DNA of 64,000 bases, taken from assembly GCA_018242665.1 (NCBI GenBank), contig JAFEBL010000006.1, positions 124,001 through 188,000 of the forward strand, given 5' to 3'. The position numbers and the translations under genes were made by a program. The stretch comes from Nitrospira sp. GTDB taxonomy: Bacteria > Nitrospirota > Nitrospiria > Nitrospirales > Nitrospiraceae. Under the pieces are notes generated by a model. The model had not been told where the DNA came from. It worked only from the letters and a program-made list of their open reading frames with translations, and did no database searches. This document shows positions 1 to 64,000 of this stretch, one piece after another; position 1 is the stretch's first letter, and every line of letters starts with the position of its first letter.

Positions 1-422
1 CGGATACGCCCCCAGATGTCAATCTCCCATGAGAGATTCCCTTGGAGGTAGTAGTTGAACGGGCTCGGAAATCCCGGAACGAGAAAATTGCTCTTGCGGC
101 CGAACGCCGGAGCATTGGCCGTCACGTTCATCTGTGGAGCAAAATCAGTTCTCGCAATAAACATACGGGCCTGAAACTCCTCCACCGCCGCCGCAGCGCG
201 CTTCAGGTCTTTATTATCTTCGAGCGCCGTTCGGATGAGTTTCTGCAGCTCCTGATCTCTCAACAATTCCCACCAGGGGGTATTAGCAATGGATGTCGCA
301 TCGCCACCTGGCTCCGCCATGCGGAAGGCATCCGGCGTGGTGGCATCGGGTTTGGTGAAATCCGGACCGACGGCACACCCGGCCAACAACCCTGCACACA
401 ACCCCAACACTAGTCTACGCAT
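1..422 (-). CDS. Outer-membrane efflux lipoprotein (OprM/NodT family), partial
   Basis: This is the N-terminal 140 codons of an outer-membrane factor; the gene runs off the left edge. The start ATG (420-422) overlaps the end of the upstream RND pump gene by 8 bases, so the two are translationally coupled. The protein begins with a lipoprotein signal (LLAGC, Cys16), followed by the family-typical VGPDFTKP. Next comes the segment FRMA...ANTPWWELLRDQELQKLIRTAL, which opens the periplasmic helical part of OprM-like channels. It would form the outer-membrane exit duct of the pump encoded by the next two genes. Family assignment is secure; the substrate cannot be read from the sequence. Confidence 0.9.
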   Translation of the reverse strand, partial: MRRLVLGLCAGLLAGCAVGPDFTKPDATTPDAFRMAEPGGDATSIANTPWWELLRDQELQKLIRTALEDNKDLKRAAAAVEEFQARMFIARTDFAPQMNVTANAPAFGRKSNFLVPGFPSPFNYYLQGNLSWEIDIWGRI

Positions 423-3400
423 GATGATATTCGCGCTCCTTTTCGGACTCATCAGGGATGTTCGGTGCCGGCGGAGCGCCAGGATTTTTCCCGCGCCTGC
501 TCAGCGAGCGGATCAAGACAAAGAACAACGGCACAAAGAAAATGGCCAAAAATGTCGCCGCCAGCATCCCACCGAACACGCCGGTGCCGATTGAGTTACG
601 ACTGGCGGCACCGGCGCCGGTGGCAACCACCAGAGGCACCACACCCAGAATAAACGCCATCGATGTCATCACGATCGGGCGGAAGCGAAGTTTGGCCGCC
701 TCGATCGTCGCGTCCAACAAGGGAAGACCTTCCTCATACCGCTTGTTTGCAAACTCCACGATCAGAATCGCATTCTTGGCCGACAGCCCAATCAACGTCA
801 CCAACCCGATCTGAAAATAAATATCATTGGTCATGCCCTTCAGCCACACAGCACTCAGTGCGCCGAATAGCCCCAACGGCACAGCCAGGATGACCGCAAA
901 TGGCACCACCCAGCTTTCGTACTGCGCAGCGAGCACCAGAAACACCATGAGCAAGCCAAACGCGAACGCATACATCGACTGACTACCCACCATACGCTCT
1001 TGATAGGAAATGCCGCTCCAATCGATTCCATACCCCTGCGGAATCAGTACCTCTTTCGCAACCTGCTCGAGGGCATCCAGCACTTGACCAGAGCTGTACC
1101 CAGGAGCTGCCGAGCCCAACACCAGTGCGGTATTGTAGCCGTTGAAATGGGTCACGGGGTCTGGACCGCTGGAGAAATCCGTGTCCACCACCGTGTCCAA
1201 AGGAATCATCGTGGCACCTTGCGGGCCTATCGCCCGCACATAGATTTTGGACACATCCTTCGGCGTGGAACGATATTGCGCATCAGCCTCTGTCTGAACA
1301 CGATAGACTCGGCCGTACTTAATAAAGTCATTGATGTAAAAGTTTCCAAAATAGGCCTGCATCGTATCGAAAATTTCGGAAATCGGCACGCCCAATGCTT
1401 TTGCCCGCTCACGGTTCACCTTGGCAATAATGCGTGGCGCGCTCACTCGGAAACTCGTGCCGATGGCGCCGATGGCTGGATTCTGTCGCGCCTTGCCGAT
1501 AAATTCCTGGGCCGCGGCGGAGAATTTATTGAAATCGCCGCTGCTTGGATCTTGGAGCTGCAAGGTAAACCCACCCGTGGCACCGAGCCCGCGAATCGAC
1601 GGGGCATTAAAGGCTAAAATGAGTGCCTCGGGGATTTTTGCAAATTCACCAAATGCCGCCCCGATCACCGCTTTCACATGTTGTTGCGGCGCTTTGCGCT
1701 CATCCCAGTGTTTGAGCGGCACGAACATCGTAGCCGTATTCGACCCCCGTGTACTGAACACGAAGTTCTGGCCGGAGAGGGTATCGGTCGAATGGATCAC
1801 CGGGCTGGCCAGGAAGTAACTCTCGATCTTGTTCAGCACCGCATCAGTCCGTTGCTTGGAGGCGCCATCCGGCAACTGCACGATCGTGATGAAATAGCCC
1901 TGGTCTTCTTCTGGCAAGAAACTGCTCGGGATGACCTTGAATAACATGAACACGCCGACGAGCAGGCCTCCGAAGAGCGCCACCGACAGCACACGTCGGG
2001 TCAAGGCGACACCGACGATCGAGAGATAGCGCCCCTGCATCCACGAGAAGGTTCGATTAAAGATGCCAAAAAAACCACGGTGCTGCTCCTCCCCAGGCTT
2101 GAGCACCAGGGCACACAGCGCGGGACTGAGGGTCAGCGCGACAAAACCAGAAATAATCACGGCAATCGAAATGGTAATTGCAAACTGCTTGTACAATTCG
2201 CCGGTGATGCCTCCCAGAAATCCGACCGGGACGAAGACCGCGCACAGCACCAACACAATCGCAATCACCGGCCCCGTCACCTCTTCCATCGCCCGCTTGG
2301 CGGCAGCCTTGGGAGAGAGCCCTCCTTGCGACATATGCCGCTCGCAGTTCTCCACCACGACGATCGCGTCGTCCACCACAATACCGATCACCAGCACCAT
2401 ACCGAACAACGTCAGGGTGTTGATCGAGAAACCCAGCGCCTGCATGCCGGCGAACGCGCCAATGAGGGAGACCGGTACGGCCACACCGGGGATGAGCGTC
2501 GCCCGCCAACTCTGAAGGAAGAGGTATACCACCAGAATGACCAGCACCATGGCTTCCATCAATGTCTTCACCACTTCTTTGATAGAGACATCGATGAACC
2601 GGGTGGTGTCGTAGGGAATATCGTAAGATACGCCTGGGGGAAAGCTCTTCGAGACTTCCTCCAGCTCAGCCTTCACCTTCCTCACCGTCTCAAGCGCATT
2701 GGCACCGGGAGACAGGAAGGTGAGCAAAAACACATTCGGCTTGCCGTTCCAGCGCCCTTCCAATGTATAGGACTGCGCACCCAGTTCGACGCGAGCCACA
2801 TCCCGCAAATGGACCATGGAACCATTCGGCATGGCGCGAACGATCAAATCCTCGAACTCCTTCACTTCCGTCAAACGCCCCTGCGTGATGACCGGAATCG
2901 TGAGCTCGGTGCCCTTCAACGCCGGTTCACGGCCAATCGTCCCTGCAGGAAAATCCCGGTTCTGCTCGCGAACGACGTTGACGATATCTGTTGGCGTCAG
3001 ACTCAGTTGAGCCATCCTGATCGGATCCAGGACCAGCCGCATCGAATAATTCTGGGAACCGAAGATCAGCGCATTGCCGACTCCCCGCAACCGCTTCACA
3101 TTATCGAGCACGCGGAGAATCGCATAATTCGACAAATACACCGTATCATGCGTCGGGTCCACGGAACTGAGCGCCACCACCGCCAACAGATCGGGAGAGA
3201 CTTTATTGATCGTGATGCCTTGCCGAACAACTTCCGGCGGCAGTTGCGGCTCGGCAAGTTTGACCCGGTTCTGCGTCTGCACCTGGGCAATATCGACGTC
3301 GGTGCCGATCTCAAACGTCAACTTGATCGTCATGTGTCCGTCGTTGGTGCTGGTCGAGTCGTAATAGAGCAGATTGTCGATGCCGGGAAGCTGCACCTCA

Positions 3401-3597
3401 ATCGGACGCGCCACCGAATCGGCCACAATTTCCGCATTGGCGCCGGGGTAGTCGGCTTCGATCTGCACAACGGGAGGGGTGATTTCAGGAAATTGGGCGA
3501 TCGGCAAGGCCTGCAAGGCGACCAAGCCAATCACGAGGATGATGATCGACAACACCGAGGCGAAAATCGGGCGGTCGATAAAGAAGTGTGAGATCAC
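415..3597 (-). CDS. RND efflux pump inner-membrane permease (HAE1 family)
   Basis: This 1,060-aa protein has the full length and two-fold repeated layout of AcrB/MexB-type proton-driven exporters. It opens with FFIDRPIFASVLSI, the usual TM1 start. The proton-relay motif GIVVDDAIVVVEN with its Asp pair falls near residue 408, and GLVTLIGLSAKNAILIVEFA lies in the second half. It takes substrates from the periplasm or inner membrane and passes them to the fusion protein and outer-membrane channel. Its start overlaps the fusion-protein stop by 4 bases and its end overlaps the outer-membrane factor by 8, so the three form one operon. HAE1 pumps usually export hydrophobic or amphiphilic drugs; the true substrate is unknown. 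Confidence 0.95.
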   Translation of the reverse strand: MISHFFIDRPIFASVLSIIILVIGLVALQALPIAQFPEITPPVVQIEADYPGANAEIVADSVARPIEVQLPGIDNLLYYDSTSTNDGHMTIKLTFEIGTDVDIAQVQTQNRVKLAEPQLPPEVVRQGITINKVSPDLLAVVALSSVDPTHDTVYLSNYAILRVLDNVKRLRGVGNALIFGSQNYSMRLVLDPIRMAQLSLTPTDIVNVVREQNRDFPAGTIGREPALKGTELTIPVITQGRLTEVKEFEDLIVRAMPNGSMVHLRDVARVELGAQSYTLEGRWNGKPNVFLLTFLSPGANALETVRKVKAELEEVSKSFPPGVSYDIPYDTTRFIDVSIKEVVKTLMEAMVLVILVVYLFLQSWRATLIPGVAVPVSLIGAFAGMQALGFSINTLTLFGMVLVIGIVVDDAIVVVENCERHMSQGGLSPKAAAKRAMEEVTGPVIAIVLVLCAVFVPVGFLGGITGELYKQFAITISIAVIISGFVALTLSPALCALVLKPGEEQHRGFFGIFNRTFSWMQGRYLSIVGVALTRRVLSVALFGGLLVGVFMLFKVIPSSFLPEEDQGYFITIVQLPDGASKQRTDAVLNKIESYFLASPVIHSTDTLSGQNFVFSTRGSNTATMFVPLKHWDERKAPQQHVKAVIGAAFGEFAKIPEALILAFNAPSIRGLGATGGFTLQLQDPSSGDFNKFSAAAQEFIGKARQNPAIGAIGTSFRVSAPRIIAKVNRERAKALGVPISEIFDTMQAYFGNFYINDFIKYGRVYRVQTEADAQYRSTPKDVSKIYVRAIGPQGATMIPLDTVVDTDFSSGPDPVTHFNGYNTALVLGSAAPGYSSGQVLDALEQVAKEVLIPQGYGIDWSGISYQERMVGSQSMYAFAFGLLMVFLVLAAQYESWVVPFAVILAVPLGLFGALSAVWLKGMTNDIYFQIGLVTLIGLSAKNAILIVEFANKRYEEGLPLLDATIEAAKLRFRPIVMTSMAFILGVVPLVVATGAGAASRNSIGTGVFGGMLAATFLAIFFVPLFFVLIRSLSRRGKNPGAPPAPNIPDESEKEREYHHA

Positions 3598-4790
3598 GAG
3601 GCGCGCTCCGGCTGCGGCTGCTCGGCAGGCGGAACGGTCGTCGTACCGGCCGGAGCAAGCGGCACGGGCTTCACCGGCGCTCCGGGCGCGATTTTATGCA
3701 GGCCCTCCACAATGATGCGATCGCCGACGTGTACCCCATCTTCCACGATCCATTGGTTGCCCTGCCAATTGGTCGCCACAATTTCCCGCATTTCCACCTT
3801 GTCGTCCTTACCGACGACAAACACGATGGAGCCCTTCGCGCCCTGCTGCACCGCGCGTTGCGGCACCAGGATGGCACCGGTCTTGAGCGTGCCCTTGAAC
3901 CGGACCCGCACAAACTGTCCCGGCAGCAACACCCGGTCGGGATTGGGAAACACCACCCGCGCCTGTCGCGAGCCCGTATCGGTTTTCAATCCCACGTCGA
4001 GCAGATCCAGCACGCCTTCATGCCTGTAGGTCGTCCCGTCGACAAAGGTGAGCACGCCGCGTAACTGGTACACACCGGGATGCTGAATGCGCTTGGCATC
4101 GGTATCGCGCTTCCGTTTCAGCAGGAAACTCTCCGGCGCACTGACAATGACATACATGGGATCCACTTGATGGATCATGGTCAACAAGTCTGTTTGCGCC
4201 GATACTAATCGGCCTTCATACATGCGTGTCCGTTCGATCATCCCGTCAATTGGCGCGATAATCAGCGTATTATCGAGATCGAATTTCGCTTTGACGAGCT
4301 CCGCCTTTGCGCCTTCCAGGGCGGCCTTCGCGGCTAACTCTTCGGCGACCGCGTCGTCCAGATCCTTCGTACTGACCGCCTGCTCTGCCAGCAGCGGCTT
4401 CACCCGTGCCAGATTCTGGTTGGCTTGCACCAATCGGGCTTCCGATTGCGCGACTTTCGCCTTGGCACTGAGCATCGCGGCGTGGAACGGCACGGGATCG
4501 ATTTGATAGAGCCGATCGCCCTTTTTGACGTCGCGGCCTTCCTTGAAAAACCACTGTTTCAAAATGCCGGTCACCTGGGAACGAATTTCCACAGGCCGTG
4601 ACGACTCCGCCTGTCCGATGAACTCCGGTTCGTCAGGTACATCCTGAGCCGTCGCGACCACAATCCCCACTTCCGGAACCGGACGGGCCGGCGAGGAGCC
4701 GGCTTCCGGCTTACAACCCGGTAGAAGCGCCAACGCGAGCCCCCCGCACACCACCGAGGCTACAGCGGACCATCGCAATCGCCTGACCAT
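3594..4790 (-). CDS. RND efflux periplasmic adaptor (membrane fusion protein), lipoprotein
   Basis: This 398-aa AcrA/MexA-type adaptor has a lipoprotein signal (LALLPGC, Cys26). It then has the order barrel-sandwich half, alpha-hairpin (about residues 105-175, rich in Ala/Glu/Lys), second sandwich half (IIAPIDGMIERTRMYEG) and C-terminal beta domains, with PGQFVRVRFKG near residue 295. It bridges pump and outer-membrane channel in the periplasm. It is the first gene of the three-gene operon, and its stop overlaps the pump start (ATGA). A Pro-rich tail ends the protein. No linked regulator is visible. Confidence 0.94.
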   Translation of the reverse strand: MVRRLRWSAVASVVCGGLALALLPGCKPEAGSSPARPVPEVGIVVATAQDVPDEPEFIGQAESSRPVEIRSQVTGILKQWFFKEGRDVKKGDRLYQIDPVPFHAAMLSAKAKVAQSEARLVQANQNLARVKPLLAEQAVSTKDLDDAVAEELAAKAALEGAKAELVKAKFDLDNTLIIAPIDGMIERTRMYEGRLVSAQTDLLTMIHQVDPMYVIVSAPESFLLKRKRDTDAKRIQHPGVYQLRGVLTFVDGTTYRHEGVLDLLDVGLKTDTGSRQARVVFPNPDRVLLPGQFVRVRFKGTLKTGAILVPQRAVQQGAKGSIVFVVGKDDKVEMREIVATNWQGNQWIVEDGVHVGDRIIVEGLHKIAPGAPVKPVPLAPAGTTTVPPAEQPQPERAS

Positions 4791-5163
4791 AGGTACTCCT
4801 GACTACAATCTGAATTGACGCGCGCCGAGATGAATGCGTACCCATCTTACTGGTTGGCTGTCATGTACGCAACGGGCCCCTTCTGGCCGGGAACGAAGGA
4901 GGGTGGTCGGCCCGGCTCTGGATTCAGGAAAGACAATCCGGCAGAGGGGATGGTGACGAGAGCCGAACTTTGCGGAATACAATCAATCGGTACCGCCAGA
5001 GTTACCGTAACAACAAAAGAGCGCTTCAGCGACAACAGAAATAAGGATTCACCGTCCCGCCGGCTGCGGGAATGCCCATCCCTACGCATACAGAACAGGC
5101 ATCCCGTCAGCCGTTTCATCATGGGCTGATGAAGGGTCGGCGTCGATGTGGACAGGCACAGTG
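4791..5163. other. Intergenic region upstream of the efflux operon
   Basis: These 373 bases lie between the start of the efflux operon (reading left) and the end of the DUF1579 gene. It should carry the efflux promoter. I see no convincing promoter, operator or terminator. A 91-codon minus-strand open frame at 4847-5122 has no family resemblance and no good ribosome binding site. Confidence 0.5.
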
Positions 5164-5763
5164 CTAAGATTTTCTCGTATAGGTGATCTCCATGAACTTC
5201 ATTTCCTTCCCATGCCCATGGGTTCCGTACATTTCAAACGTCTGTGAGTTCTGATCAATGATGGTCCACACCGCACGGTGATGCATCTGCCCTCCGCCCG
5301 GTTCCGGATGTGAGCCCTTCAGGGTAATCGTTTTGCCGTCGGCGCTGGCCGTGCCTTGCATAGTGAAAATACCGGTTCCCATGCTATCCATCCAGGCCGT
5401 GACATATTTCTTGGTGATATTGTCATAGGCATCGATGCCGATCCCGGCGAAGGGTTGCCCCATCATGGTGCCGTTGAATTCCTGATAGAGAAACCGCCCG
5501 TCCAACAACATCTTCATGTCTGCGGTGCCGGCAGATTCGGACGGGGGCTTCCCCGGCTCCATCCATTCTTTGGTCTGAGTGGTCCAGCTCCCGACAAGAC
5601 TGGCCAATACTTTGTGGGGCTCGCCCGGCATGGCCGCCTTCTTCCACACCTCCATCATGGCTTGGGGATCCATGGCCTTTCCAGACTTCTTCTCCTTGGC
5701 AGAGACTGGTATGGTCATGATGAACGTGCAGAGACAGGCAAGCAGCATTGGTGTCACGCGCAT
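5164..5763 (-). CDS. Secreted DUF1579 protein
   Basis: This 199-aa protein starts at MRVTPML, chosen because AAAGGAGG sits five bases upstream; an in-frame codon 11 codons earlier lacks this. A Sec signal peptide (about residues 1-22, ending PVSA) is followed by a DUF1579 lipocalin-like domain. Family marks are LVGSWTT near the beginning, FLYQEFNGTMMGQPFAGIG in the middle and YDNITKKYVTAWMDSMG after it. Function of the family is unknown; such proteins often sit beside DGPF and glyoxalase-like genes, as here. It is the last gene of the minus-strand ECF42-linked run and has its own possible ECF42-like promoter at 5817-5843. Confidence 0.85.
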   Translation of the reverse strand: MRVTPMLLACLCTFIMTIPVSAKEKKSGKAMDPQAMMEVWKKAAMPGEPHKVLASLVGSWTTQTKEWMEPGKPPSESAGTADMKMLLDGRFLYQEFNGTMMGQPFAGIGIDAYDNITKKYVTAWMDSMGTGIFTMQGTASADGKTITLKGSHPEPGGGQMHHRAVWTIIDQNSQTFEMYGTHGHGKEMKFMEITYTRKS

Positions 5764-5816
5764 GGTAACCTCCTTTATGGGTGAGGATGGCGCCATCGAT
5801 CTCGTGGCGCCATCCG

Positions 5817-5843
5817 GTTCGTCAGGTCTCTATGTCATCGACT
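5817..5843 (-). promoter_or_regulatory. Possible second ECF42-type promoter
   Basis: On the minus strand AGTCGA (5843-5838) is followed after 16 bases by CGAAC (5821-5817). This is one base off the -35 TGTCGA recalled for ECF42 sigma factors and has the same spacing as the better site at 9876-9902. It lies about 55 bases before the DUF1579 start. Chance occurrence cannot be excluded. Confidence 0.35.
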
Positions 5844-5939
5844 GCGGCGAATCTCGATCAGACCGCCCCCCTGAGTCTAGTCAATCACGTGGCGATGGGC
5901 TGGTCAATGCACACCACCGTCAATGCCTAGGACCGTCGT

Positions 5940-6365
5940 CTACGGTTTCTTGGCCATCTGCGCGCGCAGGCGATCTTCTTGTTCCCTCAACTCCGGTGTG
6001 AACTCAGCGCCGAAGTCCTCCGCCTCGAAGACCTGCCGAATTTCAATCTCCGATTCGCCGGGCATCGGATTGGGACAACGCATGACCCACTCGATCGCCT
6101 CCTCCTTCGACCGGCATTGCCAGACCCAATAGCCGGCAATCAATTCCTTGGTCTCAGCAAAGGGACCATCGATGACGGTGCGCCGGGTGCCCGAGAATCT
6201 GACGCGCGCGCCCTTGGCGCTCGGATGGAGTCCGTCGCCGGCCAACATCACGCCCGCTTGCACCAGTTCCTCGTTGAACTGCCCCATCTCGCTTAGCAAC
6301 TGCTGGCTCGGCATGACCCCGGCCTCCGACTCGTTGGTGGCCTTGATGATGATCATAAATCGCAT
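5940..6365 (-). CDS. YCII/DGPF-family protein
   Basis: This 141-aa protein begins at MRFMIIIKAT with AAGGAG nine bases upstream. The YCII fold is recognisable from the ferredoxin-like start, the variant DGPF signature IDGPFAETKELIAGYWVWQ (about residues 70-88) and the following helix EEAIEWVMRCP. The C-terminal 35 residues are charged and extend past the core domain. DGPF proteins have no established activity but are the hallmark partners of ECF42 sigma factors. It lies 13 bases after the PhnB-like gene and is probably cotranscribed with it. Confidence 0.9.
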   Translation of the reverse strand: MRFMIIIKATNESEAGVMPSQQLLSEMGQFNEELVQAGVMLAGDGLHPSAKGARVRFSGTRRTVIDGPFAETKELIAGYWVWQCRSKEEAIEWVMRCPNPMPGESEIEIRQVFEAEDFGAEFTPELREQEDRLRAQMAKKP

Positions 6366-6378
6366 GGTCCGGCACTCC

Positions 6379-6867
6379 TTATATGCCCTCATAGGCCTGC
6401 TTCAGGGTTTTGAGATCAGGTTTCGCCATCTGCAGAATCGCCGCCATGACCCGTTCGGACTTTTGAGGATCCTTGTCGCGCAACATTGCCTCCCACTCGG
6501 GAGAGACGATCTGCCACGACAACCCGTACTTATCCTTGAGCCATCCGCAGGGCCCCGGTTCTCCCCCGTCCTTCGTGAGCGTCTCCCACAGGTCGTCAAT
6601 TTCCTGTTGCGTCCGGCATTTCACCATGAAGGACACCGCTTCAGTAAATTTGAACACCGGCCCTCCGTTCAATGCGACATATTCCCGCCCATCGATCTCA
6701 AAGGTCACGGTCATGACCGAGCCTTTGGGTCTTCCCGCAGCCTGGGCGCCGGCTTCTCCATACCGGGTGATGTGCCCCATCTTGGAATGCTTGAAGATCG
6801 ACACGTAGAACTTGGCTGCCTCCTCGGCCTGATCATCAAACCAGAGACAGGGAGTGATGGTGTGCAT
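6379..6867 (-). CDS. VOC-superfamily protein (PhnB / 3-demethylubiquinone methyltransferase-like)
   Basis: This 162-aa glyoxalase-fold protein starts at MHTITPCLWF, with a GAAAGGAA ribosome site. The opening TPCLWFDDQAEEAAKFY and the later FKFTEAVSFMVKCRTQQEIDDLWETL and GWLKDKYGLSWQIV are characteristic of the PhnB-like branch. No enzyme activity is established for most members. The position between DGPF and MoaD-like genes fits the ECF42 operon, whose gene sets commonly include VOC proteins. Confidence 0.9.
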   Translation of the reverse strand: MHTITPCLWFDDQAEEAAKFYVSIFKHSKMGHITRYGEAGAQAAGRPKGSVMTVTFEIDGREYVALNGGPVFKFTEAVSFMVKCRTQQEIDDLWETLTKDGGEPGPCGWLKDKYGLSWQIVSPEWEAMLRDKDPQKSERVMAAILQMAKPDLKTLKQAYEGI

Positions 6868-6933
6868 GTTCGATGGTTCCTTTCTCTGATCAGGGAATCG
6901 TCTGTCTTGCACACATTTCTGTGCCAAGCGGGG

Positions 6934-7230
6934 CTAGCCGCCAGCCATAGCCCCCACGATCAACAATGGTTCCACTCCCTTCGCGACCGATTCGGGCAAG
7001 GGAACATCCGGCGGGTCGTGTGATACATCCTGCTCGCAGGCAAAGAAGCGGATGAAGGGCCGGCGCCGTTTGGTCACATGGTCTCGAATCGTCCCCCGCA
7101 ACACGGGATAACACGCCTCCAATGCATCGAGAACCGCCTCCTGTGTGACAGGCCCGACCACATTCAGCGCCACTTCCCCGTCGACTTTCGCCAGCGTCCG
7201 CAAATGTTGCGGCAAGATCACGCGCACCAT
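6934..7230 (-). CDS. MoaD/ThiS-family small sulfur-carrier-like protein
   Basis: This 98-aa protein has a start placed at [10 protein letters not shown], directly after GGAGGCC. It begins with the ubiquitin-like strand [19 protein letters not shown] and ends in the diglycine tail MAGG, the feature that is adenylated and thiocarboxylated in MoaD, ThiS and SAMP proteins. No E1-like activating enzyme is encoded nearby, so its partner is unknown. Pairing with a beta-propeller gene 71 bases upstream may be functional. It may be a cofactor sulfur carrier or a modifier; the sequence does not decide. Confidence 0.85.
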
Positions 7231-7301
7231 TGGTGGCCTCCAAATGTCATTCGTCTCTCGTGAAACGTCTCTCGCAGCCGGAACGCGCGGGCGGTTTCGC
7301 T

Positions 7302-8486
7302 TCACGGCAACATTTGCACCTCAACGGAGAGCACCCCCGGCAAATTCTGCGCAATCGCCATCCAATTGTCTCCGCCGTCGGCCGAAGCATAGACCTGCCC
7401 GCCGGTCGTCCCGAAATAAATGCCACAAGGATCGAACGCATCGACCGCCATCGCATCGCGCAGGATGTTCACGTAGCAATGTGCTTGCGGCAACCCTTTG
7501 GTCAATGCCTCCCACTCATGGCCTCCCGTTCGACTACGATAGACGCGCAGTTTCCCCTCGGGAGGGTAATGTTCCGAATCGCTCTTGATCGGCACGACGT
7601 AGACTGTCTCCGGTTCATGCGCATGCACCGCGATAGGAAAGCCGAAATCGGTCGGCAGATTGCCGCTGATCTCATGCCACGAATCGCCACCGTCATCACT
7701 GCGCATCACGTCCCAATGTTTCTGCATGAACAATACGTTGGGACGGGAAGGATGCATCGTGATGCGATGCACGCAATGGCCGACCTCCGCATCCGGATCA
7801 GGCAGCTCGTATTTCGACAGCAAGCCCTTGTTCGTGGGCCGCCAGCTTTGTCCGCTATCTTCGCTCCGAAACGTACCGGCTGCCGAAATGGCCACGAACA
7901 TGCGGTTCGGTTGCCGTTGATCCAACAAGACCGTGTGAAGACACATCCCGCCGGCACCCGGTTGCCACAGTGGTCCCTTGGCGCTACGTAATCCCGCCAG
8001 TTCCTTCCAGGTCCGTCCGCCGTCCAGTGATTTGAACAGAGCCGCGTCCTCGACACCGGCAAAGACCGTGTCCGGTTCCGTCGGCGATGGTTCCAGATGC
8101 CAGACGCGCTTGAATTCCCAGGGACGCTGCGTGCCGTCGTAATGCTGGTGGGTCGTCAGCGGTAGACCGGTTGCTGCGGACTGGTCGTACACGAACATGT
8201 TGCTCTCGCCTTTGGGCATGCCGTCTTCCCCCATGAGATCTTCCGGCTTGGTGCCGGGAGGGTTCCAGGTTTTTCCTCCGTCGTCCGATCGTTGGATGAC
8301 CTGTCCGAACCAGCTGCTCGTCTGCGAAGCGTAGAGCCGGTCGGGGTCGGCCGGCGAACCGGTCAGATGGTAAATTTCCCACCCTCCCCACAAGGGTCCC
8401 TGCACGTCCCACGTTGTGCGCGTTCCATCCGAGGACAGGATGAACGCCCCCTTTTTCGTTCCTACCAAGACTCGTACGCGACTCAT
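7302..8486 (-). CDS. BNR/sialidase-like beta-propeller protein
   Basis: This 394-aa protein starts at [15 protein letters not shown] with GAAGGAG seven bases upstream. It contains repeated Asp-box motifs of the form S.DGG.TW ([46 protein letters not shown]), one per propeller blade. There is no signal peptide, so it is probably cytoplasmic. Sialidase catalytic residues (the Arg triad) are not evident; the fold resembles WD40/YVTN/BNR proteins of unknown function. It precedes the MoaD-like gene, suggesting a pair. An imperfect repeat cluster lies directly upstream (8527-8604). Confidence 0.88.
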
Positions 8487-8526
8487 ATCTGACTCCTTCA
8501 TGTTTTCGGTTGAAAACCGTGGACGT

Positions 8527-8604
8527 CACGCGGGAAACGTGCGGCGTTGAAGAATGTCCATCATTTCACGTTTCGCATTTCCCGTTTCACGTTTCAGGCT
8601 TCAC
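8527..8604. repeat. TTTCACG repeat cluster
   Basis: The copies TTTCACG at 8574-8580 and 8585-8591, the near copies TTTCGC and TTTCAGG, and an upstream inverse-like GGGAAACGTG form an imperfect inverted repeat between two genes of the DGPF operon. The same unit recurs at 63155-63277. It reaches the stop codon of the neighbouring DGPF gene (8601). It may be a small dispersed intergenic element. Confidence 0.45.
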
Positions 8605-8960
8605 GGCAGTCCCGTCACGTCCCGCACCGGCCGGACTTCGACAGTCCCGATGGTGGCTCCCGGCACGCGAGCGGCAATGGCCACCGCTGCTTCGCGGTCT
8701 TTGGCCTCAATGAGAAAGTACCCCCCCATCTGCTCCCGCGTTTCGATAAAAGGTCCGTCCGTTACGATGGCAGCGCCGTCCCGCACCCGGACCAACGTTG
8801 CGCTGGCCGCCGGCTGGACCGGGGAGGCATGGACATACTGGCCCTGTGTATCCAATTGGTGACAGAGGCCGATAGAATCCGACAGCAGAGAACGCTTTCG
8901 CTCCTCGCTCAATGTGTCATATGTCGCTTCGTCGTGATGCACCAACAGAATGAATTTCAT
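8601..8960 (-). CDS. YCII/DGPF-family protein
   Basis: This 119-aa protein is a complete single YCII domain. It begins MKFILLVHHDEATYDTL, carries LVRVRDGAAIVTDGPFIETRE near residues 58-78 and ends ATIGTVEVRPV, the canonical closing strand. It belongs to the classic DGPF group whose genes neighbour ECF42 sigma factors. It is 34 bases downstream of a second DGPF gene and probably cotranscribed. No activity is known. Confidence 0.92.
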   Translation of the reverse strand: MKFILLVHHDEATYDTLSEERKRSLLSDSIGLCHQLDTQGQYVHASPVQPAASATLVRVRDGAAIVTDGPFIETREQMGGYFLIEAKDREAAVAIAARVPGATIGTVEVRPVRDVTGLP

Positions 8961-8994
8961 CGTAGGCTCCAGGTACCGTCAGGCCGGCCGGTAA

Positions 8995-9351
8995 TCAGGC
9001 GCAGCCGCCTTCCTTGATGGGCCGGACTTCGATGCTGCCGTACCGCGCACCGGGGAACTTCGCCGCCACGCGCAGCGCATCGTTCAGGTCCCGGACATCA
9101 ATCAGCAGATAGCCGGCCAGTTGTTCCTTTGTTTCCGCAAAAGGCCCGTCGGTCGTGGCCACCTTGCCGTTGCGGACCCGAACGGTCGTGGCCGTGTCCA
9201 CCGGATGCAACGGCGACGCGGACAACATTTCGCCCTGTTTCGTTAAGGCCTCGCAGTACGCCATCGACTCGTCGGAGAGCGCGATCCGCTCGGCCTGCGG
9301 CATGGCGTGCAGATCCTTTTCTTCCATGTATACCAAACACAAATATTTCAT
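8995..9351 (-). CDS. YCII/DGPF-family protein
   Basis: This 118-aa protein is a paralogue of the next gene. It begins MKYLCLVYMEEKDL, carries VRVRNGKVATTDGPFAETKE in the centre and ends YGSIEVRPIKEGGCA. Catalysis by YCII proteins depends on a His/Asp pair in some homologues; here the role is unassigned. It follows the first operon gene by 39 bases. Three DGPF proteins in one operon fit an ECF42-controlled locus. Confidence 0.92.
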   Translation of the reverse strand: MKYLCLVYMEEKDLHAMPQAERIALSDESMAYCEALTKQGEMLSASPLHPVDTATTVRVRNGKVATTDGPFAETKEQLAGYLLIDVRDLNDALRVAAKFPGARYGSIEVRPIKEGGCA

Positions 9352-9390
9352 CCTGGCCTCCCAATTCCGGATTGCACCCTGGTGACCTTC

Positions 9391-9813
9391 CTAGGCGTTG
9401 CGTTGCAGCGGCTCCCACAACGCAAACACGTTCCCTTCCGTGTCTTCGCAAATGGCGAAGTAGCCCATGCCCGGCACCTCGGTTTTCGGTTTGCACACCG
9501 TCCCACCGAGTTTCTGTACCTTCGCCGCCGCCCGGCTGACCGAAGGAACCGCCACGTAATTAGTGATACTCTGCCCCGGATACATGCGCGGCATCAGTCC
9601 TCCATCCGGGGAGGCATCCTTCCCGGCGGTGTCGATGTGCCAGTAATCGTGGATTGCGGCAGGAATCTTCGCAAAGGTCCAGCCGAACAGTCGGCCATAG
9701 AATTTCTTGGCCCGCGCGAGATTGTCGGCCGGCACTTCAAACCAGCAGATACTGGCCGGCATCTTGGTCGGCTTGGTGGTCTTGGTCGCTTGCTTCCGTG
9801 TCACCTTCGCCAT
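9391..9813 (-). CDS. VOC-family (glyoxalase-like) protein, first gene of the DGPF operon
   Basis: This 140-aa protein starts at MAKVTRKQAT, with GGGAGGAT upstream; a longer open frame reaches into the promoter and is not used. After a Lys/Thr-rich N-terminal tail it shows one glyoxalase module: SICWFEVPADNLARAKKFYG, FGWTFAKI, and the closing strand GYFAICEDTEGNVFALWE. Metal-binding residues are plausible but not certain. It is the nearest gene to the ECF42-like promoter (9876-9902). Confidence 0.9.
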   Translation of the reverse strand: MAKVTRKQATKTTKPTKMPASICWFEVPADNLARAKKFYGRLFGWTFAKIPAAIHDYWHIDTAGKDASPDGGLMPRMYPGQSITNYVAVPSVSRAAAKVQKLGGTVCKPKTEVPGMGYFAICEDTEGNVFALWEPLQRNA

Positions 9814-9875
9814 GGCATCCTCCCTCGGTTGTGGACTCGTGACTCTCCTGAGCACTCTCGCCCGTGTCACAAGAT

Positions 9876-9902
9876 AGTCGTCGGGAACGGACAAAATCGA
9901 CA
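9876..9902 (-). promoter_or_regulatory. ECF42-type promoter of the DGPF operon
   Basis: Reading leftwards, TGTCGA (9902-9897) is followed after exactly 16 bases by CGACT (9880-9876). The motif recalled for ECF42 sigma factors is TGTCGA, 16-17 bases, then CGA(T)C. The element lies about 60 bases before the VOC start and a cognate ECF42 gene lies 1.2 kb away. The match is direct; use by this sigma factor is inference. Confidence 0.7.
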
Positions 9903-10049
9903 GGGCTGATCGCACGCACAAATGATTTGTACGATCACGCGCTTAGAAAACATGACCACCGAACTCCCTCGAGTCCACCTGACACACATACCCCTTGCAA
10001 TCGACTGCGGCAAAGTTCACCTTATCGATGGGATCGATCAACCGACAAA

Positions 10050-10154
10050 ATAAACAGCCTGCACATCACCGATATCCCCTTGCCCTGCTATCCCGTCGTA
10101 GATTTTCAGCGGGCGCGCAGATGGTTCGAAGGCCTGCTGAACCTCAACGCATGA
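10050..10154 (+). pseudogene. 5' remnant of a glyoxalase/VOC gene
   Basis: In one frame the sequence reads LHITDIPLPCYPVVDFQRARRWFEGLLNLNA and then stops. This matches the first beta-strand and helix of VOC proteins (YPV.D..RARRFYE..L) but ends after about 35 codons, where a complete protein would need over 100. It is probably the leftover of a deleted gene. The rest of the stretch before the SDR start (9903-10267) shows nothing else except CCGTCGATCGAC at 10222. Confidence 0.4.
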
Positions 10155-10267
10155 CGGTCGTTCAGCGAGTGCGACATAGGGGGCACGCGGCAGTGGACAC
10201 CCGCCGGGTCCTCGAGTCCGCCCGTCGATCGACACATCACATCAATTATATTGAGGAGACTAGCGAT

Positions 10268-11056
10268 ATGAACCTGAACTTGAATGGTCTGACCGCTCTG
10301 GTCACCGCCTCAACCGGAGGCATCGGGTTGGAAATCGCCCGTTCCCTGGCCGGTGAAGGCGCGCGCGTCATCATCAACGGCCGCACCTCCGCCAGCGTCG
10401 AGAATGTGCTGACGGAACTCCGCCGTGCGCGACCCACCGCAAACCTGGTCGGCGTAGCGGCCGACAACGGCACCGCCGAGGGATGCGCCACAACCCTTTC
10501 GGCCTGGCCGCAGGTCGACATCCTGGTGAACAATCTTGGCATCTACGAAGCGATCGGATTTTTTGATGAAACAGATGACGCCTGGCAGAAGCTGTTTGAG
10601 GTGAATATCATGAGCGGCGTCCGGTTGGCACGGCAGTACCTCAAGGGCATGCTGGAACGCGGTCACGGGCGAGTCGTGTTTATTTCCAGCGAATCGGGCA
10701 TTTCTCCCGCCCCGGAAATGGCTCACTACAGCGCCACGAAGACGATGCAGTTGAGCATCGCGCGATCGTTGGCCGAACTCACCAAAGGCACACATGTCAC
10801 GGTGAATTCCGTCCTTCCCGGCCCCACGCGCACGGAAGGCGTCGGAACATTTATCCAGGATATTTTTCCCGACCTGACTCCGGCGGAAGCCGAACGCCGA
10901 TTCATTGAGCAGAATCGTCCGACATCACTCATCAATCGGCTCATTGAACCACGGGAGATCGGCGACATCGTCGCCTTCGTCTGCAGCGCGCGCGCCGCAG
11001 CCATCAATGGCTCCTGTATCCGCGCCGAAGGGGGTCTCGTCCGCACGATCTATTGA
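10268..11056 (+). CDS. SDR-family oxidoreductase
   Basis: This 262-aa classical short-chain dehydrogenase starts at MNLNLNGLT, nine bases after GAGGAG; a longer in-frame extension lacks family similarity. Visible are the nucleotide motif TASTGGIG (residues about 13-20), NNLG in place of NNAG, the catalytic Ser region FISSESG, and YSATK with catalytic Tyr and Lys. The substrate is unknown. It is the only plus-strand gene between the ECF42 gene and the DGPF operon, and converges with the sigma gene 12 bases apart. Confidence 0.93.
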   Translation: MNLNLNGLTALVTASTGGIGLEIARSLAGEGARVIINGRTSASVENVLTELRRARPTANLVGVAADNGTAEGCATTLSAWPQVDILVNNLGIYEAIGFFDETDDAWQKLFEVNIMSGVRLARQYLKGMLERGHGRVVFISSESGISPAPEMAHYSATKTMQLSIARSLAELTKGTHVTVNSVLPGPTRTEGVGTFIQDIFPDLTPAEAERRFIEQNRPTSLINRLIEPREIGDIVAFVCSARAAAINGSCIRAEGGLVRTIY

Positions 11057-11068
11057 GGGCCAGGCTGC

Positions 11069-12340
11069 TCAGCCGGTCAGCTCCTTCAGGCGTCCCCTCA
11101 AAAACCGCTGTTCTGGTTCCTGCTGCGTGAGCGTCAGGGCTCGCTCGTACGCGAGTCGAGCCTCGACCACTCGTCCCAGTTGCCGGCAGAGGTCGGCCCT
11201 GGTTGCATGCGCCAAGTGATAGTTCGTCAGTTCCCCGCGTGCAAGGATGGCCTCGACGAGCCTCAACCCTTCTGCGGGACCATCTCGCATCGCCACCGCA
11301 ACCGCCCGATTAAGCTCGACCACGGCAGACGGTTCAGCCCGCATCAGCAGATCATAGAGGTCAACAATCTTTACCCAGTCGGTCGAGTCGGCATCGGGCG
11401 CCTCGGCATGCACGGCTGCGATGGCCGCCTGAATGGCATAAGGACCGACCTGCCGTGACGCGAAGGCCCGTTCTACCAACGCCAGACCTTCAGCAATTTG
11501 CGCTTGGTTCCACAGCGAGCGATCCTGGTGTTCCATGAGAATCAGATCCCCGGCAGGCGAGGTGCGCGCCGCGCGCCGTGAGTCGTGCAACACCATCACA
11601 GCCAGCAGCCCCAGCGCATCCGGGTCCGGAAGTAGTTCGATCAACAACCTTCCTAAACGAATCGCCTCTCCGGATAGATCGTGCCGGGTGACGGCGTCCC
11701 CGGACGAAGCCGAATACCCTTCGTTGAACACGAGATAGACGACGCGCAACACGGCATCCAACCGTTCAGGCAAATCCTGCCGGGAAGGGACTTCATACGG
11801 AATGCGAGCGTCGCGGATCTTCGCTTTTGCCCGGACGATCCGTTGGGCAATGGTCGCCGGTCTTGTCAGGAACGCGCGCGCGATTTCTTCCGTCGTCAGC
11901 CCGCAGACCTCCCGCATCGTCATGGCGATTTGCGCCTCCGGAGTCAGCGCGGGATGGCAACAGGTAAAGATCAACCGCAGCCGGTCGTCCTCCACCGTTG
12001 GCCCATCAGGCGATTCGGTATCGAACTCGGCCGTGGCGGATTCAAGGTGACGGGCGAGATCTTCCAAGGATGCGTCAAAGCGGGCACGGCGGCGCATGCC
12101 ATCAATGGCTTTGAAGCGGCCGGTGGACACGAGCCAGGCGCGGGGATTCGCGGGGATGCCGTCTCGGCCCCATTGTTCCACCGCTATGGTAAAGGCTTCA
12201 TGGAGCGCTTCCTCGGCGGCGTCGAAATCACCGAGGAGACGAATCAGCGTGGCAAGGACCTGGCGGGACTGCTCGCGATAGATCTCCTCCACACGCTCGC
12301 GTACCTGAGCTGAGACACCCTGGCTCATGATGGAGTGCAT
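11069..12340 (-). CDS. ECF42-group RNA polymerase sigma factor with C-terminal extension
   Basis: This 423-aa protein is much longer than a typical ECF sigma factor (about 180 aa). Region sigma2 is at residues 15-90 (LLGDFDAAEEALHEAF, NPRAWL) and sigma4 at about 130-185 (TPEAQIAMTMREVCGLTTEEIARAFL). The remaining 230 residues form the DUF6596/TPR-like extension typical of ECF42, with VYLVFNEGYSAS near residue 212 and helical repeats rich in Ala and Leu. ECF42 factors usually lack an anti-sigma factor and are linked to DGPF genes. Here three DGPF genes lie nearby and a matching promoter precedes them. No strong ribosome site is seen; the alternative ATG at 12328 is possible. Confidence 0.93.
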   Translation of the reverse strand: MHSIMSQGVSAQVRERVEEIYREQSRQVLATLIRLLGDFDAAEEALHEAFTIAVEQWGRDGIPANPRAWLVSTGRFKAIDGMRRRARFDASLEDLARHLESATAEFDTESPDGPTVEDDRLRLIFTCCHPALTPEAQIAMTMREVCGLTTEEIARAFLTRPATIAQRIVRAKAKIRDARIPYEVPSRQDLPERLDAVLRVVYLVFNEGYSASSGDAVTRHDLSGEAIRLGRLLIELLPDPDALGLLAVMVLHDSRRAARTSPAGDLILMEHQDRSLWNQAQIAEGLALVERAFASRQVGPYAIQAAIAAVHAEAPDADSTDWVKIVDLYDLLMRAEPSAVVELNRAVAVAMRDGPAEGLRLVEAILARGELTNYHLAHATRADLCRQLGRVVEARLAYERALTLTQQEPEQRFLRGRLKELTG

Positions 12341-12663
12341 CTCGTTGGTTAGTTGCCTTCCAGCCCAGGGCCAGACTCACGGACCCTCATGAATAGCGCG
12401 CAACCACGGGCAAAGTCAGTCCACCGCGCGGGTTCTGCCGTATCGCACCTGCTGCGTGTAACGCATGACACCATATCCATCCCCGCCACATGGCACATCC
12501 GATCATCACGCTCCCTTCACATTGTGCCGGATAACTGTCTCGAAACGGAACCCCGTACTCTGAGCACCGGCTGGAAACAATCATGAGCCGAACCAGTCCG
12601 AGCAGGCGTTTAGAGTGGGAGATCTCCACGGGGTGAACTGCTGGAACAGGGAGATTGCTTGAA
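12341..12663. other. Intergenic region before the sigma gene
   Basis: These 323 bases separate the ECF42 gene start from the end of the outer-membrane barrel gene. No TGTCGA-type element precedes the sigma gene, so autoregulation is not apparent. An 80-codon minus-strand frame at 12387-12629 has no support. Otherwise I see nothing in it. Confidence 0.5.
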
Positions 12664-14040
12664 CTATTTCCGGGTAAAGACTGCCGTCGGGAATCGGAGC
12701 GTCACTTGGAGATCCGGTGCTTCCCGTGTCGCACCGACTCCGACGACGAAATTCATAAAACTGCGATCGCTGAGTCGATAGGCGCCTCCAATCAGCAAGA
12801 CCCCAATTTGAGTCACTTGCGGCGTCGTCGTCAGCAGCAGGTTTGAAGCGGACGTGGGTCTCTCAAACACCGTATGGTCGTATCCCACCGTCAACGAGAG
12901 TTTTTCGTTCAGCGAAATGCCGAGGCCCACATTGACATTGGCGCCACTTCCGGGATCGATGCGCCCGATCTGCCCGCCGACGTTCCGCGACATATTCCAG
13001 ATGTAGCTCACACTGCCGAAGAGGACGGCAGGATCGCTGGGAAACAGGGCGGTAAAGCCAGGTTGGAGAATGTAAAAGCCAGACCCCGTTGGCAATTCTG
13101 TTTGGAACCCTGTGATCGGATCGATCGGCACTTCGAATGGACCCTTCCCGGTCGTGCTCTTAAATCGAGTGAACGCCACGAAATAGGGTTCGTCGGTCCC
13201 ACCTTTGTTTAATTGGTATCGGCCTGTTGCTTCAACGTCACCGAGACCGGAACCATTCGCGGTCGATACCGTATTCGCCGTTGACGGCGTGGCAAGAGGT
13301 CGCTGCGTAATCGAGTCCTCCCGATAAAGATAGGGCACTCTCACCTCAAGTTCGAGTCGATTCGTGAGTCCATAGCGGGCGACCAATGCCGCGGTATAAA
13401 TGTCCCGACTTATTCCTTGGATATTGATGAGACCGATCGTGAGGGCTGGGACAATGGTAAATCCGGTCAGCGTGACGCGATTACTGCTGAGATGCGCATA
13501 TTGCAGATACGGCTCCACGATGAGTGTGCCCTTCGGAGTCAGCACCCCGGCTCCCGGCAAATCGAATGTCCGAACCATCCATGGAGGGAGCGGCGCTTCT
13601 TGTGGATTCTCCGGAGCGACTCCCACTGGGCTGGCAGATTTCGATGTTGGATCACCTCCAATTTGACCTTGCGCGGGCGCATCTTGCTCGGGCACCTCAG
13701 GTCCGATCGTCTGCGCTTGATTGTTTGCGACGAGATAGCGGGAGGTGTCGGGCGACCATTGAGATCCCGGACCGAGAAGGTTCTTCCACCGGTCTACTTG
13801 TGACGGGTTGGTATGCATATCGACGAGGCTGGGCTGGACCGCGCCGATCGGAGGGGCCATCAGGCTCACCGCGAGTCCCAGAGAGAAGGCAATCCACACG
13901 CCTGTACGAGTATTTCCGGCAGGTCTCGGCGACTCATGAAGTGGTGTCGAACGAGTAGAGATAGTCAGTGAGTCGGTGGAAGGAATGGTCCCACGGCGTT
14001 TGTTTGTCTGACGACCTGCCGGCTTGTACGAGACGTTCAT
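12664..14040 (-). CDS. Outer-membrane beta-barrel exporter of a Fap-like secretion cluster
   Basis: This protein is 458 aa with the start at MNVSYKPAG, two bases after the preceding stop; a longer frame overlaps that gene by 67 bases. A long basic N-terminus leads into a signal segment (VWIAFSLGLAVSLMAPPIGA). A Pro/Gln-rich linker to about residue 150 follows, then a barrel of alternating strands beginning GTLIVEPYLQYAHLSSN and ending ADLQ-like amphipathic strands (LQVTLRFPTAVF). The layout, periplasmic linker plus PF13557-like barrel, resembles FapF, the exporter of Pseudomonas amyloid. It is the last gene of the cluster with a C39 peptidase and three secreted proteins. The homology to FapF is by architecture, not proven. 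Confidence 0.7.
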   Translation of the reverse strand: MNVSYKPAGRQTNKRRGTIPSTDSLTISTRSTPLHESPRPAGNTRTGVWIAFSLGLAVSLMAPPIGAVQPSLVDMHTNPSQVDRWKNLLGPGSQWSPDTSRYLVANNQAQTIGPEVPEQDAPAQGQIGGDPTSKSASPVGVAPENPQEAPLPPWMVRTFDLPGAGVLTPKGTLIVEPYLQYAHLSSNRVTLTGFTIVPALTIGLINIQGISRDIYTAALVARYGLTNRLELEVRVPYLYREDSITQRPLATPSTANTVSTANGSGLGDVEATGRYQLNKGGTDEPYFVAFTRFKSTTGKGPFEVPIDPITGFQTELPTGSGFYILQPGFTALFPSDPAVLFGSVSYIWNMSRNVGGQIGRIDPGSGANVNVGLGISLNEKLSLTVGYDHTVFERPTSASNLLLTTTPQVTQIGVLLIGGAYRLSDRSFMNFVVGVGATREAPDLQVTLRFPTAVFTRK

Positions 14041-14042
14041 CT

Positions 14043-14552
14043 TCAATGCCGGATGGTGCCTATGGTGGCTTGAGAGAGCGCGTTGCCCAGTGCAAGCGAC
14101 CTGGTCCAACCAAGTGCTCCCACCGTGGCATTGATGACGGTCTGATGTTGAATATTTTGATTGTCGAGCGAGTTTTGTAAGACGGTCATGAGCGCGGGCA
14201 ATGCGGCTGTACCAGGCGTCACCGCATTGCCGCTTCCGGTTTGGACGAGTGTGACTACACGGCTCGGATTGCCCGCGAGTTGCATCAAGTCTGGGATGTT
14301 GAGGGCCATTGAACTGACGAGCTCACCATTACGATGCACGCTCCGTTCGATCCCGAATGAGAGAATCGGACCATTCTGGCTGCTTTGAAACCCTCCTCGC
14401 ATGTGGTCCAAGACCTCCTCGCTCACCGGCATCCGTTGCAGAAAATTCTCGGTTCCCTCGGAGGCCATGGCCGAAGTCATGGACGGCACACAAAGGGGGA
14501 GCACCAACAGCGTAGTCAGGTGGCGAATCGATCTGATGAGTCGGAAGCGCAT
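14043..14552 (-). CDS. Small secreted protein with double-glycine site and amyloid-like motif
   Basis: This 169-aa protein starts within the stop of the peptidase gene (TAATG overlap). It has a Sec signal peptide (about 1-30), then SEEVLDHMRGGF at residues 44-55, which looks like a bacteriocin-type GG leader end (Gly53-Gly54) recognised by C39 peptidases. The C-terminal part contains VLQNSLDNQNIQHQTVINA (124-142), a segment also seen in two neighbouring secreted proteins. A periplasmic substrate or minor amyloid component (FapA/FapE-like position) is inferred. No known family was recognised by name. Confidence 0.65.
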   Translation of the reverse strand: MRFRLIRSIRHLTTLLVLPLCVPSMTSAMASEGTENFLQRMPVSEEVLDHMRGGFQSSQNGPILSFGIERSVHRNGELVSSMALNIPDLMQLAGNPSRVVTLVQTGSGNAVTPGTAALPALMTVLQNSLDNQNIQHQTVINATVGALGWTRSLALGNALSQATIGTIRH

Positions 14553-15244
14553 TAGAAATCCTTCCCGCCGGGACGAAACAGCAGAATGCTGCTTAAAGTA
14601 TCGGCGCCGACCGGTTGTCCGAGCGGTGATCTCGGGCGGACGCTCCAGTCACGGGCAGTATTGAATTCGCCTCGTGCCGGGGCCTCATGGATGACAAAGA
14701 CGATGCGGTTCGGCCACGCGGCTTCGAAATCCCCGCGCGGCACTACCCGCATGCCGACTGCCGGGTCGCCGAGCAGGACCTTATTGTCCCGCAGGCCTTT
14801 GATCACCACAAAATGGTGATAGCCGTTATCCACCATCAACACGATCGCCGGAAGACCGGCCTTCGCCACCTCGTCCAGAGAGACCTCAAATCCGTCTGCG
14901 CGATAGCCCTGTGCCTCTAAAAATCGCTTCATATCCAAGAGCGAAAAGCCTTCGCGTTGAATTTTTGGCTGGTCGCCGTGGTCGAACATCTCGCGGAACG
15001 CCACTTCTTCAGTGATGGGATTCCCATAGTGATAGGTCAGGAGGGTGGCGATGGCGGCCGAGCCACAGCTGTAGTCATATTTTTGGAGGATGACAGACCG
15101 GATTTTGAGTTCGCGCATACTCCAGACTTGGAGCAACATTCGACTCCCGACTCCTGGAGTGACCTCCACCGTGGCCGCCATCGCACCGGTAGAGGCGGAG
15201 AGCAGCAAGGCCAGCACAGATCCAATGGCACGGTTGGTCGACAT
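14552..15244 (-). CDS. Periplasmic C39-family cysteine peptidase (FapD-like)
   Basis: This 230-aa protein has a Sec signal peptide (residues 1-23, ending AMA) and a single peptidase C39 domain. The catalytic set is visible: Gln54 and Cys60 in LQKYDYSCGSAAIATLL, His144 in YHHFVVIKGL, and Asp160 in LLGDPAVG. Unlike bacteriocin exporters it has no ABC transporter domains, so it acts alone in the periplasm, as FapD does in functional-amyloid operons. C39 enzymes cut after double glycine, and both flanking genes encode secreted proteins with a GG site. The C-terminal 40 residues are a basic, Pro-rich tail. Confidence 0.85.
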   Translation of the reverse strand: MSTNRAIGSVLALLLSASTGAMAATVEVTPGVGSRMLLQVWSMRELKIRSVILQKYDYSCGSAAIATLLTYHYGNPITEEVAFREMFDHGDQPKIQREGFSLLDMKRFLEAQGYRADGFEVSLDEVAKAGLPAIVLMVDNGYHHFVVIKGLRDNKVLLGDPAVGMRVVPRGDFEAAWPNRIVFVIHEAPARGEFNTARDWSVRPRSPLGQPVGADTLSSILLFRPGGKDF

Positions 15245-15250
15245 GGACTT

Positions 15251-15595
15251 CTACTGCAGGGTTAAGTTCAGTACGGTCCCGTTCTGAATGATCACGTTGT
15301 TGCCTGAATTTTGGATGACCGTCGCAAGGCCGTTCGATCCGGCAAACGCGCCGCCTGTCACCGTATTATTACCCGTCACGTTACCGGTAGCGGAATTGTC
15401 AAACAGCTTGGCGTTCAGCATGTTCGCGTTGATCGTGACCGGACCGGGGTCCGTTCCCCCACGTTGGACGTCCAATTGAGCGGACGGGACAGGCTGGCCC
15501 CACGAACTCACCGGCGTCGTCTCAGGGGAGCCGGCGTGCGCCATGCCCACGCAGAGCCCAAGGACCGTCGCCACAGTTGAGAAGTAGATGTGCAT
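15251..15595 (-). CDS. Small secreted Asn/Gly-rich protein with GG site
   Basis: This 114-aa protein follows a GAGGG ribosome site. The signal peptide ends around AHA (residue 21). SAQLDVQRGGTD (39-49) contains a double glycine at 46-47 in the same setting as the 169-aa neighbour (L-D-x-x-R-G-G). The remainder is rich in Asn, Thr and Gly and ends with VIQNSGNNVIIQNGTVLN (93-110). That pattern of alternating aliphatic and Asn/Gln residues is typical of amyloid strands. It is likely a secreted, C39-processed component of the cluster. Confidence 0.65.
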   Translation of the reverse strand: MHIYFSTVATVLGLCVGMAHAGSPETTPVSSWGQPVPSAQLDVQRGGTDPGPVTINANMLNAKLFDNSATGNVTGNNTVTGGAFAGSNGLATVIQNSGNNVIIQNGTVLNLTLQ

Positions 15596-15628
15596 GATAC
15601 CCTCGCTCTGATCGTGGATCGCGCCATC

Positions 15629-15659
15629 AAGCTGGAGGAGCAGGTGGCTCCTCCAGCTT
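15629..15659 (-). terminator. Hairpin between the structural gene and downstream genes
   Basis: A perfect 13-bp stem (15629-15641 with 15647-15659) encloses a 5-base loop. No T-run follows, so it may act as a leaky terminator or mRNA stabiliser that makes the Gly-rich gene more abundant than the four genes downstream. It lies 9 bases after that gene's stop. Confidence 0.7.
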
Positions 15660-15667
15660 AACGCTGC

Positions 15668-16654
15668 TTAATGACCGACCGTGACGTTCGCCATCGTGGT
15701 CACACCGACCTGCTGGAGACTGGCCATTCCCGTGTTCTGAATGGCGACGGTCACTCCGGCGGCGCCGCTCAACCCGGAGAGGGTGTTAGAGGCATTGAAG
15801 GTTCCTGCACTTCCGCCGAACGAGTCTCCGCCTCTGCCGCCCGCTGCACCAGATCCACCATTGGCAGTCGCAGTCGAGGCTCCGCTAGTCGCGGAGCCGC
15901 CCGTACCACCCGCCCCACCGGTTGCCGTTCCGCCGTTTCCACCGGTTGCATTACCAGCTTCCCAATCAGTAGCTCCGTTGGTGGTATTCCCTGTATTGGG
16001 GCCGCCGTTGGCAGGGCTGCCAGTGCCGCCATTGGAAGTGCCCCCGTTCGTGCCGTTGGACGTGCTGCCGGCGCCGCCTGTGGCAGAGCCACCATTGGCC
16101 TTGGCATAACCACCATCCCCACCGTATGAATACGCTTTCCCAGAATGCGCTTTGGCTACGGCATAGCCACCATCTCCCCCGCGCCCGCCGTCTCCTCCAT
16201 AGGAGGCCGAGCCTCCGTAATTCCCAATGTGGGAGATGCTGTTACCGGACACAGATCCATCGAGCTTGGTGGCATTGACCACGGTGCTCTTATTGAACGC
16301 GTCGGTCAGGTTCAGTTGCAACGAGGTCGTGGCCGTCGAGTGGTTGTTGGCTGCTGCCCCAAAGGGAGAGTGATCGTTCTTCGCTTTTCCATCCCACTTC
16401 GTCTTCTCGTTATAGCTGTCTTTTATCTTCGTGTCGTTATTGGAATCGGTATTCGTTTTCGTGGTGTTTCTTGTGTCGTTATCGTTTTTCGTAATGGTCT
16501 TCGTGTGGTTATCGATGCTGTTATCGGTCTTCGCCACAGCCTTCGAATTGTCCGATGCCGCGGCGCTGCCGTTGTCGACCGTTTGAGCGCCAGCATAGGG
16601 TGAAAGGCCGAAGGCCAATGCCAACGCTGCCGTCGTGATCATCACTTTCTTCAT
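15668..16654 (-). CDS. Gly/Asn-rich secreted structural protein (putative amyloid or adhesin subunit)
   Basis: This 328-aa protein begins after TAGGAGGGTGAC. A Sec signal peptide ends at GAQ (about residue 23). Residues 25-95 are Asn/Asp/Lys/Thr-rich, dominated by (T/N)KN-D-N type repeats. Residues 145-290 are extremely Gly-rich (GGDGGYA, GGRGG, NGGTATGG). The tail VAIQNTGMASLQQVG (303-317) resembles the motif of the two small neighbours. Such composition suits a secreted fibre subunit; placement at the head of the operon before a hairpin fits high expression. It could also be a low-complexity adhesin. No named family is claimed. Confidence 0.65.
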   Translation of the reverse strand: MKKVMITTAALALAFGLSPYAGAQTVDNGSAAASDNSKAVAKTDNSIDNHTKTITKNDNDTRNTTKTNTDSNNDTKIKDSYNEKTKWDGKAKNDHSPFGAAANNHSTATTSLQLNLTDAFNKSTVVNATKLDGSVSGNSISHIGNYGGSASYGGDGGRGGDGGYAVAKAHSGKAYSYGGDGGYAKANGGSATGGAGSTSNGTNGGTSNGGTGSPANGGPNTGNTTNGATDWEAGNATGGNGGTATGGAGGTGGSATSGASTATANGGSGAAGGRGGDSFGGSAGTFNASNTLSGLSGAAGVTVAIQNTGMASLQQVGVTTMANVTVGH

Positions 16655-17190
16655 GTCACCCTCCTATCAATCATTCACGGTTAAAGAGAATCACTGTCGA
16701 ACCATACTGACTGACACTCCAACTGCGACGGCTCGTCACCTCCTTCCCGCATGGAGTGCCTCTGTGCCAGCTGACTCAACTCTCTGCGCTGGGGATGCAT
16801 CGTCTGTCCGTGCCTCTACATCTTTCGTGCCGAATTCCATGGCAAATACTTGCAAACATTTACTTAGTGTTGCTATGGAGTTATGGATACCGTTCCTCTT
16901 CGCCGTGCTGATGGCAGCGAGAAACAATTTTCCGTTCGGCTGCCGACTCGATGTTGAACACTTGGCTCTAAGCTCCTGTCTTTGAAGACAAATATCTGCA
17001 AAGAGACCCATTCCAATCCATGGAAAAATATTACCGATATCTACTTGCACTCCAGCGACCGATGACGCGCGATTGTCAGCGCGCCGACTAAGGGGGCCGT
17101 CAGTAGAATGCAAGGATTTGAAGCCGCTGGGGCATTGAGGAAGGACGAGCGGATAGATCGCCTTCGGCGATAAGACTGGATAGCGTCGCT
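16655..17190. other. Long upstream region of the Fap-like operon
   Basis: About 540 bases separate the structural gene start from the regulator's terminator. It should carry the promoter. Searching for GG-N10-GC on the minus strand gives only one poor site (17045-17060, CGGTCG...GTGCA), which I do not accept. The region is AT-richer than the neighbouring genes. A small stem (ATCGCC/GGCGAT) lies at 17157-17171. Confidence 0.5.
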
Positions 17191-17219
17191 AAAAAAGAGT
17201 CGGCTTCCGAGCTGCCGAC
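17191..17219 (-). terminator. Rho-independent terminator of the sigma-54 activator gene
   Basis: On the minus strand a GTCGGC/GCCGAC stem (17219-17214 with 17204-17199) is followed by TC and six T (17196-17191). It lies about 20 bases beyond the activator's stop, so the downstream operon must have its own promoter. Confidence 0.8.
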
Positions 17220-17237
17220 GCGAGGCACATACCGGGC

Positions 17238-18740
17238 TCAACCGGAGGGAAGCAGTTCTTCTTTGTCACCGCCTTTGTGGCTGGGCAGCCTACCGAGAAG
17301 TCCGCGGGTACGCAGTCTGTTAAAAAGGGTGCGAGGTGATAGCTTCAGCAGGGCAGCCATCTGCAAGCGACAGCCTCTACTTTCTCGCATGGCCCATACG
17401 AGCAATAGCCGCTCGCATTCCGCGAGTACTTGAGTAGATGACATGCCGTGCTTGACCTTCTCCAGCAGCGCGTCCGCGAAGCCATCCAAGCTATCGGAGC
17501 CGTTTTCATCACACAGATGAGTGAAGACTTCCGGCGGCAGATCTGCCATGTTCATGATGTCTCCTGCCTCCTTCCGAAACATGGCTTTTCGTACGAGGTT
17601 TTCCAATTCTCGGACGTTGCCTTCATAGGTCAGCGTCGTGAAGAGTTCAAGCACCCGTGAATCGACATCATGAATCGTTCCGGCGTAACAGGAGGCGTGT
17701 TTATTGACAAAAAAACGTACCAGTGGCTCAATGTCTTCCTTGCGTGCCTTCAGGAGAGGGAGCCGCAGAGAGAACACATCGAGTCTCTGATACAGATCCA
17801 TACGAAACGCACCGCGTGCCACCTCTGCCGTCAAATCCTTATTACTGGCCGCAATGATCCGAATGTCCGTCTTCTGCTCATTTTCCTCTCCGACCGGACG
17901 AACGGTTCCTTCCTGAAGCACCCGGAGCAACTTGGGCTGTAAATGCTGATCGAGTTCACTGACCTCATCGAGAAAGAGCACCCCGCCGCGGGCGGCCCGA
18001 AAATACCCTTGACGATCCTCATTGGCCCCCGTAAACGCGCCGCGCTTATAACCGAAGAACTCGCTCTCAGCAAGTGTGCTCGAGATGGCACTGCAATTGA
18101 CGGCAATGAACGGTCCCTTTGCGCGCTTTTCATCCAAATGATGTATGGCTCTCGCTACGACTTCTTTGCCGGTTCCTGACTCGCCGGTCAGCAACACCGG
18201 CACGTCACTGAGCTTCGCTGCTTTTTGGACTTGATCTCGCACGCTCTGTATTTCAGCGCTGGACCCCACCAAACCAAGCTGTTCTGGAAACGAGTGCGTA
18301 CTTTCATCGGTGTCTTTGGTCCGCTTCAGAGCCATCAGGACGTTGGCTCTCAGCTCCCAATAGAATCCCGGATCGGATTCGTCCAATAGGACGGTCACAC
18401 CTTTGGCGAAAGGTATACAGTATTCCGACAACGACAGACATTGGGCGGATTCGGCATAGGCAACCGTCACCGGTGGCCTAGGCAGCTCAATCATCGACTC
18501 GAGGATTCGATCTCCCCAGCATATTTCCAATGAGCACGCACAGTCGACGGAACGCCAGCGGAGGGGAAAAATCACGACTGTGGGAGTCAGGCGATGGACT
18601 GCGGGAAGGATCCGATCACAGGTGTAAATCGACTCGACGCGACACGAAGCGCGAAGCACGTCGGTAATGCGATGAAGGCGAACCCGGTTCCAGTCTGCAA
18701 CCACAATGGTCCTCTCGGCCATATCGGCGTGCATATTCAT
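17238..18740 (-). CDS. Sigma-54-dependent transcriptional activator, upstream of the Fap-like cluster
   Basis: This 500-aa protein has an N-terminal region (1-140) that looks like a degenerate receiver: [20 protein letters not shown] starts like one, but the acidic phospho-acceptor pocket is not evident. The AAA+ domain has Walker A GESGTGKE (186-193), the sigma-54 contact loop GAFTGA (234-239), Walker B GGVLFLDE (252-259) and R-finger region. The C-terminal HTH ([19 protein letters not shown]) completes it. It probably activates the neighbouring secretion operon, but no sigma-54 site was found there. The start has a distant GGAG; ATG at 18734 is an alternative. Confidence 0.9.
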
Positions 18741-19402
18741 AGAGACAACATCTCTCCTTCTTCTGTTATGCAGAAAACAACGAATTCGTATGCGACGAGA
18801 AAAACGGACACTGAGGCTGTTCGCAGGATGGGCTGCACTCTATATGAAATGAAGCCAGATGGCAGTCGTAGTAGTTACTACGTGTGCGTAGAAAATGCGC
18901 TAAAAACAACCACCTAGGAAGTACTAAGGAACCAAATAACAGTTCATAAATGTGACTAGGGCCGATTAGCTGGAGCCGAATGGCCGTGGGACTTACTTCA
19001 TTAGTCCATATTTCGGCGCGTGGCTTTCAGTTCATTGGACGACACATCCTCCAGTGGTTACCGGGGAAATCTTTCACCCCGACGCTGTGGTCTCCGTAAG
19101 AGTGATCGCTCGACTCTCTCACGGATGCGGCTCCAGCGCTCAGGCGCGTGACACCATCCATCCGTATCTCCACAGAGAGAGGATCGGTTTCACGAAGATG
19201 CAGAGGAAATGCCGTCGATGGAAGGAGGATCGGATGAGCATGCACCCACAACAGACCAATCGTTGCAATCGGGCAGGCATCGCGAGGTAACTCGATTTTG
19301 TTGGACAACTCGAACGGACAGGCCCTCGAAGGACTCGGGGGCAGGTGCCCCCACTCATCTGATGGACGATCCGAAGCAACGAACGCGCGGCTCTTACGCG
19401 AT
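18741..19402. other. Long intergenic region with a palindrome
   Basis: These 662 bases hold no supported gene. A 16-bp palindrome CGTAGTAGTTACTACG spans 18867-18882, about 130 bases before the activator start, and could be an operator. The stretch 18890-18980 is AT-rich. A 93-codon minus frame at 19027-19308 shows no coding character. Confidence 0.45.
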
Positions 19403-19810
19403 TCACAGGGATCCGTTCGATAACATCGTCACGTGCACCGTTCGCTCGCGCGGGCCGTCAAGTTCTACCAATAGGACGGACTGCCATGTGCCGAGAAGGA
19501 GGCGGCCTTCGGAGATGGGAATCGTCAAAGAGGGACCCAGGATGGATGACGCCATGTGGGACCAGGCATGGGAGGGATTGTGCGCATGGCGAAATCGAAT
19601 CATCGGGATCATCGCTTCCACCACGTCGAGCAAATCCTGTTCGGTGCCCTCGCCGATTTCCCCAGTCGTGATCGCCGCCGTCGTGTGGGAGACGAAGACC
19701 GTACAGAGTCCATCGTTCACCCCGGCTTGTTCAATCGCGTCGGACAGCCGCTCGGTTAGATCGAAGATGTCCTTCTTTTGGCGGGTCTTGATTCGGAAGG
19801 TTTCCGTCAT
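19403..19810 (-). CDS. YjbQ/UPF0047 family protein
   Basis: This 135-aa protein is full length for the family. Signatures are FVSHTTAAITTGE, the metal-ligand stretch HAHNPSHAWSHMASSILGPS and the end strand GTWQSVLLVELDGPRERTV. YjbQ proteins have weak thiamine-phosphate synthase activity in vitro; the physiological role is unclear. It is cytoplasmic, downstream of the DUF59 gene by 76 bases and in the same orientation. Confidence 0.95.
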   Translation of the reverse strand: MTETFRIKTRQKKDIFDLTERLSDAIEQAGVNDGLCTVFVSHTTAAITTGEIGEGTEQDLLDVVEAMIPMIRFRHAHNPSHAWSHMASSILGPSLTIPISEGRLLLGTWQSVLLVELDGPRERTVHVTMLSNGSL

Positions 19811-19886
19811 GCGACGCCTCTGTTCGTCACGATGCTCTCCGCCTCATCGTGGCGGCTACTGGTGAAACCCCTACCGGAAACCCACG

Positions 19887-20210
19887 TCACGTCCGCCCCA
19901 GTTGCGCTTTGGCGGCCGCGCTCATCATGTCCGGCTTCCACGCCGGATCCCATACCAGATCGACCTCCACGGAACGTGCGTCAGACAGCTCACGCAAGAT
20001 CGCCGAATGCACCATTTCCATCAACAGTTCTTCCATCGGGCAAGCCGGCGTCGTCATCGTCATCGTGACATGCACCTGGCCATCGCGGACCTCGCTGCCA
20101 TAGACCAACCCCAAGTCGACGATATTGATCCCCAACTCGGGATCCACCACCTGACGCAGCGCCTCCATCACCCGAGGATCTGATCCCGCTCCCTGTTTCT
20201 CTATGGTCAT
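19887..20210 (-). CDS. DUF59/MIP18-family Fe-S cluster assembly factor (SufT-like)
   Basis: This 107-aa protein starts at MTIEKQGAG behind GGAGTG. The MIP18 fold is marked by ALRQVVDPELGINIVDLGLVYG and TMTTPACPMEELLMEMV, with the conserved Cys. SufT-like proteins help mature Fe-S proteins. It ends in a short WDPAWKPDMMS motif typical of PaaD-like members. It sits 49 bases after the NnrS-like gene; NO and nitrite damage Fe-S centres, which fits this context. Confidence 0.93.
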   Translation of the reverse strand: MTIEKQGAGSDPRVMEALRQVVDPELGINIVDLGLVYGSEVRDGQVHVTMTMTTPACPMEELLMEMVHSAILRELSDARSVEVDLVWDPAWKPDMMSAAAKAQLGRT

Positions 20211-20259
20211 CCAACACTCCCTTGTACGTACGACGACGCCTTCTTCACGAAGACCCACA

Positions 20260-21360
20260 TCAGAATGGGGCACGGCTCGTGGCACCCGGCCGCTCCGGCA
20301 AACTCCCCAAGGCCGTGACCGTATTCGCCAGGAACAGAACCAACATCACGGCATTCAGTAACCCGCCGACCTGCCGTCCCGCCCCCCATCCCGCTGCGTC
20401 ACCCACCAGTCGCACCAGCAATGTCGCTTGCAGCAACAGCACATGCGCGTAAAACAACGGTCGATACGTCATCCGCGCACCGAGCACCGCCGGAAAGATG
20501 ATCGGCGCATGGGCGAAGATCATCGCAAACACAAACCCTAGAAAGAATGCATGCAGCATGGCATCGTACTGCGGCCCCACTGGGACGCCGCCATAGACCA
20601 TCGCCGCCAGTCCGCTCACACCCAACCAGACATAGCCACTGAGCAGACAGACGGCGATGAAGCGTGTCAGCCCTGTTTGATGGACCGTTCGTCTGGCAAT
20701 GTCATTGAGGCCCAGCCATAGGGCCAGCCCGGTGAGCCCGGCACCGAACAGACGCACCGCGCCGTCAAACCACCAGCCAAGGAACAAAAGCCCCGCAAGC
20801 AACGTCCCGAGGATGAGCACAAATGCCATCTGCGCGCCGGCGGTCACCTGCTGCAATCGGGCCAATTCCAGCCGCTCACCGGCAATGGTCACCACGAGAA
20901 AGGCGGCCCACCAGAAGACGATCAGAAAGACGGGCCACCCAAGAACCCACAGGAGATTACCGAGAGCCCAGACGATCGCGCCGCCTCCCATCGTGACCGT
21001 GTATAAGGCCGGGTGCCGCCGGATAATGGCTGCAAAAATCGCCACCAACCCGACACTGCCGCCCAGCATCAAGAGCTGGGCCGCGAGAGGCGGACCGCCT
21101 GCGATCAACACCAGGGCGCCAAGACCGGTGAGCAATGGTGCCGCATAGGCCCACGGTTGGCCGAGAGCCACCGCCCGCTCCAAACTGATCAGCGTCCCGA
21201 GAAAGCCGGATACCATCAGCGGTCCATGCAACGATGTAAACCCAGGATGCGGCAGAGGCACATCCCAGCCAAGTCGCGCGACGCCGGCCCAGAGCCCCGT
21301 GAGCAAGGCCACCATGCCGAGCGCAAGCAGCGGAAGCCGTCGCGGATGGCGGATCATCAT
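20260..21360 (-). CDS. NnrS-like integral membrane protein
   Basis: This 366-aa protein starts at MMIRHPRRLP behind GGAGACC. It is hydrophobic throughout with roughly 10-12 membrane segments. The conserved early HGPLMVSGFLGTLISLERA (about 41-59) and the late YDAMLHAFFLGFVFAMIFAHAPII (about 268-291), with His residues, resemble NnrS-type haem/copper proteins linked to nitric oxide stress. It overlaps no gene but starts 25 bases after the hemerythrin gene. Assignment to NnrS itself rather than a relative is moderate. Confidence 0.75.
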   Translation of the reverse strand: MMIRHPRRLPLLALGMVALLTGLWAGVARLGWDVPLPHPGFTSLHGPLMVSGFLGTLISLERAVALGQPWAYAAPLLTGLGALVLIAGGPPLAAQLLMLGGSVGLVAIFAAIIRRHPALYTVTMGGGAIVWALGNLLWVLGWPVFLIVFWWAAFLVVTIAGERLELARLQQVTAGAQMAFVLILGTLLAGLLFLGWWFDGAVRLFGAGLTGLALWLGLNDIARRTVHQTGLTRFIAVCLLSGYVWLGVSGLAAMVYGGVPVGPQYDAMLHAFFLGFVFAMIFAHAPIIFPAVLGARMTYRPLFYAHVLLLQATLLVRLVGDAAGWGAGRQVGGLLNAVMLVLFLANTVTALGSLPERPGATSRAPF

Positions 21361-21385
21361 CGTGACGGTCTCCTTGGCACTGCCA

Positions 21386-21931
21386 TCAGGATTCTTCCTC
21401 CTCAAGCGGAGCGAGCGTCTCGAGACGATACCCGGCCCTGGCGAGTGCGCCCTCCAAGGTTTTTATGACCGCCGGGCTGTCGGAATGCCGCATGACGCTC
21501 AGAAGCGGCGCAGCCCGCAGGGCAGCCAACAGTGGTTCCATCTCCGCAGTCGGCAACTGATCGCAGAGGGCATAGAGACCATCAGGGCCTTCTTCCAATC
21601 GATTGTGATCTGACAAAATCCGGCGAATCGTTGCGAGAATCTGAGTGGTTGGCGTAGGCATGAGCAAGGTCGCCAGCGCGCCGTGATCGAGTCGCAGCTT
21701 CGCCGCGATCGTCAATGGTTCCCCGCCTCGCCAGCGCTGCAACGCGGGCATCAACAACTTTTCCTCCATGCCGATGTGCCTCAGCAAACCCACGCGAAAT
21801 TGATCGTAGGTCGCCTGATCTACCCGATCGGCAGTGGTTGCCGCGGAACACAACAGCTCGTCCAGTCGTCGATGATCCTCCGCCAGCACGCTCGTGATGG
21901 GCCCCGGCCCTTTCATGTCTGGCTGTGTCAT
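21386..21931 (-). CDS. Hemerythrin-like (HHE) domain protein
   Basis: This 181-aa protein is a four-helix HHE domain. Candidate di-iron ligands are His in LAEDHRRLDELL, His and Glu in LLRHIGMEEKLLMP, His in LRLDHGAL, and His in LSDHNRLEEGPDGLY. Bacterial members bind O2 or NO or repair Fe centres. The C-terminal part (about 130-181) is an extra acidic extension. It heads the NnrS/DUF59/YjbQ gene run. No FNR or NsrR box was seen in front. Confidence 0.88.
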   Translation of the reverse strand: MTQPDMKGPGPITSVLAEDHRRLDELLCSAATTADRVDQATYDQFRVGLLRHIGMEEKLLMPALQRWRGGEPLTIAAKLRLDHGALATLLMPTPTTQILATIRRILSDHNRLEEGPDGLYALCDQLPTAEMEPLLAALRAAPLLSVMRHSDSPAVIKTLEGALARAGYRLETLAPLEEEES

Positions 21932-22110
21932 CCGATCGGTTCCATCGCAAGCTCGATCCTGTTACTTCGAGGATGAGTCGACGCTCGCCCTCACCAGCGA
22001 CAGACCCTACTGCCTGGAGGACAGACTGTCAACGTTCCGAAGTTAGGGAAGAGTGCGATGATCCGCCGGGAGAGATCGGACGACAGCTTGGAGGCGGTCC
22101 ACAGAGCCAA

Positions 22111-22359
22111 TCATCCACGGTCAGCCGGAACAGCGCCCGCTGCCGGTACGACTTGTCCTCGCGAGCCGGGCTTCCGCCCCGGCTGCTGTTGCGCGATATC
22201 CAGCGGAGACCATCCTCCACCGAGGGCCTTATTCTCCGCCAGCGCGATGCGAATGCGCTTGCACCGTTCCTCGTCCTGCCACAGATCCCACCAGGGCAGG
22301 TTGGCAAAGGATTGCGTCTCCTGATCAGAAGCCGCCATCCGGAATCCGTTCGGCAGCAT
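22111..22359 (-). pseudogene. Remnant of an outer-membrane efflux factor
   Basis: About 50 codons read NGFRMAASDQ...FANLPWWDLWQDE...IRIALAENKAL, closely parallel to residues 33-76 of the intact outer-membrane factor at the left edge of the window (FRMA..., ANTPWWELLRDQE...IRTALEDNK.L). The signal peptide is missing and the similarity collapses after AENKAL, where a full gene would continue for about 400 codons. It lies at the end of an efflux operon exactly where the channel gene belongs. The pump may use a channel encoded elsewhere. Confidence 0.6.
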
Positions 22360-22371
22360 GATGAACCTATT

Positions 22372-22677
22372 CTATGCAGGGTCGCACTGGCCGGGGCTCG
22401 CCACCGGGGCCGCTCCGGTAATTTCACCCACAATGTGCCTGGTACAACAGCCATGGGCGATCAAAGCCGCACCTTCCCGCCACATCCTGGCCAGGAGGGC
22501 CTTGCCGTCTTCCGAGATGAATGTGATCCCGATCAGTTCGACGACGGGCGCGAAGATGCCGGACTGCCGCACGATTTGCCAGGTTCGTTCCAGTTCTGTC
22601 ACCCAGGGCCCGCTCAAACTGCCCTCCAGGGTCAGCCGCGCGGAATCTCCAGTCTGCTCCGATGTGATCTTCAACAT
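22372..22677 (-). CDS. STAS-like domain protein
   Basis: This 101-aa protein starts at MLKITSEQTGD; a GTG five codons earlier (22692) overlaps the pump gene end and is an alternative. It shows the STAS pattern: LTLEGSLSGPWVTELERTW, VVELIGITFISEDGKALLARM and a final hydrophobic strand. The phosphorylatable Ser of anti-anti-sigma factors is probably present in FISEDG. Its place at the end of an RND operon is odd; a regulatory or lipid-related role cannot be chosen. Confidence 0.7.
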   Translation of the reverse strand: MLKITSEQTGDSARLTLEGSLSGPWVTELERTWQIVRQSGIFAPVVELIGITFISEDGKALLARMWREGAALIAHGCCTRHIVGEITGAAPVASPGQCDPA

Positions 22678-22688
22678 AGTGATGCCAT

Positions 22689-25600
22689 TCACCCCTTTGC
22701 ACCGGCGAGCTGCAAGCCCGGCTCCTCGGCTGCATCGAACTCCTCCGCCGGTTGATGCCGCGTCGCGATCAACGAATAGAACACCGGCACCACGAACAGC
22801 GTGAACAGCGTGCCGACCGTCATGCCCGTGACCAGCACCATGCCGATGCTGTTCCGCGCCGCCGCACCGGGCCCCGACACCAGCACCAGCGGCAGATGGC
22901 CGAACACCGTCGCCGCCGAAGTCATCAACACGGGGCGCAACCGCGTCATCGCCGCCTCGCGCAGCGCCGCCGTCTTCGACAAACCACGCGCTTGCAAGGT
23001 ATTGGCGAATTCCACGATCAGAATGCCGTTCTTCGCAATGAGGCCCACCAGCGTGATCAAGCCGACCTGCGAATAGATGTTGATCGTCGTGAGGTTCAGA
23101 AAACTAAAGACGAGCGCCCCGGAAATGGCCAACGGCACCGAACCTAAGAGCACGATCAACGGATCACGGAAACTCTGAAACTGCGCAGCCAGCACCAGAT
23201 AGATCAACACGACGGCGAATCCCAGCGTCACGATGAGGGCCGACCCCTCATGCCTGATCTGGCGCGATTCGCCGGCATAATCGAGCGTCGCACGAGAACC
23301 GGCGATGGCCGCCGCGGCAGTTTCCAGCACACGCAGCGCTTCGTCCTTCGTCACGCCCGGCTTCACTCCGCCGAAGATGCGGACCGCATTACGTTGTTGG
23401 AACCGATTCAACGTTCGTGGCGCGGTGCTGGTCTCGATGTGGGTAAAGGTCGACACCGGGACCAACTGCCCGCCGGGCGTCTTGATCTTCAAATCCAGCA
23501 GCGGATCCAGCGTGGCGCGATCCTTGTCGCCGATCTGCGGAATGACCTTGTAGCTCCGGTCATAGAAATTGAACCGATTCACGTAGGCGCCGCCGAGTAG
23601 CGTGCCCAGTTCCTGCCCGACACGCGCCAGGTCGAACCCCAAATCGGCCAGCCGCTCACGATCGATGACGACGCGCGCCTCAGGCAAATCGAGTTTAAGG
23701 TCTGTATCGACATACAGAAATTTGCCGCTCTGCCAGCCGGCGCCGAGCACAGCCGCCGTTGTTTCCATCAACTGCTCGGCAGGCAACTGACTTTCCAAAA
23801 TCAATTCCACGTCATACTGCCCCGGCGTCGGCAGGGGCGGATCGAGTCGTGGGAAGACGCGCAGCCCAGGAATTTGCGAGACCGCGCCATAGACTTGGCC
23901 ATACATCAGCTCAGTCGAACGAGACCGCTCACGCCAATCTTTTGCAACCAGGCCGCCAAAGCCACCCCACGATGAGGTGAGCGACCAGGTGAAGCGCGCC
24001 TCGGGGAACGCCCGGAGGGCATCAATCACCTTCAAAGAATCCTGGTTCGTGGCTGCCACCGTCGAATCCGGTGCGGCTTCGAGAAAGAGGCTGATGTGGC
24101 TCTGATCTTCCACCGGCGCCAACTCCTGCCGGGAAAATTGATACAAGGGCCAGGCCGCGACCATCACCAACAGGGCCGCAACGACAATCGCCCAACGCAT
24201 CTCCAACGCCCCGTCGAGCAAACGTCCATAGCCCGCGCGCGTCGCGTCGAAGACCCGATTCACCAGCATGGTCAACCGCCCTTCCCGGCCTTCAGGGTGC
24301 ACGAAATACGAACTCATCACCGGCGAGAGCGTGATCGCCACCACGCCAGACAAGACCACGGCGGCGGCCAGGGTCATCGCAAACTCCAAAAACAGCGATC
24401 CGGTCAAGCCACCTTGAAACCCGATCGGGGCATAGACAGCGGCCAGCGTGATCGTCATCGCGATGATAGGCCCGACCAGTTCACGCGAACCGAGCAGCGC
24501 AGCCTGTATTCGGGATTTGCCTTCTCGCACGTGCCGCTCGACGTTCTCAACGACGACGATCGCATCGTCCACGACCAATCCCACCGACAACACGATGGCG
24601 AGGATCGTCAACAGATTCAGGCTGAAGCCGAAGGCGTACATGAAGATCGCCGCGCCGACCAACGACACCGGCATGGCGACCAGCGGCACCAGGGCCGTCC
24701 GCACCGAGCCCATGAAGAGAAAGACCACCGTCGCCACGATCAACACCGTTTCACCGAGCGTCTTGGTGATTTCCGCCAACGCGCTCCGCATGAACATGGT
24801 GCCGTCCCACACCAACTGCATGTCGATGTCCTTCGGCAATGTCGGGCGAATCCGGTCCATTTCCTCCCGCAGCCGATGCGCCACCTCGATCTCGTTCGAA
24901 CCCACCAGCGGCCAGATGCCGAGGTACACCCCTTCCGTGCGGTTGTACTTGGCCACCACCTCGGCTTCCTCAGCGCCGTTCTCTACTCGCGCTACGTCTC
25001 TCAACCGCACGATGGCTCCGCCGCGATCCGTGACGATGAGATCCTCGAACTCTTCGGTGCTCCGAAGATCCGTGTTCGCCAGGAGATTAATCTGCACCAG
25101 GTTGCCCTTCGTCCGGCCGACAGCGGCCAGATAATTGTTGCGACGCAACGCCGCTTGCACGTCACCGGGCGAGAGGTTATAGGCGGCCAGACGGTCCGGA
25201 TCGATCCAGACCCGCATGGCAATCTGTCGTCCACCTTCGATCGTCACGCGCTGCACGCCGGCCAAAGTGGCGAATTGCGGTTGGAGCGACCGCAGCAACC
25301 AATCCGTCAAGGCCGGCACCGTGCGCTCCGGCGAGGTGAAACTCAGATAAAACGACGCATAGGGACGATCCGCCCGCTGCACCTCCACCGCCGGCGGTTC
25401 CGCTTCTGCCGGCAACTCCGACCGGACCTGTTGAAGGCGTGCCGTCACTTCGGCCAGCGCCGCCGTGCTGTTGTGGTTCAATTTCAGATGGACCGTAACG
25501 GTGCTGATACCGGCCCGGCTGGTGGATTCCAGATAATCGACGCCGCTGATGGCCGACACCACCCGTTCGATCGGCGTGGTCAGAAACCCTCGCACCGTTT

Positions 25601-25772
25601 CGGCACTGGCCCCGTAATAGACGGTCGTGATGATGATCGACGAACTTTCAATCTTGGGATATTGCTGCACGGGCAGTGTCGTCAACGCGCGCCAGCCGAC
25701 AAGCACAATGACCAGATTGATCACCACAGCCAAGACCGGGTGTTTGATGAAGACATCGGTGAATGAACGCAT
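22689..25772 (-). CDS. RND efflux pump inner-membrane permease (HAE1 family), second copy
   Basis: This 1,027-aa protein starts at MRSFTDVFIKHPV, with AGAGG seven bases upstream; an upstream GTG overlaps the adaptor gene. It has TM1 KHPVLAVVINLVIVLVGW, the proton-relay GLVVDDAIVVVENVERH and GLIAKNGILIVEFA in the second half. It is closer in motif pattern to MexK/MdtB-type pumps than to AcrB. It functions with the adaptor encoded just before. Operon partners are the adaptor upstream and a STAS protein and dead channel remnant downstream. Confidence 0.93.
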   Translation of the reverse strand: MRSFTDVFIKHPVLAVVINLVIVLVGWRALTTLPVQQYPKIESSSIIITTVYYGASAETVRGFLTTPIERVVSAISGVDYLESTSRAGISTVTVHLKLNHNSTAALAEVTARLQQVRSELPAEAEPPAVEVQRADRPYASFYLSFTSPERTVPALTDWLLRSLQPQFATLAGVQRVTIEGGRQIAMRVWIDPDRLAAYNLSPGDVQAALRRNNYLAAVGRTKGNLVQINLLANTDLRSTEEFEDLIVTDRGGAIVRLRDVARVENGAEEAEVVAKYNRTEGVYLGIWPLVGSNEIEVAHRLREEMDRIRPTLPKDIDMQLVWDGTMFMRSALAEITKTLGETVLIVATVVFLFMGSVRTALVPLVAMPVSLVGAAIFMYAFGFSLNLLTILAIVLSVGLVVDDAIVVVENVERHVREGKSRIQAALLGSRELVGPIIAMTITLAAVYAPIGFQGGLTGSLFLEFAMTLAAAVVLSGVVAITLSPVMSSYFVHPEGREGRLTMLVNRVFDATRAGYGRLLDGALEMRWAIVVAALLVMVAAWPLYQFSRQELAPVEDQSHISLFLEAAPDSTVAATNQDSLKVIDALRAFPEARFTWSLTSSWGGFGGLVAKDWRERSRSTELMYGQVYGAVSQIPGLRVFPRLDPPLPTPGQYDVELILESQLPAEQLMETTAAVLGAGWQSGKFLYVDTDLKLDLPEARVVIDRERLADLGFDLARVGQELGTLLGGAYVNRFNFYDRSYKVIPQIGDKDRATLDPLLDLKIKTPGGQLVPVSTFTHIETSTAPRTLNRFQQRNAVRIFGGVKPGVTKDEALRVLETAAAAIAGSRATLDYAGESRQIRHEGSALIVTLGFAVVLIYLVLAAQFQSFRDPLIVLLGSVPLAISGALVFSFLNLTTINIYSQVGLITLVGLIAKNGILIVEFANTLQARGLSKTAALREAAMTRLRPVLMTSAATVFGHLPLVLVSGPGAAARNSIGMVLVTGMTVGTLFTLFVVPVFYSLIATRHQPAEEFDAAEEPGLQLAGAKG

Positions 25773-25789
25773 GGTCATGCCTCTTTGAC

Positions 25790-26917
25790 TCACGGTTGCT
25801 CGGGCGAAGGCGTGGCATCGGACTTGGCGACCGGTCCGCCGACGGCCACGATCAGCACGCCATCACGCAATTTAAACGCACCGGATGCCGCGACCTGCTC
25901 TCCGGCGTTGAGCCCGGCATAGACGATGATGTCATCACCCAACATCGCGCCACTCTCCACGTGACGGAGCTGCGCGCGTGACTTGCCTTGGCCATCAGGG
26001 TTGATCACGAACACCTGATCACCTCCAGGTCCCTTGCGCACCGCATTGACCGGAATCGCCACCGCGCTGCGCGGCGCACCGACCCGCACTTTGATCCGCA
26101 CGGCCGCGCCTGGTGATGGCATGGAGGAGGAACGATCGATTCTGGCGCGCACCATGGCATTACGTGTCGCGGGGTCGATGCGCGCGTCCAATGCTACGAT
26201 CTTGGCGTGAAGCGCAGCAGTCTCACCGGCCGGATACACATCGACCATGTCATCCTGTCGCAATCCAGCCGCCACATGCTGCGGCACCGCAAAGTCCACA
26301 TGCACGGCTTCATCGATGCCCTGTAGCGTCGTGAGCTGCGTGCCTTCATTCAGATATTGTCCCGGGTGCACATCGGCGAGGCCGACCCGGGCACGGAACG
26401 GTGCGCGGATGGTTTTGCGGGCGATCAACGCTTTTGTGCGTGCGATTTGAGCCTGCACGACGTCGAGGTCCGCCCCGGCGCGATCAACCTCTTCCTGCGC
26501 GGCAGCAAGATCCTGTGTCAGCGCCCGCCGCCGGTTGAGGACAGTACGGGCCAACACGGCTTGGGCCTGCTGTGCCCGAAGGTCGGCTTCCTCCACCGAG
26601 ACATCGAGGGCGACCAGCACCGTGCCGGCTTCGACAATTTGGCCCGGTGTGAACCGCACCTGGCTCACCGTCCCGGCCAATTCATTGCGGAGGGTAATGG
26701 AGCGGAGGGCCAACACGGTCCCGATCGACGTCGCAGTGTGGTGATGGTCAACGGCCCTGGCCACAGCGAGCGTGACGACTTCCATCGGCTCCGGTTGATT
26801 GGTCGAGGCAGCGGCTTGGTCTTGGATGCTGCCGTATTTCCACACTGCCAACCCCATCCCGACTCCGATCACCGTCAGCATCAGCAACGACGACCCGATC
26901 CATCCACGACGATTCAT
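25790..26917 (-). CDS. RND efflux adaptor (membrane fusion protein), second copy
   Basis: This 375-aa protein has the start at MNRRGWIGSS, eight bases after GGGAGG. A single N-terminal membrane anchor (SLLMLTVIGVGMGLAVW) has no lipobox, unlike the first adaptor. The hairpin (about 110-165, EEADLRAQQAQAVLARTVLN and so on), second lipoyl half TIRAPFRARVGLADVHPGQYL and beta-barrel domain (DMVDVYPAGE) follow in order. It is adjacent to the pump with 17 bases between the genes. Confidence 0.92.
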   Translation of the reverse strand: MNRRGWIGSSLLMLTVIGVGMGLAVWKYGSIQDQAAASTNQPEPMEVVTLAVARAVDHHHTATSIGTVLALRSITLRNELAGTVSQVRFTPGQIVEAGTVLVALDVSVEEADLRAQQAQAVLARTVLNRRRALTQDLAAAQEEVDRAGADLDVVQAQIARTKALIARKTIRAPFRARVGLADVHPGQYLNEGTQLTTLQGIDEAVHVDFAVPQHVAAGLRQDDMVDVYPAGETAALHAKIVALDARIDPATRNAMVRARIDRSSSMPSPGAAVRIKVRVGAPRSAVAIPVNAVRKGPGGDQVFVINPDGQGKSRAQLRHVESGAMLGDDIIVYAGLNAGEQVAASGAFKLRDGVLIVAVGGPVAKSDATPSPEQP

Positions 26918-27161
26918 GACCATGCCCTCCCCAACCAGTGACAGATACACGGCGCGCACTGGTACACAGCAAGCGGCGTTCCTCGCGAATCAATCTGATC
27001 ACTGTTTTCTAATCGCTGATGAATCAAGACAATTCACGCCGCGTTTGATCTGGGCAGCACCCTGACGAGGGCCTGTGCCGAAAACTGACTGCCTTTCCTT
27101 CGGCATCTGCCGAAATAGCGGCACACATCGACGAAAGAAACGGATCGTGGAAGACGGGGGG

Positions 27162-28427
27162 TCAGGAATGGGGTGGGTCTTGGGATTGGTCGATCAATCG
27201 AGCGCCGGGTTTGAATGTCAGGTAATACCAGATCCATTCGGAAACGACCCGGAAGCGATTACGGAAACCGATCAGAAAGAAAATATGCACGGTGCACCAG
27301 AGCAGCCAAGCCCAGAAGCCCGATACATGAATCGGCCCGAATTGTGCCACAGCCTTGGCGCGCCCGATGGTGGCCAAGATCCCTCTATCAACATAACGAA
27401 ATGCCGCCCGCTTGGTCGACGGCATGCGATCCTCAATCACCGTCGCCACATACCGCCCCTCCTGCATGGCGACCGGAGCCAACCCTGGGAGGAAATGACC
27501 TTGCCCATCCTGCACCGCAGCAGCATCGCCGATCACGAACACCCAGTCGTCATCCGGAACCGTCAGGTCCGGCCGCACGAGAACCCGGCCGGCCTTGTCC
27601 AAGGGGGCCTTGAGAGAGGATAGGAGGGGAGCGGCTCGATTGCCGGCTGCCCAGATGATGTTGCGGGTCTCGATGAACTGCCCGTCGAGTGCCACTCCCG
27701 TGGGGCCGACGTCACGCACGGGCTGGCTCAGGAGAACGGTGACGCCCATCGACTCCAGTGCCGTCTGTGCATGCGCAGAGAGATCAGGGGGAAATCCCGG
27801 GAGCAGTCTTGGGCCCGCCTCGACGAGCAGAATCCTGACCGCGTCCCGCTGTAAAGAGGGGAAATCCGGAAGCATGGCATTGCGGCCGATCTCCGCCATG
27901 GCTCCGGCCAGTTCCACGCCGGTAGGTCCGCCACCCACAATTACGAAGGTCAACGATTTCGTGTCGGCTGCCGTGGCAGCCCGACGCTCCTCCTGTTCGA
28001 AGGCCATCAGCATGCGCGCACGCAAGGCGACCGCGTCGGCAAGCGTCTTGAGTCCGGGAGCATACCCCTCCCAATCGGGACGGCTGAAGTACGCGTGTCG
28101 GGAGCCGACCGCCACGATCAAGGCGTCATACGCACAGGGAGGCTGGCCCATGACCTGCACCTGTCTGGCCGCACGATCGATGGCCTGAACCTCCCCCATC
28201 ACCACGCGGACGTTCCGCCGGGACCGGAAGATGGTCCGCAGAGGCCAGGCGATGTCACCGGGAGAAAGTGCCGCCGTAGCCACTTGGTACAGCAATGGCT
28301 GAAAGAGATGATGGTTGGTGCGGTCGATGAGCGTGATGTCGAGGTCGGCGTCTCGTAGCACTTGCGCCGCGGCCAATCCCCCGAATCCCCCGCCGAGAAT
28401 GACCACCCGTGTTCGCTTCGGGTCCAT
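27162..28427 (-). CDS. Type II NADH:quinone oxidoreductase (NDH-2)
   Basis: This 421-aa protein has the FAD site VVILGGGFGGLAAAQVL at residues 8-24 and the NAD site FVIVGGGPTGVELAGAMAEI near 162. WAAGN and VFVIGDAAAVQ follow, and the C-terminus is hydrophobic (FWAWLLWCTVHIFFLIGFRNR), as in NDH-2 enzymes that dock to the membrane. It oxidises NADH to reduce quinone without pumping protons. It lies downstream of a sigma-54 activator gene with a 77-base gap. Confidence 0.92.
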   Translation of the reverse strand: MDPKRTRVVILGGGFGGLAAAQVLRDADLDITLIDRTNHHLFQPLLYQVATAALSPGDIAWPLRTIFRSRRNVRVVMGEVQAIDRAARQVQVMGQPPCAYDALIVAVGSRHAYFSRPDWEGYAPGLKTLADAVALRARMLMAFEQEERRAATAADTKSLTFVIVGGGPTGVELAGAMAEIGRNAMLPDFPSLQRDAVRILLVEAGPRLLPGFPPDLSAHAQTALESMGVTVLLSQPVRDVGPTGVALDGQFIETRNIIWAAGNRAAPLLSSLKAPLDKAGRVLVRPDLTVPDDDWVFVIGDAAAVQDGQGHFLPGLAPVAMQEGRYVATVIEDRMPSTKRAAFRYVDRGILATIGRAKAVAQFGPIHVSGFWAWLLWCTVHIFFLIGFRNRFRVVSEWIWYYLTFKPGARLIDQSQDPPHS

Positions 28428-28504
28428 GTTCGGACTCTACCTGCGGACCATATGCCGAATCATCCTGGGGAAATTCCCAGCTGACGCCGATGCGAGTGCA
28501 AGTC

Positions 28505-30595
28505 TTACACGGGTCTGGCGATACCGAGTTTCTGCATTTTGGACTGCAGGGTGGTGCGTTTCATCCCTAAGCGAGCGGCGGCGCCGGACGATCCGCCGAT
28601 GACCCACTGCGTCTCCCGCAGGACTTTAAGGATATGATCACGCTCCGCCTCTTCCAGTGTGGTCGCCGACCCGCCGGGCAACGCAGCCGGACGTTTCAAT
28701 TCCGCCGTCGGCACGAACAGCTCCGACCCTGATGACAGAATGACCGCCCGTTCCACGAAGTTTTCCAATTCCCGCACATTGCCGGGCCACCCATAGGATT
28801 GCAGCGCCTTCATGGCGTCGGTCGGCACCGCTTCGATATGTTTTTTCATGCGCGAGGCGAACTTCTGGACGAAGTGCCGGACCAATACAGGAATATCCTC
28901 GACTCGTTCCCGAAGCGGCGGCACGGTGACCGGAAAGACTTTCAGGCGGTAGTAGAGGTCGCTGCGAAATTTCTGTTCCTGCACCATGTGGCCTAGATCT
29001 CGATTGGTGGCGGCGATCACCCGGACGTTGACCCGCATCGTCTTCGTGCTCCCCAACCGTTCGAACTCCTGTTCTTGCAACACGCGCAGCAGCTTGACCT
29101 GCAATTCCAGCGGGATCTCCCCCACCTCATCGAGAAAAATCGTCCCCCGGTCCGCCAACTCGAATCGTCCAACCTTCGTGGCGATGGCTCCCGTGAAGGC
29201 CCCCTTTTCATGTCCGAAGAGTTCGCTTTCCAACAAACCGGTGGGAATCGCGGCACAGTTCAGTTTCACAAAGGTCCGTTCCCGGCGACCGCTCAGATTA
29301 TGGAGGGCGCGAGCGATCAGTTCCTTCCCGCTTCCGGTCTCGCCGAGAATCAGAACGGTGGAATCAGTCGCGGCAACCGTCTGCACCTGCTGTAGGACCT
29401 CTTTTAGGGCATGGCTTTCCCCGACGATCTCCTCAAAATTGTAGGCCGTCTGAATTTCCTCTTCGAGATAGACTTTTTCCTTGGCCAGTTTGTCTTTCAG
29501 TACCGCGATCTCACGGAATGCCAGGGCATTCTCGACCGCAATAGCGATTTGCTGCGCGACCTGCCCGAGCAATTGCACATCGTCCGGACCGAACCCCGCG
29601 TCTTTGCGCCGACCGACATTCAACGCTCCCAGCGCACGATTCCGCGAGAGCAGCGGCACGGAGCAGAACGACTTGATGCCGCGTTCAAGCAAATCCTGCG
29701 CACAGGGTGAGGCGTCCCCCATTGCCAGCAGGTCCTGCTCTCCAAATAAGGCCGCGTTGCCCGTCGTGATCGCCAGGCAGGACGGCGACTGTGCGCTCTC
29801 CTCGATACGCCCCTCTTCAATGAAATTTTCGTTCCGATCAAAATCCAACACATGAATGCGCCAGCGGCCGGCTTGCTCATCGCACAACAGCAGGCTCGAC
29901 CCGTCATGCTGAATCACCCGTCGCAAGCAGGCACTGACCGCCGGGAATAACTGATCCAAATCCAGATGCGAGACCACGGCATTGTTCACCTCGAGCAGCA
30001 GACGCAACCGGTCCCGATCGTGGGCCAGATCCTCGTGATGCAGCACATTGTCCACGGCCACCGCCACCAACTTGGCCACCTGATGCAGGAACGTCACGCT
30101 GCCTTCGTCGAAGGCAAAGGGCTTGACACTGCCGAACCCAATAACCCCCAACCGGCGCATGGCAGTCGTCAGCGGAAAGAAGCAGCCGGATTGCACGCCG
30201 ATTCCGCGCAAGGCATCCATCCCGACGTGAAACCGCGTCTCTTCCGCCAGCGACGGGATCAGGATCGGCTGTTGATGTTCCCACACCCATCCGCTGGCCG
30301 AGTCCTGCATCGGGATCTCCAGCCCGTCCAGCCGTCGCGTCCCCCGTCGCGCTTCCGCCGTTTCCAGCACATGAACCTTCATCACATGCTTCCCGGCATC
30401 AGGCAACACCAGCCCGACGAAATCGAACGGCGCCACCATAGGCAGGCATTGCGCCAAGCCCTGAAAGAGCGACGGCAAATCGTGGTGCGCAGCCATCTCC
30501 TCGGCCACCTGGAGCAACGCCGCCCCATAATCGGCCACCGCCGGTTCGACACTGCTCGGAATCATCTCATGCATGGGCATAGTATACGGTGCCAT
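28505..30595 (-). CDS. GAF-GAF-AAA+-Fis sigma-54 activator (FhlA-like)
   Basis: This 696-aa protein starts at [11 protein letters not shown] with GAGGAG five bases upstream. Two GAF domains (about 30-185 and 200-360) sense a small ligand or redox state. The AAA+ domain follows a coiled linker: Walker [15 protein letters not shown] in [11 protein letters not shown], and [11 protein letters not shown]. The Fis HTH ([20 protein letters not shown]) ends the protein. No partner operon can be assigned; the nearest downstream gene is NDH-2. No sigma-54 promoter was accepted in the small gap after it. Confidence 0.93.
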
Positions 30596-30809
30596 CCGGG
30601 CTCCTCTGCAACTGTCGCGAGGCGGACTCCCTGGTCACTCAGGAAGTCTTCGGCAGACACCTCCACGTCTGCGAACAACCTGTCGGTTCGCGACCGCCTG
30701 GACGCACGGCAGTCACCCGGCCGCACACGACGCCATCTAGCGCTCCCCACGACAGCAGGGCGATGCACAGAGCGACCGATTCAAGACAGCGGCACCGGGG
30801 CTTGCGCCG

Positions 30810-31322
30810 TTATGGGTCCAGATCTTCTTCCGTCACTGCCGGCGGCAACGTCGATTCACCGGTTCGTCCGGCTCGGCTTCTGGCAGTAAACCGCGCGCCC
30901 TTAGCCGGCTGAATCGGAGCAAACCGCAGAAATCCGATGTCCTGCAGGATGTCGTTGTAGACCGCCTCCATCCCGCCGCGCATGAAGTACGTTTCATGCC
31001 AGAACCCCGTCCCGCCGGTGTCACGAAGAAACTGCTGCCACCACTGCCGGTGGGGGTCGGAACGAGCCCAGCGCTCCAGCGCATCGAAGTCCCGCCAATA
31101 TTGTCGCATGCCGATATGAGGCGGCATGAGCGACCAGATCACCGGCTCGTGCAGCAGCAGACCGTCCGGAGACGCCGCCACCGACCCAGCAATCTTGGGA
31201 CCGAAGCCGAACAGCGTTTTCAGCCCGGTCCACCGGTTGACCCGCATGCCGAGGTAAATGACGACGAGATCAGGAAACCCGTACAAATCGACGGTCCTAC
31301 GTTGGCTTGGGTTGGGCATCAT
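30810..31322 (-). CDS. DUF4188-type monooxygenase-like protein
   Basis: This 170-aa protein starts at MMPNPSQRRTV after GAAGGA. It shows YGFPDLVVIYLGMRVNRWTGLKTLFGFG, MRQYWRDFDALERWARSDPHRQWW and GFWHETYFM, matching the DUF4188 / phenylacetaldoxime-dehydratase-like fold (ferredoxin-like). The family has no confirmed reaction. The last 25 residues are charged and Arg/Thr-rich. It stands alone. Confidence 0.75.
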   Translation of the reverse strand: MMPNPSQRRTVDLYGFPDLVVIYLGMRVNRWTGLKTLFGFGPKIAGSVAASPDGLLLHEPVIWSLMPPHIGMRQYWRDFDALERWARSDPHRQWWQQFLRDTGGTGFWHETYFMRGGMEAVYNDILQDIGFLRFAPIQPAKGARFTARSRAGRTGESTLPPAVTEEDLDP

Positions 31323-31562
31323 CCGTCCTTCGAGAGATACAGCGCACGCCGCGACGAGGAGTGTCTCTGCGTGGAGAATAGCCTGGCCTGCGAGGAAAGT
31401 CACGGGGCCGTCGCCGCGCCCTCTTCATAGAATCACAACCCCCTAGAGATACTTGCCATCGGTGCAGAACTGCGCGCTCTCCTTTACAGATCCCCAGGGG
31501 CAGGCTATCATCCCAGAATATCCTATACGTACCTTCACCCAACTATCCGCAAGGAGAAACCG

Positions 31563-32111
31563 ATGGGTTGGATCATCCTCGCCGTGCTGGTTGTGCTCGT
31601 GCTGCTCGTCGTCGGGATGTACAACGGCCTGGTGCGGCTCCGGGCCGCCTGCGAAAGCGCCTGGGCCGACATCGATGTGCAACTCAAACGCCGGTACGAC
31701 CTGCTTCCCAATCTGGTCGACACCGTCAAGGCCTACGCCGCGCATGAAAAGGGCGCCCTGGAGGCCGTCATCACCGCCCGGGCCAAGGCCATGGCGGCGC
31801 AGGGTCCGGAAGCCAAGGCCGCGGCGGAAAACCAACTCTCGCAATCCTTGCGATCGCTCTTTGCGCTGGCGGAAGCCTATCCGCAACTGCGGGCCGTCGA
31901 ATCGTTTACTCAATTGCAGGGCAGCCTGAATCAGATTGAAGATGCCGTGCAAAACGCCCGGCGGTACTACAATGCGGTGGTGCGCGACTACAATGCCAAG
32001 CGGCTGGAAATTCCAACCGCCTTCATCGCGCAATGGTTTGGCTTCGCGGGGCGACAGTTCTTCGAGTTGACCGACACTGTCCAACGCGAACCGCCGCGGG
32101 TGCAGTTTTAG
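31563..32111 (+). CDS. LemA family protein
   Basis: This 182-aa protein sits behind CAAGGAGAAACCG. A single N-terminal membrane segment (WIILAVLVVLVLLVVGMY) is followed by the long-helical LemA domain: CESAWADIDVQLKRRYDLLPNLV, YYNAVVRDYNAK and FPTAF-type IPTAFIAQWFG. Function of LemA is unknown; it is often paired with DUF2207 or TPM proteins, as here. Its stop is followed one base later by the next start, so both are translated together. Confidence 0.95.
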   Translation: MGWIILAVLVVLVLLVVGMYNGLVRLRAACESAWADIDVQLKRRYDLLPNLVDTVKAYAAHEKGALEAVITARAKAMAAQGPEAKAAAENQLSQSLRSLFALAEAYPQLRAVESFTQLQGSLNQIEDAVQNARRYYNAVVRDYNAKRLEIPTAFIAQWFGFAGRQFFELTDTVQREPPRVQF

Positions 32112-32112
32112 G

Positions 32113-33879
32113 GTGTGCCGTTCACTCATGGTGGCCGCACGACGGATCCCCTGCTCGCTCAGCCGCAACGTGCTCCTGGCCCTCCTCTGCCTCCTGCTCC
32201 AGTGGCCTGCGCTCCCGGCCGAAGCCCGTTCCTTCGTGCTCAGCCGATTCGACGTTGACCTCCAAGTGCTTCCAAGCGGCGACCTGCTCGTCACAGAAAC
32301 CGTCAGCCCTCGGTTCGAAGGCTCCTGGAACGGCATCGAGCGACTCATTCCCGTCGACTACCGGACGCCCCAAGGCTTCACCTATCAACTCCTCCTCGAC
32401 CTCGTCTCGGTGACGGATGAACAGGGCACGCCTTTGAAGTTTGAAAGCAGCCGCGAACGGCACTACCGAAACTTTCGTATTTGGATACCCGGCGCAACGG
32501 ATGCCACACGGACGTTCGTGCTGAAGTACCGCGCCCGCAACGCTTTGAAGTTCTTCGAGGATCACGACGAGTTGTACTGGAATGTCACCGGCGACGAATG
32601 GGACGTCCCGATCGAGGCGGCTTCCGCTCGTATCCTGCTTCCGCCCCACGTGACCGGCGTGCGGGCCCTGGCCTTCACGGGAGCGTATGGGGCTCGGGAA
32701 GAGGCGGCCACCGTCGCTGTCGAAGCCTCTCGCATTACGATGACGATGACACGTCCGCTTGGGTTTCGTGAGGGGCTCACGGCGGTAGTCGGATGGGACA
32801 AAGGCCTGGTGGCCGCGCCCACGCCTGTGGACCAGGCACAACAGTTCCTCGGGGCGAATTGGCCATTGGCGCTCCCGCCCTTCGTCCTGGCGGTGATGCT
32901 CCGGCTCTGGTGGACCAGGGGACGGGACCCGCGCCTACGGCCCATCGCGGTCGCCTATGAACCGCCCGACCACATGACTCCGGCAGAAGTCGGCACTCTC
33001 GCGGACGAGAGTCCTGACGTACGGGATATCACCGCCACCGTGGTTGATCTTGCCGTCCGCGGGTACCTCCGCATCAAGGAACAGAAGACCGAACAGCTCT
33101 TCGGCCTCTGGACAAGCACAGACTATGTCTTCCACCGCATCAAGCCCAAGCAAGACTGGACAGGACTGCCCACGCACGAGCGCCTCCTGCTCGAAGCCCT
33201 CTACAAGGATGAGGAAGGCGACGCGGTCTCGCTCAGCAGCCTAGTGAACCGGTTCTACCGTTCGCTACCGGCCATTCGTGATGCGATTTTTGATTCGCTC
33301 CAAACCCGGGCCTACTATGCCCAACGGCCCGACCGCGTGAAGCAGCACTACTACCTTGCCGGAGGGTTGCTGGGGCTCGGGATGATCTTCGGGCTCGCCG
33401 CTATGGCCGACAAGTGGGGCCTCGCCCCGCAGGCTTTTTTTCTCGCTGGCATTTGTTCGGGGGGGATCGTGGCGGGCTTCGGCCGCCTCATGCCGGCGCG
33501 AACGGTCAAAGGAACGCGCGCATTGGAGAGCGTGCTGGGGTTCGAGGAGTTTCTGACAAAGGTCGAGGCGGACCGATTCGACCGGGTCGTGAAATCGCCG
33601 GAACTGTTCGAAAAATTTCTCCCCTACGCGATGGCCTTGGGCGTGGAGACGAACTGGGCCCGTGCGTTCGAGTCCATCGTGCTCACGGCTCCGGCCTGGT
33701 ATCAAGGCAGCGATGTGGCGCAGTTCACAACGCGAGGCTTTACCAGCCGGATGGGAGACCTGGCCTCGCGCACCGGCTCTACCATGACCTCGGCACCACG
33801 CAGTTCCGGCGGATCGGGCTTCAGCGGGGGCGGATCATCCGGCGGAGGATTCGGCGGCGGCGGTGGCCGCGGGTTTTAA
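32113..33879 (+). CDS. DUF2207 predicted membrane protein, LemA partner
   Basis: This 588-aa protein probably starts at GTG 32113; ATG 32128 is also possible. A signal peptide (NVLLALLCLLLQWPALPAEA) precedes an extracytoplasmic beta-rich domain with SFVLSRFDVDLQVLPSGDLLVTET. A membrane segment near 255 and a winged-helix-like part (MTPAEVGTLADESPDVRDITATVVDLAVRGYLRI) follow. Two more membrane segments come next, and a low-complexity tail GGSGFSGGGSSGGGFGGG, typical of secreted-stalk DUF2207 proteins. The role is unknown. Confidence 0.9.
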   Translation: MCRSLMVAARRIPCSLSRNVLLALLCLLLQWPALPAEARSFVLSRFDVDLQVLPSGDLLVTETVSPRFEGSWNGIERLIPVDYRTPQGFTYQLLLDLVSVTDEQGTPLKFESSRERHYRNFRIWIPGATDATRTFVLKYRARNALKFFEDHDELYWNVTGDEWDVPIEAASARILLPPHVTGVRALAFTGAYGAREEAATVAVEASRITMTMTRPLGFREGLTAVVGWDKGLVAAPTPVDQAQQFLGANWPLALPPFVLAVMLRLWWTRGRDPRLRPIAVAYEPPDHMTPAEVGTLADESPDVRDITATVVDLAVRGYLRIKEQKTEQLFGLWTSTDYVFHRIKPKQDWTGLPTHERLLLEALYKDEEGDAVSLSSLVNRFYRSLPAIRDAIFDSLQTRAYYAQRPDRVKQHYYLAGGLLGLGMIFGLAAMADKWGLAPQAFFLAGICSGGIVAGFGRLMPARTVKGTRALESVLGFEEFLTKVEADRFDRVVKSPELFEKFLPYAMALGVETNWARAFESIVLTAPAWYQGSDVAQFTTRGFTSRMGDLASRTGSTMTSAPRSSGGSGFSGGGSSGGGFGGGGGRGF

Positions 33880-33948
33880 GCGGCGAGCGAGAGGCTCCGG
33901 TCTCGCCTCAAACCTTCACCCTGCCTCCATCGATATGGCGACCGCCTC

Positions 33949-34128
33949 TTACGACGTGAGCTTCTCTGCGAGAAGGATACCGGCCACAATGAAGGTGCCG
34001 CAGATCGCCAGGAAAATATAGAACAGAATCTGTGCGATCTCCGCCGCGCCTTGCGCGACCCCGCCGAACCCCATCGCACCGGCAGCCATCGCGATCACGA
34101 AAAAGATAGCAGCCCACTTCAGAAACAT
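33949..34128 (-). CDS. DUF1328 (YtjA-like) small membrane protein
   Basis: This 59-aa protein consists of two membrane helices with the family pattern MFLKWAAIFFVIAMAAGAMGFGGVAQGAAEIAQILFYIF split by a Gly-rich turn, ending LLAEKLTS. The ribosome site AAGGAGG overlaps the stop of the preceding PRC-barrel gene. Members are small stress-related inner-membrane proteins of unknown function. Confidence 0.88.
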   Translation of the reverse strand: MFLKWAAIFFVIAMAAGAMGFGGVAQGAAEIAQILFYIFLAICGTFIVAGILLAEKLTS

Positions 34129-34138
34129 GGCAGCCTCC

Positions 34139-34585
34139 TTATCGACTGGCTTTGTGTTCTCCGCTCACATTCGGAGCGGGCACACCGTAAAACTCATAGA
34201 TCACGGTCGTCTGTGCCAGATCGGCAAAATCGGGCCACTGGTTTTTGTCGAATCCCGGGGCATGCTTGAGATCGCGCTTTGTGGCATCGATGAGGATCTT
34301 GCTTTTGTCCGAGGCGACCTGCAGCGCATCCCAGGGAATGGCAAAGTACTTGTCTTTGATGCCGAGGAAGCCCCCGAAGTCCAGCACGGCATAGTCGATC
34401 GCTCCATCATCCGGATTAATGACGAGATCTTTGATGTCTCCTAAACTTTTTCCATCTGTTCCCAGCACCTTCATCCCGATCAATTCGCTGGCCTTGAACA
34501 CCCCGCTGCGGTCACGTGCATCGGCAAGGCACACGACGGCAGCGAGCGATAGGCAGGTCACGAGCATCACGACGGCATATCGCAT
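34139..34585 (-). CDS. PRC-barrel domain protein, secreted
   Basis: This 148-aa protein follows AAAGGAGGACTCC. A signal peptide (about 1-23) is followed by one PRC-barrel domain: FKASELIGMKVLGTDGKSLGDIKDLVINPDDGAIDYAVLDFGGFLG... (about 30-75). Such proteins in stress operons bind unknown ligands. It is cotranscribed with the DUF1328 gene, ten bases apart. Confidence 0.88.
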   Translation of the reverse strand: MRYAVVMLVTCLSLAAVVCLADARDRSGVFKASELIGMKVLGTDGKSLGDIKDLVINPDDGAIDYAVLDFGGFLGIKDKYFAIPWDALQVASDKSKILIDATKRDLKHAPGFDKNQWPDFADLAQTTVIYEFYGVPAPNVSGEHKASR

Positions 34586-34715
34586 GGAGTCCTCCTTTCA
34601 ACGACCGACCACAACCAACCAACGCGCTACTGTACTACCGACCGCTGGGAGAAGGACCTCTGGGAAACCCTAGTTCCGGTCTTATCGAGGAGGAATGCAA
34701 CAACGTGGGAACGGA

Positions 34716-35174
34716 TCAGAGACGGGTGGGGATCGATCGGCGGCCTTCATCCATATCGATCAGATCGAACAGGGGATGCTGCGTGAAGTCGACCTGCTTC
34801 GCCAGCTCAGGGCTGAGCCGGCCCAAGAATCGAGCCAACGCTCGATCCGGCCGGATTTGCTCAAGCGCCTCGCTCCAGGCCTCGATGTGTTGCGGACTAT
34901 GACGCACCGACGCGGCGCTCACCCAGGAGAGGATGTCTCTCTCCTCAGCATTTGAAAGCACTGCCTGTCGAAGCGCTTCCGGTTGCAACCCCGTGAGCGC
35001 AAGAAAGCGGCCGTCCAAGGGCAACCCTGGACGGAGCAAGAACGGCACATACGATTCAGGTAAGAGTCCCTGCGCATGGAGCCGCACCTTGTCGATAAGC
35101 CGCGGCAGAATGACGTAGCCGCCTAACCGCTCGCGCGGCGACCGAAGGCGAGGCGGATCGAGAACATTGGGCAT
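34716..35174 (-). CDS. DUF5069 protein
   Basis: This protein is 152 aa with the start at MPNVLDPPRLRSPRERLGG, which matches the family beginning; two upstream in-frame starts exist without better ribosome sites. RSPRERLGGYVILPRLIDKVRLHA is the DUF5069 signature. The role is unknown; the protein looks cytoplasmic. It lies downstream of the TraT pair. Confidence 0.75.
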   Translation of the reverse strand: MPNVLDPPRLRSPRERLGGYVILPRLIDKVRLHAQGLLPESYVPFLLRPGLPLDGRFLALTGLQPEALRQAVLSNAEERDILSWVSAASVRHSPQHIEAWSEALEQIRPDRALARFLGRLSPELAKQVDFTQHPLFDLIDMDEGRRSIPTRL

Positions 35175-35258
35175 GTCCACTGTGGTGGCAGTCTTGTGAA
35201 CGCCGGCCGCCATACGCCGCCGCATAACCGTTGCAGGGGCCAATCAGCTTAGTATCGA

Positions 35259-35969
35259 CTAAAAAGGGCCCACCATGCCGATCGCCAGTTTCTCCCTGAT
35301 GATCGGAGTGGCTTCTTGGATGTTCAATTCCTTCTGTAGCACATGGGCTACGGATCGCATCCGCTGGACGGAGGGATGGCCGTTTTTGCCGCGCTCGGTC
35401 ACCAGAACATCGGCGACACACAGGTACGTCACACTGTCATCTTTCGGCGGAAGCCCGCCGCCGCCCATGTAGCCTCCCCGTCCGCTCATCGCCATCCGCA
35501 TCATCGCGTTGACGTCCGGCATCCCTCCCATCAGACGGCCCATCATGGCCTGCACATCACCGCCGCCGGTCTGCTGAGCCAAGGGGGTGCCGCCGCTGCC
35601 CAGGCCGGTCCCGAACCCGGATTTTGCGATGGATTCGGGTGTGACGCCCTCGCTAGCCTTATGGCAATACAGGATTTGCGTCTGGAGCCAATAGGCCGCC
35701 GTCGCAGGATCGGCCACGACCTGATAACCCTTGCCACTCAACCGCGCCGTGAGGTCGCCCGGTGTGGCCAGTTGATTCTCCGACGTATTTCGCAGTTGCA
35801 CGTATATCGTCCGTTCCCCGCTCGGAGGGAGCAAAATGGAGGTATCGTTCATCAGGCCGGAGGTCAGGATATTGGCGCAACCAGTGGAGAACAACGACAG
35901 CACCAGCAAGAGACCTACCATCGAGTCTCTACGCGAAGTGGGAACGAAGCTGGAGGTCATGTTGAACAT
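35259..35969 (-). CDS. TraT-like outer-membrane lipoprotein, copy 2
   Basis: This protein is 236 aa with a start near MFNMTSSFV (35969); ATGs at 35960 and 35921 remain possible. The lipobox LFSTGCAN is followed by the complement-resistance TraT fold: LPPSGERTIYVQLRNTSENQLATPGDLTARLSGKGYQVV, ILYCHK in the middle and VTYLCVADVLVTERG near the end. A Gly/Met-rich loop (about 130-170) distinguishes it from copy 1. TraT proteins are surface lipoproteins. It follows its paralogue immediately. Confidence 0.82.
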   Translation of the reverse strand: MFNMTSSFVPTSRRDSMVGLLLVLSLFSTGCANILTSGLMNDTSILLPPSGERTIYVQLRNTSENQLATPGDLTARLSGKGYQVVADPATAAYWLQTQILYCHKASEGVTPESIAKSGFGTGLGSGGTPLAQQTGGGDVQAMMGRLMGGMPDVNAMMRMAMSGRGGYMGGGGLPPKDDSVTYLCVADVLVTERGKNGHPSVQRMRSVAHVLQKELNIQEATPIIREKLAIGMVGPF

Positions 35970-35973
35970 GCTG

Positions 35974-36690
35974 CTAAAAGTGGCCTGCCACCGCTGCACT
36001 CAGCCGCTGCTGCACCAACGGTGTGGCTTCCTGCGCGTCGAGTTTTTTCTGATGCACACTTGCAGCCAATCGAGTTTGGTACACGCCGGGGGGAGGCGCG
36101 CCGCCCGAATTGGACGGAGCGATGATGCCGCCGGTTAATGCCCGATCGGTGACCTGCACATCCGCCACGCAGGCATAGTTGATATTCTCATCGAACTTGG
36201 GTCGCGACGGTCCGCCGAACAGGCCCCCGACCGAGTTGCCGATGCTGCTAATCGCGCCGACGCCCATCGAAGCCGCGGCTCCTACCATTGCGCCTTGGGG
36301 GCCTGCCATGCTCGCCATGCTGGAGAGACTGCCCAAGCCGGACATCACGGAATTGAAGCCGGACCCGTAACCACCCGCCACCATGTCATCCACCGGCATT
36401 TCTACCTTGGTCTGATTGCAGTACACGATGTTCGTGAGCACCACGTAAGCGGCCGCCTGCGGGTCGGTGACGACACGATACCCCTTGGCAGTCAGACGTG
36501 AACCCAGATCGTTCAGCATCACAGCCTGATTGTCGGAGGAGTTACGATTCTGAATAAAAATCGTGTTGGCGGTGGAAGGAGCCAGCATCACGCTGTTGCT
36601 GGACAGCAAGTCGGTGTCGCGGACATTGGCCGCGCACCCGGCAAACACGAGAACGGCGAGCACCAAGGCGGAGCCGGCTGATCGAGCCAT
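35974..36690 (-). CDS. TraT-like outer-membrane lipoprotein, copy 1
   Basis: This protein is 238 aa with the start at MARSAGSALVL after GAGGG. The lipobox VLVFAGCAAN precedes the domain VMLAPSTANTIFIQNRNSSDNQAVMLNDLGSRLTAKGYRVV, IVYCNQTK and INYACVADVQVTDRA. A Gly/Ala-rich segment (about 125-165) may be a membrane hairpin, as in plasmid TraT. No conjugation genes are present, so the role is chromosomal and unknown. Next to copy 2 it indicates a tandem duplication. Confidence 0.82.
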   Translation of the reverse strand: MARSAGSALVLAVLVFAGCAANVRDTDLLSSNSVMLAPSTANTIFIQNRNSSDNQAVMLNDLGSRLTAKGYRVVTDPQAAAYVVLTNIVYCNQTKVEMPVDDMVAGGYGSGFNSVMSGLGSLSSMASMAGPQGAMVGAAASMGVGAISSIGNSVGGLFGGPSRPKFDENINYACVADVQVTDRALTGGIIAPSNSGGAPPPGVYQTRLAASVHQKKLDAQEATPLVQQRLSAAVAGHF

Positions 36691-36961
36691 TGCGCCCTCG
36701 ACAACATCACGGCACGACGGGGAAATCGGTGGTGGATTGTATGCGAGCGTGATGGCCGCGTCAACGGGTGGAAACCGTCTCAGTTCATACCTGGGTATCT
36801 GCCTTCCAGGCTTCGAGTTGTGGAGTGGATGCCTCTGCGAGCCGACCGGCAACCGATAAGCGAATTCTCAACGGTTCGGCCTGAGGAAACCAGCACCAGC
36901 AGGAAATCGGTTGGTACCCGTGGCGAGCGATTTGACTATTTGCTTTGCAGGTGCAGTGCGA

Positions 36962-37984
36962 TTAGAGCGTCGAGACCAGGACCTGCTCGATCGACCCGGC
37001 GACAGGATGCAGTTCCGTGCGGGCAAATCCCGCCGCGGCGAACATCTGCTCGTACTCCCGAAAGGTGTAGGCATCACCTTCAGGCGTCGTCGCCAGCATA
37101 ATCAGACTGAATTCCGCCACCGGCGGCGGGGTGACGCGGTCCTCGGCCGGTACGAACTCCAACGTGATGACCCGGCCGCCGGGCGCAAGCGACCGATGAA
37201 CCTTGCGCAGCAAGGCTTGGCAGGTTTCGACGGAGAAATGATGAAGGAAATTGGTGAGGAGCACAAGATCATACCCCTCACCGAACTCCTGCTGAAACGC
37301 ATCGCCGGCGAGGGTGCGATAGCGCGACTCGATGCCGGCCTGTATAGCCAACTCACGGGCCACGGTCAGCACATTGGGCCAATCCACGGCCACGATTTCC
37401 GCCTGCGGGCAGCGGCTTCCAATCTCGATGCCGAACAGCCCGTGCCCCGCCGCGATATCCAACACCTTTTTCACGTTCGGTTGTGACTGCCGCACGAACA
37501 TGCCGATCTCTTCGGCGGGTTTCGCCATCATCGGGATCATCGAGCGTGCGAAATCGACCCAGAGCGGATGTTCAGGTGCGACCGTGCCCGTCTCGCCGGC
37601 CGCAGTTCCTCCCTTGCGGACCGCCTCGGTCAGGTTGTCGAACGCCGCAATGAACTTCGGCGCATGCAGAAATCCCAGGACAGAACCCATGTAGGCGGGC
37701 GAGCGCCGGTCCAGAAACACCGCGCTGTCGGGCGTCAGCTTGTACCGATCGCCGTCTTTCGCGAGAAACCCCTGGATGGTCAAATAGTCTGCGAGAATCC
37801 GCACACCTCGCTGGGCCGCCCCACACCGCTCGGCCAAGGCCGGCACCTGATCGTGGCCCAAGCCGATCGCCGTGAAGAGATCGAGTTCGACCGCAGCGTT
37901 GAGCGCCTGTGACCGCTGGTAGGCATTAGCCGTCTGGAAGAACAACTGCGGGGTCGGTCCCCCGGCCGGTTCGGGTTTCAGCAT
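36962..37984 (-). CDS. SAM-dependent O-methyltransferase (family 2, dimerisation domain)
   Basis: This 340-aa protein starts at MLKPEPAGG behind GAGGAGTG. N-terminal dimerisation helices (QRSQALNAAVELDLFTAIG) are followed by the Rossmann methyltransferase: VLDIAAGHGLFGIEIG (motif I), VAVDWPNVLTVARE, YDLVLLTNFLHHF and LAPGGRVITLEFVPA. The substrate is not predictable; it may be a quinone, polyketide or porphyrin derivative. It is a solitary gene. Confidence 0.9.
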   Translation of the reverse strand: MLKPEPAGGPTPQLFFQTANAYQRSQALNAAVELDLFTAIGLGHDQVPALAERCGAAQRGVRILADYLTIQGFLAKDGDRYKLTPDSAVFLDRRSPAYMGSVLGFLHAPKFIAAFDNLTEAVRKGGTAAGETGTVAPEHPLWVDFARSMIPMMAKPAEEIGMFVRQSQPNVKKVLDIAAGHGLFGIEIGSRCPQAEIVAVDWPNVLTVARELAIQAGIESRYRTLAGDAFQQEFGEGYDLVLLTNFLHHFSVETCQALLRKVHRSLAPGGRVITLEFVPAEDRVTPPPVAEFSLIMLATTPEGDAYTFREYEQMFAAAGFARTELHPVAGSIEQVLVSTL

Positions 37985-38105
37985 CGGCAGCACTCCTCGG
38001 TTCGATGGTGGTGGCCATGCGACGGATCGGTATGGACTGGATTGTAATCTTTTGAACGAATTGATGCGAGGGTCGAGGTCATCGGCAGGATTGGGAAGAG
38101 ATAGC

Positions 38106-41100
38106 TCAACGGATCGGCGACTTTTGCGTGACCTCCAATTGTGTGCCGGCGGGGAATCCCGGGCCCAATCGAATCTGGCGGGAAGGCCCCCGCAACGTGA
38201 CACGCATGACATGGCCGTCCCATTGCCAGGTCAGGGTTCCGCCGGGTACGGCCAGATTCGACACGGCCATCGGCTGCGCGAGCCAAGCCGGAGTGATACC
38301 TGCCCCGATCACCAACGTCGGCACGGCAGCCGTTTCGTCCACATAGGCCAACATGTCTTGCTGGAGCAACAGGAGCAACGCCGCCGTTTCATAGTCAGGC
38401 GTGATCGCCAACTCATTATGCCAGCCCCGCGCATATTGCCATCCATCCGCCAGCTCATCCGTCATCGATCTCGAGCTATCCCAGGTATACAAGCCGGGGG
38501 AAGCCTGGCGGCTCCACACTTGATGTAACGTGGCCCACACCGCTTCTGGCCGCCCGGAGCGCAAGGCGTGATGGGCTCGCGCCAATTGCCCCATAACCGT
38601 GCCCCGCTCATCCGTGGGCCGATAGGTCGCCGGAGGCTGGTTCAACGGATTGCGGCGCAGGGCAGACCCCACTAACGAGCGTCCCGTCACCGGTGAGGTC
38701 CCACCGTCATGAAAGCCGTCGGGGAACTGCCGCATCCAGCTGTCCTGCAGGCCCTGAGCCGCGCTCCGCCAGCGCACCGCATACTGACGTTTCCCAAGCC
38801 GCTCCGCAAAATCAGCTGCGGCCAGGAGCCCGCGATAGCTCACGGCATTGACATAGAGCAACGGCCAGTCGTCGCCCACGCGCCCCACAATCACGCCGTC
38901 CCGCGCCGGTTGGGCGAGCAGGGCCGTCCTGGTCTGCCGGAGGTGCTGGAAGTCATGCGGCGCCGGCACGATGTAGGGTTCTTCGATGGGAGCGCGAGTG
39001 GTCATCATTCCCTCGATCCGTCCGACCTTTCGTAAGAGATGCGGCCACAACCAGTCGTCGTGCACCTTGTCGGCAATGTACGTGGCCGACTCCGTCAGCG
39101 CCCAAATCGCCAGGCCCGGCGCGTCGGCTTCGGGACCTGATCCTCCGGCGAAATCATGCGTCGCCAAGAATTGCGAGAGGACCCGACCGACTTGAGGGTC
39201 TCCGGCCCGCGCAAGCGCCGCCGTGATGTAGGCCCCCTGCCGATGCCAGGCGCGGTAGAACAGCGCGGGATCGCCCGGACGCGTCTCATCATCAACCAGA
39301 CTCATCATCAAGTGGGTGATCTGCGCATGCATGGACGCCTGCATGCGCGGGTCCGGCAGCGCCAAACGCGCGCGTTTCGGCGCATCACGGTACGAGCGTT
39401 CCATTTCCACCGGCGGTTGCAGGTCTGAGAGCACCACACGAATCTCATCACCGGCTTTGGCGGAGGATGCGGCAAATGTGATCCGCGCATAGCCCCACCC
39501 GGCCTCCCCGCTCCACGATGCGGCAGCCGACTGCGCGGTCATCCAATCAGCCTGATTTTCGTCCCCGAGCGCGATCGACAAGGGTGCGGGCGTGGCGCCC
39601 ACCGTCCAGCGGTGATTCACCGTGACCTGTCCCCCGTCTTGGCTCAGCGCCGTAACCGGTCCCCCGGCCGGGCCGACGCTCCGGATGACGATCACGGGCG
39701 CGTACGGCGTGTCGTTCTTCAGGCGTAGCTCCCAACGAGTGGCGTCCAGTCTCGACCACGTAGCGTGGTAGTACGGAGTCTTCGTCACAATCGCCGGAAT
39801 GGTCGCATGGGCGGAGGAGCCGAACTCCTGCGTAATCTCGTTGAGCGGCACGGTCTGGCTGATGACCACCGGCCGCCCCGTCGCATCGCAGAACCAGAGC
39901 GACACCCCGAAGCTCGGCGTCTGCGGACTGAAGTCACCGCCCGGTTCATGATAGGCCGTGCCGCCCTCGGGCGCGCCGGGTACGGCCAACGGCACATGGC
40001 CCACCGACCGCGGCCAGGGACGCGCCGGATCCTGCTGCATCATCGTCGTCATCACATCGCGCTGGGGCGAGAACTGTGTCGCCGAATGCGCGGCCGCCTG
40101 AAACTGTTGCCAGTTGTTGACCGCCACACACCACAGCAGCAAGGCCGTCAGTGCCACCACGACCCGACGATCGGGACCGACAGAGCCGAACGCCGTGACG
40201 GCAAGCAGCAGCGGAAGAAAGTTCAAACTATAGACAAACGTCTCTTCCCCGTAGAGGAGATGGAGCACGAATTCGAAGAGCAGCAAACCTCCCAAGACCA
40301 GCCGGAACCGCAGCTGCCGATCTGCCGTCACCATTCGCCAGAATCCGTTCAACAGCAGGGCCGACCAGAGCACGACGGCGACCATTCCGAGCCAGCCGGC
40401 GGAACCAGGCGCGGAGAATTGGAAGGTCAACCGGTCGGTCAGGCGAAACGCGTCGGCTTTCGCCTGGGCGTAGGCATCGTCTTTCATGAAACGGACCGAC
40501 GGCGCCACCAGGGTATGGAACAGGAACGACGCCGCACGGTTGGACAATCCCCCGGCCTGCGGATGATTGACAAACGACGACTCCGCGCGATGGCCGATAA
40601 AAAACTCCGACGAGGGAAAGATGAATTTCTGCACGCCCCACAGGAGCACGACAAGACAGAGCGCGTTCACCGAAAGTTGAAGCGCCTGCCGCCAGGGCCA
40701 TCGAGCCAGACTGACCAGGAGGCCGGCCATCCAGTTGGTTACGGTGAAACTGAGCGTCAAAGCGCTGGCGGCGACGTAGGCGGCGGCGCCGAATCTCCAC
40801 TGCTCGGCGCTCAGCAACAATACGAGCGCGAGTACGATCGACCACGATCCCCACGAATAGGAGTTGGGAATCGGCAACCAGAACAACGAAGCGGCGCTGG
40901 AGAGACCCAGCGCGGTGAACAGCAGGGCATCGAAGACGCGGCATCCGAGCAAACGAAAAAACAGGTAGAGCGTGCCGCCCCAAAGGCCGGCGACCAGGCT
41001 GCTCACCAGCAACACCGCGCGCAACGGGCTGACCGACAGCCCGTGCTTCACCAGGTACACGGGAATGAACGTGATGAGCGAGAACAGCGGATGCACCGAC

Positions 41101-41402
41101 GTGCGGTAGTGATCGTCATGCACGCGAGTCATGTTCGAAATCTCGCGCAGCGTGTCCGCCTCGAACCAGAAATCCATCGATTGAAACAAAAACGATGGAA
41201 GCGATCGCGCGATCAGTGCGCAGGCGATGGCCACGGCGAGCGTGAGCAAGGTGGCCCAGACCCAGTCCGCACGGTCCAGCGTGGCGGGACGAGCCTGCGG
41301 CGCGACAGGCGACATGCCGGGAAACGCCACGCCGTCTGCAACAGCGGACGGCGTTCTGTGCGGCAAGAGCCTGAGCAACGGATCGGTTCTGACCATTCCC
41401 AT
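38106..41402 (-). CDS. Large membrane protein with GT-C-like N-terminus and toroid-like C-terminus
   Basis: This 1,098-aa protein starts at MGMVRTDPLLR (41402) behind a weak CAGGA; earlier in-frame codons are also possible. About ten membrane segments fill residues 40-430, opening with a large loop SMDFWFEADTLREISN...HPLFSLITF that resembles GT-C glycosyltransferases using lipid donors. After about residue 460 comes a beta-rich part, then an Ala/Trp-rich helical part (about 690-1,020) like an (alpha/alpha)6 toroid of glycosidases, and a C-terminal beta segment. The combination suggests a polysaccharide-handling envelope protein. I do not recognise a named family. Confidence 0.7.
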   Translation of the reverse strand: MGMVRTDPLLRLLPHRTPSAVADGVAFPGMSPVAPQARPATLDRADWVWATLLTLAVAIACALIARSLPSFLFQSMDFWFEADTLREISNMTRVHDDHYRTSVHPLFSLITFIPVYLVKHGLSVSPLRAVLLVSSLVAGLWGGTLYLFFRLLGCRVFDALLFTALGLSSAASLFWLPIPNSYSWGSWSIVLALVLLLSAEQWRFGAAAYVAASALTLSFTVTNWMAGLLVSLARWPWRQALQLSVNALCLVVLLWGVQKFIFPSSEFFIGHRAESSFVNHPQAGGLSNRAASFLFHTLVAPSVRFMKDDAYAQAKADAFRLTDRLTFQFSAPGSAGWLGMVAVVLWSALLLNGFWRMVTADRQLRFRLVLGGLLLFEFVLHLLYGEETFVYSLNFLPLLLAVTAFGSVGPDRRVVVALTALLLWCVAVNNWQQFQAAAHSATQFSPQRDVMTTMMQQDPARPWPRSVGHVPLAVPGAPEGGTAYHEPGGDFSPQTPSFGVSLWFCDATGRPVVISQTVPLNEITQEFGSSAHATIPAIVTKTPYYHATWSRLDATRWELRLKNDTPYAPVIVIRSVGPAGGPVTALSQDGGQVTVNHRWTVGATPAPLSIALGDENQADWMTAQSAAASWSGEAGWGYARITFAASSAKAGDEIRVVLSDLQPPVEMERSYRDAPKRARLALPDPRMQASMHAQITHLMMSLVDDETRPGDPALFYRAWHRQGAYITAALARAGDPQVGRVLSQFLATHDFAGGSGPEADAPGLAIWALTESATYIADKVHDDWLWPHLLRKVGRIEGMMTTRAPIEEPYIVPAPHDFQHLRQTRTALLAQPARDGVIVGRVGDDWPLLYVNAVSYRGLLAAADFAERLGKRQYAVRWRSAAQGLQDSWMRQFPDGFHDGGTSPVTGRSLVGSALRRNPLNQPPATYRPTDERGTVMGQLARAHHALRSGRPEAVWATLHQVWSRQASPGLYTWDSSRSMTDELADGWQYARGWHNELAITPDYETAALLLLLQQDMLAYVDETAAVPTLVIGAGITPAWLAQPMAVSNLAVPGGTLTWQWDGHVMRVTLRGPSRQIRLGPGFPAGTQLEVTQKSPIR

Positions 41403-41637
41403 GACACGGATGTCCTGATTGACGAAATACCGATCCCACACGCAGCACAACCGACTGCGCCGAGAGAGCGACGTTTCACGCGGAGGAACAGGCGCCCGAA
41501 TAGGCGCCGCACACAGCGAAGGGACAGACCCTCCATACCTAGCAAAGCGAGCCGGTTGGATCAACCCCTGTGCCAGGCACGACACAGTGCAAGGATTCGA
41601 CTGATGATGAGTTCACGCTGTCACGAATGAGTGGTAA

Positions 41638-41841
41638 CTACTGTTGCCACGCACTTTGTGCGATGAGTAGGAACAAGCAGAGACACAGCACGACGAGCGC
41701 CCCGAGGCAGGACAAGACGACGGAACAGGCGCGATACGACTTGAACCGGTCCCGCCGCATGTGAGGAAACCGCAGCAGACAGTAGGTGGTGACCGACGCC
41801 CCCATGCCGACAATGGCGATCAAGACCCGCGCGACATCCAT
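41638..41841 (-). CDS. Small two-helix membrane protein
   Basis: This 67-aa protein sits behind CGGAGATTCA. Two hydrophobic stretches (ARVLIAIVGMGASVTTYCLL and SCLGALVVLCLCLFLLIA) flank a basic loop RFPHMRRDRFKSYRA. No family is recognised. It stands alone, 236 bases upstream of the large membrane protein gene. Confidence 0.65.
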   Translation of the reverse strand: MDVARVLIAIVGMGASVTTYCLLRFPHMRRDRFKSYRACSVVLSCLGALVVLCLCLFLLIAQSAWQQ

Positions 41842-41956
41842 TGAATCTCCGTAGGTAGAAGCCTGGTGACACCCTACCGGCGAACGAATGGGCCGTCAAG
41901 AATCGGAACGAAAGCCGACTGTTGTGTCTTCCCTGGCGATGTGATGAGATCGACCT

Positions 41957-42535
41957 ATGGCACACGACCTCACCCTCAGCACCGCGCGACTCCGTCTCAG
42001 GCCTTTCCAGATGGCTGATGCAGAGACCGTGCAGGCCCTGGCAGGCACACAAGACGTGGCTGCCGGCACCTTTCTTCCGCATCCGATGGATCGGCAGTCG
42101 GCTCAAGCCTGGATCACAGCGCGGTTGGATGACCAGACGGCTGGAACGGGGGTGACTGTGGCCATTATTCTGGCAGAGAGCGGAGTGCTCATCGGCTCCA
42201 TCGGCATGGAACTCGTCTCCGCGCATGAACAAGGGCGGTTGAGTTACTGGCTGGGCCGTGACTATTGGAACCGGGGCTACGGCACAGAAGTCGTCAGGGC
42301 CTTCGTGGAATACGGCTTCATCACCTTGAAGCTCCATCGTATCTACGCGCCGCATTTCCACACGAATCCAGCTTCCGGGCGAGTGTTACACAAAGTGGGG
42401 ATGACGCACGAGGGCCGCCTGCGCGAACACTACCTCCGTTTCGGCCGGCGCATCGACGTGGAACTGTATGGCATGCTGCGGGAAGAGTTCTTGGCGCGCC
42501 GATCTCAGATCACCGGCAACAGTCTCCCAGCATAA
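41957..42535 (+). CDS. GNAT N-acetyltransferase (RimJ/RimL type)
   Basis: This 192-aa protein shows STARLRLRPFQMADAETVQALAG, the acetyl-CoA strand-loop in LSYWLGRDYWNRGYGTEVVRAFVEYGF, and LHRIYAPHFHTNPASGRVLHKVGM, the classic RimJ/RimL pattern. It transfers acetyl groups to an N-terminus or small amine; the target is unknown. Its end overlaps the convergent amine oxidase gene by 26 bases. Confidence 0.93.
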   Translation: MAHDLTLSTARLRLRPFQMADAETVQALAGTQDVAAGTFLPHPMDRQSAQAWITARLDDQTAGTGVTVAIILAESGVLIGSIGMELVSAHEQGRLSYWLGRDYWNRGYGTEVVRAFVEYGFITLKLHRIYAPHFHTNPASGRVLHKVGMTHEGRLREHYLRFGRRIDVELYGMLREEFLARRSQITGNSLPA

Positions 42536-43862
42536 CGCTGACCTCTAACGCCGCCCGGAACCCGCTTTCGACGGCACCGTTCATGTAGCCCTGCCAGCGC
42601 ACGCTGGTGTGCTCACCGGCAAATACTATCCGTCCATGTGGCCTGGACAGCCAGGCACGTTGATCCGGATCGTATCCGGGCTGAAACACGACGTATCCCC
42701 CGCGCACGAATGGATCATCTTCCCAGGACCAGTGGCGCGAGGCGAGCAGCACCGCCTTCGTCGATCCCAACCACTTCAGCCGCTCCGCCACTGTCTCAGG
42801 TCCGCCTTGGGCGAGCAGTTCCTTCATATCACGACTCGCTGACCCGCCCGCCAGCAACGTCAGGATACCGCCACGTCCCCGTTGCTCCTCGCTTCCGTCC
42901 CAGATCGCACCGATCGGCAGATCGGTTCCATAGGCCAAAGGTTTCCCCTGGTGCCGCCAGAACCGCCGATCGAACTGCAAGAGCGTTTTGGTCGCAGGAC
43001 CATAGTGCAGATCCCGATAGGCGGCTTGTTGCGGCGCGGGCAGCGGCGGCGTGAAGACCATGCGACGCAGCATTGTGCCAGGCAAGGCCAGCACCAAGGC
43101 ATCAGCCGTCAGGGATGCCTCCCCCTCCCGGTGGCGCACAGTCACACACACCTTGCCTCGACGTTGCGCCACGGCCCGCACGATGGTCTTTAGGTGAACC
43201 GGGTCGTTCAATCTGCCCGCGAGTGTGGTGGCAAGACGATCATTGCCGCCTGTGATGCGATAGAAATGGTCCAGCGCAGACGATTCCGCCGCCAGTTGAT
43301 CAACAAGGGCCAGCAGCGATAGCCGTTCAGGATCGGCCAGAAAAAATCCCCGCAGGCCCTTCAGCCGCGTGCGCAGCTGCCGGTTGGCCTTGATCGAGTC
43401 CAGCCATTCCGCAACAGACTGCTCCGCCAGATGCCGAGCGATCGGACCCTCCCACCGGCGTTCGTTCGCTTGATGGGCTCGCACCCAGGGCTCAGCGGCC
43501 TGAGCAAGTTCGGCCCATATCCCACCGGTCGGTGAAGACGCTTCGATCACGGGCGCACGAGTCCCCTGACGCACATAGGCAAATCCACCTCGCAAAATCG
43601 GCGACAGGGCCAGGCCCATGTCTTGGACCAACCGCCGAATGGTCTCCTGACCGGGATCGATGAGATCGCCGCCGGCTTCGGCATGTTGCCCCTCGGCAAA
43701 TCCGTCCCGCATCGTCCAGACCCGACCACCCAGGCGGTCACGAGCCTCTACCACCGTCACTCGCGCGCCGCGCCGTTGCAGATCCATCGCGGCAGTCAGT
43801 CCAGCCAGGCCCGCGCCGGCCACAATCACCGACCTGCCTCGCAATGATGCGCTGTTCCTCAT
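42510..43862 (-). CDS. Flavin-dependent amine oxidase
   Basis: This protein is 450 aa; ATG 43862 is preferred over an upstream TTG. The FAD motif is VIVAGAGLAGLTAAMDL (about 13-29), with EARDRLGGRVWTMRDGF next. GGNDRLATTLA follows, and the C-terminal FAD signature is PHGRIVFAGEHTSVRWQGYMNGAVESGFRAA. It is a monoamine-oxidase-type enzyme oxidising an amine with H2O2 formation; the substrate is unknown. Confidence 0.92.
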   Translation of the reverse strand: MRNSASLRGRSVIVAGAGLAGLTAAMDLQRRGARVTVVEARDRLGGRVWTMRDGFAEGQHAEAGGDLIDPGQETIRRLVQDMGLALSPILRGGFAYVRQGTRAPVIEASSPTGGIWAELAQAAEPWVRAHQANERRWEGPIARHLAEQSVAEWLDSIKANRQLRTRLKGLRGFFLADPERLSLLALVDQLAAESSALDHFYRITGGNDRLATTLAGRLNDPVHLKTIVRAVAQRRGKVCVTVRHREGEASLTADALVLALPGTMLRRMVFTPPLPAPQQAAYRDLHYGPATKTLLQFDRRFWRHQGKPLAYGTDLPIGAIWDGSEEQRGRGGILTLLAGGSASRDMKELLAQGGPETVAERLKWLGSTKAVLLASRHWSWEDDPFVRGGYVVFQPGYDPDQRAWLSRPHGRIVFAGEHTSVRWQGYMNGAVESGFRAALEVSVMLGDCCR

Positions 43863-43971
43863 GATCGTCAACGATACGCGATTCAGCCACCGGGAGATAG
43901 GGTGATCTGTGTCATATTGATCCCGCGTTCCGGAATCGCTAGGCTACAGGCTTGAAACGAGGAGCGTGAAC

Positions 43972-44619
43972 ATGGATACCGATCCACGGAGCAGCCCTTC
44001 CTCCCCCGACGTGTTGGCGCCTGCGCCGGCTGCCGATGCTTCCACATCGGACGAACGAAGCTTTCACATCAGGCTCGCTGTTTTTGCAGGCGTGGTTGTC
44101 ATTGCGGTGATCGGCGCATTCCTGGGATATCCCACCTGGCAGGAATACGTGTCGCAGCAAGAAGCCAAACTGGAATTACGTGCGTACGTCAACGCCCGCG
44201 CGCTCGGGCCGACGGCGTTGAAGGAAGGCCAGTCTCCTCGAGTCCGGGAAACGATTCAGAACAGCGGGCGGACACCGGCGTACAACGATGCGATCCAGGC
44301 CTTCATCACCGTTGCCGACTACCCGCTGATCAAGACATTCGAGCGGGTCACCTGTCCGCCTGATGATTCGCAGCCGGACAAACGGAAGTGGTTCGTGGGC
44401 AAATTACCGCGACCGGACACGGTCCGCGAGACGCCGCTCACTGCTGAGGAAGTCACGGCCATACAGACGGCCAAATCGGCGCTCTATTACCATGGGACGG
44501 TGTGCTACCGGGATATCTTTCACGAGCCCCACCGTACCGACTTTTGTATGTTTTGGAAATGGGATGCAGGCCGCCTGAGCCCGTCACTGTCCTGCGATCA
44601 AGGAAACAGAGCGGACTAA
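43972..44619 (+). CDS. Single-pass membrane protein of unknown function
   Basis: This 215-aa protein follows GAGGAGCGTGAAC. A cytoplasmic Pro/Ser/Ala-rich tail (1-35), one membrane helix (IRLAVFAGVVVIAVIGAFLGY), and an extracytoplasmic domain with a few Cys (CPPDD, CYRD, CMFWK, LSCD) that could form disulfides. The final CMFWKWDAG motif is typical of short membrane proteins seen in many bacteria. No function is known. Confidence 0.75.
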   Translation: MDTDPRSSPSSPDVLAPAPAADASTSDERSFHIRLAVFAGVVVIAVIGAFLGYPTWQEYVSQQEAKLELRAYVNARALGPTALKEGQSPRVRETIQNSGRTPAYNDAIQAFITVADYPLIKTFERVTCPPDDSQPDKRKWFVGKLPRPDTVRETPLTAEEVTAIQTAKSALYYHGTVCYRDIFHEPHRTDFCMFWKWDAGRLSPSLSCDQGNRAD

Positions 44620-44673
44620 GTTGAGAGCAGCGGCGCGGGCTTCTGGCGACGTTCAATGGGCAGGCCCGGCAGG

Positions 44674-45024
44674 TCAGAGCACAAACACGTGGTCGACGAG
44701 GTAGCGAGAGCCCTGCTGCACCAAGACCATCTCAGCGACATAGTCGCCTGGCGAATCGATAAAGTGTTGCTTCCACACAATGGCGATGGAGCCCGGTCTG
44801 CGGAAGACCGCGACCGGTGTCCGCGCTCCGAATGTGCCCTTCTCGGCCTGATATTTTTTGCACACCGCTTCGAGATACTCCTTCGTGACGATCGCCTTCA
44901 AGCGATCGGTAAAGTCCCGGACATGGCGCGCATGGTCAATGGCCGTCGACGCCTCCATTAGATTGTCCATGATCGGATCGGCAACTGCTAGAATTTCGGC
45001 GTCGGACTTATGCTCCAAATCCAT
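44674..45024 (-). CDS. Conserved hypothetical protein
   Basis: This 116-aa cytoplasmic-looking protein follows GAGAGGATCTG. An N-terminal helix rich in Asp/Glu and Ala (SDAEILAVADPIMDNLMEAS) is followed by strands (GARTPVAVFRRPGSIAIVWKQHF, YVAEMVLVQQGSRYLVDHVFVL). The pattern suggests an NTF2-like or cystatin-like small fold but no family is recognised. Confidence 0.7.
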   Translation of the reverse strand: MDLEHKSDAEILAVADPIMDNLMEASTAIDHARHVRDFTDRLKAIVTKEYLEAVCKKYQAEKGTFGARTPVAVFRRPGSIAIVWKQHFIDSPGDYVAEMVLVQQGSRYLVDHVFVL

Positions 45025-45189
45025 CAGATCCTCTCAGTAATGTGGACGATGATCGATGTCGGCGCAAAGATACCCAGGAGAGAGATGAAGAAGCAATCGG
45101 AGACAAGCGAGGAGGACTAAGTGAAAATCAACCTGGTTATCGCAAAAGAGAGTCAGTCCAGCAGAGAGGCGGCGATTGATCAAACGGCT

Positions 45190-45223
45190 CAGGCCGAGCT
45201 GCGGAAGACCGCAGCTCGGCCTG
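45190..45223 (-). terminator. Strong hairpin after the secreted-protein gene
   Basis: A perfect 15-bp GC-rich stem (45190-45204 with 45209-45223) has the loop AAGA. It lies 20 bases beyond the 167-aa gene and is followed on the minus strand by AGCCGTTTG. It is likely an intrinsic terminator, possibly working in both directions. Confidence 0.75.
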
Positions 45224-45243
45224 GGGACTCAGACCCAAACTGA

Positions 45244-45747
45244 TCAGCTTCCGGCCCCAGATTTCACCGGGTGCACGTCGATGACATGGCCCGATTCATT
45301 CAGTTCCGCCCGCACTTTGGCCCCATCCTGGATGCTCGCAGGAAGATCCTGTTTGTCGAGTTGATACTTACGCTCGCCTTGCGCAGTCTTCAAGGTAATC
45401 TCGTGCTGCAGCTTGCCGATCGAGAGCACCTCACCAACCACGAACTTATGCTTGCCCTCCGTGCCCTGCGGATGCACTTCGAGCACCATGTTGTTCTCAT
45501 CGATCACGACCGTGACTTCATCTCCCGCCTTCGGCATCGCATGTCCATGCCGCTCGGAGCGATTTTCGTTGAGCTGATACGTCGTTCCGTTCGGCACTTT
45601 CACCACGAGTTGTCCGCCCTTCTCCACAACCACTCCCTGCAGTTCCTGGTGGTGGCTCTTCACGGACGCATCGGCCGCCAAAGCCCCCTGGAGCGGAACT
45701 GCCAGACAAGCACACAACACACAGACTTGCATGGTTTTCTGTCTCAT
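45244..45747 (-). CDS. Secreted small beta-rich protein of unknown function
   Basis: This 167-aa protein starts at MRQKTMQVC behind GGAAGGAG. A Sec signal ends at ALAA. Two similar 50-residue halves (LQGVVVEKGGQLVVKVPNGTTYQL and VGEVLSIGKLQHEITLKTAQGERKYQL) form beta-type repeats with Lys/Asp ligands. This may be a small periplasmic beta-barrel with a duplicated OB- or DUF5666-like unit. A function is not assigned. Confidence 0.7.
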   Translation of the reverse strand: MRQKTMQVCVLCACLAVPLQGALAADASVKSHHQELQGVVVEKGGQLVVKVPNGTTYQLNENRSERHGHAMPKAGDEVTVVIDENNMVLEVHPQGTEGKHKFVVGEVLSIGKLQHEITLKTAQGERKYQLDKQDLPASIQDGAKVRAELNESGHVIDVHPVKSGAGS

Positions 45748-45997
45748 GAATTCTCCTTCCTCTGAGTGGGTCAAGCGGAGGAACCATCCCTCCACGAGCT
45801 GTCTCCTCCCAACCTTAGCCCCACAATCGACCCACCAGGACTGGCAGAATCCCTAGCGCAAGGAAATAGGCTGTGACATCAGGCATCTGCCCAATTCATG
45901 TCTATGCGACAGGCACTACGAAGGCAGACACGAGCGGCCGTTCACTAATTTACCGACAGAACGGCAGAAGCACTAGATCGTTCGCCGTTCTCGATTG

Positions 45998-46037
45998 TTG
46001 ACTCTCACTACTGCATGCGTATATCGTCATCATATAC
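45998..46037 (+). promoter_or_regulatory. Promoter and operator of brnTA
   Basis: TTGACT (45998-46003), 16 bases, TATATC (46020-46025) match a sigma-70 promoter. GTATAT (46019-46024) and ATATAC (46032-46037) form an inverted repeat covering the -10 element. The toxin ATG starts at 46038, leaving only about six bases of leader and no ribosome site, so translation may be leaderless. The palindrome suits autorepression by BrnA. Confidence 0.55.
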
Positions 46038-46358
46038 ATGTCAACGAAGCGGCTGTCAGATCTGGAAGGATTCAACTGGGACGAGGCCAATCTCGAAAAG
46101 AACTGGCACAAACATCAGGTCACTCCGTGGGAATGCGAACAGGTATTTTTCAATGCCCCGCTGGTGGTCGCTGATGATGTCGCCCATTCGGCAATCGAAC
46201 CTCGCTACTATGTACTCGGCCAAACCGATGCAGAACGTCGCCTCTTCATCGTCTTTACAATTCGGAAGCGACGGATCCGGGTGATTTCAGCAAGAGACAT
46301 GAGCACGAAGGAGCGAAAGCTGTACCATGAAGAAACTAAAAAAAAGACCGACCTTTAA
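46038..46358 (+). CDS. brnT: BrnT-family ribonuclease toxin
   Basis: This 106-aa protein has the BrnT fold shown by FNWDEANLEKNWHKHQVTPWECEQVF, the strand pattern RYYVLGQTDAERRLFIVFTIRKRRIRVISARDMSTKERKLY and its basic residues. BrnT is an RNase that inhibits translation and is neutralised by BrnA. It overlaps the antitoxin gene by 32 bases, a standard arrangement. There are 12-20 extra residues before the family start, as expected if the ATG is correct. Confidence 0.92.
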   Translation: MSTKRLSDLEGFNWDEANLEKNWHKHQVTPWECEQVFFNAPLVVADDVAHSAIEPRYYVLGQTDAERRLFIVFTIRKRRIRVISARDMSTKERKLYHEETKKKTDL

Positions 46359-46617
46359 GAATGATCGGGAAGAAGCGGCTTTTTGGGACACGCACGATTC
46401 GACTGAGTACGTGGACTACAGTCGCGCACAGCGAACAATCTTCCCGCGTCTGAAGCCTTCTACTGAAACGATTTCTCTTCGGCTACCAAAATCCTTGCTG
46501 GACCAGTTGAAGACATTGGCCAATAAACGCGACGTGCCCTATCAGACCCTTCTCAAGCTCTTCGTCCTCGAACGAGTCCAGGCTGAGCTCCAGCCAAAAT
46601 CCGCCAGGGCATCATAA
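46327..46617 (+). CDS. brnA: BrnA-family antitoxin (ribbon-helix-helix)
   Basis: This 96-aa protein has the Lys-rich beginning and EEAAFWDTHDSTEYVDYSRA typical of BrnA, and a C-terminal ribbon-helix-helix (ISLRLPKSLLDQLKTLANKRDVPYQTLLKLFV). BrnA binds BrnT and represses its own promoter. The start overlaps the toxin end, so translation is coupled. Confidence 0.92.
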   Translation: MKKLKKRPTFKNDREEAAFWDTHDSTEYVDYSRAQRTIFPRLKPSTETISLRLPKSLLDQLKTLANKRDVPYQTLLKLFVLERVQAELQPKSARAS

Positions 46618-46789
46618 GCAGACATCAATTGCCCAGACAGTCACCTCGCGCAGCGGGTCAAGGCGTGAGCGAACAGGCATACACTCGACAAACCTGCCCG
46701 TTCATTCCCCAACATATCTAAGGCGCGTCCGGCAGTATTGGCTCCCTGTCCTGTGGTATCCTGAACTCGTCTACACGGGAGGCTGTAGG

Positions 46790-48076
46790 ATGTCTCACTC
46801 CCGCACCATGCTATGCAGCGCCGCGCTCGTCGCGATGTGCGTCTCCACCTTCGCATTCCCTGATTCTCCAAGCCTTGCCTCCACCACCATATACACGTAC
46901 ACCAACGACGACGGTGTGCAGACCTTCACCAACGAGTTGGAGTCGGTACCGGAGAAATACCGCCCGCAACTCACGCAACAAACTATTGAGCGCGAGGCCG
47001 CTCCTGCTACCCCACCACCGACCGTAGTCGCCGATTCCCCAATCCGATCAGTCGATACGCGCACCATCACGGCCAACGGCGAATACCGAATGGGTGATCA
47101 TGACAATCGCGCCGATGCCATCCGACTGGCGACGGAAGCCGCGAAGCGAGACGCGCTGGAGCAGGTAGCCACATATGTCGAGCGCATCACGGAAGTGCGG
47201 AATCTGGATGTCACGCGGGATGATATCCGCAGCTTCACGGCGGGCATCGTGAAAGTGCTCGATCAGTCTGTCACCACGAGGCTGGAGCAAGACCGCGTCG
47301 TGGTTCGTGTCGACCTCACGGCGGAGATCGATCCCCATGATGTCACGCAAGCCATTGCAGCGCTCCGGGAGAACGACCAGGCCAGGCAGGAACTCCTCAC
47401 GCTTCAGGCAGAGACCGATCGGCTCCAGGCGCAAGTCGAGGACACCAACCGTGCCTTGGCTGCCGCCACAACTCCGTCCGACGTGCAACAATACACCGGC
47501 CAGCGGAAGGAGATGCTCGATCAATTGCAGGCCAACGCGCTCCTCTCACAAGCCTGGACAAGTTGGACCTATCCCACGCTCGGCTTTTACTCCTATCCGT
47601 GGTTCGGGGCGCCGGGGATTAACGGCTTGTTGCTCCAAGCACAACGTCTTTACCCAGGCCATCGCCATCTTCCGCTCGCGCAACGGACCATCACGGCGTA
47701 CAACAATACCGCTGCGCCCGCTCAGGCGCCGGGCTCCACGCCGCCGCACCCCTCGCTCCTGGTGCCGCCCCTGCCGCATCTATACCAGCACCAGGCTCCG
47801 CCGCTGCTCAACAGCCAGGGCCAGCAGGCCAAGGTCGGTGACGTGGTGGTGATTCCGACGCCACGGTCTGTGCCAACCACTCCGCAATACAGACCGCAGC
47901 CGCCGCCCTATCAGGTCCATCCCAACCATTTCTGGCGGCCCAGCCCGCCGAATATCCAAAGCATGCCGTCAGCTTCCCACCCCAGTCCCTCAGTCAGCAT
48001 GGCACCACGCGCCTCCAGTGGGTCGATGAGCAGTGGCGGCCACTCTCACGGCGGCGGAGGCCACCGCGGCCGCTGA
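46790..48076 (+). CDS. Secreted DUF4124-like and Pro-rich protein
   Basis: This 428-aa protein follows GGGAGGCTGTAGG. The signal peptide ends near LAST. IYTYTNDDGVQTFTNELESVPEKYR is a DUF4124 segment (about 33-60). Residues 95-190 resemble an LPP20/FlgT-like domain (ANGEYRMGDHDNRADAIRLATEAAKRDALEQVATYVE). A coiled-coil region (about 190-255) and a long Pro/His/Gln-rich tail ending GGHSHGGGGHRGR follow. The His-rich end could bind metal. It is an envelope protein of unknown role. Confidence 0.7.
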   Translation: MSHSRTMLCSAALVAMCVSTFAFPDSPSLASTTIYTYTNDDGVQTFTNELESVPEKYRPQLTQQTIEREAAPATPPPTVVADSPIRSVDTRTITANGEYRMGDHDNRADAIRLATEAAKRDALEQVATYVERITEVRNLDVTRDDIRSFTAGIVKVLDQSVTTRLEQDRVVVRVDLTAEIDPHDVTQAIAALRENDQARQELLTLQAETDRLQAQVEDTNRALAAATTPSDVQQYTGQRKEMLDQLQANALLSQAWTSWTYPTLGFYSYPWFGAPGINGLLLQAQRLYPGHRHLPLAQRTITAYNNTAAPAQAPGSTPPHPSLLVPPLPHLYQHQAPPLLNSQGQQAKVGDVVVIPTPRSVPTTPQYRPQPPPYQVHPNHFWRPSPPNIQSMPSASHPSPSVSMAPRASSGSMSSGGHSHGGGGHRGR

Positions 48077-48195
48077 CGCGGAGAGGAACCCCATCGCCTG
48101 ACGAGCCGGGCGGCCACAGCCTGCCGACCACAGGTCAGCAAGCGCGCCGCCAAATAAGAAGCGGATTGCAGACTGATTTCAGTTATAGTGACGGC

Positions 48196-49098
48196 ATGGC
48201 GTCCAGGTCGACTCACCACACAAGCCATGCCACGCCCCGCAGAAGCCGCGCTCGCCGACCTGTGACCTTCTCAGCACTCAGCCGGTTCATCTCCTCCCGC
48301 TGGCGAAACCTTCGCGCCCTCCTCCGTGCCGTAGGGAACACGCACCCTGTGCTCCGGATCGTCATCACCGTGGGACTCCTGATGGGATGTTGGCTTGGCG
48401 CCAACTGGACCTACCATGCGCTCAAGAAACCAACCGAAGTGTTCTTTCCCCTCCATAACACGTTGAACAAGAGCCCACACGAAACCTGGCGACAGTACGG
48501 TTCACTGTTCCTGAAACATGCGACACCGTCCGTTGCGCCTGAACTTCTTGCGGCGCTGGCGCAGGTGGAAGGCGCCGGCAATCCTATCGCGCGGACCTAC
48601 TGGCGGTGGCGCTGGTCGTGGAATCCGTTTGAATGGTATCGCCCGGCCTCCAGCGCCGTGGGGATGTACCAGATGACCGATGGCACGTTCCAGACCGCCA
48701 AACGTTATTGCGTCCATGACCATGCCGTCGTGCAGGATGGGCCTTGGCACGATCTGCGCTCCTGCTGGTTCAACAGCCTGTATAGCCGCGTGTTGCCAAG
48801 CCACGCGATCGAACTGACGGCAGCCTCCCTCGATCGCGACATCGCCTCGGCGCTCATGCTTCGCCGTGGGGCGCCTGCCGGTTCGCGACAACGGCAGGAC
48901 CTCGCCGCGGTCATCCATCTGTGCGGAGCCGGGGCCGGGCGGGATTTTGCTGCCAGGGGATTCCATCTCACACCTCACCAGCAATGTGGCGACCATGATG
49001 TCGCGACCTATCTCGGCCAGGTGCGCGGACTCACGCAGCGGTTTGCCAAGCTGGCAAGGGGCGCGCAGGGCCCAACCACGCTGGTGAGGGCCCGTTGA
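48196..49098 (+). CDS. Lytic transglycosylase-like membrane protein
   Basis: This 300-aa protein starts at MASRSTHHT; a TTG 30 bases earlier is less likely. A basic tail and one membrane helix (VLRIVITVGLLMGCWLGANW) precede a lysozyme-like SLT domain: LLAALAQVEGAGNPIART with the putative catalytic Glu and SSAVGMYQMTDGTFQTAKRYC, followed by ARGFHLTPHQQCGDHDVATYL. It would cut peptidoglycan from the periplasmic side. The family is supported by the Glu and GMYQ motifs. Confidence 0.78.
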   Translation: MASRSTHHTSHATPRRSRARRPVTFSALSRFISSRWRNLRALLRAVGNTHPVLRIVITVGLLMGCWLGANWTYHALKKPTEVFFPLHNTLNKSPHETWRQYGSLFLKHATPSVAPELLAALAQVEGAGNPIARTYWRWRWSWNPFEWYRPASSAVGMYQMTDGTFQTAKRYCVHDHAVVQDGPWHDLRSCWFNSLYSRVLPSHAIELTAASLDRDIASALMLRRGAPAGSRQRQDLAAVIHLCGAGAGRDFAARGFHLTPHQQCGDHDVATYLGQVRGLTQRFAKLARGAQGPTTLVRAR

Positions 49099-49135
49099 TC
49101 CTCGGACTAGGGGGTTCCCTAGTGACTCTCTGGGG

Positions 49136-50656
49136 ATGTCTGAGATCAATCTACTTCTCACCATGACTCCTCGCTCCGCTGTCTCTATCTCGATCGGCCG
49201 TCTGATTCTTTGCTCACTGCTCTGGTGCCTCCCCGGTCCAGCGACGACCTCTTCAGAGGCGGGACCAGTGTCGGAGGCCGAGCAGGGCCCTCGCGTTGAG
49301 ATGGTTGGACCGCCGGCCTCGGGCGAGCAGGCTGCCCCTTCGCACCGTCTTGATTGGGAGAGCGGCCGCGGGCGCAGCTATGTCATCCCTGCCGCCGAGG
49401 TCCTGACGTACATCTTCCTCTTGAACCAATACGATCGCCATTTCGTCGAACCGCGGGAGGCTTATCGAACCAGCGGCAGCACCATTCATCAGCATCTCAC
49501 CGACTCGAAGTGGGTCATCGATAACGATCAGTTCAAGGTCAACCAGTTCCTCCACCCGTATGGCGGCAGCGTGTATTACGGACTCGCTCGTTCATCCGGC
49601 CTTTCCTTTTGGGAATCCTTTCTCTACAGCACGGCGGGCAGCTTTGTGTGGGAGATCGCAGGGGAACGGACGAATCCTTCGATCAACGACATGATCGCCA
49701 CGCCGATCGGTGGCAGTCTCCTGGGAGAAGCCCTGTTCCGCATGGCGAGCCTGGTACTCGAAACTGACGACGGACGCCCGGGGTTCTTTCGCGAAGTGGC
49801 CGCCGCCGTTATTTCCCCGCCCACCGGATTTAACCGTCTCGTGTTCGGCAGCCGATTCGACGCGGTCTTTCCCAGCTACAAACCCGCCACGTTTTTCAGA
49901 TTGGAGGCCGGCGGCACGCTCACCTCCAGCAGCCACAATGTCTCATCCAGCGTGCGCGAGCATGGTGCGGTCGGCGACCTGACGTTGACCTACGGCCTCC
50001 CGGGCAAACGGGGCTATCAGTACGCGCGGCCCTTCGACTATTTTGACTTCCACGTCACCGCCGTCACTGCCAACACGCTGGAAAGCTTGAATACCCGTGG
50101 GCTTCTGGCGGGAACCACGTATGCCTCGGGCGACCAGACCCGTGGCCTGTGGGGCCTATTCGGCAGTTATGACTATATTTCGCCACAGGTATTCAGGGTG
50201 TCGAGCACCGCGCTCTCGCTGGGGACCGTCTGGCAGACCTGGCTGTCCGACGGCATTGCGTTACAGGGAACTGCACTGGGCGGAGGAGGATATGGCGCGG
50301 CCGGCAGCATCAAACGCCGCGAGGAACGGGATTATCACTACGGCCTCACGCCGCAGGCGCTGCTCGCCATCCGGCTCATCTTCGGCAACCGGGCCATGAT
50401 CGACTTCACCGGGCGGGAATACTATGTGAGTCGCGTGCTTTCCCAGGAAGGCAACGGCCAGGAGAACATCATGCGTGGCGACGCGGCGTTTACCCTGCGC
50501 CTGTTCGACCGGCACGGCATCGCGCTGCGTTATGCGGTGGCTCAGCGCAACGCCAGTTACCCGAATGTTGAATATCGCGATCAGACCGTGAGCACGGTCA
50601 GCTTGATGTACGTACTGCTTGGGGCATCGGGATTCGGGGCGGTGGACTGGCGTTGA
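49136..50656 (+). CDS. Outer-membrane DUF3943 protein
   Basis: This 506-aa protein follows closely after the transglycosylase-like gene. The signal peptide (about 10-45) leads to the DUF3943 core: KWVIDNDQFKVNQFLHPYGGSVYYGLARSSGLSFWESFLYSTAGSFVWEI, then ATPIGGSLLGEALFR. The C-terminal half shows repeated amphipathic strands ending in an aromatic, typical of a beta-barrel. The family is unassigned, perhaps a lipid or surface structure assembly protein. Confidence 0.8.
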   Translation: MSEINLLLTMTPRSAVSISIGRLILCSLLWCLPGPATTSSEAGPVSEAEQGPRVEMVGPPASGEQAAPSHRLDWESGRGRSYVIPAAEVLTYIFLLNQYDRHFVEPREAYRTSGSTIHQHLTDSKWVIDNDQFKVNQFLHPYGGSVYYGLARSSGLSFWESFLYSTAGSFVWEIAGERTNPSINDMIATPIGGSLLGEALFRMASLVLETDDGRPGFFREVAAAVISPPTGFNRLVFGSRFDAVFPSYKPATFFRLEAGGTLTSSSHNVSSSVREHGAVGDLTLTYGLPGKRGYQYARPFDYFDFHVTAVTANTLESLNTRGLLAGTTYASGDQTRGLWGLFGSYDYISPQVFRVSSTALSLGTVWQTWLSDGIALQGTALGGGGYGAAGSIKRREERDYHYGLTPQALLAIRLIFGNRAMIDFTGREYYVSRVLSQEGNGQENIMRGDAAFTLRLFDRHGIALRYAVAQRNASYPNVEYRDQTVSTVSLMYVLLGASGFGAVDWR

Positions 50657-50721
50657 GCGAGTGCGGCGGACCCCGTCAGCGGACATCTCGGCGGCTGCTC
50701 ACACAAGAAGCTACGGAGTAC

Positions 50722-51783
50722 TCAGGACATTCCATGCTGCGCGCGGCCGATCGGGCCGTCATAGCGGTTGGTCGATTTAAAGAGTTCGAACCGGCCGTCC
50801 TTCGCATAGAGAGTCACGCGCGCGCGCAACCCTTCCATCTCGGTCACCGTCATGGGAGTGAAGCGGCGCACGATGTCGAGATTTTGCTTGAGGACCTGCG
50901 GTGAATCGATCCCGCTAACCAACGAGGCGATCGGCAGGCTCAGCACATACCGGATCGCCTCTTGCGGCGTCACGACTCCCTGTTTGATCGGCTCGGCATT
51001 GCCGGTCAGACTTTTCATGCCCAATGGGGCAATCCCGCGCTGGTTCAGCACCGGCAGCACCTCATGTTCAAAACTGCGATAGGTCCCGTCGAACACGTTC
51101 AACGGCATCTGGCAGGTGTCGAACGGAAAGTCGTGCGACAGCATCTTGAGGTGAATCTTCGGATGCTTGTGGCCGGTGAAACCGACGAAGCGTACTTTTC
51201 CCTGCTGCTTCGCCTCCAGCAACGCATCCACCGCGCCGTGAGGGACGAAGTGCCGATCGGGGTCGTCTTCGTACACCACTTCGTGGATCTGCCAGAGATC
51301 CAGATAGTCGGTCTTTAAACGGCGCAGTGATTCCTCCAATTGCTGCATGGCAACCTTCTTGTCGCGGCCATGCGAACAGACCTTGGTCATGAGGAAGACC
51401 TGCTGCCGCTTGCCCTGCAGGCCCTTCCCCATCAATTCCTCGCTGCGCCCACCGTTGTATTCCCAGGCGTTGTCGAGGAAGGTCATGCCGGCATCGATGG
51501 CTTCGTGGAGAATGCGAATGGCTTCGGTCTCGTCCTGGTTGCGGCCCCAATGCGCGCCGCCGAAACACATCGCCGACACGTTCACGCCGGTCTTCCCGAG
51601 CGGGCGGAGCGGGATGTCGCCGGTTGCCGCTCCGGGAGGAACCGTATCTCCGGCCAAGGCCTCGGCCAGATGGCCGGGCCCGCCAAGGGCCAGGAGAGAA
51701 CCGGTCAGACCCAGTCGCTTCAAGAGCTGACGCCGGTCAAGCGGCGTGGACCACATGGTCGGATGTGTATGCTTGGGCGCCAT
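50722..51783 (-). CDS. Aldo/keto reductase with Tat-type signal
   Basis: This 353-aa protein has a twin-arginine-like start DRRQLLKRLGLTG (about 16-28) followed by hydrophobic residues, so it may be exported folded. The AKR fold has LGKTGVNVSAMCFGGAHWG, catalytic Tyr in DNAWEYNGGRSEE, Lys in VFLMTKVC and His in DLWQIHEVVY. It reduces a carbonyl with NAD(P)H. It is the last gene of the ackA-xfp operon, 81 bases after the HAD gene. Confidence 0.9.
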   Translation of the reverse strand: MAPKHTHPTMWSTPLDRRQLLKRLGLTGSLLALGGPGHLAEALAGDTVPPGAATGDIPLRPLGKTGVNVSAMCFGGAHWGRNQDETEAIRILHEAIDAGMTFLDNAWEYNGGRSEELMGKGLQGKRQQVFLMTKVCSHGRDKKVAMQQLEESLRRLKTDYLDLWQIHEVVYEDDPDRHFVPHGAVDALLEAKQQGKVRFVGFTGHKHPKIHLKMLSHDFPFDTCQMPLNVFDGTYRSFEHEVLPVLNQRGIAPLGMKSLTGNAEPIKQGVVTPQEAIRYVLSLPIASLVSGIDSPQVLKQNLDIVRRFTPMTVTEMEGLRARVTLYAKDGRFELFKSTNRYDGPIGRAQHGMS

Positions 51784-51864
51784 AGATGACCTGCCCTGGT
51801 GGAGGTGGACTTCTACGCTACGATTCGGCTACGTCGATGTCAATCGCACGAAACCGCCGCGAGA

Positions 51865-52548
51865 TCACGGCCGGCGCGCGGCCGCCAGCAACGACGGCTG
51901 ATCAATTTTCAACAGATCGCCGATACAATCAATCGAGAGATCGGCGGCCGGAAACGTGCGCAGCACCTCGGGGTCGGTGGCATAGTGTCCTTGGCGTGGG
52001 AACACCGTGGTGACCCGTTCGCCCCAGTACTGTTTCACGGCCGTGAGAATGCGTAACTTATCGTCGACCAGCACATAGTGGTCGGCCGGATACCGTTGCT
52101 CGACATCATCTAGTTCCCGCTCCTTGTGAATGTAGATGAGGACATGACCCTCCACCACCTCATACAGCCCGGAGCGATCGATCTTGCGAGGCTGAAAGAC
52201 CACGTCACCGTCTGACAGAATCACGGGCCTGCCCCACCCTGCGGCCTGCCGCACGACCTCATAGGCCTGCGGAAACACCCGCTCGGCGAAGGGATAGTTC
52301 AGCAGAAACCGTGAGAGCGTGAGCAGATGCGGGTCGCGCGGATAGGCCTGCCGATAGCGCTGCAGCGCGCCGAGATAGTCGACGTAGCCCAGTTGCTCCC
52401 GCAACTCTTCGAAGATGGCCCAGTACTGCCGCTCCCCCTTGGTGCCGATTTCTTCATCCAGGTGCTGCGTGAGATCGACGGCGATCCGGTCATTGTCCAG
52501 CAGCGTATTATCCACATCAAAGAGTACGACCACCGTTGGTTTCGCCAT
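51865..52548 (-). CDS. HAD-family phosphatase
   Basis: This 227-aa protein starts at MAKPTVVVLFDVDNT (52548), four bases after the xfp stop. The nucleophile motif DVDNT (Asp of FDVDNTLLD), motif II GRPVILSDGD, and the acid LVDDK with Lys indicate a haloacid-dehalogenase phosphatase. A cap region with YRQAYPRDPHLLTLSRFL sits between. The substrate may be a sugar phosphate, given the phosphoketolase neighbour. Confidence 0.85.
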   Translation of the reverse strand: MAKPTVVVLFDVDNTLLDNDRIAVDLTQHLDEEIGTKGERQYWAIFEELREQLGYVDYLGALQRYRQAYPRDPHLLTLSRFLLNYPFAERVFPQAYEVVRQAAGWGRPVILSDGDVVFQPRKIDRSGLYEVVEGHVLIYIHKERELDDVEQRYPADHYVLVDDKLRILTAVKQYWGERVTTVFPRQGHYATDPEVLRTFPAADLSIDCIGDLLKIDQPSLLAAARRP

Positions 52549-52552
52549 GGTG

Positions 52553-54928
52553 TCAGCGCTTTCCACTCCATTTCCAGTTTCGGATCTCCGGCAGGTCGGT
52601 CCCGTGTATCTGGATGTACTGCTTGTGCTGCATGCGTTTGTCACGCATCTCCTGTTTGAGATAGGCAGCGCGAGCGCCGAGTTGCGGCACGCGGTCCACC
52701 ACATCGGACACGAGATGGAACCGGTCCAAATCGTTCAGCACGACCATGTCGAACGGCGTCGTGGTCGTCCCTTCCTCCTTGTAACCTCGCACATGCAGAT
52801 TGTCATGGTTGGTCCGCCGGTAGGTCAGGCGGTGAATCAACCAGGGATAGCCGTGAAACGCGAAGATGATCGGCTTGTCGATCGTGAACAGGGCGTCGAA
52901 GTCCTTGTCGGGCAGGCCATGGGGATGTTCGCTGGCCGGCTGCAGCTTCATCAGATCGACGACATTGACCACGCGCACCTTGAGATTGGGCTGGGCACTT
53001 CGCAAGATCTCCACCGCCGCCAGCGTCTCCATCGTGGGCACATCCCCGCAACAGGCCATCACCACATCGGGATCGTTCCCACGATCGTTGCTCGCCCATT
53101 CCCAAATCCCGATGCCGGCGGCGCAGTGCAGGACGGCGGATTCCATATCGAGCCATTGGGGCGCTGGTTGCTTGCCCGCGACCAGCACGTTCACACAATC
53201 CCGGCTCCGCAGGCAATGATCCGTCACCGAAAGCAACGTGTTGGCATCCGGCGGCAGATAGACACGGATGACTTCGGCTTTTTTATTCACCACGTGGTCG
53301 ATGAATCCCGGATCTTGATGGCTGAATCCATTGTGATCCTGCCGCCACACATGCGAGGTCAGCAAATAATTGAGCGAGGCGATCGGCCGGCGCCAGGGAA
53401 TTTCGCGAGAGGTCTTCAACCATTTCGCATGTTGATTGAACATGGAATCGACAATATGAATGAACGCCTCGTAGCAATTCATAAACCCATGGCGGCCGGT
53501 CAACAGATAGCCCTCGAGCCAACCCTGACACAAATGCTCGCTCAAGATCTCCATCACGCGCCCATCATGCGCCACATGTTCGTCGCTCGGGAGAATTTGT
53601 TCCATCGAACACCGGTCGGACACCTCGAACACCGCCCCCCACCGATTCGAGGCCGTCTCGTCCGGCCCGAATAACCGGAAGTTAGTTGGATTCTGCTTCA
53701 GGATATCGCGGAGGAAGAGGCCCTGCACCCTGGTCGCTTCGGCCATGTCGGCGCCGGGCTTGACGACCGGCACGGCATATTGCCGAAAGTCCGGCAGATG
53801 CAGATCGCGCAGCAGACCGCCGCCATTGGCGCAGGCAATGGCCCCCATGCGCCGCTCCCCCTTCGGGGCAAGCGACGCCAGTTCCGGCGTGAGCCGTCCC
53901 GACGCATCGAACAACTCCTCCGGCTTGTAGCTCTTCAACCAGGCTTCCAATTGCGCGACATGCTCCGGTTTGTCCATATCTCCCATCGGAACCTGATGGG
54001 AGCGGAAGCTGCCTTCCGTCTGCTTGCCGTCCACTTCCTTGGGGCCGGTCCAGCCCTTCGGTGACCGCAGGACGATCATGGGCCAACGCGGTCGAGTCGT
54101 GAATCCCTTGGTGCGGGCCTCCTGTTGAATATGCGCGATGGTCGCCACGATCTCATCCAACGTGGACGCCATGAGCCGATGCATGGTCTCCGGATCGTCG
54201 CCCTCCACAAAAAACGGCTGGTGGCCGTACCCGATCAACAGCGATTCCAGTTCATCCGGCGGCATGCGAGCAAGCACGGTCGGGCCGGCAATTTTGTAGC
54301 CATTCAGATGCAGAATCGGCAGCACGGCGCCGTCACGCACCGGATTCACAAACTTATTCCCATGCCAGCTCCCGGCCAGCGGACCGGTTTCCGCCTCTCC
54401 GTCGCCGATCACACAGGCCACGAGCAACTCCGGATGATCGAACGCGGCGCCGTACGCATGGGCCAAGGAATACCCCAACTCGCCGCCCTCATGAATGGAG
54501 CCCGGCGTTTCCGGCGCGACATGGCTCGGAATGCCACCGGGAAAAGAGAATTGCTTGAAGAGGCGCTGCATTCCCGCCTCATCCTGGGAAATATTGGGAT
54601 AGACCTCACTGTACGTCCCCTCGAGATAGACATTCGCAACCATCCCAGGCCCGCCATGGCCTGGGCCCGCGATGTACAGCACCGGCAGGTTCCGCTCCTT
54701 GATGATGCGATTGAGATGGACGTAGATAAAGTTCAGTCCCGGCGTCGTCCCCCAATGGCCGAGCAGGCGCGGCTTGATATGTTCACGCTTTAGCGGCTGC
54801 TTGAGTAAAGGATTGTCATACAAATAGATCTGCCCGACGGACAAATAATTCGCCGCGCGCCAGTAGGCATGGATTCGCTCGACCATGTCGGGGCTCAGTG
54901 GTTGACTGACCGGCTTCGTCTGGTTCAT
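52553..54928 (-). CDS. xfp: Phosphoketolase (xylulose-5-phosphate/fructose-6-phosphate)
   Basis: This protein is 791 aa, the family's usual size. The TPP motif region [19 protein letters not shown] is clear, with the segment [27 protein letters not shown] before it. [10 protein letters not shown], the GPDE stretch [13 protein letters not shown] and the C-terminal [15 protein letters not shown] fit. It splits xylulose-5-P or fructose-6-P with Pi to acetyl-phosphate. Acetate kinase upstream then makes ATP and acetate. The start MNQTKPVSQ has GGGGG upstream. Confidence 0.97.
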
Positions 54929-55003
54929 GCGTTCCCCCATTTCAGATTCATGCTGCGTGACGGGTCGCCGCTTCACGATGACGACCAAGACGGTCGCATT
55001 CGG

Positions 55004-56215
55004 TCATTGACCGGCATTGAGCGCCAACACCCTGCACAACGACCGGGCTATCTGACTTTCTTCGTCGGTCTTGATCACCCGCAGCGTTACACGACTCTCT
55101 CGGCTCGAAATGATCGGTGCATTGGCCTCGTTCCGCACCGGATCCACGTGAATCCCGAGAAACTCCAGGCCTTCGCACATCCGCGCCCGCACGACCGCTG
55201 CATGTTCGCCGATGCCACCGCTGAAGACAAGTTGATCCAAACCGCCCAACGCCGCGGCATAGGCCCCGAGATACTTTTTCCCCTGATAACACAACAGGGC
55301 CACCGCATCAGCCGCACGCGTATCGTGGCGTTCCTGCGCAAGCAGATCGCGGAGATCGGGGCTCAGTTCCGAGAGCCCCAAGAGGCCTGACTGTGTATTC
55401 ACCATATGGTGGAATTGGTCTGCCGTCAGACCTTCCGTCCTGGCCAAATAGGACACGAGGCCCGGATCGAGGTCGCCGGACCTGGTGCTCATCGGCAGAC
55501 CGGAGGCAGGCGTGAAGCCCATGCTCGTGTCGATACTGACGCCATCCCGCACGGCCGCCATGCTGGCGCCATTACCCAGATGAGCGAGAATCACCTTCCC
55601 GCGCGCGGCCTCTCGTCCGGCCACCCGTTCCAATTCCTCCATGAGAAAGGCATACGACAAGCCGTGGAATCCATACCGTCGAACTCCCTGTTTCTCGTAC
55701 CGGCGCGGGATCGCCATCAATCGAGCCACCGGCGGCAGATGTTGGTGAAACCCCGTATCGAAACAGGCCACCTGTCGCGCCTGCGGATACTGATCCGCAC
55801 AGGCCTCAATCAGTGCAAGTTCCGCCGGGAGATGTTCCGGATCGTAGGGACTTAACCGCCGCAAGGCCTCGATCATCTCCGCCGATACCACCTCGGGATC
55901 GGCATAGCGACTTCCGCCATGGACCACCCGATGACCAATGGCCTGAATGGCCTCGCCTGTGCCGCTGGTCGTGAGGTGCTCGATCAACAATCGCGCAGCC
56001 TCCGCATGGTTCGGCACCGGAACACTGCGGCCGGTCTCTCGACCGGTTGCAGGGTCCATCAGCGTGATGGTGCCGTCCGGAAGCCCGATGCGCTCGATGC
56101 GGCCTGCCTCCGTGCGAATCGGCGGCATGCCCACTCGAAACAGCGCCCATTTCACACTGGATGACCCGGCGTTGACGGTGAGCAAGGCCGAGGCATCACG
56201 ATCGGCTTGGGACAT
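55004..56215 (-). CDS. ackA: Acetate kinase
   Basis: This 403-aa protein starts at MSQADRDASALL with AAAGGAT upstream. Motifs are NAGSSSVKWALF (1st signature), GHRVVHGGSRYADP, ACFDTGFHQHLPPVARLMAIP with catalytic residues, HLGNGASMAAVRDG and FSGGIGEHAAVVRARM near the end. It converts acetyl-phosphate plus ADP to acetate plus ATP. It is the first gene of the phosphoketolase operon, 75 bases before xfp. Confidence 0.97.
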   Translation of the reverse strand: MSQADRDASALLTVNAGSSSVKWALFRVGMPPIRTEAGRIERIGLPDGTITLMDPATGRETGRSVPVPNHAEAARLLIEHLTTSGTGEAIQAIGHRVVHGGSRYADPEVVSAEMIEALRRLSPYDPEHLPAELALIEACADQYPQARQVACFDTGFHQHLPPVARLMAIPRRYEKQGVRRYGFHGLSYAFLMEELERVAGREAARGKVILAHLGNGASMAAVRDGVSIDTSMGFTPASGLPMSTRSGDLDPGLVSYLARTEGLTADQFHHMVNTQSGLLGLSELSPDLRDLLAQERHDTRAADAVALLCYQGKKYLGAYAAALGGLDQLVFSGGIGEHAAVVRARMCEGLEFLGIHVDPVRNEANAPIISSRESRVTLRVIKTDEESQIARSLCRVLALNAGQ

Positions 56216-56384
56216 GCGCATCCTTTCGTGTGCTCTCACCATAGAGCGACCATGGGATCTGCGCAACCGGAAAATCTCCGCCCCTCCGACCAGAGACCAT
56301 CCCGGTTACACCTAGGTCTTCTGCCCGGGCCCTCCAAGGGAGAGCGCTAGGTCCAACTCGATCGTCAACGCGGTATGGTAGAGC

Positions 56385-56684
56385 ATGTTCGCGCGCATAC
56401 TTGGCCTCGTCATCCTCGCCTTCCCTTACACGATACCGGCCGGCCTTGCTGCCGCGGCGGCCCCGTCCGCAGAAGCTGCCCTACTTGGCGGAACGGTTGT
56501 GTCGATCGACCAAGAGGCCCTGCTACTCACCATTCTGTTCCCCACGGGAGAATCGCGCGCGCTCCCTGTTCGCGACCCTCGCCTCCTGCACGGCCTGAGC
56601 GTTGGCGACCACGTCACGTTCGAACTCAATCACGAACACACCTTGATCAAGATCACCAAGCTGCCGACAGACCCGGCCAACTGA
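56385..56684 (+). CDS. Small secreted protein of unknown function
   Basis: This protein is 99 aa. Its signal peptide (FARILGLVILAFPYTIPAGLAAAAA) is followed by a small beta-type domain GGTVVSIDQEALLLTILFPTGESRALPVRDPRLLHGLSVGDHVTFEL, which resembles an OB/DUF5666-like fold. No family name is claimed. It is divergent from ackA, 169 bases away. Confidence 0.6.
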   Translation: MFARILGLVILAFPYTIPAGLAAAAAPSAEAALLGGTVVSIDQEALLLTILFPTGESRALPVRDPRLLHGLSVGDHVTFELNHEHTLIKITKLPTDPAN

Positions 56685-56834
56685 CTCCACCAACTCCCAG
56701 GGTCCCCTCACCCAACTCTCCATCCGCAAATAGCCAACCTTCGCCCCAGACGATACCAGTAGGAATTCTTGTATAATCGAAGCCTTCAGATTTCGGGTTG
56801 CCACCTTGTTCACGTTGAGTCAATCGGAGGCTCC

Positions 56835-57596
56835 ATGAAACAACGCATTGATCGCTGTGTCCTGTTCGTCGTCTGTTCTCTCGCCTCATGGTGGGGCGCT
56901 GCATCCTTGAGCGCCTGGTCGGCGGACCCAACCGGAGATCCTGCCACCGGACAAATCTTGGAACAGATCATCGAGCGCTACATCCGCAACCATCCCGAGG
57001 TCATCGAACAATCCTTGCAGGCGTTGGAAACCAGACGGGCTGCAGAGGAGCAACAACGACAGAAGGCCGCGATCGCAACCCACCAGCAGGAGTTGCTTCA
57101 CGATCCGGACTCCCCGGTCAGCGGGAACCGAGCCGGCGACATCACGGTCGTGGAGTTTTTTGATTATCGCTGCGGGTATTGCAAACGGGCTGCTTCAGCC
57201 TTGACGGAACTACAACAACAGGATGGCGGTGTCCGTGTGGTCTATAAGGACTTTCCGATTCTCGGCGAGACGTCAGAATTGGCTGCGAAAGCGGCGCTGG
57301 CCTCACATCTGCAAGGTAAGCACCAAGCATTCCACGAAGCTCTTCTGGCCGCGAAGGATGATCTCACAAAAGAACAGCTCTTTCGGATTGCCCAGCGGAT
57401 AGGCTTGGACGTGAATCAGCTTGATAGAGATATCAATAGACCAGAATGGCAAACGGTAATCGAGCGTAACCGGCGCCTTGCGAAAACCCTTGGTATCAGT
57501 GGCACGCCCGCATTCATCGTCGGCAAGGAATTGGTACCAGGGGCGCTGGATGTGAAGATGCTACAAGACCTGGTCGCACAGGGACGAGGGAAGTAA
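56835..57596 (+). CDS. DsbA-family thioredoxin-fold disulfide oxidoreductase
   Basis: This 253-aa protein has its start at MKQRIDRCVLF after CGGAGG. A signal peptide (about 1-30) and a helical N-terminal part (EQIIERYIRNHPEVIEQSLQALETRRA) resemble Com1/BdbD-type proteins. The active site CGYC (FFDYRCGYCKRAA) is followed by VVYKDFPILGETSELAAKAAL and GTPAFIVGKELV (cis-Pro). It oxidises or isomerises periplasmic disulfides. It converges with the multicopper oxidase gene. Confidence 0.92.
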   Translation: MKQRIDRCVLFVVCSLASWWGAASLSAWSADPTGDPATGQILEQIIERYIRNHPEVIEQSLQALETRRAAEEQQRQKAAIATHQQELLHDPDSPVSGNRAGDITVVEFFDYRCGYCKRAASALTELQQQDGGVRVVYKDFPILGETSELAAKAALASHLQGKHQAFHEALLAAKDDLTKEQLFRIAQRIGLDVNQLDRDINRPEWQTVIERNRRLAKTLGISGTPAFIVGKELVPGALDVKMLQDLVAQGRGK

Positions 57597-57686
57597 CGAG
57601 TTTTGGCAAGGATTTCTTCGGGAGCTCGGGGACCCTGGCGGGCCCCCAGCGTACGACGACGTGTTGACATCTCCCTGAAAGCACAA

Positions 57687-57716
57687 CTGCGGGAGAGCAC
57701 TTGGGCTCTCCCGCAG
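57687..57716. terminator. Bidirectional terminator hairpin
   Basis: A 12-bp perfect stem (57687-57698 with 57705-57716) lies between the convergent DsbA and multicopper oxidase genes. A second GGCGGCC/GGCCGCC stem sits at 57749-57776 next to the oxidase stop. Together they could end both transcripts. Confidence 0.65.
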
Positions 57717-57785
57717 TCTGGTGATTAGGACCGGCGCTGCATCCATACGGCGGCCCCTTCGGAGGAAGAGGCCGCCGCCCTCACC

Positions 57786-60700
57786 TTATTGGATGAGATG
57801 TGACGTCTTGGAGGCGTGTGCCTCTCCGGACTCAGATCCCGCCCGCTTGACGGAAGGTGCCTGCTGGCTCAACGGCAGAATCCGTTGATCATCCGCCGGC
57901 AACACCTTCAACAGACCCCATTGACCCGATTGGGCATAGGGCAACCGCTGGTTGCTCCACACATAATCCCCCGGCTGACGGAAGCTTCCGCCTGCGGCAG
58001 GGATGAAGGCATCCAGCGATTCCGACGCCGAGAACTCCACGACGCTGATCTGATCGGCGCCGCGCATGAACGGCTCGATCGGCCATTCATGTTTTTCCAC
58101 ACTGAACATGCCGTTCTGTTCATTGCTCGCACCGAACACATGGATGCGCACGGGATCTCCCGCATGCGCTTCGATGAGCGGCGTGGCAATGCTTTCCGGC
58201 TTGTCCACCGAGCAGGGCTGGAACACCTTGCCCAGCGAGCATCCGCTGGCTTCACGGAACTTATAGGGTTCCGAACGGTAGTTCACGGCCGTCAGTCCCG
58301 CCGTGTTTTGCACGTAGGGCATGAAGCTCGTTCCGATGATGTTGTCTTCGTCTTGGAAGAACAGCGCCACATCGCGATAGTTCTGGCGATGTTCGTAGCC
58401 CTGGATCGTCCGGTCCACGATGACATCGGCGACCCAGCTGTTCTTCGTGGAAATGTCCGCACCGGTCTTCGGATCGCGATAGGTCGCCCCCTTGGGTCCG
58501 ATCACAATACCGCCATACAACCCGTTACGCGGATTGGTCATGACATTCCCCCAATCCCACACCAGAGACGCAGTCTCTCCGATGAACGGATCGGCATAGT
58601 AGGTGTACAGGCGGCTCTCACCCGGCGCGACCGTTTGCTCGCCCGGATTGTTGCCGACGTTCGCACCCAGGGAATCCTTCGGATCAAACGCGAGACCCAG
58701 CGCCGAGAACGACGCACGGCCCTGCTTCATCTTATTGCTCAACTTGACCTTGAGACAGTCCCCGACGTTTGCGCGCAACGTCAGCGGCATCGGCTGAAGG
58801 CCGGACGCCACCGTCGCCACATCCTCATCCAAGACGTAGATCTTGGCTTCGGGATTGACCATCTGAATGGTCCGCTCGAAGTCGACCTCGATGGCATCAG
58901 GAGCCTTCGGGTTCAACTTCATCGACGGGAAATCGATCGCCGACACATTGAAATGCTTCACCGGCGCATCGGCAGGACACACGGGTGGTGCTGCGGGAAT
59001 CACATTGCGCCCGCTGTATCCGGCAGGCAACTTCTGGAGATCCGCCACGTCCTTATCGAGGACGCGCAAAATACCCCAAGCGCCTTCCGAGAACTTAGAC
59101 GAACGACCATTGAAGTGAATGTAGTCACCCGCCTGCAAGCGTGGTCCGCCTGCTTGCGGAATGACCAGGTCGTATCGTTCCGCGATACCGACATGGATTG
59201 AGTTCTTCCGGTTTGCATCGCCGGCATACCGTTCCGTGAGGTAGGTATGACCGGACAGCGTCCAGACCATGCTTTCATTGGTCATGGTCTGCAACAACCG
59301 GAACACGACCGTATCCCCCAGGTAGGCTCGTAGCATCGGGGTGTACGGATCGCCATGTACAGCGCTGCTGAAGAGCTTCGACGTATCCGGATTGGCCTTC
59401 AGGCGTCCGCTGATCGGCTCTGCTCTGAAGTTGAGACCGCCGCCCGTCGTGTGGGTACCGCCGTTCAGGAACGGCATCGGCGTCATCTTGATATGGTCAG
59501 GAATCGGGAACGAGATCGTCTTCCCCGCTTCCAGGGCCACTTCCACCGGCTGACCCGGAGGATTCCCCGCGGTCACGATGTTGATCGTGTGCGGCACGCT
59601 ATCGTTCAACTGCACCAACAACTCACGGAAGCTGCCGTTCACCCCGTAGCCCACAGGCTCCGCGGTGCGGATGTCCGCCAACGGACCGCTCCGGATCGGC
59701 GCACCGGTCTTCGGATTGTGATAGGTCGAACCGACCGGCTCAACCAGCATCGTCCCGAATCCGCCGTGGCCCCAGGTAATCCGGCCCAACGCATGGTCGT
59801 GCCAGAACACGGTGCCCACATCGGAATCCACCCAGAACCGCTGTCGGACAAATTCCACCGTCACGATATCCTTCACAGGATGATCGTTCTTCAACGGCCG
59901 AACGAGCGTGATCTCGTTGCCCTTGATCGACTGAATCCGTCCGACTTCATTCCCGCCGACGTTATCCGCGCCGATGAGAATTTCGATGCCAGGATGATAC
60001 TGCGCGGCGTTCTTCAGGGTGATCACGCGATCGCCCTTCTTTCCCGCCTTCGTGAAGATGGTGTTCAGGGGCAAGGGCAAGCCCTTGTCCGTTTTCTTTT
60101 CCAACATCGTGAACGGGCGCACCGACTGTTCGTTCGAGAAGCCGGTGATCACGCCGTCCGACGACTGATTGTCGAACTGCAGGAAGTGCCAGTGGGTGTT
60201 GACCTTCGACGCGTGGAAATTGCCGAAGTCGTCGTCATCCCACTCGCTGGTCAACATCCAATCGACGCAATCATAGATGTTCGACCGCACGACCAACGGG
60301 AACCGCAGGTCGTTGTTCTTGCGAATGGCCGCTTCCTCTTCATGTAACACATAGATCAACCCGCCTTCGTCCATGATGGCCGGGGTGTCGCCCTGCTTGT
60401 CGGCGAGCATCATCGGCGTATGGATGAAGTGCACGTTGTATTTCTTCGAGCCGGCATTCTCCGGGCACAGGCTCCAGCGTCCGTTCTCACCCGGCTTGGC
60501 GGGATAGGAACTCGGCTGGCCATCTTCCTCGAGGTGGATCATTTCCAACCAGGGGGATGGGTTGTGGCCCTTTGAGAATGGCACGCGGCGACCGAAGTGC
60601 GGCTTCAAGTGCGGCCAGGAGACCTTACCGGTCAACGGCTCGAACACGATCGGCAACCGCTCGCCCGGATGGGTCGATTGATACCGCGGATTCGGCACCG

Positions 60701-62663
60701 TGTTCTCAGGCTCGGTCATGGCGCGAGTACCCTGCCAGCCCCAATTCAGCACGCTCGCGTCATAGGAGCGGGTCTGATCGCGCTCATCCTTCTTATGACC
60801 CGGAAGACCCTGCGGTGGGAATTGCATTTCCACCCAGTCCTTCAGCGTCACGATGGCCGGATCAGCCTTCCAGTCGGTCTTGCCCTTCTCCACGATCTTG
60901 AACTGCTTGCCGAACCAATCGACGGTCTTGCCGATCAACTCGTCCGACGTGACACCCACCTTGATGCGGCCCTTGCGGTCCGGCAACTCCAGCAGGTCCG
61001 GCATCACGTCATTGTGATTCGCGCCCTGCTGAATGGTGTTGTAGACACGCCAGTAGCCCCACATGCCCGCGATGTAGTGATGCGCCACGTGGCAGTGGAA
61101 GAGGAAGTCTCCAGCCAACTGCTGGCACAGACCGGAGCCGCACTCGGTTTCCAGATCCATGGTCTCGGACGGACCGATGACTTCCACGTCGACGCGATCG
61201 GACTTGGTCCGGATCACGGGATACTTGACGGGACCGTTCTTCGCCGCATGCCACAAGGGCATTTCGTCGATGGCGCGCGGACTCCGCGGCCAACGAATCG
61301 CGCCACCGTGCGGATGGTGCGAGTGGAACACTTCGGAACCACCGTGGACCAGCCGGAACTTGGCCGGGTCACCGAGGTAGCTGCGCGGAATGGTCGTGGC
61401 CGGATCGCCGAACGTATAGGCGCTGTAGGCCATCGACTCATCTTCGAAACCGAAGTATTCGTGCTGCGTCTGCATGTTATCGACGCCGAACGGTTCGCTC
61501 CGATAGTTCAACGCGCGGGCCACCGGACGATACACGTCGGTGAGCGGATCGCGCTGCGGGATGAAGTCGCCCTTCTTGTTCAATGGACGGAACGCTTCGT
61601 CGCCGACCTCATGATAGAACAGCACAAATTCCCGGAAGTCCGGGCCGCTGCCGTTCTTGATGATCGCCTGCCAGCCGCTCTTGGTCGGCTTGGGGTCGCC
61701 CGTTCCGAGCGGTTCGAGGTATTCAGATCCCTTCGGTTCGATCACGAAGGATCCGAAGAGGCCCATCACAGTCAACTCACGATCGTTGCTGTAGGAATGG
61801 AACTGGCGGCTGCCCTCCTGCTGAGTCGGGGGGATATACCATTCCATCTCCACAGCCTTGCCCTTGGCCGCAATGCTGTCGGGATTGGTGGTCGTGGCCG
61901 GCTGTCCCGTGGCCGACATGACCATGCTTGAACCATGGATGTTCAAGCTGACTTCTTCATCGCCTTCCAGCTGATTGCGGAGGGTCATCTTCACGCAATC
62001 GCCCTGGTTGCCGCGAAGGACCAGCGGCTGAATGAACTGATTCTGCAACCCGTTCATGACGCCGCCCGGATCGTAGCCTTCCTTGTCCCGCGCTTCCTTG
62101 TTCTTCGTCTCTTCGGCGCGGACCTTCTCAATGTTCTCGGTCAGCGAGTACATGTAGCCAGGATAGAAATCGAGCCACATGTTCAAGGTGATTTCCACAT
62201 TGATGGCCGACACATCGTAGCTGCGAACCGGCGCACTGGCCGGACACTTCCCGCCCATCGCGGAGACGGGCTCGGCGCCGCTGTTCGACATCAACAACAA
62301 ATCCTGGTTCCCGGCCCCGTACTGGTGCAACATGTTGACGTTGTTGTACTGGCCGCCGGTGCGCTGCGCCTCGGCATCATGGACCAACTGCTCGTTGATC
62401 TTCTCCATGATGCGCTGGTGCTGACGCTCCATCATCGCGGTGCGCTCGACATGCCCTTCCTTCGCATCCTCGACAATGGTCTGCCCCTTCAACTGCTCAG
62501 CCCATGCCGGCTGATTATGCGCAGTCGCATGCAGATCCGCCGCCGAAGCTACCTGGAACGCCCCGACACAGACCGATGGAAGCATGACTCCCAACAGGAG
62601 CTTCCAGGCCGCTTGGGACCTGCGCTGACTGTGTTTCTTAGGCCCGCTACGTACCGATCTCAT
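57786..62663 (-). CDS. Giant multicopper oxidase (MofA-like, possible manganese oxidase)
   Basis: This 1,625-aa protein starts at MRSVRSGPKKHSQRR with GAGGAGG upstream. The signal segment is LLLGVMLPSVCVGAFQVASA. Four copper motifs are visible: H-x-x-H-x-H in FHSHHPHGG (about 446-453), HCH-x3-H-x4-M in FLFHCHVAHHYIAGMWGYW (about 522), then HWH (about 821) and HDH in VFWHDHALGR (about 953). Canonical oxidases place the two H-x-H motifs first, so the order is permuted; the middle and last thirds add further cupredoxin-like domains. Length is near that of Leptothrix MofA (about 1,660 aa); metal oxidation (Mn or Fe) is inferred. A signal peptide places it outside the cytoplasm. Confidence 0.88.
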   Translation of the reverse strand: MRSVRSGPKKHSQRRSQAAWKLLLGVMLPSVCVGAFQVASAADLHATAHNQPAWAEQLKGQTIVEDAKEGHVERTAMMERQHQRIMEKINEQLVHDAEAQRTGGQYNNVNMLHQYGAGNQDLLLMSNSGAEPVSAMGGKCPASAPVRSYDVSAINVEITLNMWLDFYPGYMYSLTENIEKVRAEETKNKEARDKEGYDPGGVMNGLQNQFIQPLVLRGNQGDCVKMTLRNQLEGDEEVSLNIHGSSMVMSATGQPATTTNPDSIAAKGKAVEMEWYIPPTQQEGSRQFHSYSNDRELTVMGLFGSFVIEPKGSEYLEPLGTGDPKPTKSGWQAIIKNGSGPDFREFVLFYHEVGDEAFRPLNKKGDFIPQRDPLTDVYRPVARALNYRSEPFGVDNMQTQHEYFGFEDESMAYSAYTFGDPATTIPRSYLGDPAKFRLVHGGSEVFHSHHPHGGAIRWPRSPRAIDEMPLWHAAKNGPVKYPVIRTKSDRVDVEVIGPSETMDLETECGSGLCQQLAGDFLFHCHVAHHYIAGMWGYWRVYNTIQQGANHNDVMPDLLELPDRKGRIKVGVTSDELIGKTVDWFGKQFKIVEKGKTDWKADPAIVTLKDWVEMQFPPQGLPGHKKDERDQTRSYDASVLNWGWQGTRAMTEPENTVPNPRYQSTHPGERLPIVFEPLTGKVSWPHLKPHFGRRVPFSKGHNPSPWLEMIHLEEDGQPSSYPAKPGENGRWSLCPENAGSKKYNVHFIHTPMMLADKQGDTPAIMDEGGLIYVLHEEEAAIRKNNDLRFPLVVRSNIYDCVDWMLTSEWDDDDFGNFHASKVNTHWHFLQFDNQSSDGVITGFSNEQSVRPFTMLEKKTDKGLPLPLNTIFTKAGKKGDRVITLKNAAQYHPGIEILIGADNVGGNEVGRIQSIKGNEITLVRPLKNDHPVKDIVTVEFVRQRFWVDSDVGTVFWHDHALGRITWGHGGFGTMLVEPVGSTYHNPKTGAPIRSGPLADIRTAEPVGYGVNGSFRELLVQLNDSVPHTINIVTAGNPPGQPVEVALEAGKTISFPIPDHIKMTPMPFLNGGTHTTGGGLNFRAEPISGRLKANPDTSKLFSSAVHGDPYTPMLRAYLGDTVVFRLLQTMTNESMVWTLSGHTYLTERYAGDANRKNSIHVGIAERYDLVIPQAGGPRLQAGDYIHFNGRSSKFSEGAWGILRVLDKDVADLQKLPAGYSGRNVIPAAPPVCPADAPVKHFNVSAIDFPSMKLNPKAPDAIEVDFERTIQMVNPEAKIYVLDEDVATVASGLQPMPLTLRANVGDCLKVKLSNKMKQGRASFSALGLAFDPKDSLGANVGNNPGEQTVAPGESRLYTYYADPFIGETASLVWDWGNVMTNPRNGLYGGIVIGPKGATYRDPKTGADISTKNSWVADVIVDRTIQGYEHRQNYRDVALFFQDEDNIIGTSFMPYVQNTAGLTAVNYRSEPYKFREASGCSLGKVFQPCSVDKPESIATPLIEAHAGDPVRIHVFGASNEQNGMFSVEKHEWPIEPFMRGADQISVVEFSASESLDAFIPAAGGSFRQPGDYVWSNQRLPYAQSGQWGLLKVLPADDQRILPLSQQAPSVKRAGSESGEAHASKTSHLIQ

Positions 62664-62885
62664 TAGACCTACCTCCTCTTGAAACCATACAACCTCCGCA
62701 TTCCCACACTCTGCCATCGCACCCGCCGCGCACGGTGCAGGCCCGTGAAGACCTGCACCTCATGGAGTGGAAACACCAGGAGGCCGGTCCTTCGGTTTCC
62801 ACACCCTTGTTCGCGACCGCGAGACGACGGCGCACTTCACAATGCGCATGAAACGCAATGCGCATAAAAAGACGGCGGATACCAG

Positions 62886-62901
62886 AGCAACTCTCGTTCC
62901 A
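62886..62901 (-). promoter_or_regulatory. Sigma-54 promoter of the multicopper oxidase gene
   Basis: On the minus strand TGGAAC, five bases, TTGCT fits TGGCAC-N5-TTGCW with one mismatch and exact GG-N10-GC spacing. The start of transcription would be about 62875, giving a 5' leader of roughly 210 bases. A sigma-54 activator gene lies directly upstream. Confidence 0.65.
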
Positions 62902-62970
62902 GATTGGTTGCGTCAAGAAACGCAGACTTTCTTGGAGATTTCAGAGAATGGCGGGAAGGGAGGGAGCACG

Positions 62971-62992
62971 AATGGGGCAGAGTCGCCCCATT
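62971..62992. repeat. Inverted repeat AATGGGGC/GCCCCATT
   Basis: Arms at 62971-62978 and 62985-62992 with a six-base spacer lie 70-90 bases upstream of the -24 element. It could be an extra operator. No T-run suits a terminator. Confidence 0.4.
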
Positions 62993-63055
62993 AAAAAATG
63001 GCAATCAGCGAAATTATGTTGAATTCAAAGGCTGTATCGGACTGTCTGAAAAATT

Positions 63056-63081
63056 TGTCCCAATGGGACACCGATGTCCCA
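63056..63081. promoter_or_regulatory. Probable upstream activating sequence
   Basis: A 15-bp perfect palindrome TGTCCCAATGGGACA (63056-63070) is followed after four bases by a third half-site TGTCCCA (63075-63081). It sits about 155-195 bases upstream of the sigma-54 promoter, the usual position for activator binding. Confidence 0.55.
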
Positions 63082-63154
63082 TTCATGAAAACGAGCGGAG
63101 AGCCATCAGCCGTAACATACAGAGGAACGGAAAAGGCGGACAATGGACACGTTG

Positions 63155-63277
63155 AGCGTAAGGCGCAAAACGTGAAAGGTAACACGTGAAACGAAAGACG
63201 AAGAATATGACGTGAAAGATCTGAAAGAGCACGCCTCGCGTCCTACATCTCGCCTTTCACGTTTCACGTTTTACGCT
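63155..63277. repeat. CGTGAAA repeat / large imperfect hairpin
   Basis: Arms AGCGTAA (63155-63161) and TTACGCT (63271-63277), and AAAACGTGAAA (63167-63177) with TTTCACGTTTT (63262-63272), form a long inverted repeat. CGTGAAA also occurs at 63185 and 63211. The same unit appears at 8527-8604, so it is probably a dispersed intergenic element. Confidence 0.55.
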
Positions 63278-63282
63278 TCCGG

Positions 63283-64000
63283 CTAGAGCAGTTCGCGCAG
63301 CCCATGTTTTTTCACCATTCGCTCGACGGTCTTCCGATCGACCCCGGCCTCTCGAGCCGCTCGCCCCATGTGACCATCGTTCCGCTTCAGGAGTTCAAGC
63401 AGAAAACTCCGCTCGAAGGTCGTGACCGCCACCTGCTTCGCATGCTTGAAGGAGCCGGCCTCCCCGAGTCCCGCCTCGTCAATGGCGGCCTGGCGCAACC
63501 GTTCAGGCAAATGGTCGCCCGTAATCAGTGGACCGTCGGCCAATACGGCAGCCCGTTCGATGACATTTTGCAACTCGCGCACATTCCCCGGCCAGGCATA
63601 GCCGCACAGCAACTCCGTCGCGGTAGGGTCCAGATCCGGCACGAATCCCAGGGCCGTACCCTGCTGCTTCATGAATCGCCGCAAAAATTCTCGTGCCAGA
63701 ATCGGAATATCACCCTCCCGGCTTCGCAAGGGCGGCAACACAATCGGAATGACATTCAGGCGGTAGTAGAGGTCTTCGCGAAATTCCCCTCGCCGGCAGG
63801 CGGCTTCAAGATCCTGGTTTGACGCCGCGATCACCCGCACATCGATGTCCAAAAACCGGATGCCGCCGACTCGCCGCATCTGCCGCTCCTGCAAGACGCG
63901 TAACAGCCGCGACTGCAGGGTCTGGCTCATCCCGCTGACCTCGTCCAGAAAGACGGTCCCGCCCGCCGCCACTTCGAACAATCCCGGCTTGGAGACATGT
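63283..64000 (-). CDS. Sigma-54-dependent activator, C-terminal part
   Basis: This gene runs off the right edge; 239 codons are present. It begins inside the AAA+ domain (KPGLFEVAAGGTVFLDEVSG, Walker B) and continues through SRLLRVLQERQMRRVGG, the R-finger region and [18 protein letters not shown], to a Fis-type HTH (MGRAAREAGVDRKTVERMVKKHGL). The N-terminal sensory region is outside the window. It lies directly upstream of the multicopper oxidase, same strand, and the region between holds the promoter and UAS. Confidence 0.92.
   Translation of the reverse strand, partial: HVSKPGLFEVAAGGTVFLDEVSGMSQTLQSRLLRVLQERQMRRVGGIRFLDIDVRVIAASNQDLEAACRRGEFREDLYYRLNVIPIVLPPLRSREGDIPILAREFLRRFMKQQGTALGFVPDLDPTATELLCGYAWPGNVRELQNVIERAAVLADGPLITGDHLPERLRQAAIDEAGLGEAGSFKHAKQVAVTTFERSFLLELLKRNDGHMGRAAREAGVDRKTVERMVKKHGLRELL

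Follow-up and report, generated by a model that had tools for sequence, protein, structure and literature searches.

Results

A five-gene operon on the minus strand

The window examined here is a 64,000-nucleotide stretch of DNA from Nitrospira sp., and the minus strand between its positions 12664 and 16654 carries the five ORFs listed in the original prediction, all at that place. Read in the direction of transcription, they encode a putatively secreted Gly/Asn-rich protein that we call G (15668..16654), a small, putatively secreted protein (sm1, 15251..15595), a C39 peptidase (14552..15244), a second small protein of this kind (sm2, 14043..14552), and an outer-membrane barrel (12664..14040, start approximate). 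The barrel gene is the 3′ limit of the operon. No Rfam family matched within the 64-kb window.

When other Nitrospirota were searched, as had been proposed, alignments revealed the five genes in identical order in seven other members of the family, each represented by its genome, and this identity of genes and order indicates that the set is not a product of chance. Among 296 Nitrospirota genomes, the 11 that carry sm1 all fall within the 18 that carry a FapD-type peptidase (hypergeometric p 1e-15, with the related genomes not being independent). Similarity to the peptidase was then used to fetch about 100 related loci from Nitrospirota and from Beta-, Gamma-, and Alphaproteobacteria. Most of them show the arrangement of cargo, small protein, C39 peptidase, and small protein together with the barrel, rather than a stand-alone peptidase lacking these neighbors. 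The barrel is present in 95 of 103 loci, and several of the remaining loci sit on short contigs. The operon type is not confined to Nitrospirota.

The peptidase and the barrel are homologs of FapD and FapF

The peptidase (230 aa) has a signal-peptide-like start and a C39 domain (Pfam Peptidase_C39, E 2.9e-22) and lacks an ABC domain, as the original prediction had described. It is a clear homolog of FapD (NCBIfam C39_FapD, 3.5e-39), with a score of 134 bits that lies under the curated equivalog cut-off of 330 bits. Residues Q54, C60, H144, and D160 are invariant in an alignment of 12 diverse members, and the putative catalytic residues among these are Cys60 within DYSCG (codon 15065..15067), His144 (14813..14815), and Asp160 (14765..14767). 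Cys60 corresponds to the C39 nucleophile, which is named Cys38 in FapD (PMC5557850). In a tree that covered FapD proteins of both operon types and the Acinetobacter Fil peptidase, the FapD proteins of the operons described here form one clade (support 100/97), and those encoded beside FapB/C repeats fall outside it. This separation supports the export part of the earlier suggestion that the locus represents a new branch of amyloid or fiber export.

The barrel protein (∼458 aa) is likewise a clear homolog of FapF and not a member of an unrelated transporter family. A phmmer comparison with the FapF crystal sequence 5o67 gave an E value of 5.6e-27, and the NCBIfam FapF model matched at 6e-35 with 121 bits, which is under its equivalog cut-off of 700 bits. 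With the AlphaFold model of the barrel as query, the first Foldseek match was FapF 5o65 (E 1.3e-19, TM 0.78 by target length), with the COG4313 channel 4rl8 far behind. The TTG at 14109 that is listed as the start of this gene probably lies upstream of the true one; the alignment shows a conserved Met at codon 24. The β-barrel domain comprises residues 193–476 of the listed ORF (12682..13533), with strands mostly above a pLDDT of 90, and includes a PTG motif (13084–13092). It is preceded by a Pro/Gln-rich linker (13536..13977) whose model has no helix longer than five residues and a pLDDT mostly below 50, and no coiled coil was found there. A coiled-coil-like stretch is present in the barrels of loci L041 (Cupriavidus metallidurans CH34), L053, and L128 and of many proteobacterial relatives, and many proteobacterial barrels have a double-glycine-like site, RGG or RGA, C-terminal to their coiled coil.

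Two small, putatively secreted proteins carry double-glycine leaders

Substrates of C39 peptidases share a leader consensus with a hydrophobic residue at −12, Leu at −7, a hydrophobic residue at −4, and a terminal Gly–Gly. Both small proteins, which had been predicted to be secreted, indeed start with a Sec-type N-terminal segment that leads into a double-glycine leader of textbook form, and both fit the consensus, with the hydrophobic residue at −4 found mainly in sm2. In sm1 (114 aa), the leader (…PSAQLDVQRGG^TD, 15455..15499) has a predicted cut after Gly47; in sm2 (169 aa), which occupies the position of FapE, the leader (MPVSEEVLDHMRGG^FQ, 14391..14432) has a predicted cut after Gly54.

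The leader statistics come from profiles seeded with just the mature portions of selected sm1 and sm2 proteins. Both small proteins are conserved, with homologs in 77 loci for sm1 and 100 for sm2. A GG lies no more than three residues from the homology-predicted mature start of sm1 in 64 of the 77 loci, and Leu is found at −7 in 64 of the 69 loci that have any GG nearby. The leader of sm2 is near-invariant: 95 of the 100 loci have a GG close to where the mature protein is predicted to begin, with four more recognized by eye, and these 95 leaders have Leu at −7 (87), Arg at −3 (93), and Phe at +1 (83). No Pfam or NCBIfam family recurs among 17 sm1 members, and neither small protein of the window, nor G, could be assigned to any family described so far.

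The leader and first mature residues of sm2 resemble those of FapE-like proteins from operons of the FapB/C type (probability 91%; score 47.9, with shuffled profiles reaching no more than 20.6). The NCBIfam FapE model gives no match on the sm2 protein of the window and matches at locus L025 with 3e-4. In the FapE comparison from Aeromonas caviae (L128), the site reads RGR, not RGG. Of the Fap proteins, FapE alone was completely processed at its N-terminus (PMC5557850). The substrate of FapD has been reported as undetermined, with Fap proteins lacking canonical C39 sites (PMC5557850, PMC6173800), and later review text states that FapE and FapF are thought to be processed by FapD (PMC12822426). 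The presumed substrates described here carry near-invariant textbook sites, which makes their cleavage immediately accessible to an in vitro test.

G and a module shared with the small proteins

G (328 aa; Gly 20%, Asn 10%) is the putative main structural cargo, and alignments reveal that it is conserved in Nitrospiraceae and Proteobacteria. Its Sec-type signal peptide (approximately residues 1–23, MKKVMITTAALALAFGLSPYAGAQ, 16586..16654) was predicted by eye and is conserved in relatives. An internal module (AAANNHSTA..FN...TKLDG.V..N...IGN, 16220..16354) has seven residues that are invariant in 26 sequences (N104, F120, N121, L131, G133, G144, and N145). A near-invariant module, here termed QN (AAGVTVAIQNTGMASLQQVGVTTMANVTV, 15671..15805), lies at the C-terminus. 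Between the two modules is a Gly/Ala-rich segment (15806..16216) that ranges from 27 to 551 residues among relatives, with 33 to 44% Gly in all but one. The Gly-rich protein that was originally predicted is present, but its Gly-richness is not the conserved part. Apart from one chance-level match, no Pfam or NCBIfam family was found in any of the 26 members.

The QN module of G matches the C-terminal module of sm1 (probability 93%; score 37, with column shuffles reaching no more than 12), and that of sm1 matches that of sm2 (probability 88%), whereas shuffled controls reached a probability of at most 1%. The direct match between G and sm2 is weak. Weak also is the match between the QN module and the repeats of FapB/C (probability 18–25%, score 19.9 versus at most 12.3 shuffled). 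FapB/C-like repeats were sought in G, and the outcome was this weak profile similarity and a single QN module. Models for FapB, FapC, and FapE found no match among the window proteins or elsewhere in the genome, which bears out the claim that the subunits are unlike FapB and FapC. No FapA match was obtained among the five proteins with NCBIfam, in whose library a FapA model is unconfirmed; FapA is frequently missing from fap operons (PMC12822426).

Structure prediction, which had been proposed as a check, was informative for the barrel but not for G, whose AlphaFold model is disordered (pLDDT 40). As a result, an amyloid and another kind of matrix protein are not told apart, and we count this against the model favored below. 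We also count against it that G has neither the three FapB/C repeats nor any Cys, that the barrel of the window has no FapF coiled coil, and that the QN module is so faintly linked to the FapB/C repeats.

A neighboring sigma-54 activator

The first gene upstream of the operon (17238..18740, minus strand) encodes a sigma-54-dependent activator, or bEBP, with AAA+, lid, and Fis-type HTH parts (Pfam Sigma54_activat 5.7e-64, HTH_8 5.8e-4). A bEBP gene lies within the fetched stretch in 47 of 103 related loci versus an expectation of approximately 9%, calculated from the 32 bEBPs that this genome encodes, and the adjoining activator probably controls the operon. In the window, inspection of the DNA upstream of G revealed no convincing sigma-54 site, which counts against the model favored below. 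Some relatives have scattered sites with one or two mismatches approximately 500 bases upstream; a three-mismatch site occurs in 17% of shuffled sequences.

Discussion

A probable Fap-type secretion operon with noncanonical cargo

Judged from its sequences, the operon is not a canonical fap operon but combines export machinery of the Fap type with different cargo. We consider it probable that it is a two-step secretion operon of this type whose noncanonical cargo builds a surface fiber or matrix. The proteins of the operon are predicted to cross the inner membrane via Sec, with the barrel inserting in the outer membrane. In the periplasm, the FapD-like peptidase would bind the leaders of sm1 and sm2 and cut after the double glycine to yield mature proteins of 67 and 115 residues, respectively. 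This processing may license passage through the FapF-like barrel; in Pseudomonas, FapD activity has been shown to play this part for FapC (PMC5557850). Outside the cell, G, sm1, and sm2 could join via their shared QN modules to form a surface fiber or matrix, in which G would be the bulk subunit and the small proteins would act as nucleator, anchor, or adaptor.

The strongest competing explanation, albeit an unlikely one, is a secretion system of a non-fiber kind: the product leaving through the barrel would be a Gly-rich surface coat or a ligand-binding protein, and neither amyloid nor filament would be involved. It draws on the fact that G is largely a Gly/Ala-rich spacer of variable length that is predicted to be disordered; on the other side, the machinery belongs to a type that exports amyloid, and the QN modules held in common point to coassembly. 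A more general proposal can also be made, to which we give slightly less than even weight. FapD/FapF-type machinery may export a second, widespread class of fiber or matrix, composed of a Gly/Ala-rich protein and two GG-processed partners, and GG cutting may be the general activating signal of FapD, including removal of the barrel's own coiled coil in many Proteobacteria.

Comparison with known systems

Curli (csg) systems also combine an Asn/Gln-containing secreted cargo with a dedicated outer-membrane pore. To our knowledge, the pore and accessory proteins of curli are unrelated to those described here, and a C39 peptidase is absent. The Fil putative pilus of Acinetobacter (FilA–F) has similar parts: the FilB model matches the peptidase (E 7e-35), the FilC model matches the barrel (5e-14), and the gene preceding C39 at locus L047 has a leader-like start. 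However, the Fil system has extra downstream genes, cargo that is dissimilar by eye, and a distant peptidase on a long branch of the FapD tree.

The nap island of Neisseria (NapP, NapF, NapA–C) shares a C39 peptidase, a FapF homolog, and GG-leader proteins (PMC11798529). Double-glycine leaders are a hallmark of C39-processed bacteriocins, and nap is a published precedent (PMC11798529) for the improbable explanation that sm1 and sm2 are bacteriocin-like or autolysis peptides matured by C39 and released via the barrel. Nap peptides are, however, short, cationic, and autolysis-promoting, with no Gly-rich cargo or QN module described there (PMC11798529). In addition, mature sm1 and sm2 share a C-terminal module that is linked through sm1 to a structural-looking Gly-rich protein, the gene set is kept as a unit in distant phyla, and no candidate for an immunity protein was noticed in the operon.

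With Pseudomonas Fap (fapABCDEF), the operon shares a periplasmic C39 peptidase of the FapD type, a barrel of the FapF type, cargo that contains Asn and is exported via Sec, the order of the genes (cargo, cargo, FapD, FapE position, FapF), and a leader-bearing protein at the FapE position. This order, the FapE-like leader of sm2, and the faint likeness of the QN module to FapB/C repeats could mean that the fap operon is canonical and that its FapB, FapC, and FapE have changed too far to be recognized, but we judge this very doubtful given the separate FapD clade, one QN module in place of three imperfect repeats, the absence of Cys from G (FapC has a CxxC near its C-terminus; PMC5135000), two GG-leader proteins, and FapC-type repeats that are still recognizable in other Nitrospirota (G257 and G201). 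The operon of the window further differs from Pseudomonas Fap in having a Gly/Ala-rich main cargo, no recognized FapA, and no FapF coiled coil in its barrel. FapC secretion requires FapD activity (PMC5557850), and a 2025 GTDB survey, in which FapB/C repeats were a requirement, characterized Fap as evolutionarily "fixed" (PMC12822426). The operons described here have no recognizable FapB/C repeats, and they indicate that export machines of this one type handle different cargo across several phyla. Nitrifiers are among the carriers, and in these a matrix protein of biofilms or flocs would have practical relevance.

A five-gene operon encodes homologues of FapD and FapF

All five minus-strand genes of the original prediction were found in the window. 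The operon begins with the gene for the Gly/Asn-rich secreted protein G (15668–16654) and continues with those for the small secreted protein sm1 (15251–15595), the C39 peptidase (14552–15244), the second small secreted protein sm2 (14043–14552), and, at the 3′ end, the barrel (12664 to about 14040), wherein the last four are tightly packed. The proposed kinship with Fap export machinery was borne out by profile searches, in which the peptidase matched NCBIfam FapD (3.5e-39) and the barrel matched FapF (6.1e-35). The Acinetobacter FilB and FilC models also matched the peptidase (7e-35) and the barrel (4.6e-14), respectively. None of these four matches reaches its curated cut-off, and therefore we treat the two proteins as homologues rather than as certified FapD and FapF.

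The FapF crystal construct aligns with the barrel across the whole beta domain, including the PTG motif. An AlphaFold model, confident for most of the barrel, retrieved FapF chains as all 18 of its best PDB matches, followed by a COG4313 channel. Peptidase residues Gln54, Cys60, His144, and Asp160 are invariant among 12 diverse members. The only other C39 domain in the genome carrying the window (contig C6, 92135–92497) lies inside an open frame of 727 aa, which matches bacteriocin-type ABC transporters in size.

A sigma-54-dependent activator (bEBP) gene (17238–18740) resides directly upstream of the operon. Such genes occur within 47 of the 103 fetched stretches of related loci, compared with a chance expectation of ~9% per stretch as computed from the 32 bEBPs of the window's genome alone. 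A promoter search upstream of the operon identified none. A conserved GGAGGTGA-containing block (16720–16760, and in relatives), distinct from the ribosome-binding site of G, lies ~70–90 bases before the G start codon and has no Rfam match. Elsewhere, the window encodes a DUF3943 protein (49136–50656; Pfam 1.6e-36) and, at 57786–62717, a very large protein of 1643 aa that looks secreted and contains a multicopper oxidase domain.

Cargo proteins share a C-terminal module

Searches of Pfam and NCBIfam with G, sm1, and sm2 yielded no family above chance level, and their relatives yielded no recurring family, only single weak matches to FapB (0.015) and FapE (0.005). FapC was not matched in the window's genome by a search that was positive in two other Nitrospirota. 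The FapB and FapE searches of this genome were likewise negative, but these are weak negatives because neither search matched in any control genome.

G begins with a signal peptide, followed by a stretch rich in Asn, Thr, and Lys, a conserved module, a Gly/Ala-rich segment whose length among relatives runs from 27 to 551 residues, and, at the C-terminus, a QN module that is nearly invariant. In profile comparisons, the C-terminus of sm1 matched that of G (probability 93%) and that of sm2 (88%), and shuffled controls did not exceed 1%; the direct G–sm2 match was weak. The resemblance of this shared module to FapB/C repeats is suggestive only, and its presence in all three proteins supports their putative co-assembly.

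sm1 and sm2 carry double-glycine leaders

To avoid circularity, homologues were found by their mature parts only, and the preceding residues were read afterwards. For sm2, GG is present near the predicted start in 95 of 100 homologues, and inspection revealed GG in four more and GT in one. Among the 95, Leu occupies position −7 in 87, V/L/I position −12 in 83, Arg position −3 in 93, and Phe position +1 in 83. For sm1, GG lies within 25 residues of the predicted start in 69 of 77 homologues (within 3 residues in 64); of the 69, 64 have Leu at −7. This pattern is the known C39 leader consensus.

The sm2 leader region also matches FapE-like proteins of operons with FapB/FapC repeat cargo (probability 91%), and the site in the Aeromonas protein reads LADGELAHLRGR^Y. 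Judging from these sequences, a leader-like segment is therefore probably general in FapE, with a variable last Gly. In locus L022 (87–1340), a single ORF joins a C39 peptidase to a FapE-like leader protein whose leader ends in RGT, which may be a real fusion or a sequencing error.

Some barrels carry a leader-like site

The pattern L...R[GA][GA] precedes the barrel domain in 36 of 94 barrels versus a mean of 4.5 after shuffling. Of the 63 barrels with a coiled-coil-like stretch, 37 have a slightly wider form of the pattern, versus 1 of the 31 lacking such a stretch (Fisher p 7e-8). This association is an indication only, because the sequences are not phylogenetically independent and the coiled-coil measure is crude. 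Many proteobacterial FapF-like barrels (L041, L049, L053, L060, L064, and others) carry a GG, GA, or AG site right after this stretch, which suggests that the barrel itself may be cut by the peptidase in such Proteobacteria. Rouse et al. raised the possibility of FapF being cleaved by FapD close to a site of this kind (PMC5557850). The window's barrel has neither coiled coil nor site. By eye, three loci of a second Nitrospirota family (L026–L028) encode tandem barrels, the second with an N-terminal OmpA-like, peptidoglycan-binding-looking domain.

Distribution and phylogeny

The cluster recurs in other Nitrospirota: its layout is shared by seven more genomes from the window's family and is also present in the second family noted above. 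Among 296 Nitrospirota genomes, 18 carry a FapD-type peptidase, and 11 of these 18, and no others, carry sm1. A scan of GTDB species genomes recovered at least 570 peptidase relatives, the best 80 of which are nearly all from Beta- and Gammaproteobacteria and mostly share the layout. Large replicons in the plasmid collection (from Cupriavidus, Croceicoccus, Polymorphobacter, and Photobacterium) carry it too.

Because loci were picked by peptidase similarity, the counts describe near relatives and not FapDs in general. Of 103 loci, 95 encode a FapF-like barrel; in 66 its gene follows downstream in the same orientation, and in the other listed loci it mostly lies upstream and is divergently oriented. 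In a tree of 55 peptidases, loci with the window's layout form one clade (45 rows, support 100/97) that excludes the FapB/C-repeat operons (L022–L024 and L128 of Aeromonas caviae). The outermost member, L046 of Indioceanicola profundi, has a long repeat-bearing cargo in place of the G-type layout. This 582-aa protein (3762–5510) contains many QNNG repeats and may be intermediate between cargo of the FapB/C type and that of the G type.

Comparison with known systems

Both FapD and FapF had been described before, as had their joint presence in five additional phyla (PMC6173800), and Fap operons were reported from Nitrospirota in 2025 (PMC12822426). Two of the Nitrospirota genomes, G257 (L024, 2986–11437) and G201 (contig C48), encode canonical-like proteins with FapB/C repeats (best NCBIfam FapC match 7e-17); in G257, which belongs to the window's own family, they adjoin a FapD/FapF pair. 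We found no description of the cargo set, its leaders, or the G family in the open-access PMC literature. Neisseria has a known system in which GG peptides accompany a C39 enzyme and a FapF homologue (PMC11798529), like the window's operon. Fap systems have FapB/C repeats and a coiled coil, whereas tests for both found neither in the window's operon, which is therefore not filed as a Fap system, although it putatively works like one.

Follow-up and report, generated by a model that had tools for sequence, protein, structure and literature searches.

A Fap-like export locus in Nitrospira sets a FapD-like C39 peptidase between two secreted proteins with double-glycine leader ends

In a stretch of 64,000 nucleotides from a Nitrospira sp. 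contig (the window), the gene of a free-standing C39 cysteine peptidase lies between the genes of two small secreted proteins that carry double-glycine leader ends behind Sec-like N-termini, and, judged by the relationships of the encoded proteins, these genes appear to form part of a Fap-like locus for amyloid export that is a cousin of the operon serving Fap export in Pseudomonas. Our main reading, to which we give a probability of roughly 0.7, is that the locus is a Fap-like operon for amyloid biogenesis and export, in which a periplasmic C39 peptidase would trim the propeptides of the 114-aa and 169-aa secreted proteins at Gly-Gly, and that this cut would license passage through, or opening of, an outer-membrane pore.

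The locus is transcribed from the minus strand. Its genes encode, in order of transcription, an upstream sigma-54-dependent activator (17238..18740; Pfam Sigma54_activat, 5.7e-64), a 328-aa Gly/Asn-rich secreted protein that is a candidate fibre subunit (15668..16654; Sec-like N-terminus, no leader end), the 114-aa secreted protein (15251..15595), the 230-aa FapD-like C39 peptidase (14552..15244), the 169-aa secreted protein that occupies the position of FapE (14043..14552), and a FapF-like outer-membrane pore (12664..14040). Six bases separate the end of the 114-aa gene from the C39 gene, the C39 gene shares one base with the 169-aa gene, and the FapF-like gene adjoins the 169-aa gene on its downstream side; peptidase, 169-aa protein and pore stand in the order fapD-fapE-fapF. 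The pore is 458 aa long when read from the ATG at 14040, and 481 aa from an alternative TTG start at 14109, as given in the list of open reading frames. The activator is a possible regulator of the locus; a 72% identical gene occupies the same place in two other loci (L129 and L130). No sigma-54 promoter was found 5' of the operon at two or fewer mismatches (window-wide, 22 matches against 19 expected), and predicted sigma-70 promoters and terminators did not rise above the level of shuffled sequence. Many genomes have a sigma-54-type activator gene no more than about 6 kb from a Fap-like locus (17238-18740 here; L095-L108, L129, L130).

Among 61 relatives searched, five carry the FapD-type C39, and it is these same five that carry the 114-aa and 169-aa families, a count that sets aside a C39 fragment of 100 aa at the end of a contig in one genome (G017) and the other C39 domains of the order, most of which lie within proteins of about 490-910 aa. 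Since the three genes travel as one operon, this co-occurrence shows linkage rather than three separate gains. All close orthologous loci that were found lie in Nitrospira genomes, with peptidases 75-90% identical, and the gene order of the locus is kept in other phyla. The initial annotation, whose coordinates and letters for the three genes were correct, had suggested that processing at the glycine pair would link them functionally; the shared occurrence and the kept order support a linkage of the three genes.

The peptidase scores above the cut-off of Pfam Peptidase_C39 (2.9e-22), and its fold and catalytic Gln/Cys/His/Asp make it a member of peptidase family C39. Catalytic Cys60 sits in QKYDYSCG, and Gln54, Cys60, His144 and Asp160 are invariant across 17 relatives of 24-90% identity. 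The AlphaFold model (mean pLDDT 72, core blocks about 80-93) matches PCAT1, ComA and 6mpz, a double-glycine protease solved with a leader peptide, at Z of about 19-20. Among NCBIfam models it matches FapD (3.5e-39) and FilB (7.2e-35), both far under the equivalog cut-offs (for FapD, 134 bits against a threshold of 330), and on the tree it falls in a clade beside FapD. It shares the C39 fold, the catalytic set and the double-glycine leader end with the bacteriocin ABC exporters PCAT1, ComA and LahT; there, however, a cytosolic peptidase domain is fused to the exporter, whereas here the C39 is free-standing and predicted to be periplasmic, with a Sec-like N-terminus, no ABC fusion and substrates delivered by Sec, and it is thus not a bacteriocin-type peptidase-containing ABC exporter. 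A second C39 domain in the same genome (contig C6, 92135-92497; L002), outside the window and about 46 kb from the locus, lies in a 727-aa open frame and is probably part of an ABC-fused exporter.

A periplasmic C39 peptidase beside a FapF pore is already known. Pseudomonas FapD acts in the periplasm, and its C38A variant blocks FapC secretion (PMC5557850), a precedent for periplasmic C39 action on Sec substrates, which the initial annotation had taken to be unusual; co-located fapD and fapF homologues were reported from five further phyla in 2018 (PMC6173800).

Both proteins flanking the peptidase have N-termini that are Sec-like as judged by eye (...SAMA|SEG and ...AHA|GSP), followed about 25 residues past the signal peptide by the glycine pair that had first drawn attention to them. 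In the 169-aa protein, 'PVSEEVLDHMRGGFQ', the leader end EVLDHMRGG closes with Gly53-Gly54, the predicted cleavage site (codons at 14391..14396, minus strand), ahead of the predicted mature start Phe55; its register has Val at P12, Leu at P7, Met at P4 and Gly-Gly at P2-P1. In the 114-aa protein, 'VPSAQLDVQRGGTD', the leader end QLDVQRGG closes with Gly46-Gly47, again the predicted site (15455..15460, minus strand), ahead of Thr48 as the predicted mature start, and P4 is Gln, not a hydrophobic residue. The original reading of these features as double-glycine leaders served by the C39 holds up in its register, the catalytic residues and the Sec-like N-termini; it had missed the Fap-like context, namely the FapF-type pore, the FapD-like peptidase and the FapE position.

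The 169-aa protein has no direct match in Pfam or NCBIfam, and its AlphaFold model (mean pLDDT 36) was not usable. Comparison of its family with FapE by hhalign gave probabilities of 90-94, the alignment taking in the leader end and then SFGI, at the start of the mature part, and a related Photobacterium protein matched the FapE model at E 0.0053. Since the hhalign match covers the leader end and SFGI, homology is supported for that part only, and over it the 169-aa protein appears to be a remote homologue of FapE. The alignment maps the leader-end motif onto FapE as ELxxLRG[RK][YF], which Pseudomonas FapE carries as ELATLRGRY, and on this footing LRG[R/K][Y/F] is likely to be the site at which FapD acts in FapE. 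FapE is the one Fap protein whose N-terminal part was missing by mass spectrometry; the 2017 study left the target of FapD open, its authors pointing out that Fap proteins are without canonical C39 sites and that the class may use another recognition sequence (PMC5557850), and a 2025 review words the role of FapD as 'thought to process' (PMC12822426). Neither a FapD cleavage site nor the FapE LRGRY motif was found in the open-access literature searched. As far as that literature shows, the combination of Sec and double glycine in the flanking proteins, the link between these proteins and FapE, and the FapD site that this predicts in FapE are new.

Comparison by hhalign shows homology between the 114-aa and 169-aa families (probability 97 over 107 columns). 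The 114-aa protein has a C-terminal IQN..NN..IQN segment, and its family matches FapB weakly, over 27 columns at a probability of 83. The 328-aa gene is kept upstream in all Nitrospira loci; its product shows only a short C-terminal likeness to the 114-aa family (probability 79-87 with a widened set). As a candidate for FapB or FapC this protein was rejected, with no detectable homology, and among eight genes tested there was no NCBIfam match to FapA, FapB or FapC. The pore is a clear homologue of the crystallised FapF 5o67 (5.9e-27 over residues 170-451) and matches NCBIfam FapF at 6.1e-35, but its 121 bits fall short of the equivalog cut-off, which is 700. Because FapA, FapB and FapC were not found and scores lie below the equivalog cut-offs, the claim that the locus is a Fap system is the weaker one, and the claim that it works like FapD acting on FapE is the stronger. 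Cleavage of the FapF linker has been proposed for Pseudomonas (PMC5557850), and the C39 might accordingly serve mainly the pore or the 328-aa subunit, with the double-glycine proteins as bystanders; we find this improbable, as a leader end is missing from the 328-aa protein in every Nitrospira locus and none was recognised in the FapF-like proteins listed, whereas almost every locus has the site in its double-glycine proteins.

All 11 Nitrospira orthologues of the 114-aa protein, and likewise all 11 of the 169-aa protein, keep R-G-G unchanged. Across 19 proteins of the 169-aa type, with 18-80% identity to the window protein and with some rows picked by the RGG motif itself, the sole invariant columns are R52, G53, G54, F55 and G67; in 13 wider proteins of the 114-aa type, R45, G46 and G47 are the sole invariant columns before the mature part. 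Because some alignment rows were motif-chosen, the loci were re-read by synteny only, taking small secreted proteins, other than barrels, that are encoded immediately after a FapD-like C39 (n = 45, not independent since ten come from one genus). The expression [LM]xx[LMIVYQHS][RTV]G[GRK], fitted after inspecting the data, occurs in 41 of these 45 proteins (500 shuffles: mean 0.8, maximum 4) and in none of 67 distant secreted or membrane ORFs; the four proteins that do not carry it belong to L016, L059, L108 and L131. The loci represent Nitrospirota, Pseudomonadota and Thermodesulfobacteriota, and many surveyed loci were unannotated, with ORF starts assigned mechanically. A matrix trained without Fap loci still detects the FapE site in Fap loci, which is to be read as conservation and not convergence because FapE and the 169-aa family are homologous. 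The 114-aa site matches the cross-group matrix less well (p 0.005-0.035).

Of the 41 motif-bearing proteins, 23 have G as the second motif residue and 18 have R or K. At the corresponding position, more remote relatives show T-G-Q (Fil type) or K-G-E (Helicobacter type), and L013 and L014 have Ala instead of the first Gly. The first Gly is thus near-universal and the second lineage-specific, being R/K in true FapE and Q/E in other relatives. Lack of conservation of the pair would have refuted the reading on the initial annotation's own terms; the pair is conserved in the genus and in the wider Gly-Gly clade, but the second Gly is not universal.

This variation bears on where the cut would fall. 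With Leu at P7 and a hydrophobic P4, the leader spacing speaks for cleavage behind the second residue, while the variability of that residue speaks for cleavage behind the first Gly; a canonical C39 would not be expected to take such a range (G, R, K, Q, E) at P1, which would imply either a tolerant S1 pocket or a cut behind the first Gly. The second residue can also differ within one locus, as in L109, L110, L115, L119 and L053, with Gly-Arg in the upstream and Gly-Gly in the downstream protein, so that one peptidase would have to take both. By eye, C39 residue 138, six before His144, is V or N with Gly-Gly sites and mostly D or E with Gly-Arg/Lys sites. Covariation between this residue and the second motif residue was rejected, with only 1-2 independent tree contrasts and exceptions in L054, L058 and L111; residue 138 is a possible determinant of the S1 pocket, its charge correlation being confounded by phylogeny.

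The varying second residue would also fit a different role for the motif: L-x-x-h-R-G-[GRK] could stay uncut and serve as a tag for binding to, or export by, the FapF-type pore, or else as the place where a chaperone-like C39 docks, its likeness to a leader being coincidence or ancestry. Conservation of the following residues (F/Y ... SFGI), needless for a pure cleavage site, and the chaperone role of some C39-like domains (PMC6173800) point the same way. We nevertheless consider this role unlikely, given that the invariance of all four catalytic residues indicates an enzyme kept active, that secretion is abolished by FapD C38A and N-terminal peptides of FapE are missing in mass spectrometry (PMC5557850), and that the register of the site fits double-glycine leaders.

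Compared with the Pseudomonas system (fapABCDEF; NCBIfam NF058616 for FapD, NF058559 for FapE, NF058560 for FapF), the Nitrospira locus shares the periplasmic C39, the FapE-type leader-end protein, the FapF-type pore and the order D-E-F. It differs in having G as second motif residue in place of R/K in FapE, an extra 114-aa double-glycine protein before the C39 and a peptidase from the clade beside FapD, and FapA, FapB and FapC were not recognised. The Acinetobacter Fil system (FilA, the C39 FilB, FilC), for which a search by name returned nothing useful in the literature, likewise combines a C39 with a FapF-like barrel, and the secreted FilA has a leader-like end, ATGQDG, near its N-terminus; Gly-Gln stands there instead of Gly-Gly, and the mature part of FilA is unrelated as far as tested. 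More widely, where a FilB-like C39 and a FapF-like barrel are encoded, the neighbouring FilA-type secreted proteins have a leader-like T-G-Q or T-G-E end (e.g. LSSVTGQAGI) directly after the signal peptide (L012 3000-5787; L061 4664-5533; L124 5397-5840; L125 6693-7148; L127 6695-7132), as though Gly-Gln took the place of Gly-Gly in a site of this kind. In Helicobacter and other relatives, small secreted proteins encoded next to the C39 have leaders ending MKETKGEF, MKDTQGA or LDGVTGE (L021 4739-5020; L023; L024; L060 3337-3804; L131 5523-6029; L059 4183-4593), and some of them have a hydrophobic, Gly-rich mature part with a bacteriocin-like look.

The nap island of Neisseria (the C39 NapP, the FapF-like NapF, NapABC) also joins a C39 and a FapF-like channel to secreted double-glycine products, with cleavage proposed in the periplasm (PMC11798529). 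A bacteriocin- or microcin-like system of this type could draw on that parallel and on the resemblance of some remote relatives (L059, L060, L131) to small hydrophobic bacteriocins, yet we rate it lowest among the alternatives. The nap products are short cationic peptides acting in autolysis, with no Sec signal discussed, whereas the proteins here have Sec-like N-termini and Asn/Gln/Gly-rich mature parts with IQN..N..IQ segments, are mutually homologous and include one related to FapE; no immunity gene was recognised beside them.

Under the preferred reading of a Fap-like operon, the 328-aa subunit, the 114-aa double-glycine protein, the FapD-like C39, the 169-aa FapE-like protein and the FapF-like pore would form one export route whose product would be amyloid. 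As the N-termini of the parts suggest, Sec would carry them across the inner membrane, and their signal peptides would be removed. The periplasmic C39 would then recognise the remaining propeptide of some 24-26 residues in the 114-aa and 169-aa proteins through its leader end, L-x-x-[M/Q]-R-G-G, and cleave behind Gly-Gly or, possibly, between the two glycines, giving mature starts at or near Thr48 and Phe55. By analogy with Fap, this cut may license the minor subunits for passage through the FapF-like pore, or for its opening, with assembly outside the cell; in true Fap systems LRG[R/K][Y/F] in FapE would be the equivalent site. For a broader generalisation we see the odds as evenly balanced: a Sec signal plus a C39 leader end (L-x-x-h-x-G-x) would be the general processing mark of a large superfamily of exporters built from a periplasmic C39 and a FapF-type pore (Fap, Fil, nap-like and Nitrospira type), cleavage of FapE-type minor subunits at this mark by FapD and its relatives would gate amyloid export, and Nitrospira RGG and Pseudomonas LRGRY would be one site in two forms.

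Nitrospira and its relatives thus retain an apparently canonical C39 site in the protein at the FapE position, and alignment transfers this site to FapE. The outcome is a testable single-residue prediction for the export of the Pseudomonas biofilm amyloid, and it shows how a protease of bacteriocin type could come to act on the parts of an amyloid exported by Sec.
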